From: Hyphomicrobiales bacterium
GTDB taxonomy: Bacteria; Pseudomonadota; Alphaproteobacteria; Rhizobiales; JAJFHB01
Length of the DNA stretch: 64,000 bases
Direction: 5' to 3'
Assembly (NCBI GenBank): GCA_021775755.1
Contig: JAJFHE010000038.1
Coordinates: forward strand, 62,001 to 126,000
In this document: positions 1 through 64,000 of the stretch, in pieces
Layout: each line of letters starts with the position of its first letter
Numbering within the stretch: position 1 is the stretch's first letter
Notes under the pieces: generated by a model
The model's database searches: none
Seen by the model: only the letters and a program-made list of their open reading frames with translations
Told to the model about the DNA's origin: nothing
Position numbers and translations under genes: made by a program

Positions 1-402
1 GGCCACTACAAGGGCACAATCGACGGCCTGGTGGGTCCTCAGACGCGTGCCGCAATCGTGGAGTATCAGCGGGCGAACCGGCTCACTGCCAATGGCGGCG
101 CAACCCCGCAACTGCTGGAGCACATTCAGTACAACCGGCAGATCCGCGATGCGCTGAGCACAAGCTCGACCTCGGCGGTTGAAGCTGATGCCGACCTCAT
201 GAAGCTTATCCAAACTGGCCTTTCAGAGCTTGGCTACCGCCCAGGACCGGTTGACGGCTCGCTGGGCGAGCAGACACGTCAGGCCATCCGGCGATTTGAA
301 AGCGACCGCCGCATGACTGTTACCGGAGCGCCAACCCGTGATCTCGTGCGTGAACTGCAAAATGTCAGCGGATTGTCAAGTCTTGGCGCAAGCGCCGGTT
401 GA
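1..402 (+). CDS. peptidoglycan-binding domain protein, 5' end cut by window
   Basis: The reading frame is open from base 1, so the N-terminus lies outside the window. The visible 133 residues hold two PG_binding_1-type repeats. The first carries the IDGLVGPQTRAAI core and the second the PVDGSLGEQTRQAIRRF core; the D-G-x-x-G-x-x-T-R/A-x-A-I pattern is diagnostic of this fold. Such modules bind peptidoglycan non-catalytically, usually in periplasmic or envelope proteins. What precedes the repeats cannot be seen, so a catalytic domain is possible. A GTG at base 31 lies inside the first repeat and is not a credible start. The DUF2336 gene that follows is convergent. Confidence 0.85.
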   Translation, partial: GHYKGTIDGLVGPQTRAAIVEYQRANRLTANGGATPQLLEHIQYNRQIRDALSTSSTSAVEADADLMKLIQTGLSELGYRPGPVDGSLGEQTRQAIRRFESDRRMTVTGAPTRDLVRELQNVSGLSSLGASAG

Positions 403-580
403 TCGGCCGCATCCAAGGTCCGTTGCATGCGACGGAACAAACGCCCGGTCGTTGACCCGCCCGAACCGGAAAGGTGGAGCCGCGACGGGTCTGCCGCTAT
501 CGCCGCGCCAGCTCGATGAACTGCATGTGCTGACCCGGAAGGGACTTTACCTTGCAGACTTAATATGAAGGGGAATTGGT

Positions 581-1684
581 CTATGCGGTGGCCGTCGCGT
601 CTTCCGATTGCTGGCGGACTTTCCAGAAACGCATGACGCGTTGCGCAGTTTCGGGGGTCACCTGCTGGTAAAGCGCGATCATCCGGCACGACTGTTCGAT
701 CGAGCGTTCAGATTCCGGCCAGATGTTGTTGATGGTCGCTGAATAGGTGCTCTGCTCAAATCCGCAGGCTTTGCAGATAATCGCAAGTCCCTCACCGGAA
801 CGGTCGAGAATTGCCCTCTTTGCGGTCGCCATATCAATATCGGCAAGCCGCGCCAGCGCGCATATGTATTCAGGAACCATTTTCTGCCGCGCCAGTTCGC
901 ACAGCTTCGCTTCATTGAGATCTCCGCTCCGCATGAGCTGGTCGATCAGAAACTCCGGCTTGCTGCGAACATCCTTATTGGCATTGGCCCGTTCTTCGAT
1001 GCTCGTTTCGACGTCTGAGATTATTTCCTTGAGTTTGTCGGAATTGACGTGATTCGTTTGCTCAAGAATCTCGTTTTTCAAACTCTCGGAAACGTAGGAG
1101 AGCATCTCCTTCATCATGTCCGCCGGCAGGTCAGGCCGGTCGATCAGAGGTTTGTGAAGGAGTTCGCTGCCCTCCGCGCGCGCCACAACCTTGCCCATCG
1201 TCGCTTCGCCGATTTTTGCGTTCTGGTTTTTCACCAGGCCATGCACAACGCGGTCATCGCCTTTGTCGACCAGAACATCGGAGAGCTTCTCGCTGATATG
1301 GGGGCGTTTGGTGATTGCAAACAGGTGCTCCTGGCTCTTGCTTGCCGCAATCTCGATGAGATCGTCTTCGCCGAGCACAGGGCTTTGCGCGAGCACGGGT
1401 TGTGCCACCTGAATTTCATCATTCGCCAACTGGCGGACCAATTCGGGCGGCGCGGCGGCTTCGCTTGCAAGACGGTTCGCGAGTTCGACACGGACCTCGC
1501 TTTCAAGATCGTAGGCGACTTTGCCCATGATTTCGCCAAAATACTGGGACTCCGTCGCGTTCAGATTCTCCGGCTCGGTGAGAAACACATCGGTGATCTC
1601 GCGCAGCAGCTCACGGCGGCGATCGCTGGACTTCTCTCCAGCAAGGTCGACCAACTGCTCCAGTCGGGTACGGTTGTCGGGCAT
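581..1684 (-). CDS. DUF2336 domain-containing protein
   Basis: This 367-residue, soluble, all-helical protein lacks a signal peptide or membrane segment. The pattern of short helical repeats with conserved small segments (for example PELVRQLANDEIQVAQPVL and AITKRPHISEKLSDVLVDKG) matches DUF2336, a HEAT-like family common in Alphaproteobacteria and without an established biochemical role. The ATG at 1684 is preceded by a GGGGGA Shine-Dalgarno-like stretch. A longer reading from 1732 has no such site. The gene is divergent from the small gene at 1902 across a 217-base gap. Family assignment is by pattern recognition; function is unknown. Confidence 0.85.
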   Translation of the reverse strand: MPDNRTRLEQLVDLAGEKSSDRRRELLREITDVFLTEPENLNATESQYFGEIMGKVAYDLESEVRVELANRLASEAAAPPELVRQLANDEIQVAQPVLAQSPVLGEDDLIEIAASKSQEHLFAITKRPHISEKLSDVLVDKGDDRVVHGLVKNQNAKIGEATMGKVVARAEGSELLHKPLIDRPDLPADMMKEMLSYVSESLKNEILEQTNHVNSDKLKEIISDVETSIEERANANKDVRSKPEFLIDQLMRSGDLNEAKLCELARQKMVPEYICALARLADIDMATAKRAILDRSGEGLAIICKACGFEQSTYSATINNIWPESERSIEQSCRMIALYQQVTPETAQRVMRFWKVRQQSEDATATA

Positions 1685-1803
1685 TCGGGGTCCCCCAGTT
1701 ACTCGAGCTTTCTGCTCTAATTTGCAGCGCACTATGCCCTAAAATAGTAAAGACGCCGTTTGCACAACCTCGCTAAATCGCTCTATCGCCCCTTAGATGT
1801 TTG

Positions 1804-1811
1804 TTAACCAT
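1804..1811 (+). promoter_or_regulatory. possible CtrA half-site
   Basis: The octamer TTAACCAT lies in the divergent gap between the DUF2336 gene and the small gene at 1902. TTAACCAT is a known short form of the alphaproteobacterial CtrA recognition sequence. A single octamer occurs by chance often enough that this is only suggestive. I did not find a second TTAA half-site at the usual spacing. Confidence 0.3.
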
Positions 1812-1901
1812 GATCCGGCTCTAATGGGAGTGCGGCGAAGAGAGATTGTGGACTCAAATGCCGCTTACCCTCGGCGTTTTGTTGCGAGGGAGGGTGTGAG
1901 G

Positions 1902-2102
1902 ATGGCTGAAATTGTCGAACTACAAGCCTTTGAGAACCAACGGCCGCGCCGTCGCAATGTCGTTGGAACCGCGGAGGTCGTTATATTTCCCGGTGTGCGC
2001 ATCGAGCGCACGGGCATAAACCTCGCCGACCGCTTGATGCGACCTAAAAGGGCAATGCTGAATACCCGTGCACGCAACAGACGATCCACGCTTGATGAAT
2101 AG
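1902..2102 (+). CDS. small hypothetical protein (66 aa)
   Basis: This small basic protein has a hydrophobic central strand (EVVIFPGVRIERTG) followed by an Arg-rich C-terminal half. There is no signal peptide and no cysteine cluster. The ATG at 1902 has a good GGGAGGG ribosome-binding sequence about ten bases upstream. The frame stays open upstream to 1797, but no comparable site precedes that start. The EVVIFPGVRIER segment resembles short proteins I have seen in Rhizobiales, but I do not recognise a named family. It could form a beta strand pair and bind nucleic acid or a partner; that is speculation. Confidence 0.6.
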   Translation: MAEIVELQAFENQRPRRRNVVGTAEVVIFPGVRIERTGINLADRLMRPKRAMLNTRARNRRSTLDE

Positions 2103-2211
2103 AGCTGCGCCGGATCGTTGCGGATCCCTCCTGCCATTGAGCGCCCGGTCTTAAACCAGTTTGTAATGCGTCTCGTGTGACCCCGGTATTCCTGTTTAGG
2201 AGACTGTCTCC

Positions 2212-3000
2212 TTGTCGCTCACGCCAGGTGTTTGTGCACAATCTGCGCGTCGGATCCCCGCGATCACCGGCGCCGTTATTGTTGTGCTGTTGCTTTCGGC
2301 ATGCCGGACAACCGGTGACTTTGGACGCCGAGAACCCTCGTTTCTGCACGACACGGTAGTCCCCGCGACGCGCGAAATTATCACCGGCGCGACAGGCCTG
2401 GCGCACTCAAACTACGAACTCACGCATGACGAGGAACGGTTGCGTGCCTACAGCGAAACGCTTTTCTCGTCAGAAGCGTGGTCACTGGAACGTGCTGCAG
2501 ATGAGGCCGGAGCGAACCTGGGTCTCGATGAGCGCGACTACCAGCGTGAGCGCCGCGTGGAGCACGCCAGCGGCGCGGCAGCACTTGATCCCGACCGGGA
2601 TGTGCGGCGGCCTGAACTGATCCTTGCAAGCATCGATTTCGACCTTGACGTGATCGCTTCCTTCGAAGGAGCCGCGATCCGCGTTTATGAGGCCGACATG
2701 GACCGCCTGGCCGCTTTGCGTGAAAACGGTGATGTTCCCGCGCGCGACGTCGTCAACACAACCGATCGCGCCAAGGAAAATCGGGGCATAGTCGAAGAAA
2801 CGATCCTCACCCTGCACAACCGCATCGATGACTACGAAATCGAAACACGTCGAACAGTTCTGCGCCACCCCGAGGCATCGCAGATCGCTCTACACAATGC
2901 GATTGGCCGGCTCGCCGCACGGGTCGACAAGCTCGAAACCCGCATTCGGGCGGTTTCGGATCCTGAGGGTGTTCCGCACAATCTTGATCTCGCCGGTTAA
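2212..3000 (+). CDS. putative lipoprotein of unknown function
   Basis: This 262-residue protein starts at a TTG with an AGGAGA ribosome-binding sequence eight bases upstream. An N-terminal hydrophobic stretch ends in a lipobox (LLLSAC, Cys at residue 31), predicting lipid attachment after cleavage and an envelope location. The rest is hydrophilic and largely helical. The C-terminal third has heptad-like spacing (AIGRLAARVDKLETRIRAV), suggesting a short coiled coil. I do not recognise the family. It converges on the DUF1254-like gene, leaving a 42-base gap. Confidence 0.75.
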   Translation: MSLTPGVCAQSARRIPAITGAVIVVLLLSACRTTGDFGRREPSFLHDTVVPATREIITGATGLAHSNYELTHDEERLRAYSETLFSSEAWSLERAADEAGANLGLDERDYQRERRVEHASGAAALDPDRDVRRPELILASIDFDLDVIASFEGAAIRVYEADMDRLAALRENGDVPARDVVNTTDRAKENRGIVEETILTLHNRIDDYEIETRRTVLRHPEASQIALHNAIGRLAARVDKLETRIRAVSDPEGVPHNLDLAG

Positions 3001-3042
3001 ACGGCTCAGGTACCGGAACCTGCCGAGAGTCCCGGCACGGCG

Positions 3043-3642
3043 TCAGCTTGCAGGTGCGCCTTCCTGCGGTACGGTTTCAGAAGCCGGCGGAGCCGAGTAG
3101 GGCGCGCAGCTTGAGGTCGCGATCTGGGCTTCCGCCGCCGGCCGAACACTGGCCTCACCCGCAAACGCGCGCACCAGAACGAGCCCGGTGTCGCTGGGTG
3201 TGCCAACGACGATAGCATCGATTGTCCGCGCTCCCGTCTCGTCGGCGGTTGTGTACCGCCGGAGTTCGGCGTCCTGCACGATCAGCAACCGTACGTTCGG
3301 AACGCCCGCCTGCATGTCGTTCAATGTGTAGATGTTCTCCGCCGTTTCGGTGTAGACGCTGACCGACCAGTAGTTTTGCGGCACCGGCGTTTGCACCAGC
3401 AAAGGGCCTGAACTCACGTCGAACTTGCAGTAGGCGTAGACGAGATCGGGGTTCGGTTCCGTGAGCAGAGGTGAGCCCGAACTCGTGCGGCGGAACGAAT
3501 GCAGCGTGTTAATATCGCCTGACGCGGCGAGTTGGGCCATCTTCTGTCCGGTATCAACTCCTGGAACGAAAATCACCACAAACAGGTGGACAACCAGCGC
3601 AAGCAGGGTGGTTGCGATCAACCAGTAGAGCGCCGACTTCAT
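3043..3642 (-). CDS. DUF1254-like envelope protein
   Basis: This 199-residue protein has one N-terminal membrane segment (about residues 4-27, LYWLIATTLLALVVHLFVVI) and a periplasmic remainder. The conserved pattern DLVYAYCKFDVSSGPL followed by NYWSVSVYTE is typical of the DUF1254 proteins that sit beside DUF1214 proteins in Rhizobiales. The ATG at 3642 overlaps the TGA of the preceding gene as ATGA, pointing to translational coupling. The frame is open 89 codons further upstream, but that is inside the neighbour and is rejected. The C-terminus is Pro/Ala-rich. Function is unknown. Confidence 0.8.
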   Translation of the reverse strand: MKSALYWLIATTLLALVVHLFVVIFVPGVDTGQKMAQLAASGDINTLHSFRRTSSGSPLLTEPNPDLVYAYCKFDVSSGPLLVQTPVPQNYWSVSVYTETAENIYTLNDMQAGVPNVRLLIVQDAELRRYTTADETGARTIDAIVVGTPSDTGLVLVRAFAGEASVRPAAEAQIATSSCAPYSAPPASETVPQEGAPAS

Positions 3643-4214
3643 GCGCAGGTCACCTTGGTAATCTTGGGCAGCACAGCCTGATCCAGATTGGCGCGAAATT
3701 CCGTATCCGGATTGTAGAGCGACAGCGCCAGATAGAATTTGCCGCTTTGTCCAAGCGGCAGCCAGTTGCCGGGCCGTGCCGTGCGCGCCAGCCTTATCTG
3801 AAACGAGCCCTGGCCGTGAAACACCATGTTTCCTGAGTTGAACGAATGGCGCCCCGCCGCGTTGTCGATGAGATCGCGGTCCGATTTGTAGACGACAAGG
3901 TTCCACCATCGGCTGCGAAAGGCCCGGCCTTCTATCAGATACTCGCAGTCCTGATCCAGCTGATCGCCGCCATCATCGGTTTCGGCCCGGAAGCTTGCAG
4001 CCTCAAAGATGGTGAGTGGCAGATGGCCGGTAGCGGCAAAGTGAGCGCGTGTGTAAGGATCCGCGTCAGGCAGTCCGGCAGCCGGCCACGTCACCCAGGC
4101 GCCGTTACGCACCGACACCTGCGTGAGTCCTTTTTCCATGCTGTAGTCGGCCGTCCAGTAGCCGACACCGATGCCGACCACCAGAAATGCGATGATGCGA
4201 AGCAGAGATCTCAC
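3639..4214 (-). CDS. DUF1214-like envelope protein
   Basis: This 191-residue protein has one N-terminal membrane anchor (about residues 4-22, IIAFLVVGIGVGYWTADY) followed by a periplasmic domain. It contains WVTWPAAGLPDADPYTRAH and RWWNLVVYKSDRDLI, features of DUF1214 proteins. The start is a GTG whose last bases overlap the stop of the PBP1A gene as GTGA. Its own stop overlaps the next ATG, so three genes in a row are coupled. The pairing with PBP1A suggests an envelope role, but this is inference from position. Confidence 0.8.
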   Translation of the reverse strand: MRSLLRIIAFLVVGIGVGYWTADYSMEKGLTQVSVRNGAWVTWPAAGLPDADPYTRAHFAATGHLPLTIFEAASFRAETDDGGDQLDQDCEYLIEGRAFRSRWWNLVVYKSDRDLIDNAAGRHSFNSGNMVFHGQGSFQIRLARTARPGNWLPLGQSGKFYLALSLYNPDTEFRANLDQAVLPKITKVTCA

Positions 4215-6574
4215 CGCAGCGTTTCCGCGCTTTGTCCGTAGTTATTGCGGCGTGTGTTCCGTCGAGTGTTCTGGCGGTTGTTGTTGCGCCGGGTGGTGCG
4301 CCGGTTCGAGTTGAACGTCGGCTGCTGGAAGGTCGTTTCGCGGCTGCGTGACTCGCGGAACACGGAGAACATGTTCTGAAATGCCCGCGCCACCGCATCG
4401 CGGCGATTGCTGCCGCCGGGTTGCTCTTCGGTCCACTCGCCCTCGCGAGCCACCAGGAATCCGTCTTCGTCGTAGATCGGATATTCTCCCACGGGCAGTT
4501 CCTCAAACCGGGCCTCGACGTCGGAGAGTTCCGGATCGATGTATGCGGCGTAGCGCCCTTCCAGAGGCACTCCCGGCAAGGGTTCTGCAACCTTGGTTTC
4601 AAGCGCCTTGACCATGTATTTGTGCCACGTCATTGCCGGCAGATTACCGCCTGTAACGCGCCGCATCGGGCGGAAATTGTCGTTGCCGTACCAGACGCCC
4701 GTGACGTAATGGGCGGTGTAGCCGACAAACCAGGCGTCACGGTAACTTGAGGTCGTGCCTGTCTTGCCGGCCTGCGGCGTGAATCCCAACTGGGCGCGCC
4801 GGCCGGTACCGCTGAGGACAACCTGGTTCAGCATGAAGTTGAGATCGCGAATGAGTTCCGGATCGACGACCTGGCGCGGCCGCGGCGCATTTTGCTCGCG
4901 GCTGTAGAGCACTTCGCCATTCGGCCGCGCGATTTCCAGCACGGCGTAGGGCTTCGTCAGAAGACCGCCGGCGGCGAACGTGGCATAGGCGCCGGTAAGA
5001 TCCATTACCGTCACCTCATTGGTGCCCAGAGGCATAGATGCATTGGCGCGAAGATCCGCTTCCAGTCCGACCTGATGCGCCACATCGATGACACGCCGGA
5101 TGCCGACCCGATGACCCAATTGCACGGCAATGGTGTTGATCGACTTCATGAGCGCCGTTGCCATCGTCATGCGGCCGCGATAACCACCGGAATAGTTGCG
5201 CGGCGACCAGTTGCCGATATGCACCGGCCGGTCAACCACCATTGTGTTCGGCGTCATTCCGGCAGCGAGTGCCGACAGATAGACAAACGGTTTGAACGCG
5301 GAGCCCGGTTGGCGCCGCGCATCGGTCGCCCGGTTGAACTGGCTCTGCTCGTAGTCGCGGCCGCCGACAATGGCTCGCACCGCGCCGGTCGGTTCCATCG
5401 ACACCAGCGCTGCTTCCGTCGCCCGATATCGCTCGGCGTTTTCATCGAGCATCGAATTGATGACGTTTTGACCGTGGCGCTGCAGATCCAGGTCTATCGT
5501 CGTCCTCACCTCCACCACATACTCATTGGAAAGGCGCTGTTCCTCGAGCGTCTGCAGGGTCTGTTCATAGGCCCAGTCGAGGAAGTAGTTGGGGCTGTAG
5601 TAATCATCGTTGCCGGCATAGACGGCAGGCTCGCGGCGCGCCGCGAAGAGCTGGCCCTGGGAGATGAAACCGCTGTCGAGCATGCGGTAGAGCACCACAT
5701 TCGCGCGTTGCATCGATGCTTCCGGGTTGACGTGCGGGGCGTAGCTGCTCGGTGCCTTGAAAAGACCCGCGAGAACGGCCGCTTCCGGAAGGTTCACATC
5801 GCGCACGGATTTGCCGAAGTAAAACTGCGCCGCCGCTTCAAGCCCGTAAGTGCCCGCCCCGAGATAAGAGCGGTCGAGATAGAGCTTGAGGATCTCGTCC
5901 TTGGTCAGCCGCCATTCGATCCACAGCGCGAAGAACGCCTCGTGCATCTTGCGGCGCAAGGTGCGTTCCGGTGTCAGGAACAGGTTTTTGGCAAGCTGCT
6001 GAGTGATGGTTGAGCCGCCCTGCACGACGTCGTTGGCGCGCAAATTTTCAACCATGGCGCGGGCGGTGCCGAGGAAGTCGAGCCCGAAATGCTCGAAGAA
6101 GCGCTGGTCTTCCGTCGCCAGCACCGCGGAGATCATATTCTGCGGCAGTTCATCAAGCGGGATCGCGTCATCCTGCCAGATGCCGCGCCGGCCGATTATG
6201 GTGCCGGTGGAATCGGTGAACGTCACGGAATGCTGCCGGCCGCGGTTCCAGATATCGTCGTCTTCCCACACCGGCGGCAGGGCGATATAGACGAGGCCTA
6301 ATGCGAACATCAGGCCGAACGTGGCGCCGTCGGAGAACAGATCGAGCAAGATCCGCTTCGGTCCGCGCACCCGCCACCGGCCGATGAACGCGGCATAGGC
6401 GCTGTAGGCGCGGCACAACCAGTCATAGGCCGAATAGACACCGGCATTGATCCGGCAATCCAGATCGTAGAGAAACTGGGAGAAACGGCCTTTTGGGGTC
6501 AGGTTCGACACGCGGGTTCGTTCCAGTTCGGCACACGCAGATGAGGTTCTTTGACGATAACCTTGCCTAAGCAA
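4211..6574 (-). CDS. penicillin-binding protein 1A (bifunctional transglycosylase/transpeptidase)
   Basis: This enzyme polymerises lipid II and cross-links peptidoglycan at the inner membrane. It has a cytoplasmic N-terminus, one membrane segment (about residues 75-100), a GT51 domain with the catalytic Glu155 in ATEDQRFFEH, and a transpeptidase domain. The transpeptidase has Ser425 in GSAFKPF, an S-I-N motif at 478-480 and KTGTT from Lys604. The tail after about residue 755 is Asn/Arg low complexity (repeated TRRNN), highly basic, and may bind peptidoglycan or nucleic acid. Length (787 residues) is normal for class A PBPs. The start is a TTG with a weak ribosome site; a GTG at 6508 is an alternative. 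Confidence 0.93.
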   Translation of the reverse strand: MLRQGYRQRTSSACAELERTRVSNLTPKGRFSQFLYDLDCRINAGVYSAYDWLCRAYSAYAAFIGRWRVRGPKRILLDLFSDGATFGLMFALGLVYIALPPVWEDDDIWNRGRQHSVTFTDSTGTIIGRRGIWQDDAIPLDELPQNMISAVLATEDQRFFEHFGLDFLGTARAMVENLRANDVVQGGSTITQQLAKNLFLTPERTLRRKMHEAFFALWIEWRLTKDEILKLYLDRSYLGAGTYGLEAAAQFYFGKSVRDVNLPEAAVLAGLFKAPSSYAPHVNPEASMQRANVVLYRMLDSGFISQGQLFAARREPAVYAGNDDYYSPNYFLDWAYEQTLQTLEEQRLSNEYVVEVRTTIDLDLQRHGQNVINSMLDENAERYRATEAALVSMEPTGAVRAIVGGRDYEQSQFNRATDARRQPGSAFKPFVYLSALAAGMTPNTMVVDRPVHIGNWSPRNYSGGYRGRMTMATALMKSINTIAVQLGHRVGIRRVIDVAHQVGLEADLRANASMPLGTNEVTVMDLTGAYATFAAGGLLTKPYAVLEIARPNGEVLYSREQNAPRPRQVVDPELIRDLNFMLNQVVLSGTGRRAQLGFTPQAGKTGTTSSYRDAWFVGYTAHYVTGVWYGNDNFRPMRRVTGGNLPAMTWHKYMVKALETKVAEPLPGVPLEGRYAAYIDPELSDVEARFEELPVGEYPIYDEDGFLVAREGEWTEEQPGGSNRRDAVARAFQNMFSVFRESRSRETTFQQPTFNSNRRTTRRNNNRQNTRRNTRRNNYGQSAETLR

Positions 6575-6751
6575 CTTTCATACCGTCAGACATTAAGCCA
6601 CCACCATGGCCGAATCTTGACGTTATGCGTCGGAAATCTGTTTAGATATAACCCGATACGCGGGTGATCGGCCACTGGATTTGCGAAATTGCAGTGCACA
6701 AAATCTTGATACGGAATACGCGCCGGCGCGAGCGCGTGGCGAGGGGACGCC

Positions 6752-7210
6752 GTGACGCCTGAATTCTGGAAGAAAAAGCCGCTTGAGGCGCTCAGCGACG
6801 AAGAGTGGGAGGCCCTATGCGATGGCTGCGGGCGGTGTTGTCTGGTGAAGCTGGAAGATGTGGATACCGGCGATTTGGCTCATACAGACGTTGCGTGCGA
6901 GCTGTTCAACGAAAAGACATGCCGTTGTTCCGACTATGAAAATCGCCTTGACCGCGTACCGGATTGCCTGCAGTTGACGCCAGCGCGGGCGGCGGACCTC
7001 GACTGGCTTCCGCCCACCTGCGCCTACAGGCTGCTGGCGCATGGCGAGGATCTTCGCTGGTGGCACCCGCTTGTCTCGGGCACTTTCGACACCGTGGCGG
7101 AGGCCGGCGTGTCCGTTGCGGGCCGCATCGTCGCGGAAACCGACATTCATGAAGACGGCCTTGAAGAGCGCTGCGTTGCGTGGCCGGCTGAGGTCCCTCC
7201 AGACGCCTGA
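6752..7210 (+). CDS. YcgN/UPF0260 family cysteine-cluster protein
   Basis: This 152-residue protein opens with the [19 protein letters not shown] pattern and the cysteine cluster C23-x2-C26-x2-CC30, followed by Cys49, Cys57 and Cys59. These mark the YcgN (UPF0260) family, thought to bind metal or an iron-sulfur cofactor through its CxxCxxCC-type cluster. The start is a GTG with GAGGGGA just upstream. It is divergent from the PBP1A operon across 177 bases. The precise biochemical role is not known. Confidence 0.9.
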
Positions 7211-7243
7211 TCGGGGACGCCTGACTGCGGACGCCTGTTGGTG
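7202..7243 (+). repeat. three tandem 14-base imperfect repeats
   Basis: The octamer GACGCCTG recurs at 7202, 7216 and 7230, an exact 14-base spacing, with the six bases between copies more variable. The array spans the last codons and stop of the YcgN gene and runs into the intergenic region. It could be simple slippage-derived duplication or a phased binding site. Confidence 0.7.
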
Positions 7244-7499
7244 GCCTGAAATTGTCGAATGGTTCTGCCTAAATGCTGCCAGAATCTAGGACTAAATTCT
7301 TTCTAAGATAAAATTCCTAACAATTTGAGTGAACTTATCCCCACTTGAATTGACGGGCGCAATACTTGGCTCCGCCAAGCGCCGGCACATCGCCGGAACT
7401 CTGTCGCCGCGCGCCACCCGGGCGCACTGCGCAGGAGGCGAAGCCCTGTTTTGCACGTTAAAAGGGCAAAAACAAGACCGCACAACAAAGGAAGCGACC

Positions 7500-7982
7500 A
7501 TGATCCCCTGCCTTGTTTACGAACCGCACTGCGAGCCTGTCGAATTTGAAGACGCGGGCGTCACGTTGGAGGTCAAGAACCCGAAGGCCTATTATCCGCT
7601 GACCGCCATGCTTGTCGCGGCGCGCTCGCTTATCGAATTCGAGTGCGGCCATGCGATGATCACGCAAGGCTGGTCCGTCTGTGTTGACAGCTGGCCCGAG
7701 AGCGGCCGTTTCATGCTGCCGCCGCCACTTGCCCCGGTCCAGGGGTTCAACGGTGTGTGGCTGCTCGATGGCGATGTCTGGCGTGACGCCGAGATATCCG
7801 ACGCCGATCTGCATGATACCGGGCATGGTCTTTCGATTTCCTTCGAAAGCGATGCGCTGCGTCAGGCGTGCGCTCTTGCAAACACGCCATTGCAGATTGA
7901 CCTGACGGTTGGCTATGGCGACCATCCAGAAGATGTGCCGGAACCGCTCCGGCTCGCCGTTGGCAAGCTGATCGCCCACTGA
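7500..7982 (+). CDS. phage/GTA head-tail-connector-like protein (gp6 type)
   Basis: This 160-residue protein resembles the gene transfer agent gp6 and phiE125 gp8 connector proteins. Shared features are an EPVEFEDAG opening, AARSLIEFECGHAMITQGW, a Pro-rich LPPPLAPVQGFNGV linker and the terminal GYGDHPEDVPEPLRLAV helix followed by a short Ile-Ala-His end. These proteins attach tail components to the portal. No terminase, portal, capsid or tail gene is nearby, so it is an orphan or an outlying piece of a GTA cluster. The ATG at 7500 has AAGGAAG upstream. The frame is open to 7329, but no ribosome site supports that start. Confidence 0.7.
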   Translation: MIPCLVYEPHCEPVEFEDAGVTLEVKNPKAYYPLTAMLVAARSLIEFECGHAMITQGWSVCVDSWPESGRFMLPPPLAPVQGFNGVWLLDGDVWRDAEISDADLHDTGHGLSISFESDALRQACALANTPLQIDLTVGYGDHPEDVPEPLRLAVGKLIAH

Positions 7983-8041
7983 CGACAGCCCTGACAGCGC
8001 AGGCGGAAATCTCCGTAGCGAATGCACAGGCCCGTGTCGGC

Positions 8042-8281
8042 ATGCTCAAGACGACGGCGGGGGCCTTCCTGCTGATCCTGATTGTGGGTCCTCCAGCGGC
8101 CTATATGGGCTCTGTCTACGGTGTCACGCTTCTGGAAACCTACACCGGTATCCGGCTTGAAGTGCTCTCCCTGCCGCCGCGCTTTGAGAAATACGCGGTC
8201 GATATCATCCAGGTGTTTATCGGCGGCGGGTCGGTTGTTGTGGCGGCGGGAACGGCGGCGCGGCAGTGGTTCCGGCGGTGA
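8042..8281 (+). CDS. small membrane protein (79 aa), unknown
   Basis: The predicted protein has a hydrophobic N-terminal segment (about residues 6-25), a short central loop, and a second glycine-rich hydrophobic segment (about residues 54-70) ending in QWFRR. Two short membrane segments with a basic tail resemble holin topology, and the gene follows a phage-like connector gene on the same strand, 59 bases downstream. No family is recognised and the ribosome-binding site is weak. The frame is open further upstream, so an earlier non-ATG start is possible. Confidence 0.5.
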   Translation: MLKTTAGAFLLILIVGPPAAYMGSVYGVTLLETYTGIRLEVLSLPPRFEKYAVDIIQVFIGGGSVVVAAGTAARQWFRR

Positions 8282-8389
8282 AGTGATCGATGTTGAGGCA
8301 GGTCGTGCCATGCCATTGCGGATTGTGTGTTTGTCCGGGTCCGGCTAGCGTAGGCGCTGAATTGTCGATGCTCGGGCACTGCGTACTTC

Positions 8390-8692
8390 TTGAAAGTTGA
8401 CAACCAGGGATTTGCGAAGTTGAAACATTCCGATCGCAAGGCAATTACAATTGAAAAGCGAAGCGGCGCACTTTTCCGAAACCAGAAAAAGACCGCAGGT
8501 GGCGTAATCTTCGCTTTGATCGTCGCTGCGTTTTTGGTCGGCGCGTTGCTTGCGCTAGCGGTGAAAAGCTTGTGGCAGTCCGAGCAAGGACATGAAGTGC
8601 AATCGGAATATCCAGGCAGGCCTAACGCACTCGGTCAGGCATCCGCCGGAGCGCCGAAACCGTTTATGCCGAGTACGGAGGAGCCCGGGTGA
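8390..8692 (+). CDS. small single-pass membrane protein (100 aa), unknown
   Basis: The N-terminal half is basic (KHSDRKAITIEKRSGALFRN), followed by one clear membrane helix (about residues 38-60, VIFALIVAAFLVGALLAL) and a hydrophilic tail. The TTG start is uncertain; another TTG lies ten codons in. The stop codon overlaps the GTG of the nitroreductase as GTGA, which supports a real, translationally coupled gene. Function unknown. Confidence 0.5.
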   Translation: MKVDNQGFAKLKHSDRKAITIEKRSGALFRNQKKTAGGVIFALIVAAFLVGALLALAVKSLWQSEQGHEVQSEYPGRPNALGQASAGAPKPFMPSTEEPG

Positions 8693-9372
8693 TCGTTTCG
8701 GAAGCCGTGATGTCCAGGTTCAGTTGCCGCAGCTTTCTGACGACGAAGGTGCCCCAAGCGGTCATCCATGAAATCCTGGATGTGAGCAGGCGTGCGCCAT
8801 CGGGGGGCAATTTGCAGCCCTGGCACGTTTACGTGCTGCAAGACGATGTCCTGGCCCAACTCATCGCGAAGGTACGCGAAGGACGTGTCAATTCACCTCG
8901 AGGAGAGGGGACTGAGTACTGCATTTATCCGACCGATCTGAAGGATCCCTATGATTCGCGCCGGGATAAGTGTGGCGAGGATCTTTACGCGACCATCGGC
9001 GTGAAACGTTCCAACACGCGCGGGAGGGTCAGGCAATTTCGGCGCAATTTTGAAATGTTCGGCGCCACCACGGGCCTTTTTGTCTATATCGACCGTACCC
9101 TGGGTCCGCCTCAGTGGGCGGATGTCGGCATGTTTCTCCAGACAATAATGCTTGTAGCCCGCGAACAAGGATTGCACACATGCCCGCAAGAAGCCTGGGC
9201 AACTTGGCATAAGACAGTAGGGGAGCATTTGGCCGCGCCGGAACATTTGATGCTATTTTGCGGCATCGCGCTGGGGTACGTGGATCCGGACGCGCCAATT
9301 AATACGCTGGTGACGGAGCGTGCTGATATGGATGACTTTGTAACATGGGTCGGCAAAAGTAGACGACCTTGA
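8689..9372 (+). CDS. nitroreductase family protein
   Basis: This 227-residue protein belongs to the FMN-dependent nitroreductase superfamily. The N-terminal SRFSCRSF and RRAPSGGNLQPWHVYVL segments form the usual FMN-phosphate and ring contacts, and ADVGMFLQTIMLVAREQGL is the central dimer helix. Such enzymes reduce nitro compounds, quinones or enones with NAD(P)H in the cytoplasm; the substrate cannot be predicted. An insertion around residues 65-105 (with DPYDSRRDKCGEDLY) is typical of the larger subgroup. It is coupled to the preceding membrane protein by a GTGA overlap. Confidence 0.9.
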   Translation: MIVSEAVMSRFSCRSFLTTKVPQAVIHEILDVSRRAPSGGNLQPWHVYVLQDDVLAQLIAKVREGRVNSPRGEGTEYCIYPTDLKDPYDSRRDKCGEDLYATIGVKRSNTRGRVRQFRRNFEMFGATTGLFVYIDRTLGPPQWADVGMFLQTIMLVAREQGLHTCPQEAWATWHKTVGEHLAAPEHLMLFCGIALGYVDPDAPINTLVTERADMDDFVTWVGKSRRP

Positions 9373-9477
9373 TACGCTGATCAGTCGGATGCAGGAATTC
9401 CAACGAACGTCCTTTGGCCTCTGGGTTCATCGCGCATTCATGTTGATTAGCGTACTGTCACCGCGAATAGGAACGCG

Positions 9478-9816
9478 ATGATACGAATCTTTTACATATG
9501 TCTTCTCTGTGCGACGGTTCTCAGTGCCGGTGCCGCGACCCATGGTGTCGAGGCGGCCGCTGAGCGGGAGGTGCCCAACGCGTCGGCAGATGCAGCACAG
9601 CTCTTGCCTACTAATGGTGGAAATGGCGTTGTCGTGGCGAGCGGGATATCTGCTTCTACAGCTGCCCAGATCGCACGCAGCAGCGTTGGCGGCACTGTGC
9701 TCAGCGTCAATCGCCGAGGCAACAGATTTCAGGTGAAAATTCAAAAACCTGGCAAGATTGTAAAAGTACTCATTGATGCGGCGACCGGCGGTATTATCGG
9801 AATTGTCGGGCAGTAA
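9478..9816 (+). CDS. small periplasmic PepSY-like protein, FeuN-like
   Basis: This 112-residue protein has a cleavable signal peptide (cleavage near residues 19-27) and a C-terminal PepSY-like half (ARSSVGGTVLSVNRRGNRF then VLIDAATGGIIGIVG). The ATG has TAGGAACGCG directly upstream. It lies 30 bases before an OmpR-family regulator and kinase resembling FeuP/FeuQ. In Sinorhizobium a small periplasmic protein, FeuN, encoded next to feuP/feuQ, restrains the FeuQ kinase. An equivalent inhibitory role is inferred from location and size only. Confidence 0.7.
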   Translation: MIRIFYICLLCATVLSAGAATHGVEAAAEREVPNASADAAQLLPTNGGNGVVVASGISASTAAQIARSSVGGTVLSVNRRGNRFQVKIQKPGKIVKVLIDAATGGIIGIVGQ

Positions 9817-9846
9817 GCGGAAACAAATCACTTCAAAGCAGATCGA

Positions 9847-10518
9847 ATGAGACTTCTGGTAGTTGAGGACGACCCCGACTTGAACCGTCAACTCGTTACC
9901 GCGTTGACGGAGGCAGGATATGTGGTGGATACCGCATTGGATGGTGAGGAAGGTCATTTTCTTGGCGATACGGAGCCGTACGATGCGGTGATCCTTGATC
10001 TGGGGCTGCCCGTAAAGGATGGTGTGAGTGTACTGGAAGACTGGCGCCGCAACGAGCGTTCCATGCCTGTGCTGATCCTAACCGCCCGGGACCGGTGGAG
10101 CGATAAAGTTGCCGGCTTTGATGCCGGGGCGGACGACTATGTGGCCAAACCTTTTCACATGGAAGAAGTTCTGGCCCGGGTCAGGGCTCTGTTGCGCCGC
10201 TCTGCCGGCCATTCAACCAGCGAACTTGAATGCGGCCCGATAATGATCGATACGAAGGGCGCCCGAGTCACCGTGGATGGCAATGCCATCAAACTTACCT
10301 CCCTGGAGTATCGCCTGCTGTCTTACCTGATGCATCACAAGGGGCGGGTCATTTCCCGAACCGAGCTGGTGGAGCACCTTTACGATCAGGATTTTGACCG
10401 AGACTCAAACACCATCGAAGTTTTTGTCGGACGAGTGAGAAAAAAGCTCGGCACGCCTCTTATCCAAACGGTGCGAGGGCTAGGATACTGCCTCGCCGAG
10501 CCGGATGATGCGCAGTAA
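9847..10518 (+). CDS. feuP: OmpR-family response regulator, FeuP/PhoP-like
   Basis: The 223-residue protein has a receiver domain with acidic Asp8/Asp9, phospho-acceptor Asp51 (VILDLGLP) and Lys101 (AKPF), then a winged-helix DNA-binding domain (LTSLEYRLLSYLMHHKG to VRGLGYCL). Phrases such as EGHFLGDTEPYDAVILDLGLP-type spacing and DFDRDSNTIEVFVGR closely match rhizobial FeuP. FeuP/FeuQ controls envelope-related export, including cyclic glucan export in Sinorhizobium. The kinase gene overlaps its end by 14 bases. The gene name is given by resemblance and context. Confidence 0.8.
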   Translation: MRLLVVEDDPDLNRQLVTALTEAGYVVDTALDGEEGHFLGDTEPYDAVILDLGLPVKDGVSVLEDWRRNERSMPVLILTARDRWSDKVAGFDAGADDYVAKPFHMEEVLARVRALLRRSAGHSTSELECGPIMIDTKGARVTVDGNAIKLTSLEYRLLSYLMHHKGRVISRTELVEHLYDQDFDRDSNTIEVFVGRVRKKLGTPLIQTVRGLGYCLAEPDDAQ

Positions 10519-11920
10519 TTCTCTCGCCTTCCGTTTGATCGCATCTTCCGCGGTCTGGAGCATTGTGATTCTCGCAATAACCGGCTTTGTTCTGACGTCG
10601 CTGTTCCGGGCATCCGTTGAAAAGTCGTTCGACGAACGTTTGGAAGATAATCTCAACGCGCTTCTTGCCAGTATTGAATTCAATGAGAACGGACAACTTT
10701 TCGAAACGGTTGTTTTGGCGGATCCGAAGTACCAGAGACCGTTTCAAGGTTGGTATTGGCAGGTGAGGTCGGTTGCTCCGGGTACGGAATCGCGGCTTAC
10801 ATCATTTGCCTCATTGCTGGAAAAATCTCTGGACATCCCCGAGCATCCAGTGCGTGACGTGCAAACCGGTTCGCCCGTGCAATTTTATTTGACCGGCCCA
10901 TACGGGAAGAGCCTGCGCGTCATCGAAGGCAAGTTTACGCTACCCGGCTCGACCGAACTTCTGTCATTTGCTGTGTCCGGCAACGCCGACGCTCTCGAAG
11001 CGGAAATTCAGAATTTTCGCCAGACGGTGATTATTGCGCTTTCGGTGCTGGCGATCGGATTGTTGCTTGCGACTTTTCTGCAGGTCAAGTTCGGACTGAT
11101 CCCACTCAGAAAACTGCAGCAGGGCCTTGTTTCGGTGCGGACCGGCCGTGAAGAGCGCCTTGAGGAGACGTATCCGGACGAAATTCAGCCCGTTGCCGCA
11201 GAACTCAACGCCCTGCTCAAGGCAAATCAGGACATTGTCGAGCGGGCAAGAACGCAGGTTGGCAATCTGGCTCACGCCTTGAAGACGCCACTCAGCGTCA
11301 TCACGAATGAGGCGACGAACAGCGACGGGCGGTTTTCGGTGAAAGTGCGTGAGCAGGCCGAGGTAATGCGAGATCAGATTGGTCTTTATCTCGACAGAGC
11401 GCAGCGCGCGGCGAGGGCTCATGCGTTGGGATCTCTAACCGAGGTTCGCCCGGTTCTTGACGCGCTTGTTCGCACCCTGCAGCGTATCAACCACGAAAAA
11501 GCAATCACAGTCGATTTGCGGTGCAGTCCCGCAATGCTGTTTCGGGGGGAACGGCAGGATTTCGAAGAAATGATCGGCAACCTATTGGACAATGCGTTCA
11601 AGTGGGCCGAGACATGGGTACGCATCGAGGTCTATTTCGAAAAGGCCGCAGGTACATCGTTGGATGGTGGGCGGCTCCTCATCGTGGTGGAAGACGACGG
11701 GCCGGGGCTGCCACCAGATCGAAGGCGGGAAGCTCTGGAACGGGGGCGGCGGCTTGATGAAACAAAACCAGGGTCAGGTCTCGGCCTGTCAATCGTTTCC
11801 GAAACAGCTGCAATGTACAGTGGTGCCATCGACCTCAACTCGTCGGATCGGGGTGGATTAAGAATCCAATTGTCATTTCCCTCGATGGGTGCCCAAACAA
11901 CATCCGCCACTGATCAATAG
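10505..11920 (+). CDS. feuQ: sensor histidine kinase, FeuQ-like
   Basis: This 471-residue kinase has two membrane helices (about residues 11-33 and 174-196) around a periplasmic sensor domain. The dimerisation segment carries His257 in HALKTPLS, and the ATPase domain has LLDNAFKWA (N box), EDDGPGLPP (G1) and GSGLGLSIV (G2). The HALKTPLS form of the H-box is typical of the PhoQ/FeuQ group. Its start overlaps the regulator gene by 14 bases. The preceding FeuN-like protein is a plausible ligand of the periplasmic domain. Confidence 0.85.
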   Translation: MMRSNSLAFRLIASSAVWSIVILAITGFVLTSLFRASVEKSFDERLEDNLNALLASIEFNENGQLFETVVLADPKYQRPFQGWYWQVRSVAPGTESRLTSFASLLEKSLDIPEHPVRDVQTGSPVQFYLTGPYGKSLRVIEGKFTLPGSTELLSFAVSGNADALEAEIQNFRQTVIIALSVLAIGLLLATFLQVKFGLIPLRKLQQGLVSVRTGREERLEETYPDEIQPVAAELNALLKANQDIVERARTQVGNLAHALKTPLSVITNEATNSDGRFSVKVREQAEVMRDQIGLYLDRAQRAARAHALGSLTEVRPVLDALVRTLQRINHEKAITVDLRCSPAMLFRGERQDFEEMIGNLLDNAFKWAETWVRIEVYFEKAAGTSLDGGRLLIVVEDDGPGLPPDRRREALERGRRLDETKPGSGLGLSIVSETAAMYSGAIDLNSSDRGGLRIQLSFPSMGAQTTSATDQ

Positions 11921-12411
11921 GCATGCTGAATACCCGATTGACGCACAGAAATGGTCAAGCTATATCCAAAGTGAGGCCGTGATTTCTGTTTCTGATATTT
12001 GTACGTGATGCCGTACTTTGATTTGCCTAGGACGTAAACGGCATCGAAATGCAAACAAATTATAATTTGTTGATGTATGCTTCAGGCGGGAAGCTCGTAT
12101 GACTGAGTAGAAGTCGTGCGATGATGGTTAGATAAGGTGCCGTCTGCCTATTTGCCCCCGGTCGCGGGCGTGCACTTTATCGGGGTGGGTCCTTCGGGGC
12201 CCACCTTTTTTTGTGCGCCCGAGCAATCTCGCCGTTTTGCTCACGTCTAACACCAAAGACAGTAATTTCGCCCCGTTTCATGGGCAGTCCGGCTCGCCCG
12301 AAGTGGTGCAGGAGACACAGTTCTCAACACAATGTTAAGCTTAAAGGAAGAGGATCAACCTATAGTCATGAGTTCGTCGTGAATGCGATGGCAACTGGTG
12401 GGGATCGAGCA
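11921..12411 (+). other. intergenic region with inverted repeat and terminator, possible small RNA
   Basis: This 491-base gap holds no convincing gene. It contains an 8-base perfect inverted repeat (GATGCCGT at 12007-12014 and ACGGCATC at 12038-12045) and the strong terminator at 12184-12212. The terminator lies 264 bases beyond the kinase stop, further than expected for a simple operon end, so an independently transcribed small RNA ending there is possible. A GTG at 12211 in frame with the next gene overlaps the terminator T-run and is not a credible start. Confidence 0.4.
12184..12212 (+). terminator. rho-independent terminator with UUCG loop
   Basis: A 9-base-pair stem (GGTGGGTCC with GGGCCCACC, one G-T pair) closes a TTCG tetraloop inside a C-TTCG-G frame and is followed by seven T residues. 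This is a textbook intrinsic terminator on the plus strand, ending transcription from the FeuQ-like gene or from a small RNA upstream. Confidence 0.92.
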
Positions 12412-13848
12412 ATGAATCTGAGTCAGCTCAAGACTGACCAGCTGGAAGCGTATCTTGCCTCTTTAACCCCGAAGGCGGCGGCATTCCTCGTTAGAGAGGT
12501 GGAGCGTGATCGGTTGCGCGGCGGTAACGCCTTTCCGCATGACTTCATTCTTGCGCACGCCCGGCGCCTGCTGCAAAGCGCGGATGAGGATATTTGGCGT
12601 CCGGCTACGCCCTTGCGCGTGTTTTGTCTGCCCTTTGAAGATCTCCTGTGTGATCATTCAACGGAAACCAAACAACAGGGGCGCATTAGGCGTGCTTCGA
12701 TCGATCCTATCTGGAAATGGCTGAAGTACTCAGTTGCAGCCGAAGTCGTTGGCAGGCTTGAAACGGAGTACGATAGCTGCGCCGCCGATATAGACGACAA
12801 CACAATCGCGGAGCGTAACGTTCAGACATACCGGCAGCTGTCAGTGGCGATCAGTAGCGCGCTAGAGGGCATTGAGCCCGCGACCAAACCGTACTTTAAG
12901 CTCGCCAACCAACTTGGCGGTGACGTCGTGCTGGAAGATGCCCGTGAAATGGCAGCATGTTTTGCGGTGGCGCCGGTACTGCTGAATCTGCGGGCGAGAC
13001 TGCCGTTACAAGTTCGTGAGATACTGCCAGACGATCTTCCGCTTTATGCGGACATCTGCAAAAACCTTGCCGCAAACTCCCCCGATCAGGGCTACTTACT
13101 GGGCCTTACGATTTATCGGCGTGTGACACATGTGTCCGACGCCATAAGGGTCGTGCGGGAAATTGTTGGATCCGATCGTGCCGACATAATTCAGTCTCAT
13201 CCGATGGGAGTGGTCGGTGCCGTGGTGCTCCATGATCTCGAAACAGCCGGAAACCTGGCCGCAAATGCAATTCGGTCGCGTCATTCGCACAACGAGGTCA
13301 TCGTCCACCTGTCCAGTTTCAATACGCTGTCAAGCGGGATGTCAGATGCGCTGGATATCGAGCGGACGTCGGAATGGGGGCGTCGCGTCGCCGATACCAG
13401 GACGAAGCTGTCCGAAGTGATCAAGGAAGAAATTGCGGCGATACCCCGTATCGTGAAAGCCGCACTTTATCCAAAGCGAGGGAGTGGCTCCGGTACGCGT
13501 CAGGATGCGTTTTCCGTACCGCCCGACGCGGTTGACGTCGCCGAAGCAGCTTTTCTGGTTCAACTGCTTGTGGATCTGCGTCTCTATCTCGATCAACTTG
13601 CCATCAATGCCGTCTATACGGGCATCAAGGCTGAAGTCGAACAGTATGTTGAGGCAATCGGTGAGAGGCTGCTGCGCGAACTGAGCAACGACGCCAAATC
13701 ATCGGCCCGTAATGTATTCAAATATCTGGAGGCGGCCGGCAGTATGGTGACGATGTTGTTTGGCGCCGAAACCAGCAGTCTATTGATCAGACGCGGTCGG
13801 TCTGCAATGAAGTCGGGCGTGTCGCCCGAAGAAGCTCAGGAAGCGTGA
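12412..13848 (+). CDS. hypothetical protein (478 aa)
   Basis: This cytoplasmic, mostly helical protein lacks a signal peptide or clear membrane segment. It opens with LSQLKTDQLEAYLASLTPKA and contains FPHDFILAHARRLL and LRVFCLPFEDLLCD. I associate such a protein with Rhizobiales genomes but know no function or named domain. The ATG at 12412 has GGGGA upstream; an ATG at 12388 in the same frame is an alternative. Its end overlaps the convergent GlxA-type regulator by 13 bases. Confidence 0.85.
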   Translation: MNLSQLKTDQLEAYLASLTPKAAAFLVREVERDRLRGGNAFPHDFILAHARRLLQSADEDIWRPATPLRVFCLPFEDLLCDHSTETKQQGRIRRASIDPIWKWLKYSVAAEVVGRLETEYDSCAADIDDNTIAERNVQTYRQLSVAISSALEGIEPATKPYFKLANQLGGDVVLEDAREMAACFAVAPVLLNLRARLPLQVREILPDDLPLYADICKNLAANSPDQGYLLGLTIYRRVTHVSDAIRVVREIVGSDRADIIQSHPMGVVGAVVLHDLETAGNLAANAIRSRHSHNEVIVHLSSFNTLSSGMSDALDIERTSEWGRRVADTRTKLSEVIKEEIAAIPRIVKAALYPKRGSGSGTRQDAFSVPPDAVDVAEAAFLVQLLVDLRLYLDQLAINAVYTGIKAEVEQYVEAIGERLLRELSNDAKSSARNVFKYLEAAGSMVTMLFGAETSSLLIRRGRSAMKSGVSPEEAQEA

Positions 13849-14837
13849 GTTTTATCTAAGTCCCGCTCGATGTTGGGGATGCCGCGCTCCCGATAGGGCG
13901 TTCGCGAATAGAATGCACGATAGCACTTTGAAAAGTGCGACGGTGAAGAAAAGCCGCACGCAAGCGCCACATTGATAACAGACATATTTGTCTGCAGCAG
14001 CAATGACCGGGCCTTTTTCAGTCGCAGTTCCAGATAATACCGCTTCGGAGATCGATCCAGATATCGCCGGAACAACCGTTCCAATTGCCGCGTCGACAGC
14101 CCTGCCTGACGGGCAAGGATACTTGGACTTAAAGGCTCTTCCAGATTCACTTCCATTTGTTCGATGATTCCCACCAATTTAGGATGACGCGCTCCTATTC
14201 TGGCGGGCAACGACATTCTTTGATGTTCGCTGTGATGGCGGATCGGAGAATGAAGCACCTGTTCTGCAACGTCGGCTGCAAGTTCCGGTCCGTGTTGCGC
14301 GGCAATCAGGGCAAGCATCATATCAATGGATGCCGTACCGCCAGCACACGTGAAGCGATCTTTGTCGATCTCAAATAAGTTGCCGGTCACGCGAACCTCA
14401 GGAAAATCTTCTGTAAAGGCAGGCAGGTTTTCCCAATGGATTGTGCAGGTATAACCGTCAAGTAGATTTGCACTGGCCAGAATGTGTGTCGCGGTGCACA
14501 GCGCACCAATTTCGCAGCCACGACGGGCGGCCTTCCGTAGAAAGTTGACGAGCGGCTTTGACGCGTAATTCTGAACATTGAGGCCGCTGCTCACGATCAT
14601 GCTCGCGCGGTCGTCCGCCTCATTTAGCGGCCCATCGCAGGCTATGACGAAACCATTGGATGCGGCGACCGGCTTGCCATCACCAGAGTACATTTTCCAG
14701 CGGTAGAGCTGCCGCTCTGAAAGTCTGTTTGCAATGCGCAAGGGTTCGATCGCCGCGGTTAGGGGCATCATCGAAAATTCAGGGACCAAATAAAACGCAA
14801 ATTCCTGGGGCAAATCCCTGGGCGCATCTCCGAACAT
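13836..14837 (-). CDS. GlxA/GbdR-type AraC-family regulator with GATase1-like domain
   Basis: This 333-residue regulator has an N-terminal DJ-1/PfpI-like (class I glutamine amidotransferase fold) ligand domain with the elbow Cys114 in GALCTATHIL, and a C-terminal AraC double helix-turn-helix. The latter has LARQAGLSTRQLERLFRRYL and VALACGFSSPSHFSKCYR. Members such as GbdR, SouR and DhcR respond to glycine betaine, sarcosine, dimethylglycine or carnitine intermediates. With a second paralogue and soxBDAG beside it, control of methylated glycine catabolism is likely. Which gene senses which compound is not determinable. Confidence 0.9.
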   Translation of the reverse strand: MFGDAPRDLPQEFAFYLVPEFSMMPLTAAIEPLRIANRLSERQLYRWKMYSGDGKPVAASNGFVIACDGPLNEADDRASMIVSSGLNVQNYASKPLVNFLRKAARRGCEIGALCTATHILASANLLDGYTCTIHWENLPAFTEDFPEVRVTGNLFEIDKDRFTCAGGTASIDMMLALIAAQHGPELAADVAEQVLHSPIRHHSEHQRMSLPARIGARHPKLVGIIEQMEVNLEEPLSPSILARQAGLSTRQLERLFRRYLDRSPKRYYLELRLKKARSLLLQTNMSVINVALACGFSSPSHFSKCYRAFYSRTPYRERGIPNIERDLDKTHAS

Positions 14838-14989
14838 CCTAAACTCCCATTGAGATGCTCACCGCGTTCATGCGAACGCACACAAATGCTGTACCAGCCA
14901 TTCTTGGCCCGGATGTTGCTGAAACGCAATCCTATTCCTTTGCTAAGGCGCGGCGTTGAACCGGTCGGGGCTTGCTGTTGGGGAAAACT

Positions 14990-15964
14990 TCAGAGGCTTG
15001 AAGGCAGGCCACGCTCGTCATAAGGCGAGTGTCCAAACCGCGTTCGGTAGCACTTGCTGAAATGAGACGGCGTTGAAAAACCGCTGGCGACAGCGACCTC
15101 CATGATTGACATATTCGTCTGCAACAAAAGCGTGCGCGCGCGAGCCAGCCGGAGTTGGCGATAAAACGTCTGAGGTGACTGACCCAAATGTTTTTGAAAC
15201 AACCGTTCAAGCTGCCGGCGCGACAAGCCGACGCGCTCCGCAATCTCAAGCGGTGTCAGTGGATCTTCCACATTTCCTTCCATGTGCTGCATGGCCGCAA
15301 TCAGGTAAGTGTTTCGTGCCCCAACATGGCTCATCAAAGACGCTCTTTGGGCGTCTCCCGGTTCGCGTACGGTTGAGTGCAGAACCTGATCTGCGACGAC
15401 ACGTGCGAGTGCGTCGTTGTGCTGCCGGGCAATCATCATAACCATGAGATCGATAGCTGCCGTCTCGCCGGCGCAAGTAAATCGATCGCGATCGATCTCA
15501 AACAGTTTACCGGTCACCTCAAGATGAGGAAAATTTTCCCGGAACGCATCAACGCTTTCCCAATGGATCGTGCATCGGTAGCCATCGAGCAAGCCGGCTC
15601 GTGCGAGAATATGCGGCGCAGTACATATGGCGCCTATCGATCTGCCGTGGCGTTCGATACGCCGGAGCCAGGCGGTCAAGACATCGGGAGTATACCGTTC
15701 GACGTCCGGTCCACTGCATAGAACGATTATTTCGCCGGGATCGGTACACTCCAGAGCACCGCTTACGGAGACGACTATTCCGTTCGATGCCTGAACCGGC
15801 TTTCCTGAAACCGAGTAGACGTTCCAGTTATAGAGTTCCGCATCGGCCATCCGGTTGGCATGCCGCAGAGGTTCGATTGCAGATGTGAGCGCGATCATTG
15901 AGAACTGATCGACCAGGATGAACGCAAATCGCTGGGGCCATTCGTGTGGGCGATCGCCGAACAT
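14990..15964 (-). CDS. GlxA/GbdR-type AraC-family regulator, second copy
   Basis: This 324-residue paralogue of the preceding regulator has the same two-domain layout: a GATase1-like N-terminal domain with Cys114 in GAICTAPHIL, and a C-terminal AraC domain (IAERVGLSRRQLERLFQKHL, VASGFSTPSHFSKCYR). The ATG is preceded by GGAGGG seven bases away. It lies 78 bases downstream of soxG on the same strand and could be co-transcribed with soxBDAG. Activation of the sox operon by sarcosine or dimethylglycine is inferred from family knowledge and position. Confidence 0.9.
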   Translation of the reverse strand: MFGDRPHEWPQRFAFILVDQFSMIALTSAIEPLRHANRMADAELYNWNVYSVSGKPVQASNGIVVSVSGALECTDPGEIIVLCSGPDVERYTPDVLTAWLRRIERHGRSIGAICTAPHILARAGLLDGYRCTIHWESVDAFRENFPHLEVTGKLFEIDRDRFTCAGETAAIDLMVMMIARQHNDALARVVADQVLHSTVREPGDAQRASLMSHVGARNTYLIAAMQHMEGNVEDPLTPLEIAERVGLSRRQLERLFQKHLGQSPQTFYRQLRLARARTLLLQTNMSIMEVAVASGFSTPSHFSKCYRTRFGHSPYDERGLPSSL

Positions 15965-16042
15965 CAATCACCCTCCGTTTCTACGAGGCGTGAGCCGGTA
16001 CCATCGTACTCCGGCCGAATGACGGTGTCCGCCCCGCAACCG

Positions 16043-16663
16043 CTAAACGAGCGGCGGTTCCTGCTTGCCGTAGAGCTGGACCCGTGCCCCCTTGCGCGCA
16101 ACCGCCAACAACCACTCCCAAACATAATCCGCGTAGGAGCGGAAAACATAGACATCAAATGTGTCCGGGTCAGAATGCACGAACTGACAGGCAGCCGCCA
16201 CCTCGGCAAACAGTAACCGACGAACCCACCCGGGTTTAACAACCGGACTTTGAAGGTCAACCGATGTCCCCTTCATCAGAACGGACCGGGCATCGCCACC
16301 GGACACTCTAATGATTGTCCTTGCGTCGCTGACATCGCAGGCGAAACTGAAAGTGTTTCCAAGCCGCTTGACGAGTTTGGACAACAACGCCTGTTCGCTG
16401 CCGCGCGGTGTCGTTACAAGCCACTGGTCGACCGACATCCATAGCACGGTAATATCGCCCTTCACGGAGGACGAACGAGGTTGAGCAGGCAAAGCTACAC
16501 CGAGGGCAGCCGTTGCAGCCGCGACGAACTTTGGATCATCGAGCGATCCGCGCAGATCGATCATCGCGCGGTCTGAGACTTCGTCGAGCGACACGCAAAG
16601 ATCCATCGGCAGGTCTTCGTCGCGGCGGTGCGAAAGCGCCGATCTGAATTGAAGATCAGACAT
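16043..16663 (-). CDS. soxG: sarcosine oxidase gamma subunit
   Basis: This 206-residue protein matches the gamma subunit of heterotetrameric sarcosine oxidase, a GcvT-related fold. It contains the DLRGSLDDPKFVAAA opening, WLVTTPRG, and the C-terminal TFDVYVFRSYADYVWEWLL. The ATG at 16663 lies inside the 3' end of soxA (8-base overlap), as usual for coupled subunits. The gamma subunit supports assembly of the enzyme. Fourth gene of soxBDAG. Confidence 0.95.
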   Translation of the reverse strand: MSDLQFRSALSHRRDEDLPMDLCVSLDEVSDRAMIDLRGSLDDPKFVAAATAALGVALPAQPRSSSVKGDITVLWMSVDQWLVTTPRGSEQALLSKLVKRLGNTFSFACDVSDARTIIRVSGGDARSVLMKGTSVDLQSPVVKPGWVRRLLFAEVAAACQFVHSDPDTFDVYVFRSYADYVWEWLLAVARKGARVQLYGKQEPPLV

Positions 16664-19600
16664 TCTGCTTTGCCCCTTCCTTATCGTAGAAAACCGGATC
16701 GACGATCGTTGCTTTGACAACTTTTCCATTATCAAGCGGGAAATCGACAACGTCACCCAACCTGTTTCTACCGTCTTTGATAAGTGCCATCGCAATCGAA
16801 CGTCCAACCGTCGGGCTCCAGTAGGCCGATGTGACCTGGCCGATCATCTCCATTGGTGGTTTATCCTTCAGTTCCGCGACCGCGTAGGCCCCGTCGGGCA
16901 GGACTTCCTGGGGATCTTGTGTCAATAGACCGACCAACTGCTTGCGTTTGGGCGCCGCCAAATAGGCACGTTCCAGGGACCTCTTGCCGATATAGTCGTC
17001 CTTCTTTTTCGAAACGGCCCACCCAAGACCGAGATCGAGCGGTGTGACTGTTCCATCGGATTCATCGCCGACGACGATGAAGCCCTTCTCAGCTCGCAAA
17101 ACGTGCAGGGCCTCCGTGCCGTAGGCTTGAATGCCATGGTTCTCTCCGGCCTCCAGCAGCGCCAGCCAGAGGGAGTGGCCGAAGTTTGAAGGAGTTGCGA
17201 TTTCGTATGAAAGTTCGCCGGAGAAGCTGATGCGGAATGCGCGCACCGGATAGCCGGTGAGCCGTCCTACTTTCATGGACATGAATTCGAAACTATCAGC
17301 CGAAAAATCGATGTCGCCGTCCAAGTTCTCCAGAACGTTTCGGGCGTTGGGGCCAGCGATCGCGAATTGTGCCCACTGCTCGGTCACCGGGGTGACATAG
17401 ACCTTAAGGTCGCTCCACTCGGTCTGGAGCCATTCTTCGAGCCATCCCGCTATTCGGTCGGCACCGCCGCTTGTGGTGTGCATGAGGAAGTGATCGTCTG
17501 CCAGCCGGACGGTCACCCCGTCATCCATGAGAAACCCTTCCTCATTGAGCATCAGACCATAACGTCCTTTGCCGACCTTCAGAGTGGAGAACGTGTTTGT
17601 ATAAACGCGGTCCAGCAGCTTTGCGGCGTCCGGTCCCTTAAGCTCGATTTTGCCAAGCGTGGATGCATCAAGCAGGCCGACCTCATTGCGCACCGACAGA
17701 ATCTCCCGGTTGATCGCATCGTGGCGGCTGTCGCCGGGTTTTGGATAGCAGTAGGGACGCCGCCACTGGCCTATGGGTTCAAAATCGGCCCGATTTTCAC
17801 AATGCCATTCATATGGAGGGGTCCTGCGTACAACGAGGAAGCGGTTTCCTGCATTTGTGCCGGCAATCGCACCGAATGAAATTGGCGTATAGGGCGGCCT
17901 GAAAGTCGTTGTTCCGATTTGCGGGATAGCGCTTTGCAATGCACCCGTGAGAACGCCGAGCGCATTGATATTGCTTGTTTTGCCTTGATCGGTCGCCATG
18001 CCGAGCGTGGTATAGCGCTTGATGTGTTCCACCGAGCGATAACCCTCTCTGGCGGCAAGCTCAAGGTCGGCGGCCGTAACGTCGTTCTGAAAGTCTACAA
18101 AGTGCTTGTTGCCCTCGTTCAGAGCACCGGTTGCAGGAACGAACCAGACCGGCTCAAGTTTGCCAGCCTTTGGCGACGAAGCAAGGGGGCGGTCCGATTT
18201 GGATCGCTTGACCTTTGATCCCACAGCCTTTTTTGCAACCGCGGCCCCTGTGTTGCTTGCCTCGGAAATCAGTCCGTCGAGATCGTAGGTTCCGTTTGCT
18301 GCGCCGACTGGCGTTATCTGATCGAAGCTGCGGTCCGGCTTGAAACTCTGAAGGTCCTCGTCGAACTTAACCTTGCCCGAGGTATGGCAGTAGAGGTGTA
18401 CGGCCGGGTTCCATCCGCCCGACACAGCTACGAAATCGCATTCTATCCGTTCCTCGCGACCGCCAATGCGGCTGCCGGCCTTGTATGGTGCGACCTTTAC
18501 GCTCTGGATCTTTGCACCCGCCGCCACTGTGTCGACGTTGGTCACAGCCATACCGGTGACGACTTCGATACCGGCCGCCCGGGCCTCTTCGACAAGTTCG
18601 CCTCGGGGATCCGTTCGGACATCCACGACGCGCGCGAGCGGGACGCCTGCACGCGTAAGATCGAGAGCGGTTTGATACGCATCATCGTTGTTTGTGAACA
18701 CAACGCCGCGACGGCCTGGAGATACGCCGTATCTGTTGACGTAAATGCGTGCCGCTGAAGCCAGCAGGACACCTGGGCGATCATTGTTGGCAAATGTAAG
18801 GGGCCGTTCCAAGGCACCGGTCGCCATGACAATCTGATTTGCACGGACCTTCCAAAGCCTGTGCCGCGGCGCTCCCTGGATCGCAAGAGAGGGATCGTGA
18901 TCTGTCACTCTTTCAAGCAAAAGGCACCAGTTGTGATGGTAATGTCCCGCCGCGATCGTTCGGGTCATCAGATGCACATTCTCCGCCGCCGCCAGCGTGG
19001 ACACGGTCGACTGAACCCATTCCGTTTGGGGGGAACTCTCAATCAGGCCACTGGAGCTGTCAGCCAGACCGCCGAGACGCGCGCACTCATCGACAACCAT
19101 CACGCGTGCGCCGGCCGCCGCTGCCGATTGCGCCGCAGCCAATCCGGCGACGCCGCCCCCTACGACCAGAACATCGCAGGTGGCATGCATGTGTTCATAG
19201 GTGTCCGGATCGGGCTCAGAGGCGGCGGTGCCCAGGCCGGCCGCGTTGCGAATGAAATGTTCGTAGAACATCCACGCCGACTGGGGCCACATGAAGGTCT
19301 TGTAGTAGAAGCCTGCCGGAATCAGGCGGGAAAACTTGGAATTGATCTGCCCAATATCGAATTTCAGGTTTGGCCAGTTATTCTGGCTCTTCGACACGAG
19401 GCCATCGTAAAGCTCAACCTGAGTGGCGCGTTGATTGGGTTCGTGGCGGCCGCTTTCACCGACGGAAATCAGAGCATTGGGCTCGTCTGCGCCGGATCCG
19501 ATTACGCCCCGTGGGCGGTGATACTTGAAACTGCGGCCGACCAAGCGGATTCCGTTGGCAAACAGAGCCGACGCAACCGTGTCTCCGGGATGGCCCGAAA

Positions 19601-19706
19601 GCGATTTTCCATCGAACGAAAACGCAATTCGCCGCGATCTGTCGAGGATGCGACCGGTGGTGCCGGAGCCGACGTTTGCCGGCAATCTGTAGGGTTGTCC
19701 ACTCAT
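16656..19706 (-). CDS. soxA: sarcosine oxidase alpha subunit
   Basis: The 1016-residue alpha subunit has an N-terminal ferredoxin-like domain (through LVGRSFKYHRPRG), a Rossmann NAD site with VVGGGVAGLAAAQSA at about residues 181-195, a central pyridine-nucleotide-disulfide-type domain and a C-terminal GcvT-like folate domain (from about residue 610). The complex oxidises sarcosine to glycine and passes the one-carbon unit to tetrahydrofolate. The ATG at 19706 overlaps the soxD stop as ATGA. Length matches the family. The frame is open upstream to 19865, inside soxD, and is rejected. Confidence 0.97.
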   Translation of the reverse strand: MSGQPYRLPANVGSGTTGRILDRSRRIAFSFDGKSLSGHPGDTVASALFANGIRLVGRSFKYHRPRGVIGSGADEPNALISVGESGRHEPNQRATQVELYDGLVSKSQNNWPNLKFDIGQINSKFSRLIPAGFYYKTFMWPQSAWMFYEHFIRNAAGLGTAASEPDPDTYEHMHATCDVLVVGGGVAGLAAAQSAAAAGARVMVVDECARLGGLADSSSGLIESSPQTEWVQSTVSTLAAAENVHLMTRTIAAGHYHHNWCLLLERVTDHDPSLAIQGAPRHRLWKVRANQIVMATGALERPLTFANNDRPGVLLASAARIYVNRYGVSPGRRGVVFTNNDDAYQTALDLTRAGVPLARVVDVRTDPRGELVEEARAAGIEVVTGMAVTNVDTVAAGAKIQSVKVAPYKAGSRIGGREERIECDFVAVSGGWNPAVHLYCHTSGKVKFDEDLQSFKPDRSFDQITPVGAANGTYDLDGLISEASNTGAAVAKKAVGSKVKRSKSDRPLASSPKAGKLEPVWFVPATGALNEGNKHFVDFQNDVTAADLELAAREGYRSVEHIKRYTTLGMATDQGKTSNINALGVLTGALQSAIPQIGTTTFRPPYTPISFGAIAGTNAGNRFLVVRRTPPYEWHCENRADFEPIGQWRRPYCYPKPGDSRHDAINREILSVRNEVGLLDASTLGKIELKGPDAAKLLDRVYTNTFSTLKVGKGRYGLMLNEEGFLMDDGVTVRLADDHFLMHTTSGGADRIAGWLEEWLQTEWSDLKVYVTPVTEQWAQFAIAGPNARNVLENLDGDIDFSADSFEFMSMKVGRLTGYPVRAFRISFSGELSYEIATPSNFGHSLWLALLEAGENHGIQAYGTEALHVLRAEKGFIVVGDESDGTVTPLDLGLGWAVSKKKDDYIGKRSLERAYLAAPKRKQLVGLLTQDPQEVLPDGAYAVAELKDKPPMEMIGQVTSAYWSPTVGRSIAMALIKDGRNRLGDVVDFPLDNGKVVKATIVDPVFYDKEGAKQNV

Positions 19707-20041
19707 CGTCCCGCACTCTTCTTCTTCGTGGTTTTGGATGCCGCCGGATTTGGCGAGCTGGAAGGCGGGGCGGACTCGGTAATGCCGTAATACGACTTGA
19801 ACTCCAAGGTTACGGTGTCTCTCTCCGCGTGGAACCACTTCCCGCAGCCTCGTGCACACATCCACATCTCCCGATGCAACCCCTTCGGATTGTTTCGAAT
19901 GTACAGGTAGTCTCTCTGCGCATCGTCTGAGACGTTGTGCGGGTCGGTCGAGGCGGGCCTGGAGATATGCGCCTGACCGCCACAGTGGAAATCGGTTTCG
20001 TCACCCTCGGCACCGCAGACGGGACAGGTAATCATCAACAT
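19703..20041 (-). CDS. soxD: sarcosine oxidase delta subunit
   Basis: The 112-residue delta subunit carries the zinc-binding pattern with Cys6, Cys9 (CPVCGAEGDETDFHCGG), His56 and Cys62 or Cys66 (MWMCARGCGKWFH), matching SoxD. It contributes structural zinc to the tetramer. The ATG at 20041 has a strong GGGGGAGGA site; an ATG two codons later is less well placed. The C-terminal tail (Ser/Pro/Lys-rich) is longer than in many relatives. Confidence 0.95.
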   Translation of the reverse strand: MLMITCPVCGAEGDETDFHCGGQAHISRPASTDPHNVSDDAQRDYLYIRNNPKGLHREMWMCARGCGKWFHAERDTVTLEFKSYYGITESAPPSSSPNPAASKTTKKKSAGR

Positions 20042-20056
20042 CGCAATATCCTCCCC

Positions 20057-21307
20057 CTAGTGCGCGACGGCGGCCGCGACACTTTCGTCGATTGAATGGC
20101 CGATCATGTAGCGGTTGAGGCTGAAAGGGGCAGCGATGGGGTGAGGGCGGTCGTTTGCAATAGTATCGGCGAATGCCCAACCTGACCCCGGTATTGCTTT
20201 AAACCCGCCCGTTCCCCATCCGCAGTTCACGAACAGACCCCCAATGTCGGTCATCGAAATGATCGGGCTTCGGTCGCCCGTCATATCCACCGTTCCGCCC
20301 CACTGACGCAACATGCGAAGGCGGCTGATAATTGGGAATGTCTCAACAAGCGCCGTGACTGTGTGCTCGACCGCCGGGAAGCTTCCGCGTTGCGAGAAGT
20401 TGTTGTAGGGGTCTGCTCCGCCACCGATAACGAGCTCCCCCTTGTCGGACTGACTCATATAGCCATGTACCGTGTTTGCCATGACCACAACGTCGATAAC
20501 CGGTTTGATCGGCTCAGACACAAGCGCCTGCAGCGACACGCTCTCGATCGGCATCCTGACGCCAGCCATATCCATAAGCTGCGTTGTACTGCCCGCAACA
20601 ACGACCGCCAGCTTCGTCGTTTTGATCTCGCCGCGCGACGTTCTCACGCCAGTAATCCGCCCAGCATTTTGATCAATTCCAACAACTTCACAATTTTGAA
20701 TGATATCGACGCCCATCGCATCCGCGCCGCGCGCGTAGCCCCAGGCGATTGCATCGTGCCGCGCCGTGCCGCCGCGTGGCTGATAGTACGCACCAAGGAT
20801 CGGATAACGGCAGTCATCTCGGTCGTTTATTATCGGGCACAATCGTTTCACCTCGGCCCGGTCGATCATCCGGGCTTCGGTGCCAGCCAGACGATTGGCA
20901 TGCGATGTACGTTTGAACGCCCTCAATTCATGTTCCGTCTGGCACAGCATGAGGACGCCGCGAGGCGAAAACATCACATTGTAGTTCAGCTCCTGGCTGA
21001 GATTTTCATACAGCGATCTCGCAAGCTCGTAGATCGCCATGCTCTCGTCTTGTAGGTAGTTGGAACGGATAATTGTTGTGTTGCGGCCAGTGTTTCCCCC
21101 GCCGAGCCAGCCCTTTTCCAGCACCGCGATGTTCGTCATGTTGTGGTTTTTGGCAAGATAGTACGCCGTTGCCAGCCCGTGGCCGCCGGCGCCAACGATC
21201 ACCGCGTCATACTCGGCTTTCGGCTCGGGGCTGCGCCAAACAGGACCCCAGTCCTTGTGGTAATTCGCAGCGTTTCGGGCGAGAGAAAAAATCGAATAGC
21301 GTTTCAT
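20057..21307 (-). CDS. soxB: sarcosine oxidase beta subunit
   Basis: The 416-residue beta subunit is a DAO-fold flavoprotein with the FAD dinucleotide motif AVIVGAGGHGLATAYYLA (about residues 35-52). His184 in TARHDAIAWG is the likely covalent FMN attachment residue by analogy with the family. It catalyses oxidative demethylation of sarcosine. First gene of soxBDAG, transcribed away from ccmI across a 198-base gap that contains a strong inverted repeat. Confidence 0.97.
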   Translation of the reverse strand: MKRYSIFSLARNAANYHKDWGPVWRSPEPKAEYDAVIVGAGGHGLATAYYLAKNHNMTNIAVLEKGWLGGGNTGRNTTIIRSNYLQDESMAIYELARSLYENLSQELNYNVMFSPRGVLMLCQTEHELRAFKRTSHANRLAGTEARMIDRAEVKRLCPIINDRDDCRYPILGAYYQPRGGTARHDAIAWGYARGADAMGVDIIQNCEVVGIDQNAGRITGVRTSRGEIKTTKLAVVVAGSTTQLMDMAGVRMPIESVSLQALVSEPIKPVIDVVVMANTVHGYMSQSDKGELVIGGGADPYNNFSQRGSFPAVEHTVTALVETFPIISRLRMLRQWGGTVDMTGDRSPIISMTDIGGLFVNCGWGTGGFKAIPGSGWAFADTIANDRPHPIAAPFSLNRYMIGHSIDESVAAAVAH

Positions 21308-21409
21308 GCCGGTCTCTGCCAGTTTCCCTTACGATGAAGGTTTGTGCTCGGGTGTTATTGCTCAACAGGGCCTGAATTTATCATCCCGAACTTGCGCACA
21401 CCACGGATT

Positions 21410-21461
21410 TGCGACAACTCGAACGGGGTCTGCGACACTTGATCCTCCCAAAGTGTCGCAG
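21410..21461 (-). promoter_or_regulatory. probable operator upstream of soxB
   Basis: A perfect 11-base inverted repeat (CTGCGACACTT at 21430-21440 and AAGTGTCGCAG at 21451-21461, 10-base spacer) lies about 120-155 bases upstream of soxB. A third copy of the core TGCGACA occurs in direct orientation at 21410-21416. Spaced hexamer or heptamer half-sites are what AraC-family activators use, so the GlxA/GbdR-type regulators nearby are the leading candidates. It is also within 50 bases of ccmI and could affect that gene. Confidence 0.7.
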
Positions 21462-21505
21462 GATCGTGCATTGATTTTGCGGCTCACGATACAAATGATA
21501 ACGCC

Positions 21506-22636
21506 ATGACACTTTGGATATTGATCGGGTTGTTGACCCTGACCGCTCTCGCCGCTACCTGCTGGCCGCTCTGGCGGCAGGGGCACCATTCCGCGGCACG
21601 CCTGGAGTTCGACGCCGAAATATACCGCGATCAGTTGCGCCAGATTGAACAGGAATTGGATACAGGTGTTGTTGACGCCTCCGAGGCGGAAGCCGCGCGC
21701 ATTGAAATTTCGCGGCGCCTTCTGAATTCGGACAAAGGAAGAGGGGCGGCGAACGAGACGCAGAGAACACAGCGTGTTGAAGCACGCGTTGTTTACTCTG
21801 CCGCACTTGCAGTTGCCGTTCCAGCCCTTGCACTTGGAATCTACGCCGGTTCAGGTTCCCCGCAACTCTCGTCAGTGCCGTTTGTAGATCGCCAGGCCAC
21901 GTCATTGGAGAACCGTGATCTGGCAAGTCTGATTTCACAGGCCGAAGCGCATTTGCGCGAAAATCCGCAAGATGTTCGTGGCTGGCGGGTCTTGGCCCCC
22001 GCATACATGCAGGAACAACGTTTCAATGATGCCGCCGAGGCTTTCAGGCGTGTCGTTGATTTGACCGAGCCCGATGCTGATCTGCTGACAAGTTATGGAG
22101 AAGCGCAGGTTTTGGCGAACCAGGGCCTGGTAACCGACACGGCACGCGCAACCTTTGAAGGCGCCATTGCGCAAAATCCAGCGCTCCCCAAGGCGCATTT
22201 TTATCTTGGCCTGGCTGATCGGCAGGATGGTCAGATTGAGCAGGCAATTGAGCGCTGGGAACAAGTGATGGCTGCCGCGCCGGCGGGTGCCCCATGGCGC
22301 GCGTTTGTGGCGCAGCACATAACGGCTGCCAAGGCTGAGCTTGGTAACCTGCCCGCGCTGTCGCAGGAACAGATGAGCGGCGCGGAAAACATGTCGGCCG
22401 AGGATCGCCTGGCGATGATCGAAGGTATGGTTTCAAACCTCGCTGCGAAGCTGGAGGCCGACGGCGGTGATCTGGAAGGTTGGTTCAGGCTCATAAACGC
22501 CTACCGCGTTCTCGGCCGGGCAGAGGATGCGCGAAACGCGCTCGTATCCGCTAATGCGAATTTCCAAAACGATGAACAGGCTTTGGCACAACTTGACGAG
22601 CTTGCTATAAGGCTCGAACTTTCCGTACAGGAGTAG
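21506..22636 (+). CDS. ccmI: cytochrome c maturation protein CcmI (CycH)
   Basis: This 376-residue protein has an N-terminal membrane helix (about 3-20), a short cytoplasmic loop with YRDQLRQIEQELDTGVV, a second membrane segment (about 96-113) and a periplasmic TPR domain (for example WRVLAPAYMQEQRFNDAAEAFRR-type repeats). CcmI chaperones apocytochrome c to the CcmF/CcmH haem lyase. The first-helix to EL-GVVDASEAEAARIEI arrangement is typical. First gene of the ccmI-ccmE-ccmF-ccmH operon. Confidence 0.95.
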   Translation: MTLWILIGLLTLTALAATCWPLWRQGHHSAARLEFDAEIYRDQLRQIEQELDTGVVDASEAEAARIEISRRLLNSDKGRGAANETQRTQRVEARVVYSAALAVAVPALALGIYAGSGSPQLSSVPFVDRQATSLENRDLASLISQAEAHLRENPQDVRGWRVLAPAYMQEQRFNDAAEAFRRVVDLTEPDADLLTSYGEAQVLANQGLVTDTARATFEGAIAQNPALPKAHFYLGLADRQDGQIEQAIERWEQVMAAAPAGAPWRAFVAQHITAAKAELGNLPALSQEQMSGAENMSAEDRLAMIEGMVSNLAAKLEADGGDLEGWFRLINAYRVLGRAEDARNALVSANANFQNDEQALAQLDELAIRLELSVQE

Positions 22637-22639
22637 TGC

Positions 22640-23092
22640 ATGGCCCTGACACGTAAACAGCGGCGCGGAGTACTTGTCGGCAGCGGCGTTGCCATACTGG
22701 CCGTGGCGGTGGGGCTTGTTTTGTGGGCACTCGGCGACACTCTCGTATTCTTTTACACACCCAGTCAGGCGCAAGAAAAACAGCTCGGCCCAGGCCAAAG
22801 ATTCCGGCTCGGGGGACTGGTGGCCGAGGGCAGCGTCGAACGTGGCGATGGCACCCTGATACGCTTTACCGTGACCGACACCGCACAAGAGATGTCTGTT
22901 GTATTTGCCGGAGTGCTACCGGATCTTTTTCGTGAAGGACAAGGTGTCGTTACTGAAGGAAAATTAAACGCGGAGGGTGTCTTCGAAGCTGATACCGTAC
23001 TCGCCAAGCACGATGAAAACTATATGCCGCGGGAAGTCGCCGATGCTTTGAAAGAGCAGGGGCTCTGGCAACACGGTGGTGATGAACAGTGA
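22640..23092 (+). CDS. ccmE: cytochrome c maturation haem chaperone CcmE (CycJ)
   Basis: This 150-residue protein has one N-terminal membrane helix and a periplasmic OB-fold domain. His124 in [10 protein letters not shown] is the conserved covalent haem attachment residue, with Tyr128 as an axial ligand. It carries haem from CcmC to CcmF. It starts three bases after ccmI. Confidence 0.97.
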
Positions 23093-23140
23093 CACAAGAC
23101 TCGATTAGGCCGGTGGCAGTAAGCATCCATGGTGGTTGGT

Positions 23141-25117
23141 ATGGTCGCTGAAGTAGGCCACTACGCTCTCGTTTTGGCTCTGGCAATCGCGATCGCACAG
23201 TCGCTTGTTCCGTTGTTTGGAGCGCATCGCGGCGACGGTCAACTCATGCGTGTTGGCGATACCGCTGCACTGGTTCAGTTCGCTCTCGTGTTGCTGGCAT
23301 TCTTTGCCTTGATGCATGCCTTCGTAACGTCTGACTTCTCCGTTTCGAATGTCTGGGAAAACTCCCATTCCGCAAAACCGATGCTCTACAAAGTGACGGG
23401 CGTTTGGGGAAATCACGAAGGGTCGATGGTGCTGTGGGTGCTGATTCTTGCTTTCTTCGGTGCCTGCGTTTCCATGTTTGGCGGCAATCTTCCTGATACG
23501 TTGCGGGCGCGCGTCTTGAGCATGCAAGGTCTCATTTCAGTTGCGTTTCTTCTTTTCATTATTGTCACTTCCAATCCTTTCGTACGCCTCGATCCGGCCC
23601 CTGTTGACGGACGTGGCCTGAACCCGATTCTGCAGGACCCCGCGCTTGCCTTCCATCCGCCGTTTCTCTACGCCGGTTACGTTGGTTTCTCGATGGCCTT
23701 CTCTTTCGCGCTGGCCGCACTGATCGAAGGCCGCGTCGATGCCGCATGGGCGCGCTGGGTTCGGCCCTGGACACTTGTCGCCTGGATGTGCCTGACGCTC
23801 GGCATCGCCATGGGTTCGTGGTGGGCTTACTACGAACTTGGCTGGGGTGGCTGGTGGTTCTGGGACCCCGTCGAAAACGCATCATTCATGCCGTGGCTTG
23901 CCGGGACCGCGCTGCTTCACTCCGCAATTGTCGTGGAGAAGCGAGAAGCGCTTAAGGTCTGGACGATCCTGCTTGCCATTCTGACGTTTTCACTGAGCCT
24001 CATCGGCACTTTTCTGGTGCGCTCCGGTGTGCTCACGTCGGTGCATGCGTTTGCGGTCGATCCGGAGCGTGGCGTTTTCATTCTGGTCATCATGTGTTTA
24101 TTCATCGGTGGTGCCTTCACGCTTTTCGCCTGGCGCGCGCCGTCTCTGCGCTCCGGCGGATTGTTCGCGCCGATCAGCCGTGAAGGCGGGCTCATTTTGA
24201 ACAATCTGTTTCTGACGGTCGGTTGTGCGACGGTGCTGTTCGGCACTTTGTATCCTCTCGTACTGGAGGCAGTGGCAGGGACGAAGAGTTCGGTAGGTCC
24301 GCCGTTTTTCAACCTTACTTTCGTACCTTTGATGATCCCCCTGCTTGCGCTTGTTCCGCTCGGCCCGTTCCTCGCCTGGAAAAGAGCCGACCTGGGGGCG
24401 GCCCTTCAACGGTTGTGGGTTGCGGCGGCGATTTCGTTGGGTGTGGCCGCCATTGCCGGCTACGCGAAATTCGGGGGCCCGGTGCTCGCACCGTTCGGTA
24501 TCGCTCTGGGAGTCTGGCTCATTGCCGGCGCGTTCTCCGATATTGCGTTCCGTTCAAAATTCGGCCGCGAGACATTGGGTGTTGCCGCGCGCCGCGCCTT
24601 TGGCCTGCCGCGGTCCGCGTGGGGCATGGCCATTGCTCATGCGGGGCTAGGCGTTGCGATTATAGGCATAGTGGCAGTTTCGGCATGGCGGGTTGAAAAA
24701 ATTGCAGTAATAAAGCCCGGCGAGACAATGGAAGTGGCTGGATTTGAGCTGCAGTTCGAAGGTGTGGTTCCCCGGCAGGGACCGAACTACAACGATGAAG
24801 TGGGCATATTCACTGCCCGGCGTGATGGCAACGCGTTCGCGCGGTTGGAAAGTGCGAAGCGTATTTACGCGGTTCGGCAGATGCCGACGACGGAAGCGGC
24901 GATCTACACGTTCTGGACCGGAGATCTTTATGTCGTCATTGGCGATGGCTCCGAACAGGGACGAACGGTGCGGGCTTACTACAATCCCTTCGCACCGTTC
25001 ATCTGGATTGGCGCCGTCATTATGTTCCTGGGCGGTGCGGTGTCGTTGACGGACCGGCGCTACCGCATCGGTGCGCCGAAGCGTGCACGACATGCAGCGG
25101 CCACTGGAGGCGCATGA
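23141..25117 (+). CDS. ccmF: cytochrome c haem lyase subunit CcmF (CycK)
   Basis: This about 658-residue multi-pass protein has the tryptophan-rich haem-handling motif WGGWWFWDPVENASFMPWL and roughly 14-15 membrane segments. With CcmH and CcmI it attaches haem to apocytochrome c in the periplasm. I chose the ATG at 23141 (MVAEVGHYALVLALA) because it fits the usual family start; an ATG at 23129, four codons upstream, is possible. Confidence 0.95.
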   Translation: MVAEVGHYALVLALAIAIAQSLVPLFGAHRGDGQLMRVGDTAALVQFALVLLAFFALMHAFVTSDFSVSNVWENSHSAKPMLYKVTGVWGNHEGSMVLWVLILAFFGACVSMFGGNLPDTLRARVLSMQGLISVAFLLFIIVTSNPFVRLDPAPVDGRGLNPILQDPALAFHPPFLYAGYVGFSMAFSFALAALIEGRVDAAWARWVRPWTLVAWMCLTLGIAMGSWWAYYELGWGGWWFWDPVENASFMPWLAGTALLHSAIVVEKREALKVWTILLAILTFSLSLIGTFLVRSGVLTSVHAFAVDPERGVFILVIMCLFIGGAFTLFAWRAPSLRSGGLFAPISREGGLILNNLFLTVGCATVLFGTLYPLVLEAVAGTKSSVGPPFFNLTFVPLMIPLLALVPLGPFLAWKRADLGAALQRLWVAAAISLGVAAIAGYAKFGGPVLAPFGIALGVWLIAGAFSDIAFRSKFGRETLGVAARRAFGLPRSAWGMAIAHAGLGVAIIGIVAVSAWRVEKIAVIKPGETMEVAGFELQFEGVVPRQGPNYNDEVGIFTARRDGNAFARLESAKRIYAVRQMPTTEAAIYTFWTGDLYVVIGDGSEQGRTVRAYYNPFAPFIWIGAVIMFLGGAVSLTDRRYRIGAPKRARHAAATGGA

Positions 25118-25584
25118 TGAAAAGGCTGTTGGGGTGCCTTGGCCTTGTGCTCCTTCTGGCAATGACTCCGGGGCTGGCCGTTGAACTGGACGAAGTGCTC
25201 TCAGACACTGTGCTTGAAAACCGGGCACGGGAACTTTCCGCGGAACTGCGGTGCCTAGTTTGCCAGAACCAGTCCATTGATGATTCGGATGCGCCGCTGG
25301 CAAGGGACCTGCGTATTCTGGTGCGAAAGCGCCTCACAGAAGGCGATACGGATGCCGAAGTCATCGATTTCATCGTCGCGCGCTATGGCGAATTCGTTTT
25401 GCTGAAACCGCCATTTGCGCCGCATACGTGGGCGCTGTGGCTGGCTATGCCAGCACTCCTCCTCGCCGGAGGTCTGGCTATTTTCATCGCCCACTGGCGG
25501 CGGCAAGGTGCTTTAAAGGTACCGCTGGAACCGCTCAGCGGCGATGAACAAAGCAAGCTTGAACGTCTCCTTAAGGACGGTTAG
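25114..25584 (+). CDS. ccmH: cytochrome c maturation thioredoxin-like subunit CcmH (CycL)
   Basis: This 156-residue protein has a signal peptide, the redox motif LRCLVCQNQS (Cys47 and Cys50) and a C-terminal membrane helix (about 108-126). It reduces apocytochrome cysteine pairs before haem attachment. The ATG overlaps the ccmF stop as ATGA. In rhizobia degP normally follows closely; here about 9.2 kb separates them. Confidence 0.95.
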   Translation: MMKRLLGCLGLVLLLAMTPGLAVELDEVLSDTVLENRARELSAELRCLVCQNQSIDDSDAPLARDLRILVRKRLTEGDTDAEVIDFIVARYGEFVLLKPPFAPHTWALWLAMPALLLAGGLAIFIAHWRRQGALKVPLEPLSGDEQSKLERLLKDG

Positions 25585-25715
25585 CCGGGAAGTTTTGTTG
25601 CATCCGGCCCGGCATTGAACGCTCACCTTCTCGCGAGCGCATCTTGTCGTGCAGGGACGAAGCCGCCATTTTGCGCGTAACTTGCAGCGCAGCCTGATCC
25701 TCCGGGAGAGAAACC

Positions 25716-26942
25716 ATGAATACACAAACGCACAAAATTACATTTACCGGTTCTCAAAATGAAGAGCTTGCCGCGCGCCTCGAAATGCCGTTGGGAGCCG
25801 TCCGGGCCTATGCCCTGTTTGCGCATTGCTTCACGTGCACGAAGGACATCTTTGCTGCGGCGCGCATCGCCGGCGAACTTGCAGCACAGGGCATCGCCGT
25901 ATTGCGGTTCGACTTTACCGGCCTTGGCGCCAGCAAGGGCGATTTCGCCAACACGAACTTCTCCTCGAACGTTCAAGATCTGGTTGCTGCAGCCGATTTC
26001 CTGCGGGACTCGTACGCCGCCCCTGAACTGCTGATCGGACACAGTCTGGGCGGAGCGGCAGTTCTTGCAGCGGCATCAGAGATCCCGGAGGCCAGCGCGG
26101 TTGCCACGATCGGCGCGCCGGCGGACGCGGATCACGTGGTGCACAATTTTGCGGCTGATCTCGATAAAATCCGAACTGACGGTGAAGCCGACGTCACCCT
26201 TGCCGGGCGTACGTTCAAGATCAGGCAGCAATTCCTCGATGACGTTGCTCGGCAGAACCTGATGCAAAAGGTCGCCGATCTGAAGCGTGCACTGATTGTG
26301 TTTCACGCACCGCGTGACGCGACTGTCGGGATAGAGAATGCCGGAGCGATATTTCAGGCCGCCAAGCATCCCAAGACGTTCGTATCCCTGGATGATGCGG
26401 ACCATCTTCTCACCCGGCGCGCCGATGCGATTTACGTAGCCGACGTGCTGGGAGCGTGGGCGTCGCGGTACATATCCGGTAGTGGAGCGGCGCCTGCGAG
26501 CGAAGATCATCCGGGCGGCGTTGTTGTCCGCGAAACCGGCAACGGTAAGTTTCAGCAGCAAGTGTTAAGCGGCTCACACCGGTTGATCGCCGATGAGCCG
26601 GTCGACTATGGCGGTCTCGATTCTGGACCATCACCTTATGATTTTGTCGCGATTGCTCTGGGCGCCTGCACATCCATGACGTTGCGCATGTATGCGGAAC
26701 GCAAGGGGCTGGAGCTTGGGCAAATCAGCGTCGATGTCGGACATGCGAAGGTGCATGCAAAGGACTGCATCGATTGCGGCGAAGGCCGGGAAGGGCGTAT
26801 TGACAGATTTGAGAGACGCATACGGGTAGTTGGGGCAGTTGATAGCGAAACTGCTGATAAGCTGCTTGAAATAGCTGACAAGTGTCCGGTCCACCGCACA
26901 CTTGAAAAAGGCGCGGCGGTCGTAACGAAACTGTCTGGGTAG
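25716..26942 (+). CDS. fused alpha/beta hydrolase-OsmC family protein
   Basis: This 408-residue protein joins an alpha/beta hydrolase (about residues 1-255) to an OsmC domain (about 270-405). The hydrolase part has the elbow GHSLGG with Ser110 and a late His230 in DDADHLL. The OsmC part has the catalytic pair Cys318 (LGACTSMT) and Cys390 (KCPVHRTLE). OsmC proteins reduce organic hydroperoxides with thiols. The hydrolase half may release or process acyl substrates; this is not established. The AT-poor leader holds GGGAGAG just before the ATG. Confidence 0.92.
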   Translation: MNTQTHKITFTGSQNEELAARLEMPLGAVRAYALFAHCFTCTKDIFAAARIAGELAAQGIAVLRFDFTGLGASKGDFANTNFSSNVQDLVAAADFLRDSYAAPELLIGHSLGGAAVLAAASEIPEASAVATIGAPADADHVVHNFAADLDKIRTDGEADVTLAGRTFKIRQQFLDDVARQNLMQKVADLKRALIVFHAPRDATVGIENAGAIFQAAKHPKTFVSLDDADHLLTRRADAIYVADVLGAWASRYISGSGAAPASEDHPGGVVVRETGNGKFQQQVLSGSHRLIADEPVDYGGLDSGPSPYDFVAIALGACTSMTLRMYAERKGLELGQISVDVGHAKVHAKDCIDCGEGREGRIDRFERRIRVVGAVDSETADKLLEIADKCPVHRTLEKGAAVVTKLSG

Positions 26943-27109
26943 TGTGTGCAGGCAGCAGGCTCGATGATCGTGCCTGAGGGTTCTTCACAAGCAAGAGAGC
27001 TTTTTGTCATCTACGTTCAATGGCAATTGTACCAGGGTTGAATTGATCTTACGCCTCGGCATCCGACATACCAATTTCAGTCAACGGAATGTTACGGGAA
27101 ACATCACGA

Positions 27110-27964
27110 ATGAAATTGGGTTTGCTGGGCAGAAGGCCTTTAGTCTTGAGCGGTCTGGGATTTGCAGCTTTGGTCTTAACGGGGTTTGGAAGTGGTGAGA
27201 GGGTGTTCGCGCCAAGTTCGGATCTTTGGCCAAGATGGCTGGCGTATGACCAATTCAGCAGCACCAAAATTAGCCATGCTGCTTGGGATACTGTTCTGAA
27301 GAAATACATTCGCAGCGGTCCCGCCGACGTCAACCTCTTCGATTATCGTGGTGTGACGGTCTCCGACCGACAGGCGTTAACATCATACCTTCAGAAATTA
27401 ACGAACGTGAAGGTCAGCACTCTCAACCGTTCGGAGCAATTGGCGTTTTGGATCAATTTGTACAACGCACTCACAATTGATCTAGTGCTTGAGCACTACC
27501 CCGTAAAGTCGATCCGAGAAATTGACATTTCGCCCGGGCTGTTTTCCGATGGCCCGTGGGGCAAAGCATTGGTGCAGGTTGAAGGCGAAGGGCTCAGTCT
27601 GAATGACATCGAACACCGAATTTTGCGCCCTATCTGGAACGACAATCGAATACACTATGCGGTAAATTGTGCGTCGATCGGCTGCCCGAACCTTCAGCGC
27701 GTTGCTTATACTTCTGAGAACGTTGTCGGGTTGCTTGATCGTGGTGCACGTGACTATGTAAACAGCTCACGCGGTGTGAGCGTCTCAGGCAATAAGATCA
27801 CAGTGTCTAAGATCTATGACTGGTACTACGAGGATTTCGGGAGCTCGGAGAGAACGATTTTGGAACATCTCGGCGTGTACGCAGACGAGCAACTGGGTGT
27901 GGAGTTGGCGCGAATTGGCGATGTGTATTCATCTGCCTATGACTGGACTTTGAACGCCGTTTAG
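27110..27964 (+). CDS. DUF547 domain-containing exported protein
   Basis: This 284-residue protein has a signal peptide with an Arg-Arg pair (GRRPLVLSGLGFAALVL), possibly Tat-type. The DUF547 domain (about residues 55-240) carries FWINLYNALTIDLVLEHYPV, the HYAVNCASIGCPNL block and KIYDWYYEDFG. The paired Cys and surrounding residues resemble a catalytic or metal-binding pocket, but the family function is unknown. An ATG at 27089 is an alternative start. It is convergent with the glycosyltransferase operon, 22 bases apart. DUF547 proteins often occur near the TIGR04283-type glycosyltransferase found here. Confidence 0.85.
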   Translation: MKLGLLGRRPLVLSGLGFAALVLTGFGSGERVFAPSSDLWPRWLAYDQFSSTKISHAAWDTVLKKYIRSGPADVNLFDYRGVTVSDRQALTSYLQKLTNVKVSTLNRSEQLAFWINLYNALTIDLVLEHYPVKSIREIDISPGLFSDGPWGKALVQVEGEGLSLNDIEHRILRPIWNDNRIHYAVNCASIGCPNLQRVAYTSENVVGLLDRGARDYVNSSRGVSVSGNKITVSKIYDWYYEDFGSSERTILEHLGVYADEQLGVELARIGDVYSSAYDWTLNAV

Positions 27965-27986
27965 ACGGTGTCACCCTGTCCAAGGC

Positions 27987-28688
27987 TTAGTCGTTGATAG
28001 CTGGCGAATGTGAGGCTGATCGGTAGTGACGCGCCAGAAGTGCGGACGGCATTCGCAGGTAAAACATCGAGTGAATGAAAATCCATTGTGTGATGATGCG
28101 CCAGCGCTTTCGCGACGTGAAGCGGCGCGATGACGTCACGACCGGCGGGGCATCGATACAAACAGTTCCTCCGTGCCGTTCCAAGCGCTTCACAAACTCA
28201 AAGTCTTCCATGAGCGCAAGCGGCTTCATTCCACCGATTTTCTCGTATACGGACCGGCGTACAAACATCGCGGAGTCTCCATAGTAGATACCCCTGGAAC
28301 GCAAGCTTTCATAAAAACGGGTGAGCCAGATTGCGAAATCTGTGTCACCATCGAAGATCACTCGAAAATTGCCACCACTTACCGAACGGTCGCAAAGCGC
28401 GGCTCGAATGCTCTCAAACGCCAAGGGCCCTAAAATCGTATCGGCATGCAAGATCAGAATGATCTCCCCCGAACAATGTCGAATACCTTCACAGATCTGC
28501 GGTCCTCTTCCACCGCCAGCCACGACCAAACGATCGCTCATTTCGCGGGCGACTTTCACACTGTCATCGTAACTACCGCCATCGCACACTACTATTTCGT
28601 ATGGTCCAGCTTGGTCGATGACGGAAGTGAGGGCTCGGCGGAGACATGCTTCTTCGTTCAAAACCGGAATTACCGCGCTAATCATCAT
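27987..28688 (-). CDS. family 2 glycosyltransferase (TIGR04283-like)
   Basis: This 233-residue GT-A enzyme has SAVIPVLNEE at the start, CDGGSYDDS (Asp36) for nucleotide binding, the metal motif HADT (Asp83) and GGNFRVIFDG. These match the TIGR04283 group, labelled arsenosugar biosynthesis glycosyltransferase in databases, though many members occur without arsenic genes. No ArsM or ArsS lies in the window. A basic, aromatic C-terminal helix (RWRIITQWIFIHSMFYL) may touch the membrane. Its ATG overlaps the preceding stop as ATGA. Confidence 0.88.
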   Translation of the reverse strand: MMISAVIPVLNEEACLRRALTSVIDQAGPYEIVVCDGGSYDDSVKVAREMSDRLVVAGGGRGPQICEGIRHCSGEIILILHADTILGPLAFESIRAALCDRSVSGGNFRVIFDGDTDFAIWLTRFYESLRSRGIYYGDSAMFVRRSVYEKIGGMKPLALMEDFEFVKRLERHGGTVCIDAPPVVTSSRRFTSRKRWRIITQWIFIHSMFYLRMPSALLARHYRSASHSPAIND

Positions 28689-29479
28689 ATCGTTTCAAAC
28701 CGGTGCAGTTCCTCGTCGCCAATCAATCCAGCTGAAGTCAGATCTCCAAGTCGTTCCCTCCATTTTCGCGCAAGCCACACGCTAAGGCGCCGGCGCCCGA
28801 TGAACATGCCCGGCGGAGCCATTCGAGATGCGACCGAGAGGGCACTTTCGTACCAAAGGTGTTTCAGCCAGACATAGATATCGAGCCGCTCGCGAAGCGG
28901 CAGCGTTGGCAGTATCTCTCGCAGGTATATTTTTCCAAATGCTATGTGGCGCGCTTCGTCGCGAGCAATGACGGTGCTAACTTCCCGGAAAAGCGGACAT
29001 GGCAACCACATATCGACGTCTTGCTGTAATCTGAGCGCTTCACCTTCCAGGATGACGTGGAATGCTAGTATTATAGCCTCCGGCGCCCCCTTCCATGAAA
29101 GTGCAGTGGCATAGGAATGCTCAACTGCCGACGACAGCGGACCTAAGCCGCCGAGTTTTCGTAGATATCGCAAGTATATTTTGGCATGCCGCTCCTCGTC
29201 GAGGGATTGCGTTTCCAGAAAGTCGCGCGCTGATCCGACGGAAACATGTGCTCCAATCCGTTTGCACATGTCTGCCGTCGCGACTTCGCCAAAGTAAAAC
29301 TGGCTTATCGCTGTCGCCGCACGCTTTCGTGGCATCCAGATAGGAATCCTGACTGGTCGAGCCCAGTCAAATTCCAGTTCACTTTGATTTTGAGCATGCA
29401 TTCCTTTTAGCTGGAGGTTGCGCAGAATCTGGTCACGCGACAATGGAGGCGCGCTTACATCTGACAATGACGTGGTCAT
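28685..29479 (-). CDS. ferritin-like di-iron protein
   Basis: This 264-residue helical protein carries a complete set of carboxylate and histidine ligands: Glu65 (FGEVATAD), Glu95-x2-His98 (DEERHAKIY), Glu145 or Glu147 (ILEGEALRL) and Glu175-x2-His178 (RDEARHIAFG). Two E-x-x-H motifs in a four-helix bundle indicate a di-iron oxygenase or oxidase of the ferritin-like superfamily. The C-terminal 60 residues are basic and aromatic and may associate with the membrane. I cannot assign the exact family. It is coupled to both neighbours by ATGA overlaps, so it very likely acts in the same pathway as the glycosyltransferase and DUF3047 protein. Confidence 0.8.
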   Translation of the reverse strand: MTTSLSDVSAPPLSRDQILRNLQLKGMHAQNQSELEFDWARPVRIPIWMPRKRAATAISQFYFGEVATADMCKRIGAHVSVGSARDFLETQSLDEERHAKIYLRYLRKLGGLGPLSSAVEHSYATALSWKGAPEAIILAFHVILEGEALRLQQDVDMWLPCPLFREVSTVIARDEARHIAFGKIYLREILPTLPLRERLDIYVWLKHLWYESALSVASRMAPPGMFIGRRRLSVWLARKWRERLGDLTSAGLIGDEELHRFETI

Positions 29480-30159
29480 TCCGGACGGCCGGAGAACAGA
29501 ATCGTCAGACCGGAAATTAACGCTGTGCTTGTCGAACGGGTGTCGTCCGTGTCCGCGGAGATGGCCATGTAGCGTAATGCTGTAAGGTTGGGGAGTTCAC
29601 CGAACGCTGCAGAATAGTCGGAAGAAATATCACGAGCCTCATCGTACCAGCGGCCGATTTCAGAATCGGCGTTTTGTAGGATTATGATTGCGCCTTTCTC
29701 GTAGTGCGGATTTGGCACAATCGTGTTTTGGCCGCGTGTTCCTCCCCAGACATATGTAATGAGATGTCCAACTTTCGGATATCCCAACATTCGCCCCAGA
29801 AATCCAAAGAGAGAGCCGCTTTCGTCATCGTCGAACCAAAGGTGTACGGCGAGCGGGCGGTCGTCGCCACCGTTTGCGGCCTGATCGGTCGCTGCAATCG
29901 TTCGCTGAACGGTCCATCGCCATCTGAGTACTGCATCCTTATCCGGGCTCGAATCGATTTCGCGGTATAGGAAACCAACCGCACTATCGGAGGAAACCTC
30001 AAGCACCTCGTCGGGTTTTGCGAAAAAATGCGGGGCCGATTTTCCCGGCAATTCAAGTAGCTTCCAGTCGGCGCTGTTGAACCACGAGGCGCCTGCAGCC
30101 GAGCTGAACACTGTAGCCGTCAGGGCAAATGCGCCCATCGCATAGTTACGAATTAGCAT
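29476..30159 (-). CDS. DUF3047 domain-containing exported protein
   Basis: This 227-residue protein has a signal peptide (hydrophobic core about residues 6-24, Ala-rich end) and the DUF3047 pattern: VLRWRWTVQRTI, LAVHLWFDDDES, LITYVWGG, GAIIILQNADS and DDTRSTSTALISGLTILF. The family is secreted and has no known function. Its stop overlaps the start of the di-iron gene as ATGA. The ATG at 30159 is preferred over a TTG at 30168. It is the first gene of the operon, so the promoter must lie in the 316-base gap upstream. Confidence 0.82.
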   Translation of the reverse strand: MLIRNYAMGAFALTATVFSSAAGASWFNSADWKLLELPGKSAPHFFAKPDEVLEVSSDSAVGFLYREIDSSPDKDAVLRWRWTVQRTIAATDQAANGGDDRPLAVHLWFDDDESGSLFGFLGRMLGYPKVGHLITYVWGGTRGQNTIVPNPHYEKGAIIILQNADSEIGRWYDEARDISSDYSAAFGELPNLTALRYMAISADTDDTRSTSTALISGLTILFSGRPE

Positions 30160-30475
30160 GATCCCCAAGACTCCCGTTAGCCGCTCACGACGGACTTGTT
30201 TTCCAGAAGTACTGAATTGGGTGTGAACCTGTTTGCGGACAATTCAAGCATCGTCACGATTGAGTGAGAATTGTCAGCACACGTTAAGAGTTACGTTCGA
30301 GGACGTGCATCGCACACCTTCCACGTATCCTGAACATGGTTGCGCGAGTTGACTTTGCCGGATGCTGAGCGCTGTTCGGCATTCACTGGCGTCTCTGACG
30401 GAAGCGGTTTTGCGTCAGGTCAACGCGCTTTTACAGCGCAAACACCACTCTGATTCTATCTTAAGTGATCTCGCT
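30160..30475 (-). other. intergenic region upstream of the DUF3047 operon
   Basis: This 316-base gap has no convincing open frame. It separates the end of the RND gene from the DUF3047 operon on the same strand. It holds two short hairpin-forming repeats: GCGCT/AGCGC near 30425-30440 and CTGACG/CGTCAG near 30397-30420. Neither has a T-run. I could not identify a convincing sigma-70 promoter by eye. Confidence 0.5.
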
Positions 30476-33400
30476 CTAGGCATCGACCGTGTTTGACGGC
30501 CTTCGCTGATACGCCAGACTGTAAAGAATTGGAACGACGCCCAAAGTGAGCAACGTCCCTGCCGCGAGGCCTCCGGCTATGACAACCGCCAGGTCGTAAA
30601 ACAGCACGTCCCGCGACAGTATGATCGGCGCCAGTCCAAGGATGGTTGTAAGCGTCGTCATGAGAATGGGACGCAGACGTTTTACCGACGCTTCCAGAAT
30701 GGCCTCCGTTACGTTGCGGCCTTCCGCCAGTTCAATGTCGATCCGGTCGATCAGAACGATGGCGTTGTTGATGATGATGCCGGCGAGAGACAGCATCCCC
30801 ATCATCGCCATGAAACTGAACGCTGCCCCGGGGGCTGCAAGTAATCCAAATGCGACCCCGACCACCGTGAGTGGAATGACGGCAATAATCACCGCCGGTT
30901 TCCGGTAGCTGTTGAACTGCCAAACCAGCACCAGGATGATCAGGCCTCCGGCGAGCGGCATGTTTGCGAACAATGCCGATTGTGCGTCGGCGCTGTCTGC
31001 GATCTCGCCCGCCGGCTCGACACGATAACCTTCTGGCAGACTAAATTCGGCGAGCTGTGGCAGCACCGCCTCGTGCAGCTCCGCGGCGGTCAATACGGGA
31101 TGCTTGACGGACACCATGATTACGCGTTCGAGATTGCGGCGCTGAATGATCGAAAACTGCGGGATGCCTCCGAATGTCGCAATCTGCAGGAGAGGGACGG
31201 CATATCCCTTGCGCGATGTGATCGTCAAAGTGCGCAGGCGGTCCAGATTGTCCCGGTCCGCCTCTTCGGCGCGAATGACAATCGGGATGGACGTGTCGCC
31301 TTCGCGGAAATTGGTCACCGTTACCCCGGACAGGATGGCGTTCAGCGCCTGCGCGACGTCCTCGGAGGTCAAGCCGGCGCGTCTGGCTTGCGCCTGATCG
31401 ACATTTACGGCGATACGCGCAGTGCGGTTGCCCCAGTCGTTCTTGATATCTCGCGCGCCGGGAACCTGCCGCAATCGGCTTTCCAGATCGGTGGCGAGGT
31501 TGAAAAGCACATCGGCATCTGCGCCATAAAGCCGGTACTGCAGAAGCCCGGCCTCTCCAGCCCCCATTGACAAAGGCTTCACTTCCGCCCGGGCTTCCGG
31601 CAACGATTTCAAAACGAACTCACGTGTCCTGTCCATTAGCTCGCCGATCACCGAGTGATCCTTGATGTTCACCAGTATGAATGCGCGATGGGGATCTGGA
31701 TCGATCGGGTTCAGGGACAGGAAGAAGCGCGGGCCGCCGGAGGCCACATAGGACACTGTATTGATGATTTCCGGATTCGCGGTTCTGTCGTTAAGCCAGA
31801 CGTTGAGCCGCTCAACATTATCCAGCGTCGAATAAACGTTCGAACCCACCGGAAGGTCAAGGTAGACCTGATACTGGGCGCGCTCTGACGCAGGAAAAAA
31901 GATCTTCGGCACAAACTGGAGTATCCAGACCGCAAGAACGAGGCTGGCGATCACGCCGGCAAGTGTGAGCAAGCGGAAGCGAAGGATCGCTGCGAGAATG
32001 GCTCGGTAGGCCCGAAAGAGGCGATTTTCTTGGCTTGCCGCGCCTCCCGCCGCAACGGGAGCCTTCATGAACCAGTAGCAAAACAGAGGTGTCGTGGTCA
32101 TCGCCAGGAACCATGAGCTCAACAGCGCAATGGCGATGACAAGCGACAGCGAACGGGTGTACTCGCCCGCGACATTGTCGGCGAGCATCAGCGGCATGAA
32201 CGCAAGAATTGTCGTGAGACTTGAGCTGAGCAGAGGCAGCGCCATATCCCTGCCGGTGGTAGCGCACGCCTTCATGCGCTCCACGCCCATTGCGAGGCGC
32301 CGGCTGATCTCCTCTGCGATGACGATGCCGTTATCCACGAGAAGGCCAAGTGCAATTATGAGCGATGCCAGTGACATGCGCTCAAGCTCAATACCGATAT
32401 AGCGCATGACAATAATCGACATCAGCATTGTCAGCGGCACCATCGTGCCGACGATCAGGCCGGTGCGCCACCCCAGAAAGATCATGACGACGGCAAGAAC
32501 GATTGCGACGGTTTGATAGAGATTACTGAGGACGCCATCGAGCGCGGTCGCAATGTCGTCGGGCTGGTAGGTGATGAAGCGGAGCTGATAGCCAATGGGC
32601 AGTGTGGTTTCCAGGGTTGTCACGCGGTCCCTCAATTCGGTCCCGAATGCCAGGGCATCGAATTGATCGATCATGGAAATCCCGATCACGATGGCCGGCA
32701 CACCATTGAAGAATGCGGGGGCCTTTGGCGGGTCCCGGTAAGCCCGCGAAATAGTCGCGATGTCTCTCAGGTAGGCAACCTGTCCGTGCTGATTGGGAAT
32801 TTCGATCGGCACAGCCCCGATATCATCGACGGTTACAAAGTTTCCGGAAGGTTCGATTGCGTAGAAAATGTTCCCGGCCTGAATTTTGCCGCCAGGAAGA
32901 ATGATGTTCTGGCTTTGAAGTGTTGTCATGAGGTCCGCAGCGGAAACGCCCAGTTGGGCGAGCATGGAGTTGTTGAATTCGATGAATATGTTTTCTTCTT
33001 CGATCCCGAACAGCTCGATTTTGCGCACACCCTCCACGCTGTAGAGCTGATTGCGCAGGGATCGTGCGGTTGCCCGCATCTCGGCCATGGAAAAGCCCTC
33101 TGCCGTCAGCGCGATCGTCGCCATGGCAACATTGCCGTAGTCGTCGTTCACCTGAATGAGGCTCGTGCCATCCGGCAGATCGTCCTGGATGTCCTCCATC
33201 TTGTTGCGCAGTTGCTGCCATATTGGCGCCACGTCGAAATACCGGTCGTGCAATTCCACGGTTACCGTTGCGCTGCCGCTTCTCGAAACCGATGTAATGG
33301 TCTCAACCTCGGCAAGCTCGCGGGCTTTCTCCTCGATCTTGCGCGTTATCAGTTCTTCCACCCGCTCCGGGGCCATGCCCGGAAATTGAGCAGTGACCAC

Positions 33401-33553
33401 GGCCGACCTGATGGTGATCTTGGGGTCTTCACGCGAGGGATGCGACGTAAAGCTGTACGGTCCGCCAAGCGCAATGAATATTGCGAGCAGCAAAAACACC
33501 ATCCGGTTTTCAAGCGCCAGCCTGCTCAATCCCCCCATTGCGCTATTCCGCAC
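30476..33553 (-). CDS. RND efflux transporter permease (AcrB family)
   Basis: This 1025-residue inner-membrane pump subunit has an N-terminal helix, two large periplasmic loops and the usual 12 membrane segments. Recognisable blocks include SREDPKITIRSAVV, PGMAPERVEELITRKIEE, LGLLVDNGIVIAEEI and, near the end, NNAIVLIDRI. The family exports drugs, detergents or other toxic molecules by proton antiport; the substrate cannot be told. It overlaps the adaptor gene by 11 bases. The GTG at 33553 is used; an ATG five codons in (33538) is an alternative. No outer-membrane factor gene is present. Confidence 0.93.
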   Translation of the reverse strand: MRNSAMGGLSRLALENRMVFLLLAIFIALGGPYSFTSHPSREDPKITIRSAVVTAQFPGMAPERVEELITRKIEEKARELAEVETITSVSRSGSATVTVELHDRYFDVAPIWQQLRNKMEDIQDDLPDGTSLIQVNDDYGNVAMATIALTAEGFSMAEMRATARSLRNQLYSVEGVRKIELFGIEEENIFIEFNNSMLAQLGVSAADLMTTLQSQNIILPGGKIQAGNIFYAIEPSGNFVTVDDIGAVPIEIPNQHGQVAYLRDIATISRAYRDPPKAPAFFNGVPAIVIGISMIDQFDALAFGTELRDRVTTLETTLPIGYQLRFITYQPDDIATALDGVLSNLYQTVAIVLAVVMIFLGWRTGLIVGTMVPLTMLMSIIVMRYIGIELERMSLASLIIALGLLVDNGIVIAEEISRRLAMGVERMKACATTGRDMALPLLSSSLTTILAFMPLMLADNVAGEYTRSLSLVIAIALLSSWFLAMTTTPLFCYWFMKAPVAAGGAASQENRLFRAYRAILAAILRFRLLTLAGVIASLVLAVWILQFVPKIFFPASERAQYQVYLDLPVGSNVYSTLDNVERLNVWLNDRTANPEIINTVSYVASGGPRFFLSLNPIDPDPHRAFILVNIKDHSVIGELMDRTREFVLKSLPEARAEVKPLSMGAGEAGLLQYRLYGADADVLFNLATDLESRLRQVPGARDIKNDWGNRTARIAVNVDQAQARRAGLTSEDVAQALNAILSGVTVTNFREGDTSIPIVIRAEEADRDNLDRLRTLTITSRKGYAVPLLQIATFGGIPQFSIIQRRNLERVIMVSVKHPVLTAAELHEAVLPQLAEFSLPEGYRVEPAGEIADSADAQSALFANMPLAGGLIILVLVWQFNSYRKPAVIIAVIPLTVVGVAFGLLAAPGAAFSFMAMMGMLSLAGIIINNAIVLIDRIDIELAEGRNVTEAILEASVKRLRPILMTTLTTILGLAPIILSRDVLFYDLAVVIAGGLAAGTLLTLGVVPILYSLAYQRRPSNTVDA

Positions 33554-34637
33554 CTTCGAGGCGGCGAACCTTCATCCCGTCGACCAGAAACGATACGCCT
33601 GCGACGACAACAATGTCCCCCTCCGAGATATCGCCGGCCACGGCTATGTCATTGTCGCGAATGCTGATCACCTGGACCGTGCGCCTGCGAACAACCTGTT
33701 GCTGTGGGTCAAAAATGTAAATGTGCGCCTCATCGCGAGTGCCGGACACCAAAAGAGCTGTGTTGGGCAGGACGAAGCCCTGATCCGTGGCAGCATTCTC
33801 GAATTCAAACACAACCTCAGCTGTCATTCCGGGCCGCACACGATCCGGCGGGTCATTCAGGGCGACCTTGACCGGGAACGCGTTGGCGCTGATCGCGCGC
33901 GATCCGATATCGCTGATAACACCGCTCGCCTCCAGGCCATCCAGTGTCGGAAGCACGACGGCAACCGAGTCAAGCCGGTTGATGGACGAGATCAGCGATT
34001 CAGGCAGGCTTACTTCCACGTTGAGAGAAGTTTCGTCGTGGATCTGGACGATTTTCTGACCAGCGGTAACCTCGGTAAAATTGTCCACTGCGCGCTCTGC
34101 GATGAGACCGTCGAAGGGCGCTCTCAGTGTTGTGTTTCTGAGGTCGCGCATGGCGATTTCGAGCCGGGTTTTTGCGACTTCGACGCTGCTTTGTGCGGCT
34201 TCAAAATCGGCCAACGCGGCATCGAAATTCGTTTTGGTGGTAAAGCCCTTTTCGTAAAGCGTTGATTGCTGGTTATGTTTTTCGCTGGCATCTCGCAATC
34301 GCGCATTCGCCTGCGCCAGCTCGCTTTCCGCTGTCTGGACCCGCAACCGGTAAGGTTCCTGATCGAGCTGAGCAATCTCGCTGCCTTCTCGCACCGTGTC
34401 GCCGAATTCCACGCCGATCGCCAGCACACGGCCACCGATTTCAAATGAAAGATCGGCGACCACATCGGATTCTACGATTCCGGATAATCGCCTTGCCTGG
34501 TATCCAGCACGTGTATCGACAACGACAGTCTTGACGGCACGGACAACTTCCGGCGTCGCTTCCGGCGGCTCATCGCAGCCAGATACACCGAGCAACATGC
34601 ACGCTGCCAGAACTGCTTTTCCCAAGAACTTCTGCAT
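33543..34637 (-). CDS. RND efflux adaptor (membrane fusion) lipoprotein
   Basis: This 364-residue periplasmic adaptor has a signal ending in a lipobox (GVSGC, Cys about residue 21), a barrel/lipoyl pair (LSFEIGGRVLAIGVEFGD and LRAPFDGLIAERAV) around a coiled-coil hairpin, and a beta-barrel/MP domain (VRPGMTAEVVFEF). It links the pump to an outer-membrane channel. The ATG at 34637 has AGGGGAAAC just upstream. Divergent from degP across a 195-base gap. Confidence 0.92.
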   Translation of the reverse strand: MQKFLGKAVLAACMLLGVSGCDEPPEATPEVVRAVKTVVVDTRAGYQARRLSGIVESDVVADLSFEIGGRVLAIGVEFGDTVREGSEIAQLDQEPYRLRVQTAESELAQANARLRDASEKHNQQSTLYEKGFTTKTNFDAALADFEAAQSSVEVAKTRLEIAMRDLRNTTLRAPFDGLIAERAVDNFTEVTAGQKIVQIHDETSLNVEVSLPESLISSINRLDSVAVVLPTLDGLEASGVISDIGSRAISANAFPVKVALNDPPDRVRPGMTAEVVFEFENAATDQGFVLPNTALLVSGTRDEAHIYIFDPQQQVVRRRTVQVISIRDNDIAVAGDISEGDIVVVAGVSFLVDGMKVRRLEGAE

Positions 34638-34832
34638 TGTTTCCCCTACGATACACCGTGCCACCGTGCGATACCCGCACGTCCACCAAGCATCATCGAT
34701 ATAGCCCAGTTTTTCACCGGATTTGCATCTGGTGCAAACATTACAGAGATTTAACGTGCAGGAAATGCGCTTGTAATGGCACCGCGACCATATTGGTCGC
34801 AGATAACACTCAAACCGTTGGAGATCGCGAGC

Positions 34833-36464
34833 ATGCTTTCGAGCCGTCAACACAACACCCTGCGGTCATCGAAGCCGCGCACCAAGCTGCCTCTGGCGCT
34901 TGCACTGGCAGGACTTCTGGGCGCGACAGCGCTCACGGTGCCGTTCTTTGCCACAAACGACAATATGAGCGCTGCGCTGGCAGCCGAACAACAGACTTAT
35001 GCCTTTAACCCCACACAGGGTTTTGCCGATTTGGTAGAGCAGGTGCAGCCTTCCGTGGTCAGCATTCAGGTTAGTTCGGGCGGCATCGAATTGTCGTCGA
35101 ACCAGGGACAAAGCCGTCGCGAATCGCCAGACAGCAGTGAGCGCGACGAGAGTGGCGCGGGCGTTGAGAAGGGCCAACGGGGCCGTGAGGGAGAACAAGA
35201 CGGAGGCCAGCGGCGCGGTAGCCAGGGAAGTGAAGAGCACGATCGCGATGAGCGTCAACATGGCCAGCAGCGGCGTGGCAACGGATTCGAGCAAGGACCA
35301 GGTAACGGCGGCAGACGCCCTGAGCCTTACGCCGAAGCACAGGGTTCGGGATTTATCATTTCAGCCGACGGTTACGTTGTTACAAACCATCACGTTATTG
35401 AAGGCGCCAGCCACGTCGAAGTGACACTTAATGGTGGTCAGTCGTTTCCTGCCGAAATTGTCGGACATGATGCGAAAACGGATCTTGCGCTGTTGCGCAT
35501 TCAGGCCGATCGCGAGTTTGAGTTTGTTTCCTTCTCGAGCGAAGAGGCTCGCGTAGGAGACTGGGTGGTCGCCGTCGGCAATCCGTTTGGACTGGGCGGT
35601 ACGGTCACCACCGGCATCGTGTCGGCGCGCGGCCGCGACATTGGCTCGGGGCCATACGATGACTACCTTCAGATCGATGCACCCATCAACCGGGGCAACT
35701 CGGGCGGGCCGGCGTTCAATCTCAACGGTGATGTTATCGGCGTCAATACGGCGATCTATTCGCCGTCTGGAGGTAACGTCGGCATTGGGTTTGCAATTCC
35801 CGCTGCGATTGCCCTTGACGTCATCGAAGAGCTGCGCGACGACGGAATTGTCACCCGTGGCTGGCTTGGCGTTCATATCCAATCCGTCACCGAAGACATT
35901 GCCGAAAGCCTTGAACTGCACAATGCCGCTGGCGCGCTTGTAACAGAAGTGCGGTCGGGTTCTCCCGCGGCAATAGGTGATCTTCGGGTTGGCGACCTGA
36001 TCGTACAGGTCAATGGCGAGGACGTCGCGGATCCAAAGGATCTGGCACGGCGGATCGCCCTGATTGACCCGGGCCAAACCGCCGAGCTCGCGCTTCACCG
36101 TGAGGGCGAACTCATCAGCATTGCCATCGAAATCGGCGAGATGCCGGGTACGCAGCACCAAGCGTCGGCGAGTGAGCCGGAGGATGTTGAACGTACTGCG
36201 GTCGAGGTGCTTGGGCTGACACTTGAGCACGCCGACGGCGACGGCGTTTTGATCTCTTCCGTTGACGAGGACAGTCTGGCTGCTTTGACCGGCTTGCGCG
36301 AGGGCGATGTCATACTGCGTATCGGCAACGAAGCCGTCAGCGTCCCAGGCGACGTTGAACGCGTATTTGAAGAGGTGCAGGCTGATGGCCGGAGCGTGTT
36401 GCTTATGCTTGTAAGAAGCGGCGAACAGCAACGGTTTGTAACGCTGAAGCTTGATCGCGGTTAG
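34833..36464 (+). CDS. degP: periplasmic serine protease DegP/HtrA
   Basis: This 543-residue protein has a signal peptide, a trypsin-like domain with His187 (NHHVIEG), Asp217 (KTDLAL) and Ser290 (RGNSGGPAF), and two PDZ domains (about residues 350-420 and 455-540). Between the signal region and the protease, residues about 86-166 form a long Gln/Arg/Glu/Gly-rich, disordered insert, longer than in Escherichia coli DegP. It degrades misfolded envelope proteins. The ATG at 34833 (GGAG upstream) is preferred; one at 34776 is possible. Upstream of a response regulator and kinase as in rhizobia. Confidence 0.95.
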   Translation: MLSSRQHNTLRSSKPRTKLPLALALAGLLGATALTVPFFATNDNMSAALAAEQQTYAFNPTQGFADLVEQVQPSVVSIQVSSGGIELSSNQGQSRRESPDSSERDESGAGVEKGQRGREGEQDGGQRRGSQGSEEHDRDERQHGQQRRGNGFEQGPGNGGRRPEPYAEAQGSGFIISADGYVVTNHHVIEGASHVEVTLNGGQSFPAEIVGHDAKTDLALLRIQADREFEFVSFSSEEARVGDWVVAVGNPFGLGGTVTTGIVSARGRDIGSGPYDDYLQIDAPINRGNSGGPAFNLNGDVIGVNTAIYSPSGGNVGIGFAIPAAIALDVIEELRDDGIVTRGWLGVHIQSVTEDIAESLELHNAAGALVTEVRSGSPAAIGDLRVGDLIVQVNGEDVADPKDLARRIALIDPGQTAELALHREGELISIAIEIGEMPGTQHQASASEPEDVERTAVEVLGLTLEHADGDGVLISSVDEDSLAALTGLREGDVILRIGNEAVSVPGDVERVFEEVQADGRSVLLMLVRSGEQQRFVTLKLDRG

Positions 36465-36492
36465 TGTTCAGATCGCCGTTTTCACCCGAACA

Positions 36493-36518
36493 GGTTCCCG
36501 CTCACCCCTGCGGGAACC
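36493..36518 (+). other. perfect 9-bp hairpin between degP and the response regulator
   Basis: GGTTCCCGC (36493-36501) is exactly complementary to GCGGGAACC (36510-36518) across an 8-base loop. No T-run follows on either strand, so it is not a standard intrinsic terminator. It may stabilise the degP transcript, act as a processing site or bind a regulator. Confidence 0.6.
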
Positions 36519-36688
36519 GGCGGTCACGCGGGCTTAACGGCCTGGTTCCCCCCGGAATGGAAGCTTCGCGTGACCGCACCCCCCAGCTGCGGGGCGGCGC
36601 AAGCTGAAACCGACAGCGCAACAATTCTGTGATATCCATGAACACGAATCTGACGCTCCAAAAAGCCTCTACAATCGAACAGGATCGG

Positions 36689-37369
36689 ATGCGTATTTTG
36701 CTTATTGAGGATGATCGCGAAGCTGCGGCCTATCTCAAGAAAGGCCTTGGCGAAAGCGGTCACGTTGTCGACCATGCGAGCGATGGTGAAGAAGGCTTGC
36801 TGTTGGCGCGTGAAGCTGTCCACGACGTGTTCGTCGTCGACCGCATGCTGCCGAGGCTGGATGGTCTCAAAGTCATAGAAACTTTGCGCGGAGAAGGGGT
36901 CAGTACCCCGGTTCTGATTTTGAGCGCCCTTGGCGAAGTCGATGACAAAGTAAAAGGGTTGCGGGCGGGCGGTGACGACTATCTTGCAAAACCCTACGCG
37001 TTTTCGGAGCTTTTGGCGCGCGTCGAAGGTCTTGCGCGCCGTGGTCATGCTCAGTCAATGGAAGCAAAATACACCGTCGGCGACCTTGAGATCGACATGC
37101 TGTCGCGCAGCGTAAAGCGCGCCGGCAACGAAATTACACTCCTGCCGCGAGAGTTCAAACTCCTTGAGTATCTGGCGCGCCACGCGGGGCAGGTGGTTAC
37201 GCGCACTATGCTTTTGGAGAATGTCTGGGACTATCATTTTGATCCTCAGACCAACGTCATAGACGTTCACATTTCCAGACTACGTGCCAAAATAGACAAG
37301 GGCTTTTCTGAGCCCCTGCTGCATACGGTGCGCGGGGCGGGGTACACGATCCGTGGCGGCACTGGCTAA
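36689..37369 (+). CDS. OmpR-family response regulator
   Basis: This 226-residue protein has a receiver domain with Asp51 (VVDRMLPRLDG) and Lys101 (LAKPY) and a winged-helix output domain (LPREFKLLEYLARHAGQ to TVRGAGYTI). It lies downstream of degP and overlaps the kinase gene by 17 bases, matching the conserved rhizobial order degP-regulator-kinase-glnE. The ATG at 36689 begins the canonical MRILLIEDD; in-frame ATGs at 36629 and 36638 would add about 20 residues. Envelope stress control is inferred from the degP linkage. Confidence 0.9.
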   Translation: MRILLIEDDREAAAYLKKGLGESGHVVDHASDGEEGLLLAREAVHDVFVVDRMLPRLDGLKVIETLRGEGVSTPVLILSALGEVDDKVKGLRAGGDDYLAKPYAFSELLARVEGLARRGHAQSMEAKYTVGDLEIDMLSRSVKRAGNEITLLPREFKLLEYLARHAGQVVTRTMLLENVWDYHFDPQTNVIDVHISRLRAKIDKGFSEPLLHTVRGAGYTIRGGTG

Positions 37370-38747
37370 ACTCGTTCGCACGTCGACCTTTCGGCTCGCC
37401 GCGGGTTATCTGGTTCTATTCGCCGTTTCGGTTGGCGCGATCCTCGGATACGTCTACTGGAACACAGCAGTTCTGCTCGAGCGCCAGATCAATGACACCA
37501 TCGAAGCTGAGGTCACCGGGCTTGCCGAACAATACAATGAGGGCGGCATAGACAGGCTGCTCCGCACCGTGCGCGACCGCAGTGCAAAAGCAGACGACAG
37601 CCTCTATCTGATCGCAAACTTCTCCGGCCGCGGTCTTGCCGGCAATATGGGGGGAGTGCCGCGCGAGGTCTCCGGCGTATCAGGCTGGGCGGAATTTCCC
37701 TACAGCATTCGAACCGCGGACGGTGTCGAACCTCACCGTGCGCGCGCCTACCACACGAATTTGCAAGGCGGGTTCAAACTGATTGTCGGCCGTGACATCG
37801 AAGAGCGGCTGCGTTTCACATCCCTCATTCGCCAAACCCTGTTCTGGGCGCTTGGTCTGACGCTGGCACTCGGCCTGGCCGGTGGTTTTGCCATCAGCCG
37901 CAATTTCCTCAAACGCATCGACTCTATCGGCGAAACGAGCCGCCACATTATGGGCGGTGACTTGAGCGAACGCATGCCCATAAGTGGTACGGGCGACGAA
38001 CTCGATCGGCTGGCCACCAGTTTGAACGAGATGCTGGATCAGATTGAACGTCTGATGACCGGACTGAAGGAGGTTACGGATAACGTGGCGCATGATCTGC
38101 GCACGCCGCTGACCCGGTTGCGCGCCCGTGTGGAGGATGCACTGCGCGCGAACTCAAAACCCGTCTACCGCGCTGCGCTTGAACAGACCCTCGGTGAGGC
38201 AGATAATCTCCTCAGAACGTTTTCCGCACTGCTCAACATCGCAAGAACTGAATCCGGCGAGGCAAGGTCATCATTTTCCTTGATTGATGTCGCCGAAGTT
38301 GCAGGCGACATAGCCGAGCTCTACGAGCCGGAAATCGAGGAAGCTGGCGGTCAACTGGAAGTCGCCGTGGCAAGCGGCGCGATGGTTCGCGCCGACCGTC
38401 AGTTGTTGGCGCACGCAATAACCAATCTGCTCGACAACACACTGAAATACGCGGCGGCGCATTCGGAGGATGCATCCAGTCTGTCCGTTCGGCTCACCGT
38501 AAGCCTCAGCGGCGGAGATGTGCTCGTTGAAGTATCCGACAATGGTCCGGGCATTCCTGAGGCCGAACGCAAGCGTGTAATTGAGCGGTTCGTTCGCCTT
38601 GATTCCAGCCGGTCAGAGCCCGGCAGCGGTCTCGGTCTGTCGCTCGTCAATGCGGTCGCAAAGCTGCACGGCGGCGCGCTTGAGCTGGGAGACAACGCAC
38701 CCGGTCTGACTGTTCGCCTGAAGCTGCGCGCCGCAAACGAGGATTGA
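37353..38747 (+). CDS. sensor histidine kinase with HAMP domain
   Basis: This 464-residue kinase has membrane helices at about residues 13-35 and 159-181, a short periplasmic domain between them, a HAMP segment (about 182-235), His247 in AHDLRTPLTRLR and an ATPase domain with NLLDNTLKYA, SDNGPGIPE and GSGLGLSLV. The GTG start overlaps the regulator gene, so the pair is coupled. The signal is unknown. Confidence 0.93.
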   Translation: MAALAKLVRTSTFRLAAGYLVLFAVSVGAILGYVYWNTAVLLERQINDTIEAEVTGLAEQYNEGGIDRLLRTVRDRSAKADDSLYLIANFSGRGLAGNMGGVPREVSGVSGWAEFPYSIRTADGVEPHRARAYHTNLQGGFKLIVGRDIEERLRFTSLIRQTLFWALGLTLALGLAGGFAISRNFLKRIDSIGETSRHIMGGDLSERMPISGTGDELDRLATSLNEMLDQIERLMTGLKEVTDNVAHDLRTPLTRLRARVEDALRANSKPVYRAALEQTLGEADNLLRTFSALLNIARTESGEARSSFSLIDVAEVAGDIAELYEPEIEEAGGQLEVAVASGAMVRADRQLLAHAITNLLDNTLKYAAAHSEDASSLSVRLTVSLSGGDVLVEVSDNGPGIPEAERKRVIERFVRLDSSRSEPGSGLGLSLVNAVAKLHGGALELGDNAPGLTVRLKLRAANED

Positions 38748-38810
38748 ACGAGGGCGCACGCGTCTGTTAAGTGCTCACTGGCAGGTATTTCAGACGGCGG
38801 ATGGAGTGAC

Positions 38811-41744
38811 ATGGCGGACCGGAACAAGGTTGAACGGCTTCCATCGCCGGCCGATCGTTCTGCATTTGATCGTTTTCGTGAAACTCTGACGGCAAAGGCC
38901 GGAGAGACCGAAAACAGTGCCTCGTCCTCGCTATTGAGCTGCGTGTCGGGTGACGCCGATGCCGCTGATTTTATTGCGACCGTTCTGGACGCATCGCCCC
39001 ATCTCGCTTCACTGATCGACAAGTATCCGGGCGATGCTCTGAACGTGCTGACGGGCACAGCCGACAATGTGTTCGACGACATTTTGCGCGAAACCGCATC
39101 TGCCAGGCTGGCCGATTGTGACGAGGCGAACCTCATGTGCCAGCTGCGCCGCCAGAAGGCGCGGGCAGCCCTCGTCATCGCACTTGCCGATCTCGCGCGG
39201 TTGTGGTCGCTGGAGCGGGTGACCGGCGCCCTCAGCGCATTTGCCGACGCTGCGATAAAGACAGCCGTCGACTGGTTGCTGCATGCGGCCCATCGCGGCG
39301 GCAAAATCGTATTGCCGGACCCCCACCAGCCCGGCCGATCAAGCGGTTATGTCGTGATTGCAATGGGCAAATACGGTGCCGGCGAGCTTAACTACTCAAG
39401 CGACGTTGATCTTATTGTCTTCTACGATCCGCACACCGCACCGGTGCCTGCCGGCAGCGATGTAGCAAAACTGTTCGTTCGCCTCACGCAAGGCCTCGTC
39501 AAACTTCTTCAGGAGCGCACCAGGGACGGGTACGTGTTCCGTACAGATCTCAGGCTCAGACCCGACCCGCGCGCGACCAGCGTTGCTATCTCAATCGACG
39601 CGGCAGCCCAATACTATGAAAGCATGGGGCAAAACTGGGAGCGTGCCGCGATGATCAAAGCGCGTCCGGTTGCGGGCGACATTTCGGCCGGCAGGGAATT
39701 CCTTTCGAACCTGGCTCCGTTCATCTGGCGCAAGTACCTAGATTTCGCAGCCATCGCCGACATTCAATCTCTCAAGCGACAAATTCACGCCTTTAAAGGA
39801 CACGGCGAGATAGCCGTTGAAGGTCACAACATCAAACTTGGCCGCGGAGGCATTCGCGAAATCGAGTTCTTCGTGCAAACACAGCAACTGATTGCCGGCG
39901 GCCGCATCCCCGAACTGCGCGGCAACCGGACGGTCGACATGCTGCACCGGCTGTCGGATTTTGACTGGATCTCATCATCTGCTGCGGAGGAACTGCAGGA
40001 GGCCTACGAGTTCCTACGCGCGCTCGAACACCGTCTGCAAATGATGGAAGACGAACAAACACACACTCTTCCCGTCGAAAGCGACAAACTTGACCGTTTT
40101 TCGAGACTTGCAGGGTTTGATTCCCGCGATGCGCTGGCAAGCGAACTCATGAAATACCTGACGAGTGTTCAGGGCCACTACGCGGCGCTCTTCGAGGCGG
40201 CGCCCAGTTTGGGCGACGGCGAGGGAAGTCTCGTGTTTACCGGCGCTGATGACGATCCCGATACCATCGCCACACTCACGCGTATGGGATATGAGAGAGC
40301 ATCGGATGTGTCCGCAGCCATCCGCAGCTGGCACTTTGGCCGCGTTCCGGCAATGCGCAGCGCCAGGGCGCGCGAGCGTCTCACGGAATTGACACCGGTG
40401 CTGCTTGATGCGCTGGCCCGAACCGGGCAGCCGGATCAGGCATTTCTCGCGTTTGACAAGTTCCTGTCGGGCCTCCCGGCAGGCGTTCAGCTGTTCTCCC
40501 TCCTGCATGCCAATCCCGCACTACTTGATCTTGTCGCCTCAATTCTCGGGGCTGCTCCCAAACTGGCGAAGTTCCTCAGCCAGCGCCCCCAGGTCCTGGA
40601 CGCGGTTCTCGATCCAGGTTTCTTTGCGACCCTGCCTGACAGGGAAGAATTGGTTGATTACCTCCAAGGGGCTTTGCCCATTGACGAGCCGTTTGAGGAG
40701 CTTCTGGACCGGGCCCGCGTTATCGGCCGCGAGCAGCGTTTCCGCATTGGCGTTCGTCTTCTATCGGATACGCTTGCCGGATATGACGCGGGACGCGCCT
40801 ATAGCACCGTGGCGGAGACGCTGGTCGCCAGGCTCTTTGAAATCGTGCGCCATGAATTCGAAGGCAAGCATGGCAGGCTCGAGGGAAGTGAGATGGCCAT
40901 CGTTGGCATGGGCAAGCTCGGCAGCTCGGAAATGACCGCATCGTCGGATCTGGATCTTATGCTGATCTACGATACCCCACCGGGCGCACAATCCTCTGTC
41001 GGCGGCAAGCCATTGATGGCGAGCCAGTATTTCGGCCGTTACACGCAGCGTCTGATCAATGCGCTCACCGCCCCGACGGCGGAGGGGCGGTTGTATGAGG
41101 TCGATATGCGATTGCGCCCATCCGGTAACAAGGGACCGATCGCAACGCACATTGAAAGCTTTATCGATTATCATCGCGAGTCGGCGTGGACTTGGGAAAA
41201 GCTGGCTCTCACCCGCGCCCGCGTTGTTGCAGGCGATACCGATTTGTCGGCCCGCGTAAAGCAAAGCATTAGTAATGTGCTGTGCAGTGAGCGCGATCGC
41301 GCGGCCGTGGCGCGCGATGCCCGCGAGATGCGTCAACGCATCGTGGACGAAAAGCCGGCTGTAAATCATTGGGATCTCAAGCAGGCGCGCGGCGGGCTCG
41401 TTGATCTTGAGTTCATCTGCCAGTTCCTGCAGATCAGTTCAGCTTTTCAAACGCCGGAGGTGCTTGAGCCGAACACAGAACAGGCGTTTTCCGCACTGAT
41501 ACAGCACGGCGTTTTGCCGGAAACGGCCGGCATGGAACTCTGTGAAGCGCATCGCATGGTAACGGTGTTGAACCAGATCCTCAGTCTATGCGTGCAGAAC
41601 GAGTTTTCACTGGAAGACGCTCCGCCAGCGCTTGGGGCGCTTCTGCTGCGCACTGCGGACATGCCGGACATGAAGCAGCTCGACGCAGCGCTCAGGGGTC
41701 AGCAGGCTTTGGTGAAAGAAGCATTCGACCGGATTGTGTCATAG
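38811..41744 (+). CDS. glnE: glutamine synthetase adenylyltransferase/adenylyl-removing enzyme
   Basis: This 977-residue enzyme adds AMP to and removes it from glutamine synthetase under PII control. It has two nucleotidyltransferase domains: the N-terminal deadenylylating one with YSSDVDLIVFYD and the C-terminal adenylylating one with TASSDLDLMLIYD, each followed by a helical regulatory domain. Length fits the family. GGAG precedes the ATG. It closes the ccm/degP-regulator-kinase-glnE block. A terminator-like hairpin follows. Confidence 0.97.
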   Translation: MADRNKVERLPSPADRSAFDRFRETLTAKAGETENSASSSLLSCVSGDADAADFIATVLDASPHLASLIDKYPGDALNVLTGTADNVFDDILRETASARLADCDEANLMCQLRRQKARAALVIALADLARLWSLERVTGALSAFADAAIKTAVDWLLHAAHRGGKIVLPDPHQPGRSSGYVVIAMGKYGAGELNYSSDVDLIVFYDPHTAPVPAGSDVAKLFVRLTQGLVKLLQERTRDGYVFRTDLRLRPDPRATSVAISIDAAAQYYESMGQNWERAAMIKARPVAGDISAGREFLSNLAPFIWRKYLDFAAIADIQSLKRQIHAFKGHGEIAVEGHNIKLGRGGIREIEFFVQTQQLIAGGRIPELRGNRTVDMLHRLSDFDWISSSAAEELQEAYEFLRALEHRLQMMEDEQTHTLPVESDKLDRFSRLAGFDSRDALASELMKYLTSVQGHYAALFEAAPSLGDGEGSLVFTGADDDPDTIATLTRMGYERASDVSAAIRSWHFGRVPAMRSARARERLTELTPVLLDALARTGQPDQAFLAFDKFLSGLPAGVQLFSLLHANPALLDLVASILGAAPKLAKFLSQRPQVLDAVLDPGFFATLPDREELVDYLQGALPIDEPFEELLDRARVIGREQRFRIGVRLLSDTLAGYDAGRAYSTVAETLVARLFEIVRHEFEGKHGRLEGSEMAIVGMGKLGSSEMTASSDLDLMLIYDTPPGAQSSVGGKPLMASQYFGRYTQRLINALTAPTAEGRLYEVDMRLRPSGNKGPIATHIESFIDYHRESAWTWEKLALTRARVVAGDTDLSARVKQSISNVLCSERDRAAVARDAREMRQRIVDEKPAVNHWDLKQARGGLVDLEFICQFLQISSAFQTPEVLEPNTEQAFSALIQHGVLPETAGMELCEAHRMVTVLNQILSLCVQNEFSLEDAPPALGALLLRTADMPDMKQLDAALRGQQALVKEAFDRIVS

Positions 41745-41768
41745 CGGATTTTGCGCCGAGTTTTGCAA

Positions 41769-41800
41769 CGCCGCCATGATTCTGCGGCGGCGCGAATTTT
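41769..41800 (+). terminator. probable rho-independent terminator after glnE
   Basis: CGCCGCC (41769-41775) pairs with GGCGGCG (41786-41792) around a 10-base loop. A T-rich stretch begins at about 41797. It lies 25 bases beyond the glnE stop. The T-run is short, so efficiency is uncertain. Confidence 0.6.
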
Positions 41801-41905
41801 CTTAGACGGATTTTGCTGCCGCCAGTCGTTCAAGCATTGAGCAGAGGAAATGGGGTGGGGCTGCTCGCCAAATGATCGCGTAACTTGAAACTCGGAGATG
41901 AGATT

Positions 41906-42736
41906 ATGAATGCCAGAGCCTACCCCCTAAAACTTACCGTTGGCCTGCTTGCATTAACGGTCGCGTTGGCCGGCGCGGTGTATGCGTCGTCAGATGACGC
42001 GGGGCCGGGAGCGGCCGCCGCGCAGCGTGCTTCCGAAGATGCGTCCTATGAAGTCGCACATGAGACCCACGGCGGCCAGGGCGGTTATCAGCGCCAGGGT
42101 CACGGTAATCACGGCTATGGTCACGGAGGTCATGGATATGGTCACGGCGGCCATGGCTACGGTCACGGAGATCATGGCTATGGCCACGGTGGCTACGGTC
42201 AGGGACATGGGCAAGGTCATGGGCACGGCGAGGGCCATGAGTACGGTCAGGGACATGGGCAGGGTCACGGCGAGGGTCAAGGCTATGGCCACGGAGGCGA
42301 TAACAGGCAGGCGCACGACGGCAGACGAGGTCGCCATAGCGGTCGTATGTTCCAGCGCCTTGATGCCAACGGTGACAACGCCATCACCCGGGACGAGCTT
42401 GAACCTGCTGCTGATCGGCGTTTTGCGCGTTTCGACCTGAATGGTGATAACACGGTAAGTGCCGAAGAGATCGAGCAACACCTGCGTAAACGGCTGGAGC
42501 GTCGGCGCGACCGTGTCCTGAGCCTGTTCGACGCCAATGAAGATGGCACGATCACGCGTGAGGAGTTTGCCGGACGGATCGGTGAAATGTTCACCCGTGC
42601 CGATCGAAATGAAGATGGAGCCGTTTCGCGCCGTGAAGCCCGCAGAATGAGGCGGCACATGCGGCGGGCATGGCACGATGGGTTTGGAGCCGCCGATGGC
42701 GAGGCTCCCGAGGCCAATAGCGAGGAAGGCCAGTAA
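41906..42736 (+). CDS. exported EF-hand protein with His/Gly repeats
   Basis: This 276-residue protein has a signal peptide (cleavage near residues 27-30), a His/Gly/Tyr-rich repeat region of about 69 residues (units of GYGHGGH type, then QGHGQGHGE), and a C-terminal part with four EF-hand loops: DANGDNAITRDE, DLNGDNTVSAEE, DANEDGTITREE and DRNEDGAVSRRE. The EF-hands predict calcium binding; the His repeats suggest binding of transition metals. An Arg-rich stretch (RRMRRHMRR) follows. ATG at 41906 has a purine-rich GGAGATGAG site. It precedes an ECF sigma factor by nine bases. Confidence 0.9.
   Translation: MNARAYPLKLTVGLLALTVALAGAVYASSDDAGPGAAAAQRASEDASYEVAHETHGGQGGYQRQGHGNHGYGHGGHGYGHGGHGYGHGDHGYGHGGYGQGHGQGHGHGEGHEYGQGHGQGHGEGQGYGHGGDNRQAHDGRRGRHSGRMFQRLDANGDNAITRDELEPAADRRFARFDLNGDNTVSAEEIEQHLRKRLERRRDRVLSLFDANEDGTITREEFAGRIGEMFTRADRNEDGAVSRREARRMRRHMRRAWHDGFGAADGEAPEANSEEGQ
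42095..42301 (+). repeat. His/Gly-rich coding tandem repeats
   Basis: Degenerate tandem repeats of about 18-21 bases encode Gly-Tyr-Gly-His-Gly-Gly-His-type units, shifting in the second half to Gln-Gly-His-Gly units. The DNA varies at third positions (GGTCACGG, GGCCATGG, GGTCATGG), so the repeat is maintained at protein level. Copy number is likely to vary between strains. Confidence 0.85.
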
Positions 42737-42745
42737 AGGCAAGAT

Positions 42746-43384
42746 GTGCTGAGTCCGGCCGCACGAACGACGGATCCCGCTGCGGCGGGATCCGAACATC
42801 TGCAATCGCGCGCGCGCGATAATGATGTCGTGCGCGCTATCGCCAGCGGTCATGAACCGGCCTTGCGCGATGCGCTGACCGCGCATTTCACAAGAGTGTA
42901 CAAGCACCTGTACCGGCTAACGCGCAGCGAGGCGGATGCAGAGGATTTGACACAGGAAGTGTTTCTGCGGCTGTGGCGTTCTCCGCCGGATCTTGCCGGG
43001 TGCCGGGCGTCACTTTCCACTTGGCTCTACAGGGTCGCGACAAACCTGTTCATTGACTGGTATCGCCGCAGAAAACCGGAGACACCGGACGAGAGCATCG
43101 ATGTTGCGGCAGGCGAACCGGGCCCTGAAACGATAATGGCGCATAAACAAGTCTCAGGTGCGGTCGCCCAGGCGCTTTCGAACCTGCCGGTCCGTCAGTG
43201 CGCGGCACTGTCGCTTACCTACTACGAAGGGCTGTCCAACAAAGAGGCGGCCGAGGTGCTTGAGATATCCGTCGAAGCGCTTGAGTCGCTTTTGTCGCGC
43301 GCCCGGCGCGCCCTTAAGGGTGACCTTGCCCGCGAATGGCGCGACATGATTGCGGTTCTTGAGAAAACTGAAGTGACCATCTGA
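42746..43384 (+). CDS. ECF-family RNA polymerase sigma factor
   Basis: This 212-residue protein has region 2 (LTRSEADAEDLTQEVFLRLW, then LSTWLYRVATNLFIDWYRRR) and region 4 (LPVRQCAALSLTYYEGLSNKEAAEVL, a helix-turn-helix). It is followed at one base by an anti-sigma-like membrane protein and a periplasmic metal sensor-like protein. The GTG start lies nine bases after the EF-hand gene, so all four genes form an operon. Autoregulation is likely but no promoter motif is obvious. Confidence 0.9.
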   Translation: MLSPAARTTDPAAAGSEHLQSRARDNDVVRAIASGHEPALRDALTAHFTRVYKHLYRLTRSEADAEDLTQEVFLRLWRSPPDLAGCRASLSTWLYRVATNLFIDWYRRRKPETPDESIDVAAGEPGPETIMAHKQVSGAVAQALSNLPVRQCAALSLTYYEGLSNKEAAEVLEISVEALESLLSRARRALKGDLAREWRDMIAVLEKTEVTI

Positions 43385-43385
43385 C

Positions 43386-43904
43386 ATGACTGAGAAAAGT
43401 AAAATGGAAAACACAACACAGCAGCAACGGCTGAAACACTTGATCGCCACATACGGTGCGGACACCGCCCGTTGGCCCGACGAGTGGCGCGAGGCCGATG
43501 CACCGGACGTGTTGGCTGCGGAGCTTCAGACTGAATTGAGAGAGGCGAGGGCGCTCGATGATTTGTTGGTCCTCGACAGTGGGCCCGATGTTCCGCCAGG
43601 AACGATGAAACGTGTCGAAGCTTTTATACTGTCAAGCAGTCCGGCCACGATTCGGGCGCGCCGCGAAAGCGGCCTGAACGGGCTGTGGCAGGAGTTCGGC
43701 TGGCTGTTTGCACCGGCGGTACGACCGGGGTTTGCGCTGCTCGCGGCTTCCCTGGCGGCTGGCCTGTATCTCGGTCAGGCGGATTTCATGGACCCCATCT
43801 CACTTGGCCTGCAGGTTGCATTGGAAGACCCATCGGTAGTGTCCGATGACAACCTGTTCGGCCTGCCCATGGAAACGGTGGGATTTGTGGAGGACACATC
43901 ATGA
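43386..43904 (+). CDS. putative anti-sigma factor, single-pass membrane protein
   Basis: This 172-residue protein has a soluble N-terminal half (ATYGADTARWPDEWREADA), a membrane segment (about residues 115-133, RPGFALLAASLAAGLYLG) and a short periplasmic tail. Size, topology and place directly after an ECF sigma gene suggest the anti-sigma factor. No zinc-finger HxxxCxxC motif is present, so the sigma-binding fold is not the ZAS type. It overlaps the following gene as ATGA. Confidence 0.75.
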   Translation: MTEKSKMENTTQQQRLKHLIATYGADTARWPDEWREADAPDVLAAELQTELREARALDDLLVLDSGPDVPPGTMKRVEAFILSSSPATIRARRESGLNGLWQEFGWLFAPAVRPGFALLAASLAAGLYLGQADFMDPISLGLQVALEDPSVVSDDNLFGLPMETVGFVEDTS

Positions 43905-44422
43905 GCGAACGGGAAACACCCTTGGGCGATGACCGTAACGGTTTGGAACCGCCAGCGCCTCAACCGGCGCGCTCCGGGCGTTGGCTGCGCATTGCGCTCA
44001 TTCTTTCGCTGGCCTTCAATCTGTTGTTCGTCGGGTTCGCGGCATCGCGCTTCATGCATCATGGGCCTCGACACCACCTCGGCGGTCCCAGATTGGGGTT
44101 CATTGCCGCTGAAGGCCGGCACTTCATTCGTGAGTTGCCGCGTGAGCGGCGCCGCGAATTGCGGGAAATCATGCGCTCTCACCGCGAGGAATTTCGCAGC
44201 GAGCGGATGGCGATGGAAGATGAAATGCGCAAGTTTGCGCAGGCGTTGCGTAGCGAGCCCTATGATCGTGCCGCTGTCGAACAGGCGCTCGGGTCTCTGC
44301 GCCAAAACGCTGGCGGACTTCTGAGCCGCGGCGAACAGGTGACACTGGAAGTTGTTTCTGCGCTGACCAGGGATGAGCGCGCAGGATTTTCAGAGAGATT
44401 GCTGGATCGCCTGGAACGCTGA
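43901..44422 (+). CDS. periplasmic heavy-metal sensor-like protein
   Basis: This 173-residue protein has one membrane helix (about residues 28-48, LRIALILSLAFNLLFVGF), a His-rich turn (HHGPRHH) just outside it, and a periplasmic helical hairpin (ELPRERRRELREIMRSHREE to SLRQNAGGLLSRGE) of the CnrX/Spy-like metal-resistance fold. It may bind metal and signal to the sigma/anti-sigma pair. Its end is 18 bases from the convergent PleC-like gene, and a TTAGGG/CCCTAA hairpin (44427-44444) spans the gap. Confidence 0.85.
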   Translation: MSERETPLGDDRNGLEPPAPQPARSGRWLRIALILSLAFNLLFVGFAASRFMHHGPRHHLGGPRLGFIAAEGRHFIRELPRERRRELREIMRSHREEFRSERMAMEDEMRKFAQALRSEPYDRAAVEQALGSLRQNAGGLLSRGEQVTLEVVSALTRDERAGFSERLLDRLER

Positions 44423-44440
44423 GGGTTTAGGGCCCAGACC

Positions 44441-46780
44441 CTAACTCTCGCTGTCCTCAAGAACGTCCGGGCCAATCGGCAAAGCCACTTGATCGTCCAA
44501 TGACCACAGACGTGCTTCTGCCGCGATGGTGTCTGCTGTCGAACCGCCACTGCATTTTGTGTGTGTCGCAGCTGTGACGGGAATTGACAGGCTGACCGAT
44601 GTGCCAACGTTTTCTTCGCTTTCGATAGTGAAAATTCCATCGTGCATTTCGACCAGGGATTTTGAAATAGCCAGCCCCAGACCGCTGCCGCCTCGCGACT
44701 TCGTCATCTGGTTTTCGACCTGCTCAAAGGGTGTCCCCAACTTGTCTATATCGCTGGTTGGAATGCCGATGCCCGTGTCGTCGATAGTCACGCGCAAACT
44801 TGAAACGGACCCTGTAGCCCGGATGGTTACCCGGCCGCCTTCGCGAGTGAATTTGATCGCGTTGGTCAGGAGGTTGATCAGGACCTGCTTGAGTGCTCGT
44901 TTGTCAACGTCGGCTTGAAGATCCGCTTGAATGTCTTCAACGATCTCCACCCGTCCTTCATGCGCTCGTGGCGTGGCGATGCGAAGGCTTTCATCGATTA
45001 CGGTGCCGATGTCGCACGTCTGGATGTCAAGACTGACGCGTCCCGCCTCAATTTTCGACATATCGAGGATATCGCTGATGACATCGAGGAGATACTGGCC
45101 GCTGCGGTGAATGTCGCGCGCGTATTCGATGTATTTTTCCGTTTCGATCTTGCCGAACATCTCGTTTTTGATCACTTCGGAAAATCCAATCACCGCGTTC
45201 AGTGGCGTGCGAAGTTCGTGGCTCATGTTTGCCAGAAACTCGGATTTCGACCGGTTTGCGGCTTCCGCCCTGGTCTTTTCAAGCGAGTATTTTTCAGCCA
45301 GATCGACAAGTTGTTGCGCCTGATGTTCCAGCGTCATGCGTGACTTTTGCAGGTCGCGCACCGTGTTCATCAACTCACGTTCGCCTTCCAGTAGTCGTTC
45401 CTCGTGCTTCTTGAGGGGCGTGATGTCGGTGCCGACACTGACAAATCCACCATCCTTCGTGCGACGCTCGTTGATATGCAGCCAGCGTCCATCGCCAAGC
45501 TGCGCTTCGAACGTGCTGCCGGCGTCGGGGTCCTTGTCGTTAACCGAGATGCGTGTGCGCACAAGCGGTTCTTTCGCCGCCTTGATGACCTCGTCGTATG
45601 CGGTGCTCGGGCGAACAACGCTGGCTGGCAGATTGTGGAACTGCTGATACTTCGAATTGCAGATGACCAGCCGGTTGTCGCTGTCCCAGAGCACGAATGC
45701 TTCGGAGATGTTTTCGATGGCATCGCGAAGGCGCAGATCCGCCTGCAGATTGAGTTTGTCGGCGAGTTTCTGTTCGGTGATGTCGATGGCGATGCCGACA
45801 AGATGCGGTGCTTCTTCGCCCTGCGCGTCGGCAAGTTCCGCGCGCGCGCGCAGCCACACCCAGTGACCTTCCGCATGACGCATCCGGAACTCCCGGTCGA
45901 TGGCCTTGCGGCCGTCACGTAGCATATCGTTGATAAGGACGTCCATACGCGGATCGTCAGGGTGCAGCCGGTCAATAACTTCACCGTAGGACAACAGGTC
46001 ACCGCGCGGTTTCAGACCCAGAATGTCGAACATCGAACGCGACCAGAATATATGGCCACGGGCGATATCCCAGTCCCACAGGCCGCAATGACCACGCTCC
46101 AGGGCCTTGTCCAGCCGGCTTGTCGCCAGAACAAGCGTGCGGTCGGCCTCGTCGGCGCGCGCGGACTGCCAGTGAAATGCCGATCCGATCAGCATAAGAA
46201 CCAGCGCTGTCGTGGTGAAAAGAGTGATCCCGACAACAAGTTCGCGGTTCCACTCCGAAAGACTGCCCTCCGGTTCGATCACAGCGGCGAGCCCGGGGTG
46301 ATCCTCGAGCCGTTTCAGATATACGATCGCCGTTCCAATGCCGGCAATGGAGGTCTGGAACTGGCGCACCGAGTGATCGGCAAAGAGTCCCGCGCCGGAA
46401 GCGGAAATAATATCGTTGATGAGCGCGCCGTGTAACATCTCACCGTTCGCGCTCGTGGCACGAATAACGGCTGTCTGGTCAGTGACCAGATAGATCCTGC
46501 GTCCGTCGCGCGCCTGATCCGGCAACGAAGCGTCGATATCACGATTTGTCGGCGTGCGGGGTATGCTGTAGGACGATTGCCCGCTTGCAAGCCGTTGGTC
46601 GATGCGGGTCGCGAGAAGTTCCAAATAGACTTCCGACAAGCGGGCATCGTCCTCGCTTCGTTCGTTGCTGCTCGCGACGAGGCTCGCCGTCATGCCGGCG
46701 CCAAGGCATGCGAGAAACAAAATGATGAGGCCCAGAATTACGCGGCGTAGGGTCTTTTCTGATAGCGAGAATGTCGCCAT
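44441..46780 (-). CDS. PAS-domain sensor histidine kinase, PleC-like
   Basis: This 779-residue kinase has membrane helices at about residues 10-35 and 181-204 with a periplasmic domain between, two PAS domains (about 221-336 and 354-456), a coiled coil, His521 in SHELRTPLNAVIGFSEVI and an ATPase domain with LLTNAIKFT, DDTGIGIP and GGSGLGLAI. FSEVIKNEMFG after the H-box is typical of the DivJ/PleC group. In Sinorhizobium pleC lies next to glnE, as here. PleC is a polar kinase/phosphatase acting on DivK. No receiver domain is present. A TTG at 46852 is an alternative start. Confidence 0.88.
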   Translation of the reverse strand: MATFSLSEKTLRRVILGLIILFLACLGAGMTASLVASSNERSEDDARLSEVYLELLATRIDQRLASGQSSYSIPRTPTNRDIDASLPDQARDGRRIYLVTDQTAVIRATSANGEMLHGALINDIISASGAGLFADHSVRQFQTSIAGIGTAIVYLKRLEDHPGLAAVIEPEGSLSEWNRELVVGITLFTTTALVLMLIGSAFHWQSARADEADRTLVLATSRLDKALERGHCGLWDWDIARGHIFWSRSMFDILGLKPRGDLLSYGEVIDRLHPDDPRMDVLINDMLRDGRKAIDREFRMRHAEGHWVWLRARAELADAQGEEAPHLVGIAIDITEQKLADKLNLQADLRLRDAIENISEAFVLWDSDNRLVICNSKYQQFHNLPASVVRPSTAYDEVIKAAKEPLVRTRISVNDKDPDAGSTFEAQLGDGRWLHINERRTKDGGFVSVGTDITPLKKHEERLLEGERELMNTVRDLQKSRMTLEHQAQQLVDLAEKYSLEKTRAEAANRSKSEFLANMSHELRTPLNAVIGFSEVIKNEMFGKIETEKYIEYARDIHRSGQYLLDVISDILDMSKIEAGRVSLDIQTCDIGTVIDESLRIATPRAHEGRVEIVEDIQADLQADVDKRALKQVLINLLTNAIKFTREGGRVTIRATGSVSSLRVTIDDTGIGIPTSDIDKLGTPFEQVENQMTKSRGGSGLGLAISKSLVEMHDGIFTIESEENVGTSVSLSIPVTAATHTKCSGGSTADTIAAEARLWSLDDQVALPIGPDVLEDSES

Positions 46781-46923
46781 CGTCACGGGTAGAACTGGGA
46801 GCTTCAAGGAACGCTCCTTGAAAAACAGCTCACCGAGTTGGACCTTTGCCAAGGTACCTGACCCCTAGTTGTTTGAACCCCTGCGCCCGAATGCGACCGG
46901 TTGTGTAACCAACCAGGCTTTCG

Positions 46924-47343
46924 CTAACGCGACTTGAACAACGCACTGAGAAACTGAGACTGCTGACCAGAACACGCCGGGCCTTGCGGAGACAGTGGGC
47001 GCTTGGCGAAGATCGCAATGCTGGCCGCCTGGCCGCTGAAACGCAGTATATGACCGCGTTTCCACCCCTCGATCCTGGCGCCGGCATTCATCGTCCCACC
47101 AGCCACAATTGGCTGCATTCCTGCCGAATCACTTGACCCATTGATTCGAAGAACAAGTGATTTGTCCAGACCCAAGATGGCGGCAAGTAAGACCCTCACC
47201 ACAGGCGCTGTGTTGCGCAGAGCTTCTTTCCAGTCTCCGCGGCGCAGGATGGACCCTTGAGGGCGACCGCCGGGTTGATTGAATGCAAAAGAATTTAGCG
47301 CCGGTTGATCGCAGATTAGCGGCGCTCCCAGGGAGCGTAACAT
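46924..47343 (-). CDS. possible small gene of unknown function
   Basis: This frame of 139 codons from an ATG (or GTG at 47352) fills most of the 675-base gap between pepN and the PleC-like gene. The product is not clearly hydrophobic, has no signal peptide and no recognised domain; codon choice is weakly biased. It could be an eroded or spurious gene. Nothing else recognisable occurs in the gap. Confidence 0.3.
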   Translation of the reverse strand: MLRSLGAPLICDQPALNSFAFNQPGGRPQGSILRRGDWKEALRNTAPVVRVLLAAILGLDKSLVLRINGSSDSAGMQPIVAGGTMNAGARIEGWKRGHILRFSGQAASIAIFAKRPLSPQGPACSGQQSQFLSALFKSR

Positions 47344-47455
47344 CGCTTGCACCAGTTTGCTCGATACCTGCCCGAGGCGCCGCTTGCGCTCCGAGCCATG
47401 CCTACTTCACCGCACATTGACGGCAAAATAGTGGCAAACAAATGCCCGCATTGCG

Positions 47456-50095
47456 TCACTGGAGTGTCTTGGAAACGATTTCAAAGGTATCTCGCGACAA
47501 TCCTTTCCGCCCCTTGATTCGCTCGATTTCGCCGCGGGCGAGATCACGGCGGGAAGCTTCCAGGACGCGCCAGTTCTTGAATGCGGCGGAAAGCCGTGCC
47601 GCGACCTGAGGGTTGATTGCATCCAGCGCCAGAACGACGTCGGCGATAAATCTATAACCGGAACCGTCTGCGCTGTTGAAGCAAACCGGGTTTGACGCAG
47701 CAAAGGCGCCGACCAGAGCACGCACCTTGTTGGGCTTTTTCAGAGAGAATGCTTCATGTTCCGTGAGCGCTCTGATATCGGCGATGCGATCTGGAAACGG
47801 TGCAACCGCGTTAAGCGACAGCCATTTGTCGACCAGGAGATGATCGTCTTTCTTAGCGTCATAAAATGCGTTGAGTGATTCTGCGCGTTCTGGTCCGTCG
47901 TGCACCGCCAGCACACCCAGGGCGGCCATCGTGTCCGTCATGTTGACGGCCGAACTGAACTGCGAATGGGCGAGGTCCGGGCCGGCAGCGGCACAGATGT
48001 AGGACAGAACCGTATTGCGCAACGCGCGCCGGCCGGCGTCTTCGGCGTCGGGGCGATAAGCGTCGCCTCCTTCCAGCCGGTCATAGGTGGCCCGAAGTTC
48101 AGGCTCCAGCAAACGGCCAATCATTTCCCTCATATGTTCGCGCGCCTGATGCACGGCCGCCGGGTCGACATCTTTCGCTATGCGTGCGGCGATGTCCGTT
48201 TCACTCGGCAGCGAGAGCATCCACGCAGTGAACGCCGGTTCGAGGGCCTGATCGTTGATGCACGTGCGCAATGCTTCGGCAAAGTTCACGTCGTCGTCGA
48301 GCGGCATCTGCGCACCTATGCGGCGCACGTCGCGAATGAGGCTCGCGCCGATGTATGTTTGTGCGGACTCCCAGCGGTTAAACTGGTCTGTGTCACGTGC
48401 CATCAAAAACAGCAGATCTTCGTCATTGATGTTGCTGGTAAGTTTGACAGGGCATGAAAATCCCCGATTTAGAGAAGGAACAGGCCGCTCCGGCACGCTC
48501 TCGAATGTGAATGTCTGTGTATTCCCGGTTACCTCAACGACATTTCCCTCAAGCGGTCCATGCCCTTGAAGCACCAAGGGAGTGTCGTCGCCGGAAGCGT
48601 CGACGAGTCCAAGACATAACGGTATGTGAAATGGCGATTTGGAGTTTTGGTCGGGCGTCGGCGCGCACATTTGGGTGATGGAGATTTCATAGGTCCGTTC
48701 ATGCCGGTTGTACTTGCCGTTGACTGCAAGCTCCGGCGTACCGGCTTGCCCGTACCAGGACATGAACTGCGCAAGAGAGCGGCCTGAAGCATCTTCCATG
48801 CAGGACACGAAGTCTTCCACGGTTGCCGCCTCGCCATCGTGCCGCTCGAAGTAAAGGTCCATGGCGCGGCGGAACGTGTCGCGGCCGATAAGCGTCCGCA
48901 TCATCCGTACCAGCTCGGCGCCCTTTTCGTAGACGGTTGCCGTGTAGAAGTTGTTGATCTCCATATACGACGCCGGGCGGACGGGGTGTGCGAGCGGCCC
49001 CGCATCTTCGGGAAACTGATGGCTGCGCAGCAGGCGGACGTCGTCAATCCGCTTCACCGCGGCAGAGCGCATGTCTGCGCTAAACTCCTGATCGCGGAAC
49101 ACGGTCAGGCCTTCCTTGAGGCAAAGCTGAAACCAGTCACGGCAGGTGATGCGATTGCCGGTCCAGTTGTGAAAATATTCGTGAGCGATAATGGATTCGA
49201 TGTTCTGATAGTCGGCATCGGTTGCCGTATCGGGCCGGGCCAGAATGTATTTGTCGTTGAAGACATTGAGACCCTTGTTCTCCATCGCCCCCATATTGAA
49301 ATCACTTACCGCCACAATCATGAAAATATCGAGATCGTACTCCCGCCCAAATGCTTCCTCGTCCCACCGCATCGACCGTTTCAGCGCGTCCATGGCGTAG
49401 TCGCAGCGGTCTTCCTTCCCTTGTTCGACATAGATTTGCAGCGCAACCTCGCGGCCGGAGGCCGTCGTGAAGGTATCGGCAATACGCGCCAGATCCCCCG
49501 CCACCATCGCGAACAGATAGGACGGCTTGGGATAGGGGTCGTTCCACACCGCGAAGTGGCGTTCGGTGCCATCAATGTCTCCGCTCGCAATAAGGTTGCC
49601 ATTTGACAGCAGTACCGGAGCATCGGACCGACGAGCTTCGATGCGCACCTGGTATGTCGCAAGAATGTCGGGGCGGTCGAGAAAATAAGTGATCCGCCGA
49701 AAACCTTCCGCCTCGCACTGCGTGCAGTAGATGTCGCTTGTCCGGTAAAGCCCCGAAAGGGTCGAATTCGCCTGGGGGTCGCATGCGGTTTCAAGGGTTA
49801 GGGTGAACGGGCCATCGGGCAAGTTGGAGAGGGTCAGCGACGTGTCGTCGAGTTCATAATCGCCCTGCGCGAGCCCGGCCCCGTTGAGCGATATGCCGAG
49901 CAGGTCAATGTTTTCTCCATCCAGAACCAGTGTGCGGCCGGATGCGTCGCCTTTCGGATTGGGGCGCACGGACAAAATTGAAGAGACGCGGGTATTCTGC
50001 GGCGCAAGCCGGACATCGAGCTCCACAGCCTCTATGACGTGACTGCTGGGCGTGTAATCTTTGAGATGAATTGTTTGAGGCGTATCGGTTTTCAT
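47456..50095 (-). CDS. pepN: aminopeptidase N
   Basis: This 879-residue M1-family metallopeptidase removes N-terminal residues from peptides in the cytoplasm. It has the substrate-binding GAMEN motif (residues 269-273), the zinc site HEYFH (His305, Glu306, His309) and the third ligand Glu328 (LKEGLTVF). Domain order is the usual beta, catalytic, small beta and helical C-terminal domains. Length fits the gammaproteobacterial-type PepN. It is followed by no close gene on its strand. Confidence 0.96.
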   Translation of the reverse strand: MKTDTPQTIHLKDYTPSSHVIEAVELDVRLAPQNTRVSSILSVRPNPKGDASGRTLVLDGENIDLLGISLNGAGLAQGDYELDDTSLTLSNLPDGPFTLTLETACDPQANSTLSGLYRTSDIYCTQCEAEGFRRITYFLDRPDILATYQVRIEARRSDAPVLLSNGNLIASGDIDGTERHFAVWNDPYPKPSYLFAMVAGDLARIADTFTTASGREVALQIYVEQGKEDRCDYAMDALKRSMRWDEEAFGREYDLDIFMIVAVSDFNMGAMENKGLNVFNDKYILARPDTATDADYQNIESIIAHEYFHNWTGNRITCRDWFQLCLKEGLTVFRDQEFSADMRSAAVKRIDDVRLLRSHQFPEDAGPLAHPVRPASYMEINNFYTATVYEKGAELVRMMRTLIGRDTFRRAMDLYFERHDGEAATVEDFVSCMEDASGRSLAQFMSWYGQAGTPELAVNGKYNRHERTYEISITQMCAPTPDQNSKSPFHIPLCLGLVDASGDDTPLVLQGHGPLEGNVVEVTGNTQTFTFESVPERPVPSLNRGFSCPVKLTSNINDEDLLFLMARDTDQFNRWESAQTYIGASLIRDVRRIGAQMPLDDDVNFAEALRTCINDQALEPAFTAWMLSLPSETDIAARIAKDVDPAAVHQAREHMREMIGRLLEPELRATYDRLEGGDAYRPDAEDAGRRALRNTVLSYICAAAGPDLAHSQFSSAVNMTDTMAALGVLAVHDGPERAESLNAFYDAKKDDHLLVDKWLSLNAVAPFPDRIADIRALTEHEAFSLKKPNKVRALVGAFAASNPVCFNSADGSGYRFIADVVLALDAINPQVAARLSAAFKNWRVLEASRRDLARGEIERIKGRKGLSRDTFEIVSKTLQ

Positions 50096-50178
50096 GGCTG
50101 TGTGGAGAACCCGTGCTGCAGTGTCCGGTGGGCCTTACCAAGTGTGAAGGCGCATCCAGTGGCAAGCTGTGTATCAGA

Positions 50179-51030
50179 TCACCGCGCTGTTGAGTAGGCG
50201 TTCCGGACATCACGGGAAGCGATGGGACCTTCAAATGCAGCGGCGTATTGCGGCGTGCCGAGCGTCGCGATGTAGCCGCGGATTTCACTCAACAATTTGC
50301 GCCGGATCGCATCGATGAGATCGCCATAATCATTCACAACCTCAACGAAAGCATCAGGGCCGATGACCACGTGTTCCTCAAAATATTCGGCAAGGGACTT
50401 ATCACGCTCCTGAATGGCCAGCCCGTTGATCGTTGCACCCGCGTCTGCAGCTCTGCGGCGCGTGACGGAAGGGTGAGTGCCCGTGTTGGCGCGCTCATCC
50501 GATACGATGTCGATTACGCGCCGGGCTCCCAAATATCCTCCCGTCCCGAACAGCCGCGCGGAGAAGGTAATGGCGCTGCCCGTCGCCGTGCCGAATCCCG
50601 TGAACTGCCGCATGTTCGATTGCACTTCGCCGGCAAACCGGCTTGCCGATTCCGCGTCCGATATGTGCGTCCAGGCTACGGTTTGCGTTTGCTGAAAGCT
50701 CGCACTCCACTGCACCAGCGTTACCGCAATGCCGTTCGGTCGGTGCGAGAGGATCGCGTTCACCACATCTGGATGGCGGAACGCCTCGGCGAATCCGGCG
50801 ATCTGGAGATTGAACTGTTCGGGATCGATGCTGGACGATGAATCGATTGCGAGGATCAGTTCAAGGGCAACTGGCGTCGCCGGTTCCTGTGCCGTTAGGT
50901 TAACCGGGAGAGCGGCGGCGAATGCCAGCGTGAGAGCCAGTGAAATGCAAAGGCGTTGGTGTTTCGCTTCCCGCAACGTCTGCCGACCGCGCTTCGGTTC
51001 AAGTGGCATTGAATTTTCTGGAAACATCAT
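50179..51030 (-). CDS. DUF1194/von Willebrand A-type exported protein
   Basis: This 283-residue protein has a signal peptide (about residues 27-48) and a VWA-like domain with the metal-binding motif IDSSSSID (MIDAS) and TGSAITFSARLF, RRVIDIVSDER and NGLAIQERD. This matches DUF1194 proteins, secreted or envelope-bound and without known ligand. Start choice is uncertain; ATGs at 51027 and 51009 are alternatives. Confidence 0.88.
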   Translation of the reverse strand: MMFPENSMPLEPKRGRQTLREAKHQRLCISLALTLAFAAALPVNLTAQEPATPVALELILAIDSSSSIDPEQFNLQIAGFAEAFRHPDVVNAILSHRPNGIAVTLVQWSASFQQTQTVAWTHISDAESASRFAGEVQSNMRQFTGFGTATGSAITFSARLFGTGGYLGARRVIDIVSDERANTGTHPSVTRRRAADAGATINGLAIQERDKSLAEYFEEHVVIGPDAFVEVVNDYGDLIDAIRRKLLSEIRGYIATLGTPQYAAAFEGPIASRDVRNAYSTAR

Positions 51031-51232
51031 CGGCAAACGCTAGCCGAGGCTTGAAACACGCGTCAAATGAAATGACCGGCACCGCTCTCGCACACTGCAA
51101 TCGCACTTCCTGGCGCGGCCGATGAAAAGAATGTGGGGTAAGCCAATATGCCGAGCCCGGGAAACTTGTGATAGATCATAGGTAGATTGCGGCGCCGCGG
51201 CACTTTCGGCGGCGGTATTGGGGAAAGAGGCG

Positions 51233-52150
51233 GTGGCCGTCAGCACGTATCGAGCCGAACACGGCCCGACCTATCGCACAGGTGTCGCGCTGGTCTTGTC
51301 CGCAGGCGTGTGCTGGTCGCTGATGGGGCTTCTCGTGCGCCTCACCGAACAGGCGACTGTCTGGCAGATCCTTTTTTACCGCTCACTGTCGCTGGCCGTT
51401 TTTCTCTTCATCGTCATTACCGTGCGCAGCCGGGGCCGCGTTTGGCGGTTACTATGCGAAGGTGGCCTGCCCATTGTGTTCGGCGGCTACGCTCTGATGC
51501 TCGCCTTCAGCGGCTCCATCATGGCTCTGAAAAACACAACGGTCGCCAACGCGATGTTTTTGTTTGCGGCCGCCCCCTTCATGTCAGCGGTCCTTGGCCG
51601 TCTCATCCTCAAGGAACATGTTCGACTCGCGACCTGGATCGCCATGACGATTGCCCTGTGCGGTATCGCCTTGATGGTCACTGAAGCCCTTTCCTTCGGC
51701 AGGCTGCTTGGAAACGCTGCGGCGCTCGCCTCCGCGCTGGGTTTTGCGCTGCTCACCATCGTCCTGCGATGGGGGGGCACCCAGGATATGTTTCCGGCCC
51801 TGTTTCTGGGAGCGCTTTACACCACACTATTGAGCGCTGCCGCCTGCTGGGCGACGGGAGAAGGCCTTGCCGTCCCGGTAACCGATATTTTCCTCGCCGC
51901 TGTTATGGGCATTGGATTGATCGGCACCGGTATGATGATTTTCACCGTTGGCTCGAAATCGGTTCCCGCCGCCGAACTCTCGTTGCTTGCGATGTCGGAA
52001 GTCCTGCTCGGACCGATCTGGGTTTGGTGGTTGCTCGGCGAGCGGGCAGGGCTTATGACGCTGATCGGCGGCGGCATTCTGCTCGTCGCGATTGCCGGCA
52101 ATGCGCTCAGCGGCATACGCCGGCGCCCGTTGCCGGTCGGCAGAAGTTGA
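51233..52150 (+). CDS. DMT-family (EamA) transporter
   Basis: This 305-residue membrane protein has ten predicted helices in two EamA halves, with the conserved ALKNTTVANAMFLFAAAPFM and the C-terminal half LLAMSEVLLGPIWVWWLLGE. Substrates of the family include amino acids, nucleotides and drugs. The GTG at 51233 has AGAGG seven bases upstream. The enolase-superfamily gene starts 32 bases after its stop, suggesting co-transcription. Confidence 0.88.
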   Translation: MAVSTYRAEHGPTYRTGVALVLSAGVCWSLMGLLVRLTEQATVWQILFYRSLSLAVFLFIVITVRSRGRVWRLLCEGGLPIVFGGYALMLAFSGSIMALKNTTVANAMFLFAAAPFMSAVLGRLILKEHVRLATWIAMTIALCGIALMVTEALSFGRLLGNAAALASALGFALLTIVLRWGGTQDMFPALFLGALYTTLLSAAACWATGEGLAVPVTDIFLAAVMGIGLIGTGMMIFTVGSKSVPAAELSLLAMSEVLLGPIWVWWLLGERAGLMTLIGGGILLVAIAGNALSGIRRRPLPVGRS

Positions 52151-52182
52151 AGCGAAACGACACCGGGGGGAAGGGTCTCAGC

Positions 52183-53367
52183 ATGAAAATCACCGACTTC
52201 AAGGTTTTTGTGGTGGCGAACCCGCCGCCGCACAATGGCGGTCTCTACTGGATTTTCGTCAAGCTCGTCACCGACAACGGCATCGAGGGGGTCGGCGAGG
52301 TTTATTCCATCCCGTTTCGCGCGCCCGTCGCGCGCAAGATGGTCGAGGACGTTTGCGAACGGTTCCTGATCGGAGCAGACCCTTTCCACATCGAGCGCCT
52401 GTGGCGTCTCGTTTATTCCGCCGGTTACACGCAGCGCTCGGATCTTTCTGTCATGGGCGTACTCAGCGGTGTCGAGACGGCATGCTGGGACATCGTCGGC
52501 AAGTCGGTCGGGAAGCCCGTCTATGAATTGCTTGGCGGCCGCGTACACGAACGGCTGCGATCCTACACGTACATTTATCCCGATCCGCCCGATGATCTGC
52601 GCGGTTACACCGATCCGGACATTGCCGCGTCGCGGGCGCTTGAGTATGCAAAACTCGGATTCACGGCGCTCAAATTCGATCCGGTGGGTCCCTACACCGT
52701 CTACGATCCACGGCAGCTGTCGCTCGAGGCTCTCGATCGCGCCGAACGTGTCACCGCAGCCATCCGCGAGGCGGTCGGATCGAAATGCGACCTCCTGTTC
52801 GGCACCCACGGCCAGATGACTGCGGCCAGCGCGCTTCGGCTCGCCCAGCGCATAGAGAAATACGATCCTCTGTGGTTCGAAGAGCCGGTCCCGCCTGAGA
52901 ACGTCGACGAAATGGCCCGTGTTGCCCGCCAGACCAGCATTCCCGTGGCGACCGGCGAGCGTGTCGCCGGCAAGTATGATTTTGCGCGTATTCTTAAAGC
53001 GCAGGCCGCATCGATATTGCAGATGGCCATCGGCCGCGTCGGCGGCATCCTGGAAGCCAAGAAGATCGCCGGCATGGCGGAAGCGTACTACGCGCAGATT
53101 GCACCGCATTTGTATTGCGGCCCCATCGAGGGGGCGGCCAATGTGCAGGTCGATACATGCAGCCCGAACTTCCTCATTCAGGAAAGCATTGAAACCTGGG
53201 GCGGATTCCACGCGGAAATTTTGAAACGCCCGATGAGATGGGAGGACGGCTACATAATTCCGCCGACTGAACCGGGCATTGGTGTCGAACTGAACGAAGA
53301 AGTCGCCGAAGCCAATCCCTATACCGGCGATGCGTTGCATCTCGACATGGCGCGCGAACCGCTTTAG
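52183..53367 (+). CDS. mandelate racemase/muconate lactonizing enzyme family protein (sugar-acid dehydratase-like)
   Basis: This 394-residue enolase-superfamily enzyme has the capping N-terminal domain and a TIM barrel. Candidate metal ligands are Asp203, Glu233 and Glu259 (VATGERV); acid/base candidates are Lys164 (LKFDP), His209 (GTHGQ) and His309 (IAPHLYCGP). The pattern best fits galactonate/arabinonate-type sugar-acid dehydratases. The exact substrate is undetermined. The upstream DMT transporter may move the substrate or product. The frame is open further upstream but only inside that gene. Confidence 0.88.
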   Translation: MKITDFKVFVVANPPPHNGGLYWIFVKLVTDNGIEGVGEVYSIPFRAPVARKMVEDVCERFLIGADPFHIERLWRLVYSAGYTQRSDLSVMGVLSGVETACWDIVGKSVGKPVYELLGGRVHERLRSYTYIYPDPPDDLRGYTDPDIAASRALEYAKLGFTALKFDPVGPYTVYDPRQLSLEALDRAERVTAAIREAVGSKCDLLFGTHGQMTAASALRLAQRIEKYDPLWFEEPVPPENVDEMARVARQTSIPVATGERVAGKYDFARILKAQAASILQMAIGRVGGILEAKKIAGMAEAYYAQIAPHLYCGPIEGAANVQVDTCSPNFLIQESIETWGGFHAEILKRPMRWEDGYIIPPTEPGIGVELNEEVAEANPYTGDALHLDMAREPL

Positions 53368-53512
53368 GTCATGAACTCATACTTATGTGGCCACGAATCC
53401 GGCCCGGTTCAGTGACGGCGTGGAAACGTGTATGGTGCAGTTAATGGGCTCGCTGGCCACAAAGTCATCGCCGCGCGCGCAGAAAGAATTCAGACCATGA
53501 GGAGTGGGTGAA

Positions 53513-53773
53513 ATGCCGCTGACCGACCTGACACAGAAAACGGTAGACAAAATCAGTGACGCGGTCGGAGCCGACCTGAGCGCGGAAGACATCGCGGCGA
53601 TTGCGAAAATCGTAGAGAAGGCTCAGATCGAAACCGTTACCACAACGTCGAAAACGTGCCGGGCGGTTGCCGTTTCGGAGCTCGGCGCGGACGCGGACAA
53701 AGCGCATAAACTGGCCGAAGCGATCAAAGAGGCGGAAACCGCGCTCGTCGCGAACCTTGGGGGCTTGCGCTAA
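53513..53773 (+). CDS. small hypothetical protein (86 aa)
   Basis: This acidic, Ala-rich helical protein has no signal peptide. It contains VGADLSAEDIAAIAKIVEKAQIE and a single cysteine (KTCRAV). ATG at 53513 has AGGAG nine bases upstream. It overlaps the convergent 2OG oxygenase gene by four bases. I do not recognise the family. Confidence 0.6.
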   Translation: MPLTDLTQKTVDKISDAVGADLSAEDIAAIAKIVEKAQIETVTTTSKTCRAVAVSELGADADKAHKLAEAIKEAETALVANLGGLR

Positions 53774-54804
53774 CCAGTGCTCAGGTTTCGTCGGGGTTCG
53801 CGCAAATGCGCAATGCCGCCCTGCTCAATGAATTTTGTCGTCTCCGCCCACAGGTGGTCGCCGTAGAGAAATGGCTCAAATTGTGTGCTGCCGGCAAGCG
53901 GCAGAGGAGAGATTTCGGCATTGACGCGCGGCTCATAGAAAAATGGTATTGAAAACCGTTCCTCGCCGTAGCTCACCACGCGGTGCTCGGTTGCGCGGAT
54001 GCGTTCGCCGGTCCAGCGTTCCAGAAGTTTTCCGAAATTGACCGTCAACCCGTCATCGGCGGGTGGCACATCGAGCCAGCGGCCATCGCGCGTGGAGGCC
54101 TGCAGCCCGGCAACGCCGGTTTGGGCGAGGAGCGTTATGAATCCCGTGTCAACATGCGACCTGCCGATCAGGTGCAGTTTTTCGCCATTGTGTTCAACGT
54201 GTGCGGGTTCCGCGATGCCCGTGGCGGTGTCCTGACGGGCTGCGGGATATCGCGTGATGCGCAGTGTCGACATGCCGCCGGAAAAAGCCGCATCGAAGCT
54301 TTGCTCGGGGAGGTTCAGTCCACGCGCAATCGACCGCATGAGCTCCCGGCCAATGCTCAACATGGCGCCATAGTAATCGCGCGCCGCATCGCGCCATCCT
54401 GGCAACGCGTCCTCGCCGGGCAAGGGTGTCGGTTCGCACAAGGGGTCCGACGGGTCGATGATTTCATGTCCGGGCAGGAGGTCCGGGCCGATGTCGATGC
54501 CTTCCTTGTAGCTTACCTGGCCTTCCTGGAGGGGGTACCAACCGCGATAAACATTCGGATGCGTGCTGTCGAAGTTCCAGCGCCAGAGCTTGCGCTGTTC
54601 CTGTTCGCTGAGTTCGAAAAGTGTGAGCAGTTTGGCCCGCGCCTCGGCGCCGGCACCGAGTTCGCCTGGCCAGTTCCTAACTGCAAGGAACCCCATTTGA
54701 GACGCGGCGGCGGCTATGGCGGTATCGGCCGCCGCCCTTGCGTCCGCACCCCCGTCAAACAAGGGTCCTATGTCGACGGTAGGAAACATCGGTGATCGCC
54801 TCAC
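53770..54804 (-). CDS. 2-oxoglutarate/Fe(II)-dependent oxygenase, isopenicillin N synthase family
   Basis: This 344-residue enzyme has the iron ligands His217 and Asp219 (GRSHVDTG) and His274 (TEHRVV), and the 2-oxoglutarate-binding Arg283 and Ser285 (RFSIPFF). An N-terminal domain of the DIOX_N type precedes them. Substrate unknown; relatives act on amino-acid, gibberellin-like or small secondary metabolites. The GTG start overlaps the UspA stop as GTGA. Confidence 0.92.
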   Translation of the reverse strand: MRRSPMFPTVDIGPLFDGGADARAAADTAIAAAASQMGFLAVRNWPGELGAGAEARAKLLTLFELSEQEQRKLWRWNFDSTHPNVYRGWYPLQEGQVSYKEGIDIGPDLLPGHEIIDPSDPLCEPTPLPGEDALPGWRDAARDYYGAMLSIGRELMRSIARGLNLPEQSFDAAFSGGMSTLRITRYPAARQDTATGIAEPAHVEHNGEKLHLIGRSHVDTGFITLLAQTGVAGLQASTRDGRWLDVPPADDGLTVNFGKLLERWTGERIRATEHRVVSYGEERFSIPFFYEPRVNAEISPLPLAGSTQFEPFLYGDHLWAETTKFIEQGGIAHLREPRRNLSTG

Positions 54805-55307
54805 GCCAGGGCGGCGATTTCATCCAGATCCAGAGAGCCTGGAACCAGCACGACCGGCACGGGAAAATCTCCGGCCTGGTTTGCCGCGATCCAGGAGACG
54901 ATTTTGCCCGGCCCTTCCTTCGATGAAGAGGCGCCAAGAACCAGAAAGGCAATATCCTGATCTTCTTCGATCAGGGCGACGATCTCGTCGGTGACCTGCC
55001 CGTGCCGTAAGATTTCTTCGATCTCGAGCTTCTCAAATCCCCAGCCTTTAAGCTTGCGCTGATAGAGGCGGAACACGGCCTTGGCCTTCTGCTCGCCTTC
55101 TTCGCGGTGAATTTCACCGACCGTCAGCCAGTGCTGAAATTCTTCCGGTTCGATCGCGAACAGAAGAACGACATCGCTATCGGTGTTGCTAGCCCTGCAC
55201 GCGGTAAAATAGATCGCTGCCTCGCATTCCGGCGTTTCGTCGACGACCGCCATGTATTTGCGGCGGTGTCCCTTCTCGTGAAGCGTGCGTTTGGTTCGAG
55301 CAGGCAT
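54801..55307 (-). CDS. universal stress protein UspA family
   Basis: This 168-residue protein has the alpha/beta UspA fold: YMAVVDETPECEAAIYFTA at the first strand, LVLGASSSKEGPGKIV and VPVVLVPG at the nucleotide site. It binds ATP in many relatives and is linked to stress survival. It is coupled to the 2OG oxygenase by overlapping start and stop. A basic N-terminal extension precedes the fold. Confidence 0.92.
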   Translation of the reverse strand: MPARTKRTLHEKGHRRKYMAVVDETPECEAAIYFTACRASNTDSDVVLLFAIEPEEFQHWLTVGEIHREEGEQKAKAVFRLYQRKLKGWGFEKLEIEEILRHGQVTDEIVALIEEDQDIAFLVLGASSSKEGPGKIVSWIAANQAGDFPVPVVLVPGSLDLDEIAALA

Positions 55308-55343
55308 ATCAGTCCGGTTGCACTCCTGATGACCGCCGACGAT

Positions 55344-56132
55344 CTAGCGTCTTGGCACAATATACGCCGCGACGAGCCCGGCAAGCCCGGCCACAATGAC
55401 GCACAGAATACCGTAGATTAATGGCTGTTCGTAGGCGATTGAGTAGACGAAGCGCTCAAACCCGCGTTTCTCGATCAGCAGCTGAGTTTGATGCCGGCCC
55501 GTCATAACGCCTTCCTGAAACAGATAAATCAGTACGTCATACTGGCCGAGAGGGACATTTGCGCCGAGATCGATGGAGGCGCGGAACAGGAAATTGCCGA
55601 CGAAACGCGCGCCTTCAGGATTTTCGATATAGAGCCCCCGGTCGCGCTGAATGCGCAAAAGGGCGTCGAAGTAAGGTTCCGCATCACCGCTGCCGAAAAC
55701 CAGGCTTTCGCGCATCAAATCTGTTTTGAGGCCCGCAAAACCGATGCCGAGGCGGTGGAACGTATCCGGCAGGGCAATGTCATTTAACGCACGGTTCGAG
55801 ACCACCGCATAGTAGCCGGGAGCGCGCTCGACCCGTTCACCGCCGTCATTTATCCAGATACCGGTGCGCCAGACCTTTTGGCGCACCTGCACCGGGCGGG
55901 TCGGTCCGATAACTTCGATCACGACATCTGACGTTGTTTCATCGGCGGGATCGATTGCGCCCACAAGGGAGCCGAATAACACGACGCGCGTCCCGGAGAA
56001 GTCCGCCTCCACCGCGACGTCATGGGTCGTCAGGTCGGCAACCACGCCCTGCGCGCGGGCTTGCCCGGCGAAACAGAATGCAGCGAGAGCGGCGGCGAAG
56101 CAGAGCCGGGCTAAGGTGCGTCCGATAGCCAT
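55344..56132 (-). CDS. TIGR02186 family membrane protein
   Basis: This 262-residue protein has a signal peptide (cleavage near AQA-type residue 28), a beta-rich periplasmic domain and a C-terminal membrane helix (about residues 234-258). LTTHDVAVEADFSGTRVVLFG and APGYYAVVSNRALNDI match TIGR02186, usually encoded beside a TauE/SafE transporter, as here: it begins directly after that gene's stop. Role unknown; perhaps a partner of the transporter. Confidence 0.9.
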   Translation of the reverse strand: MAIGRTLARLCFAAALAAFCFAGQARAQGVVADLTTHDVAVEADFSGTRVVLFGSLVGAIDPADETTSDVVIEVIGPTRPVQVRQKVWRTGIWINDGGERVERAPGYYAVVSNRALNDIALPDTFHRLGIGFAGLKTDLMRESLVFGSGDAEPYFDALLRIQRDRGLYIENPEGARFVGNFLFRASIDLGANVPLGQYDVLIYLFQEGVMTGRHQTQLLIEKRGFERFVYSIAYEQPLIYGILCVIVAGLAGLVAAYIVPRR

Positions 56133-57059
56133 CTAATGCCCTCCAAAACTGTCTGCGACGGAGAACAGTTCATCCGGCTCGACCAGCAGGTCGAAACCGA
56201 GCTTTGCGCACATGGCGAGAACCAGAAGGGCAAGCAGGGCACGCAGCTGTTCGCCGCGCAAACGCTGCCCGAGCCTCACGCCGAACTGCGCCCCGATGAC
56301 CCCGCCGGCCATCAGCAAAAGCGCCAGAACCGCATCGACGGTCTGGTTCTGCACCGCGTGGAGGATCGTGACGAGGCTTGTTACGAAAACGATCTGGAAC
56401 AGCGATGTCCCGACCGCAACCGTCGTCGGTATGCGCAGCAGATAGATCATCGCCGGCACCATGATAAAGCCGCCACCGACACCCATGATCGCCGCCAGCA
56501 GCCCGACAAGCAGCCCTAGGAGCAGCGGTGGAACAATGCTGATATAGAGCTTGGAGCGGTTGAACCGCATCTTGAACGGCAGGCGATGTATCCAGTTGTG
56601 CTGCCCGGAGCGGCGAGCAGGTGCTGCTTTGCCGGCCTGGGTCCGGAACACTGCGCGGATACTTTCGATCAGCATCAAGACGCCGACGATGCCGAGAAAA
56701 AAGACGTAACAGAGCGAAATTGCGAGATCCACCTGGCCCATCTCGCGCAGGATCTTGACGATCTGTACGCCGACAATCGAGCCGGCCACACCGCCGCACA
56801 GCAAAATGGCGCCCATCTTGATGTCGACATTGCCGCGGCGCCATTGCGCAATCGATCCCGACACCGAGGACGCGGCGATCTGGTTGGCCTCGGTAGCGAC
56901 CGCAATAACCGGGGGGATGCCGATGAAGATCAGCATCGGTGTCATCAGAAAGCCGCCGCCGACACCAAACATTCCCGACAGAATGCCGACAATGCCGCCG
57001 AGACCGACGAGCAGAAAGACGCTCACCGACATCTCAGCGATGGGCAGATAAATCTGCAT
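56133..57059 (-). CDS. sulfite exporter TauE/SafE family protein
   Basis: This 308-residue membrane protein has two repeats of the TauE/SafE fold, each with a Gly-rich motif (GMFGVGGGFLMTPMLI and AIMGVGGGFIMVPAMIYL), and about eight membrane segments. The family moves sulfite, sulfoacetate or related anions. Upstream of the TIGR02186 gene in the same operon. It is the first gene; its promoter lies in the 283-base divergent gap shared with the DUF6489 gene. Confidence 0.93.
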   Translation of the reverse strand: MQIYLPIAEMSVSVFLLVGLGGIVGILSGMFGVGGGFLMTPMLIFIGIPPVIAVATEANQIAASSVSGSIAQWRRGNVDIKMGAILLCGGVAGSIVGVQIVKILREMGQVDLAISLCYVFFLGIVGVLMLIESIRAVFRTQAGKAAPARRSGQHNWIHRLPFKMRFNRSKLYISIVPPLLLGLLVGLLAAIMGVGGGFIMVPAMIYLLRIPTTVAVGTSLFQIVFVTSLVTILHAVQNQTVDAVLALLLMAGGVIGAQFGVRLGQRLRGEQLRALLALLVLAMCAKLGFDLLVEPDELFSVADSFGGH

Positions 57060-57196
57060 AGAGTGGCTCCGGTGCGCGAACCGCTGGGCTCGCTACTTTC
57101 CGATGGTGTCAGGTCTGCAGGTTGCCCCCGGCGGGCTTGGATCGCCGGAACGCTTATAAGTTTGATTGAACCGGCTCATACTCCAACCATCGGTTC

Positions 57197-57209
57197 TGTC
57201 AATGTGACA
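57197..57209 (+). promoter_or_regulatory. short palindrome in the divergent TauE/DUF6489 gap
   Basis: TGTCA and TGACA flank a three-base centre, giving a 13-base palindrome in the gap between the two divergent genes. It is a plausible dimeric repressor or activator site but short enough to be chance. The rest of the 283-base gap holds no gene. Confidence 0.25.
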
Positions 57210-57342
57210 ATATAGCGTGGTTCGGCCATGCAATCGGGCACGGGCCCGCGCAGGCTGGCGAAACCGGCACAAGTGCGCTACAGCAACTCCAGTTTGCCGG
57301 GCTCCTTTGTCCGAGCCGCCCTCGTAAGGAGATAACTCGACC

Positions 57343-57600
57343 ATGAAGATCTCGATCGACATCGATGGCTCGCCGGAAGAAATGCGAACGTTTTTCGGTC
57401 TGCCGGATATCAAACCGATGCAGGATGCGGTGCTCGACAAGGTGCAGTCTCAGATCGAGAAGAATCTTGAGCACACAGATCCCGAAGCGATCATGAAAAC
57501 CTGGCTTACCCCCGGACTTGAAGGTTTTGGCGAGATGCAGAAAATGATGTGGGCGGCAACCATGGGCAAGGCGCCTGATGGCACGAAAGACGGTGACTGA
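57343..57600 (+). CDS. DUF6489 family protein
   Basis: This 85-residue protein begins MKISIDIDGSPEEMRTFFGL and continues DIKPMQDAVLDKV and LTPGLEGFGEMQKMM, a match to DUF6489 proteins of Alphaproteobacteria. No function is known. AAGGAG lies just upstream of the ATG. It precedes the tandem glycosyltransferases on the same strand. Confidence 0.85.
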   Translation: MKISIDIDGSPEEMRTFFGLPDIKPMQDAVLDKVQSQIEKNLEHTDPEAIMKTWLTPGLEGFGEMQKMMWAATMGKAPDGTKDGD

Positions 57601-57652
57601 CATGCACGGGTGCGCGGGGTCGCCAGCGTCAAAAACGGTGTAGCGCACGATC

Positions 57653-58534
57653 ATGCGCGTGCTTGCCGTCTCCAACAAAGTTTCGCCGGGCTTTGAACGG
57701 TATCTTTTCTCCTGCCGGGCGCTAGGAATTGAACCCGAGATCCTCGGGATGGGCGAACCTTTCGCGGCGCCCGGAACCAAACTCGTGCGCGTGCGCGAGG
57801 CGCTGCGCGGTATGGACGATGACGAACTGGTGCTGTTCTCCGACTGCTGGGACGTGGTGTTCGTGCGCGGACTGTCGCATGTGCGCGAAGTCTTCGACAG
57901 TTTCGGCGCACCGCTTGTGTTCTCCGCCGAGCCGCACTTCCTTTATGTGAAACCGGGTAAATACGGCCAATGGAAACGCTATCCCACCGGGCATTCGGCG
58001 GGTCTTTACCGTTTCTTGAATTCCGGTGCGTGGATTGGCCGAGCCGGATACGTCGCACGGGTGCTCGACGATATCGATTGTCCGCCCGACTGGCCCTGCG
58101 ACCAGACACTCTTCAACGAGTGGTTTATCGACCACCCGGACGGCCTTGTTCTCGATCACGAGCAGAAACTGTTTGCATCGACCATTTTTCGCGAAGGGTT
58201 CGAGCGCTCGGATTTTGAGCTCGCCAATGGAGAGTTCCGGCACCGGCGCACCGGCACGGCGCCGTGCCTGATCCATTTCGGCGGTGAGAACCGCGTCTGT
58301 TCGAACCGCACCCTGTCGCTCGTGCCAACTGAGCTCTCCCGCGCCCCGATTGGATTTGCGGACCGGCTCGACTACGCCCTCAAGGTCATTCACCTCAAGG
58401 TCCTCTATGGTCTCGGGCTGCCGCCTTACCCCTTCGCCAGGCCGCTGGAATGGGGGCTTTATGTTGCGGGCGCTTCCGCCGCCGTTGGCGTTCTCGCAGC
58501 CTGCGTGCTAGGGATCTCCCACCTTCTCCAGTGA
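57653..58534 (+). CDS. PLOD-type glycosyltransferase, first copy, with C-terminal membrane tail
   Basis: This 293-residue protein resembles the glycosyltransferase domain of collagen lysyl hydroxylases (PLOD). It has ERYLFSCRALGIEPEILG, an acidic metal-type motif FSDCWDVVF (Asp64 and Asp67), FSAEPHFLY, YRFLNSGAWIGRA and the late CLIHFGGEN block. The last 30 residues form one hydrophobic helix, so the enzyme may be tail-anchored with its catalytic domain in the cytoplasm. The acceptor is unknown. It has a tandem paralogue 73 bases downstream. Confidence 0.85.
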   Translation: MRVLAVSNKVSPGFERYLFSCRALGIEPEILGMGEPFAAPGTKLVRVREALRGMDDDELVLFSDCWDVVFVRGLSHVREVFDSFGAPLVFSAEPHFLYVKPGKYGQWKRYPTGHSAGLYRFLNSGAWIGRAGYVARVLDDIDCPPDWPCDQTLFNEWFIDHPDGLVLDHEQKLFASTIFREGFERSDFELANGEFRHRRTGTAPCLIHFGGENRVCSNRTLSLVPTELSRAPIGFADRLDYALKVIHLKVLYGLGLPPYPFARPLEWGLYVAGASAAVGVLAACVLGISHLLQ

Positions 58535-58607
58535 ACACGGCGCCAGTGTCGGCTGCCGTATTTCGCATGGAGACCGGACTTGCAATCCTCCCATTGTGAC
58601 CTCAACC

Positions 58608-59477
58608 ATGCGTGTCCTGACCGTCTCCAGCAAATCAACACCGGGCCTTGAACGATATCTCGCCTCGTGCCGTCTCTTCGGCATCGAGCCGCAAATCCTC
58701 GGTATGGGCGAACCGTTTGCCGGGTTGGGCACCAAGCTCCTGCAATTGAGAAACGCGCTGCGCGAAATGCCGGATGACGAACTCGTTCTGTTTTCAGACA
58801 GCTGGGACGTCGTTTTCCTGCGTCAGCTGGACGACGTACCCCGGATATTTGATGAATTCGGCGCGCCGGTTGTGTTCTCCGCGGAGCCGCATTTCCTCTA
58901 TTTGAAGGACGGCAAGTACGACCAGTGGAAGCGTTACCCGGTTGATGCGTCCGTCGGCCTCTACCGCTTTTTGAACTCCGGCGCCTGGGTTGGGCGGGCC
59001 GGCCATGTCGCGGCCATGTTCGGCGACATCGACTGCCCGGCCGATGCCAATGACGATCAAACGCTGGTCAACGAGTGGTTTATCGAGCACCCCGAAGGGC
59101 TGGTGCTGGATCACGATCAGAAGCTGTTCGCCTCGACAATATTCAGAGAGGGGTTCGAATCAGCTGACTTTGAAATCGTTGGCGGACGATTCCGCCACCG
59201 CGGCACCGGCACGACACCTTGCCTTATACATTTCGGCGGCGAAAACCCGGCCTGCTCGAAACGCGTGCTCTCGATGTTACCGTTTGAGGTGCCGCAACTG
59301 CCGGTGAGTTTCAAGGCGCGTTTCGATTACGCCGTCAACATCGTCTGCCTGAGGGTTCTCTATGCCCTGAAGCTTTTCCCGTATCCTCACGCGGTTCGTG
59401 TGAAGCGCGCGGTTTACGGCGCCGCTGCCGCCACACTTGTGGCCATCTGCCTGGCGGCTGTCATGCTTGCGGCCTGA
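58608..59477 (+). CDS. PLOD-type glycosyltransferase, second copy, with C-terminal membrane tail
   Basis: This 289-residue paralogue of the previous gene shares the same motifs: ERYLASCRLFGIEPQILG, FSDSWDVVF, FSAEPHFLY, YRFLNSGAWVGRA and CLIHFGGEN. It also has a hydrophobic C-terminal tail (residues about 268-289). The two copies are clearly duplicated but diverged, so they probably have related, non-identical acceptors. ATG at 58608 is used; a GTG at 58596 would add four residues. Its end overlaps the convergent antiporter by 17 bases. Confidence 0.85.
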   Translation: MRVLTVSSKSTPGLERYLASCRLFGIEPQILGMGEPFAGLGTKLLQLRNALREMPDDELVLFSDSWDVVFLRQLDDVPRIFDEFGAPVVFSAEPHFLYLKDGKYDQWKRYPVDASVGLYRFLNSGAWVGRAGHVAAMFGDIDCPADANDDQTLVNEWFIEHPEGLVLDHDQKLFASTIFREGFESADFEIVGGRFRHRGTGTTPCLIHFGGENPACSKRVLSMLPFEVPQLPVSFKARFDYAVNIVCLRVLYALKLFPYPHAVRVKRAVYGAAAATLVAICLAAVMLAA

Positions 59478-60750
59478 CTTCGGCATCCGCCCGGACCTGG
59501 TTGCCATGCCGCAGTGGCATTTCGGGCACTGGTTCCGTTTCAGCGCATTCGCCCTGACGCGCGACCAACCGCCCGAATGCCTTGGCGAACGGTCCGGCCG
59601 TCGCGCCGTGCAGGATCGTGCTCAAAAGCACTGTCACCACCACGCAAGCCAATATCTCGTCTGCTCCTGAAACCGGATATTCCTGTAATATGAGCAGCGC
59701 AAAGAGAATGGATGCCAGGCCGCGAGGGCCAAACCACCCAAGGAACAGCTTTGTGGGCAGGGTAAGCTGTGTCTTCGCCAGCGCCAGGAATACAGGCGCA
59801 ATGCGTACGATTGTCAGGCTCAGTACCGCATAGCCGACCACCGGCCAGCTGAGTGCTCGAAGTCCGTCGGGCACCATAACCAGACCAAAGATGCCGAACG
59901 TCAGAAGTGTCAGCAACAGGCCCTCGGTTTCCATGAACTCTTCAAGAAAACGGAACGGCTGCGCAAGGCTCGCACCGAACACCAGCCCGCCTGTAAAGGC
60001 GGCAATGAACCCGTTGCCGCCAATGGCCTCTGCGGCGGCAAACACGAGGATGGCAAGAGCGATAACCGAAATGCCCTGGAACGGTGTGCTCATCCAGCCG
60101 CGCTTGGCTGCCGTGTCGATCAGTTTTGCGCCAAGCATGCCAATTAACACGCCGGCGAGCGGGCCCAGCGTCACCTGCTTGAACGTAAACAGAGCTATCG
60201 ATGCCGCATCGCTTTGATGTTCGGCCGGCGCACCCGCCCAGATCGCAAATATCAAAACGAGCGGCAGCGCGATACCATCGTTCAGGCCGCTTTCAACGTT
60301 GATGGCCTGTCTGATGCGGACCGGAACCGTCGGATTGGAAACGACATCCTGTCCCAACGCTGCATCGGTCGGAGCAAGAATTGCCGCCAGAAGAAACAGC
60401 ATCGGCCAGGTTGCGTTGGTGAAAAGCACGCTGCCCACCAGTGCACCGAGCACGACCGTTGCGGGAAGACCGAAAACGAGCATGCGCTGTGGCAGATCGT
60501 GGTCTCTCAGCAAGCCTTTCAGGTCTATGCGGGACGCATCGGAGAACAAGACGAGGACTAGTGTTATCTCCGCGACGAGGTGTATCGCCTCGTGACTGAC
60601 TTCGAGGTGTACAAAGCCCAGGCCGCCGCCGCCCAGCCCCCAGCCCGCGAGCACGAAAAAGAGCGGCATCGTAACAATGGTTCCCGCGAGTCGTTTGGAG
60701 AAGAGCGCGTATGTGATAACCGTTGCGGCTAGCAGGATAACCGATGTCAT
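59461..60750 (-). CDS. cation/proton antiporter, CPA1 family
   Basis: This 429-residue membrane protein has about 12-13 helices and the CPA-type transport motif ESGLNDGIALPLVL with the Asn-Asp pair, plus LAPTDAALG in the preceding helix. It exchanges Na+ or K+ for protons. The ATG at 60750 has GGGGAAG upstream. The frame is open to 60966, but no membrane helix precedes the chosen start and that part overlaps the divergent sigma gene. The cytoplasmic C-terminal tail is short. Confidence 0.92.
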   Translation of the reverse strand: MTSVILLAATVITYALFSKRLAGTIVTMPLFFVLAGWGLGGGGLGFVHLEVSHEAIHLVAEITLVLVLFSDASRIDLKGLLRDHDLPQRMLVFGLPATVVLGALVGSVLFTNATWPMLFLLAAILAPTDAALGQDVVSNPTVPVRIRQAINVESGLNDGIALPLVLIFAIWAGAPAEHQSDAASIALFTFKQVTLGPLAGVLIGMLGAKLIDTAAKRGWMSTPFQGISVIALAILVFAAAEAIGGNGFIAAFTGGLVFGASLAQPFRFLEEFMETEGLLLTLLTFGIFGLVMVPDGLRALSWPVVGYAVLSLTIVRIAPVFLALAKTQLTLPTKLFLGWFGPRGLASILFALLILQEYPVSGADEILACVVVTVLLSTILHGATAGPFAKAFGRLVARQGECAETEPVPEMPLRHGNQVRADAEVRPQA

Positions 60751-60898
60751 GGCACAACTTCCCCATTCAACGTATTTTGGCCAGCACAAGAATTCCTTGC
60801 CGTGTGGCACTAACAAACTGATGTTGCGGCCATGACGAAGGTTACGTACAACCTGCGATAATGGAAACCCATACACAGGTAACGGTGGTGGCTTCGCC

Positions 60899-61483
60899 AT
60901 GGATGACGACGGTTTAGTCGCAGCGTTGCTCAGCGGAAGCGACACGGCGGCCAGAGAGTTGGTCACCCGTCATTCGCCATGGATGCTGGCTGTTTCAAAG
61001 CGCATATTGAGAGATCCCGTGCTCGCGGAAGATTGCGTGCAGGAGGCGCTCATTGCCGCAATCACCAAAATTGCAACGTTTGAGGGCCGCTCCAGCCTTA
61101 AATCGTGGCTGCACCGAATTTTGATGAACCAGTCGCTGATGAAGCTGCGTGTGCGCAAACGTCGATCGGAAGATTCCATCGATGATCTTTTGCCGGAGTT
61201 CTATGAAAATGGATGCAGGATCGAGGAAGTCGGAAGCCAATACCGCACGCCGGAAGAGATACTCGGCAGCCGGGAAACGGTTGATCTGGTAAAGCAGCAT
61301 ATCGAACAATTGCCGGAGTCTTATCGTATCGTTTTGCAGCTTCGCGACATCGAGGAGATGACGACGGCGGAAGTTGCAGATGCGCTCGAATTGACGGAAA
61401 CCAATGTGAAGGTGCGATTGCATCGCGCGCGATCGGCTCTCAAGAGCTTGCTCGAGCCCGTTATGCGAGGAGGTGGGTCATGA
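60899..61483 (+). CDS. ECF-family sigma factor
   Basis: This 194-residue protein has region 2 (DPVLAEDCVQEALIAAI, SSLKSWLHRILMNQSLMKLR) and region 4 (LPESYRIVLQLRDIEEMTTAEVADAL). A zinc-type anti-sigma gene overlaps its end as ATGA. Divergent from the antiporter across 148 bases. The signal is unknown; zinc anti-sigma partners often sense redox or metals. Confidence 0.93.
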   Translation: MDDDGLVAALLSGSDTAARELVTRHSPWMLAVSKRILRDPVLAEDCVQEALIAAITKIATFEGRSSLKSWLHRILMNQSLMKLRVRKRRSEDSIDDLLPEFYENGCRIEEVGSQYRTPEEILGSRETVDLVKQHIEQLPESYRIVLQLRDIEEMTTAEVADALELTETNVKVRLHRARSALKSLLEPVMRGGGS

Positions 61484-61794
61484 ATGCGCTACGCCGTACC
61501 GCGTTGAGAAATTGGCTGCACGGGGTCATGTTCAAGAGCGTTCCACTCATGATCAATTGCCGGGAGTTTGAGGGGTTCATACTCGAGTATCTGGAGGGAG
61601 ACCTGACACGGCGGCAAAGTTTCGTGTTCGAGACGCATTTGAAAGTATGCCGCGAATGCCGCGACTATTTAACCGCCTACCAGACCACCACCGACGTTGT
61701 GAAGCGGGTCTTTCAGGATGAAGAGGCACCGGTGCCCGAAACGGTGCCGGAAGATCTGATCAAGGCAGTCCTGGAAGCGAAAAACGCGCGCTAG
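61480..61794 (+). CDS. zinc-finger anti-sigma factor
   Basis: This 104-residue protein has the ZAS signature: Cys27 then His53-x3-Cys57-x2-Cys60 (HLKVCRECRDYL). It has no membrane segment, so it is a soluble anti-sigma factor. ATGA overlap with the sigma gene indicates coupling. The first ATG is favoured because of the overlap, although ATGs at codons 17 and 24 are possible. Its end is four bases from the convergent Rieske/glutamate-synthase gene. Confidence 0.9.
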   Translation: MNALRRTALRNWLHGVMFKSVPLMINCREFEGFILEYLEGDLTRRQSFVFETHLKVCRECRDYLTAYQTTTDVVKRVFQDEEAPVPETVPEDLIKAVLEAKNAR

Positions 61795-61798
61795 AATT

Positions 61799-63415
61799 TC
61801 ACATATTTCGCCGCAGACCGCCATAATTGACGCCGGTCAGGTCGGCAATCTCGCGTTTCCAGGTCACCAGATCGTCCACATTGAACAAATCGAGATGGCG
61901 GTGCCCGCAAGCTCTTGCCAGAACTTTCATCAACTCGGTTGACGCTTCGAAGAAGTTGGCCAACCGCTTGGCCGATGTCTCGATGATGAGTCTTGAAACA
62001 AGCTCCGGTTTCTGCGTTGCAATGCCAACCGGGCAGTTGTTGGTATGGCAGGCGCGCATGCCAAGACAGCCGATCGCCTGAATGGCGGCGTTGGAAACGG
62101 CTACCGCGTCAGCCCCGAGCGCCAGGGCTTTGGCGAAATCGGCAGGTTTGCGCAAACCGCCCGTTATGATCAAGCTGATGTTTTCGCGACCTGAGGTGTC
62201 GAGATGATGCCGGGCGCGCGCCAGGGCAGGAAGCGTTGGAACCGATATGTTGTCGCGAAAGATCACCGGCGCCGCCCCGGTGCCACCACCGCGCCCGTCG
62301 AGAATAATGTAATCTACCCCGACCTCCAGTGCCGCATCTATGTCCTTTTCAATATGCTGTGCGGAGAGCTTGTAGCCAATGGGGATGCCGCCGGTGCGGT
62401 CTCGCACTTGATCGGCGAAATCGCGTATCTGCGAAACTTCCGTCCAGTCCGGAAACCGGGGCGGCGACACGGCAGGCTCGCCTTCGCTCAGGCCGCGCAC
62501 TTCTGCAATCTTGCCTTTCACCTTCTCACCCGGCAGATGACCCCCGGTCCCGGTTTTCGCACCTTGTCCACCTTTGAAATGAAAAGCCTGCACGCGTGCA
62601 AGCTTGTCCCAGCTGAACCCGAAGCGGCCCGAAGCCAGTTCATAGAAGTAACGGCTGTTGGCTTCCTGTTCTTCCGGAAGCATGCCGCCTTCTCCCGAGC
62701 AGATGCCGGTTCCTGCGAGCTCCGCGCCTTGAGCCAGGGCAACCTTTGCAGGTTCCGACAACGCGCCGAAGCTCATGTCGGACACGAAAATGGGAATCTC
62801 CAGCCGGAGCGGCTTTTGGGCGCCCGTCCCGATTACCACTTCCGTACCTACTTCGTCGTCGTCGAGAAGCGGCGGTTTGTGCAACTGCGCCGTAATAATC
62901 TGTATGTCATCCCAGGAAGGAAGCTCATCCCTTGGAACCCCCATGGCGTCGACGACACCATGGTGTCCGGTATTTTTCAAACCGCTCCGCGCGTAGCCCT
63001 GAATAAGCTTCACGTGCGGTTCCACCGGATCGCCGTGAAGGTCCGCGTAAAGGCCCTGATAGGCGTTGCGGTTATAGGGCTGCGGGTGTTCTTTTTCCCA
63101 CGTGGAGATCTCGTCTTCATCGACCATCACGTCCGCGCCTTCGATCCAGGCGGAGAATTTGTGCAATATCTCTTTGTTCGCGTATGCGCTGATGCCCGTG
63201 TCAATTCTGTAGTCCCAGCCGTGCAGACCGCAGATCAGGTTGTCACCCCTGACATGACCGTCCGAAAGCAGCGCGCCGCGATGAAGGCACCGGCCATAGA
63301 GCGCCGACACCTGTTCGCCGAAGCGGATGATCACCAGATCCACGTTGGCGACAAGAGCGTATTCCGGCTCACGGTCTTTGAGGTCGTTCCAGGTGGCCAC
63401 CTTGACTTTGTGCAT
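61799..63415 (-). CDS. Rieske-domain and FMN glutamate-synthase-like fusion protein
   Basis: This 538-residue protein joins a Rieske [2Fe-2S] domain (Cys43-x-His45 and Cys62-x2-His65, in GRCLHRGALL and ICGLHGWDY) to the FMN-binding barrel of glutamate synthase (GYKLSAQHIEKDI, DYIILDGRGGGTGAAP) with the Cys cluster CHTNNCPVGIATQ. The Rieske part probably passes electrons to FMN. Relatives in glutamate or aspartate metabolism and in methylotrophs are known; no GATase domain is present, so true glutamate synthase activity is unlikely without partners. Confidence 0.88.
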   Translation of the reverse strand: MHKVKVATWNDLKDREPEYALVANVDLVIIRFGEQVSALYGRCLHRGALLSDGHVRGDNLICGLHGWDYRIDTGISAYANKEILHKFSAWIEGADVMVDEDEISTWEKEHPQPYNRNAYQGLYADLHGDPVEPHVKLIQGYARSGLKNTGHHGVVDAMGVPRDELPSWDDIQIITAQLHKPPLLDDDEVGTEVVIGTGAQKPLRLEIPIFVSDMSFGALSEPAKVALAQGAELAGTGICSGEGGMLPEEQEANSRYFYELASGRFGFSWDKLARVQAFHFKGGQGAKTGTGGHLPGEKVKGKIAEVRGLSEGEPAVSPPRFPDWTEVSQIRDFADQVRDRTGGIPIGYKLSAQHIEKDIDAALEVGVDYIILDGRGGGTGAAPVIFRDNISVPTLPALARARHHLDTSGRENISLIITGGLRKPADFAKALALGADAVAVSNAAIQAIGCLGMRACHTNNCPVGIATQKPELVSRLIIETSAKRLANFFEASTELMKVLARACGHRHLDLFNVDDLVTWKREIADLTGVNYGGLRRNM

Positions 63416-63470
63416 GTTTGTTTCCCTTGCTTGAACCTCCGCTTCGGCCTGATTGCCGAGTGGTTCAACT

Positions 63471-64000
63471 CTACGTTTTCTTGCTCATGCCCGCCGCGAT
63501 GACGTCATGGTGAGCGTCGCGGGCAAGTATTACGAGTGTGTCGTCGCGCTCGGTGGTGTCTGTGCCAGAGGGACGAAAGACGATCACGCCATCGGGTTTG
63601 CGGATCGCGGCAACCGTTATCTCTTCCGACGGAGGCAGCAGGGCCTCCAGCGGTCCATCGCCGTGCTTGACAGTATGCTCGGCCACGCTGACCCCATCGG
63701 CGATTTGGGCCGTCCGCACATAGCCCTGTTTACGGGGGTCGATCTTTCTACTGATGATCAAACCAGCCGCTTCGCACATCCTCGCATCGACGGCCTTTAT
63801 GCCGAGAAAGAACCAAACTGCAATCAGTGCAGCTGCAAACCAGAGAACCTGCAGTGCGACAGCACCTGTGTCGGTTCCGGTTTGGACGAGTGTTACGACA
63901 AAGGTCGCACCAAGGGACACGATCCCAAGATTGCCGATGATCATGAGCGCCGCAATCACCCGGCGTCTTACCGGATAGTTCGTGATCATTTCAGACTCAC
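63471..64000 (-). CDS. TrkA-C/potassium-channel-like membrane protein, 5' end cut by window
   Basis: Two membrane helices (about residues 10-34 and 46-63 from the first visible Met) are followed by a cytoplasmic TrkA-C-like domain (PPSEEITVAAIRKPDGVIVFRPSG). The frame is open from the Met at 63989 to the window end with Glu-Ser-Glu codons, and relatives have about 50 further N-terminal residues, so the true start is probably outside. The protein may regulate or conduct cations. It lies 55 bases upstream of the Rieske gene on the same strand. Confidence 0.75.
   Translation of the reverse strand, partial: ESEMITNYPVRRRVIAALMIIGNLGIVSLGATFVVTLVQTGTDTGAVALQVLWFAAALIAVWFFLGIKAVDARMCEAAGLIISRKIDPRKQGYVRTAQIADGVSVAEHTVKHGDGPLEALLPPSEEITVAAIRKPDGVIVFRPSGTDTTERDDTLVILARDAHHDVIAAGMSKKT

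Follow-up and report, generated by a model that had tools for sequence, protein, structure and literature searches.

Among described systems, the one closest to the locus reported here is the ArsS-type cluster, which on the Acinetobacter portensis plasmid pJNE5-X3 comprises arsS, TVP38/FAD, DUF547, TIGR04283 and TIGR04282 genes, with DUF547-TIGR04283-TIGR04282 lying downstream of arsS. DUF547 and TIGR04283 genes also occur together with arsS on a Burkholderia glumae plasmid. At the level of single proteins, the closest comparisons are R2lox and ribonucleotide reductase R2, the AurF/VlmB N-oxygenase family and ferritin-like proteins of about 365 amino acids encoded on viral contigs. R2lox carries Val-Tyr cross-link residues, and AurF has an extra (seventh-ligand) His on its last helix, four residues before the Glu of the last ExxH motif. 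A description of the cassette analyzed below was not found in the open-access papers searched.

Gene layout and accessory proteins

The window, a stretch of 64,000 nucleotides of alphaproteobacterial DNA, contains a DUF547 gene on the plus strand (27089..27964; PF04784, 95.9 bits), for which position 27110 is an equally good start. It converges on three minus-strand genes encoding a DUF3047 protein (29476..30159; PF11249, 118.4 bits; alternative TTG start at 30168), a ferritin-like R2/R2lox-fold protein (FLP; 28685..29479) and a TIGR04283-like GT2 glycosyltransferase (GT) of the cassette-type group (27987..28688; Glycos_transf_2, 68.6 bits; TIGR04283, 172.3 bits). Inspection of the open reading frames verified the ATGA overlaps, announced in the preliminary description together with the opposing DUF547 gene, between the DUF3047 stop and the FLP start (29476..29479, minus strand) and between the FLP stop and the GT start (28685..28688, minus strand). 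The FLP/GT junction is kept in 6/8 loci, the DUF3047/FLP junction in 3/6, and an ATGA junction also joins FLP to DUF3047 at all three loci where this gene order is reversed. Counts of promoter-like sites (4, against a shuffle mean of 2.5, sd 1.7) and of terminator-like sites (2, against a mean of 4.1) were uninformative.

DUF3047 and DUF547 are apparently exported, as their N-termini look signal-like by eye; their hydropathy peaks (1.24 and 1.70, respectively) are not clearly above the internal peaks of FLP (1.31) and GT (1.60). Residues H176, H189, C194 and C199 of DUF547 are invariant in 10 homologues. Profiles of both families retrieved nothing meaningful among solved structures and no viral relatives. 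As no solved-structure relative is available and export was judged by eye, the roles given to the two proteins below are guesses. Trees of DUF547 (19/20 context loci, leaving out L213 with its double-length frame) and of DUF3047 (12/20, the others having no clean query match or an over-long frame) resolved no cassette group.

Fold and putative metal site of the ferritin-like protein

The two E-x-x-H motifs of FLP were found at residues 95-98 and 175-178, as described before. A single-sequence AlphaFold model was discarded (pLDDT 36.9), and the model built from a 29-row alignment reached a pLDDT of 88.2. R2 and R2lox were the best matches of this model among the 50 best listed, with Z scores of 20.6-22.0 at 10-17% identity. 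The candidate ligands E65, E95, H98, E145, E175 and H178 are invariant in 29/29 aligned sequences, distant viral relatives included. E145 is present in 10 of the 11 cassette FLP rows, the protein of locus L049 having Q at position 145; the FLP of L052 is truncated. The expectation that these six residues surround two metals thus stands as regards their invariance and a confident R2/R2lox-fold model, and their convergence around the metals remains putative. By its modelled fold and the six ligand residues, FLP is assigned to the R2/R2lox ferritin-like di-metal fold.

Two residues beside E145, H141 and E147, are kept in 11/11 aligned cassette FLPs. The viral relatives are longer than FLP and share its six ligands at 26-29% identity over the matched part; of the 27 viral sequences aligned, two carry H141 and E147 occurs in none. 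Invariance in all 11 cassette rows made E147 a candidate to replace E145 as ligand, which was rejected because the viral proteins retain E145 and do not carry E147. FLP was also rejected as an R2lox proper, since both cross-link residues are missing from the 11 FLPs: the position E65+3 is T in 10/11 and A in 1/11, and Tyr is found at E145-5 in 0/11. What FLP has in common with R2lox and R2 is the whole-protein fold and the ligand residues.

A relationship to AurF and VlmB would make FLP an N-oxygenase or oxidase of the natural-product kind, and the cassette would then yield a small, freely diffusing glycoside and not a part of the envelope. Among Pfam families, AurF is the one matched most often by the FLPs (11/11 with E-values of 0.1 or lower, down to 6.5e-14), and a VlmB homologue is the best natural match in a PDB profile search (2.5e-7; a designed helix bundle ranks higher). 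However, the window protein scores only 23.7 bits against a cut-off of 29.6 for PF11583, the position of the extra AurF His is I, V or A in 11/11 FLPs, and neither an export pump nor a further biosynthetic enzyme is common to most FLP loci, so that this reading is considered unlikely. Membership of the ferritin-like superfamily could also point to a ferroxidase or peroxidase protecting from oxidative or metal stress, with the other proteins forming an envelope stress response and GT modifying the surface; DUF547 does adjoin TVP38/FAD-oxidoreductase genes at 8/20 other alphaproteobacterial loci. Such a role is quite improbable, given that the best fold matches (Z about 22; 50 best listed) are oxidases or radical enzymes and that no regulator or metal-handling gene is common to most FLP loci. 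None of the four proteins had a PADLOC match when anti-phage defence was considered.

Recurrence of the cassette in alphaproteobacteria

FLP was surveyed in 385 genomes drawn from the class and in one additional genome (G040); G282 and G225 were excluded before counting. From the profile search, 55/66 matching genomes were excluded, as their best E-values were 2e-18 or weaker and the matches were partial and in mostly longer frames, and 10/11 genomes of another search were excluded likewise for partial profile matches in mostly longer frames. This left 12 genomes with FLP (11/385 of the class draw and G040), represented by the window and loci L039 and L043-L052. The whole four-gene set lies in one stretch in 5/12 of them. 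DUF547 belongs to the same cluster as FLP in 10 genomes, DUF3047 in 11 (the L052 copy being a fragment) and GT in 8, and three further FLP genomes encode a cassette-type GT elsewhere. That the families co-occur, as had been proposed, was borne out by Fisher tests for DUF3047 (10/11 FLP genomes vs 40/374 others) and DUF547 (10/11 vs 92/374), the values of which exaggerate independence because 3/12 FLP genomes share one family. A cassette-type GT is present in 11/12 FLP genomes versus 4/40 genomes positive for DUF3047 and negative for FLP. A pattern scan of 90 stretches with poorly chosen patterns returned one locus, and plasmids yielded nothing for FLP beyond two weak partial matches. In the fetched stretches, no further gene family is common to most FLP loci; a dehydrogenase-like family is present at five of them. 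The cassette itself contains no transporter or lipid enzyme.

The arrangement is found again in other genomes and is thus more than chance. Mere neighbourhood of four genes with no common task is hardly credible, as linkage is maintained in ten families whose FLPs share 28-53% identity and ATGA junctions occur even in reordered loci; the genome survey had already disfavoured it. The observations that would fit it are an FLP-free DUF547-GT-DUF3047 arrangement in G438, a DUF547-GT pair lacking FLP on the short contigs of G599, the separation of GT from the rest of the cassette in genomes of family f155, and uncorrelated FLP and GT distances (mirror-tree r 0.02, 28 pairs). Correlations of GT with DUF547 and DUF3047 were 0.37 and 0.43 in a GT set without three close f155 loci; those among FLP, DUF547 and DUF3047 (0.88-0.96) include these loci and were not relied on. 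The FLP-free copies, together with orphan cassette-type GTs in G418 and G521, indicate that FLP is not obligatory.

Comparison with ArsS clusters and proposed function

On its sequence the cassette GT is assigned to the GT-A family 2 glycosyltransferases with intact motifs: D36, HAD 81-83 and ED 161-162, which we take to be the DXD-type and catalytic acid motifs, are invariant in 8 sequences, and the Glycos_transf_2 score of the window GT exceeds the Pfam cut-off. The name of TIGR04283 would imply that the cassette serves an arsenosugar or other organoarsenic pathway. The pairing of DUF547 with TIGR04283 in annotated ArsS clusters, among them the two plasmids, makes part of the cassette a known neighbourhood; the overlapping genes are a further likeness, DUF3047 adjoins an ArsS-type cluster in G442, and 9/11 cassette-type GTs pass the TIGR04283 cut-off of 182 bits. 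The window GT nevertheless falls below this value, as does that of G040 (176 bits). Cassette GTs separate with 100/100 support from the TIGR04282-paired GTs of the same genomes, and the window genome has such a paired copy in the other GT group on another contig (C17). TIGR04167, presumably ArsS, exceeds its 300-bit cut-off in 0/12 FLP genomes (best 70 bits) and in 1/14 control genomes, in line with the reported lack of arsS despite the arsenosugar label. NF008823, taken to be arsenite methyltransferase, exceeds its cut-off in one FLP genome (G374), which is not the window genome; weaker, sub-cut-off methyltransferase matches occur in all 12. The cassette was accordingly rejected as an ArsS arsenosugar cluster on ArsS, arsenite methyltransferase and TIGR04282 pairing alike, and with the GT split and no passing ArsS in 12 genomes an arsenic pathway is very unlikely.

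Unlike the ArsS cluster, the cassette has no adjacent TIGR04282 and instead includes FLP and DUF3047. The idea of a distinct system is upheld in that the families co-occur where ArsS does not pass, and weakened in that the DUF547/TIGR04283 pair is common to ArsS clusters and FLP is missing from related copies. Apparently, the cassette is a version of the ArsS-cluster glyco-module in which a di-metal enzyme replaces the radical SAM enzyme.

Finding the four genes together in scattered alphaproteobacteria suggests that they probably act jointly in making a sugar-modified molecule. Our preferred reading, advanced tentatively, is that the four genes work as one unit in the synthesis and placement of an oxidized, glycosylated envelope molecule. 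In the cytosol, FLP would use O2 to hydroxylate, desaturate or N-oxidize a lipid or some other acceptor in a two-electron oxidation, and GT would transfer a sugar to this acceptor from a nucleotide-sugar donor. Provided that they are exported, DUF3047 and DUF547 may act at the periplasmic face by binding the product, transferring it or trimming it. ArsS clusters would share the GT-DUF547 module and have the radical SAM enzyme where the cassette has FLP. The modification of a glycan or lipid, with an oxygenation among its steps, that was suggested at the outset would agree with this scheme. It is possible, if doubtful, that the cassette is an undescribed equivalent of the radical SAM arsenosugar pathway that works with O2. 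An R2lox-type di-metal oxygenase and DUF3047 would then replace ArsS and TIGR04282 beside the GT-DUF547 module, the product would be an alphaproteobacterial envelope glycoconjugate of a new class, and H141/E147 would mark a new metal-site variant.

TIGR04283 is probably mislabelled as 'arsenosugar' for one well-supported GT group in genomes with no passing ArsS. DUF547 is tied to the TIGR04283 GT family in two different settings. The widespread, uncharacterized families DUF547 and DUF3047 and a doubtfully named GT family gain a compact, testable genetic unit, which includes a di-metal oxidase fold with nameable likely ligands.

Cassette layout, distribution and gene coupling

Within the window, positions 27089-30168 hold, by ORF and family matches, genes for a DUF3047 protein, a ferritin-like protein (FLP) and a TIGR04283-like GT2 glycosyltransferase (GT) on the minus strand and for a DUF547 protein on the plus strand. 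As the preliminary description had stated, each minus-strand start overlaps the preceding stop by ATGA, in the order DUF3047, FLP, GT, and the DUF547 gene converges on them. The DUF547 gene and the GT stop are 22 bases apart. On one side the cassette borders an OsmC/hydrolase fusion; on the other come an RND pump and a DegP-type protease. Genes that resemble those for cytochrome c maturation (judged by eye) lie farther out.

Overlapping draws of genomes were searched for the FLP. Matches numbered two among 61 relatives, four among 297 genomes of the order (two of the cassette subfamily), 66 at E 0.001 among 385 of the class and 11 at E 1e-15 among 398 of the phylum, where only the window genome gave a full-length match. 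In the class draw 11 matches, window genome included, belonged to the subfamily, with E values no weaker than 4e-26; the following match lay at 2e-18. In total, 12 genomes from ten families (the search tool's numbering) contained the subfamily, none outside the window's class, taken as Alphaproteobacteria, among the genomes searched. One of the 12 is G040, a genome of the window's order with the same cassette.

All four genes stand together in the window and at loci L039, L044, L045 and L046. L043 carries DUF547-GT-FLP, and a profile search of its genome found no DUF3047. The arrangement GT-FLP-DUF3047 occurs at L047, whose contig stops approximately 100 bases past the GT and whose genome yielded no DUF547 when searched, and at L048, whose genome has DUF547 elsewhere. 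L049-L051, all from a single family, read FLP-DUF3047-DUF547; their genomes encode a second TIGR04283 GT elsewhere that reaches 325-345 bits against the cassette GT profile, and two examined copies paired with TIGR04282 score 129 and 140 bits. These displaced GT genes (L093-L095) adjoin a TerB-like gene, with GMC oxidoreductase-like and UbiD-like genes in the vicinity (by eye); at L093 the GT gene is bordered on its other side by an ORF of 1256 aa that carries 4Fe-4S and AMP-binding domains. The cassette at L052 (9049-9683, G511:C32) looks decayed: the FLP is cut off ahead of its second ExxH motif, no GT lies between it and DUF547, and a DUF3047 fragment lies close to the contig end. Apart from DUF547 antisense ORFs, an all-against-all comparison of the fetched stretches revealed no fifth family common to most FLP loci; five loci share a family that looks dehydrogenase-like by eye.

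The junction of FLP stop and GT start is ATGA at six of eight loci and that of DUF3047 stop and FLP start at three of six; where FLP precedes DUF3047, the reversed junction is ATGA in 3/3. That the overlaps survive a change in gene order speaks for a common task. The proposed co-occurrence of the families was borne out in the class draw, DUF3047 being present in 10/11 FLP genomes versus 40/374 others (Fisher 6e-9) and DUF547 in 10/11 versus 92/374 (Fisher 1e-5), p-values that overstate the evidence because the genomes are kin. DUF547 lies within 6 kb at ten of 56 DUF3047 places, eight of them FLP loci and the remaining two in G479:C94 and G438, the latter ordered DUF547-GT-DUF3047 and devoid of FLP. 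Cassette-type GTs (over 200 bits) were found in 11/12 FLP genomes versus 4/40 FLP-negative, DUF3047-positive genomes, namely G438, G418, G521 and G599 (split in G599 into two pieces, each at a contig end), and no FLP was seen in the stretches around the GTs of the last three. The FLP is therefore closely tied to the module without being an obligatory part of it.

Fold and putative metal ligands of the FLP

Searched against the PDB, a profile built from 11 cassette FLPs matched a designed helix bundle, a VlmB homologue and R2lox enzymes. An AlphaFold model (pLDDT 88.2, pTM 0.86) was built from an alignment of the window and G040 FLPs with 27 distant viral relatives. Foldseek with this model gave no match at E 0.001 or better; its lowest E value was 1.7e-3, and the hits were R2lox, R2, VlmB and bacterial multicomponent monooxygenases. 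VIA-align returned R2 and R2lox structures in its best 50 rows, aligned over 232-251 residues at Z 20.6-22.0 and rmsd 2.9-8.4; mostly helical models typically reach a Z of 14 at best.

The putative metal ligands E65, E95, H98, E145, E175 and H178, the very six residues predicted earlier, do not vary in 29/29 rows of the model alignment. In the 11-row cassette alignment, L049 alone has Q in place of E145, and every row keeps H141 and E147; among the 27 viral relatives H141 occurs in two and E147 in none. IMG/VR contigs (L101-L195) often encode a ferritin-like di-metal protein of approximately 365 aa (155 confirmed stretches, 80 kept), and the 27 aligned proteins all keep the six ligand residues.

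The glycosyltransferase group and the arsenosugar label

In a tree of 23 TIGR04283-type GTs, 12 cassette-type sequences, which include three displaced copies and G438 as the only one of the four FLP-negative carriers, are split from 11 TIGR04282-paired ones at 100/100. TIGR04167, which we take to be the ArsS model, passed its cut-off in 0/12 FLP genomes, in line with the earlier remark that arsS is missing, and NF008823, presumably the arsenite methyltransferase model, in 1/12; the arsenosugar label is thus not supported for the cassette-type group, even though 9/11 of its members tested pass the TIGR04283 cut-off. ArsS itself is described as a radical SAM enzyme that adenosylates arsenic in oxo-arsenosugar biosynthesis (PMC12159101).

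Related neighbourhoods and a proposed role

On an Acinetobacter portensis plasmid, DUF547 follows arsS, between TVP38/FAD and TIGR04283-TIGR04282. On a B. glumae plasmid, DUF547 adjoins a radical SAM gene in the vicinity of arsS, and TIGR04282-TIGR04283 lie approximately 11 kb off. On a Roseomonas plasmid, DUF547 (51% identical to that of the window) is flanked by TIGR04282 and two radical SAM genes. Given these annotated plasmid neighbourhoods, GT-DUF547 looks like a reused module; the DUF547 and DUF3047 trees resolve too poorly to trace its spread. The Roseomonas haemaphysalidis stretch (L196, 5241-12201) continues with genes for a phosphonate-type ABC transporter and a metallophosphoesterase and may be a further cluster for a radical SAM product.

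TVP38/FAD-type neighbours occur at 8/20 further DUF547 loci, of which 18 come from FLP-negative genomes and two are the second copies in the window genome and in G297. Among 20 DUF3047 loci of FLP-negative genomes, one has an ArsS-type cluster beside it (G442:C207; L240, 5440-11998), where DUF3047 adjoins matches to TIGR04282, TVP38/FAD, ArsS, MTA phosphorylase and TIGR04283; no such link was found in the Legionella and Sulfitobacter stretches. The window genome's second DUF547 gene (L201, 6775-9010, G000:C65) comes after cobalamin-synthesis methylases and before a GT87-type gene, and its second DUF3047 gene (L042, 8416-10677, G000:C16) lies near a gene for a VTT-domain membrane protein.

Open-access PubMed Central literature on DUF3047, DUF547, TIGR04283, arsenosugar or di-iron/glycosyltransferase pairs contained no account of the cassette, no joint treatment of DUF547 and DUF3047 and no mention of TIGR04283. 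DUF547 appears mostly in plant studies among the open-access papers matched, and DUF3047 clusters with DUF2155 in marine metagenomes, with no function given in the passages concerned. The analysis shows only linkage, overlapping starts, fold and motifs; the substrate, the sequence of reactions, export and any role in the periplasm are inferred. The best-supported reading is that the FLP would carry out an oxidation and the GT a glycosylation, and that the DUF547/DUF3047 pair would deal with the product in the envelope.
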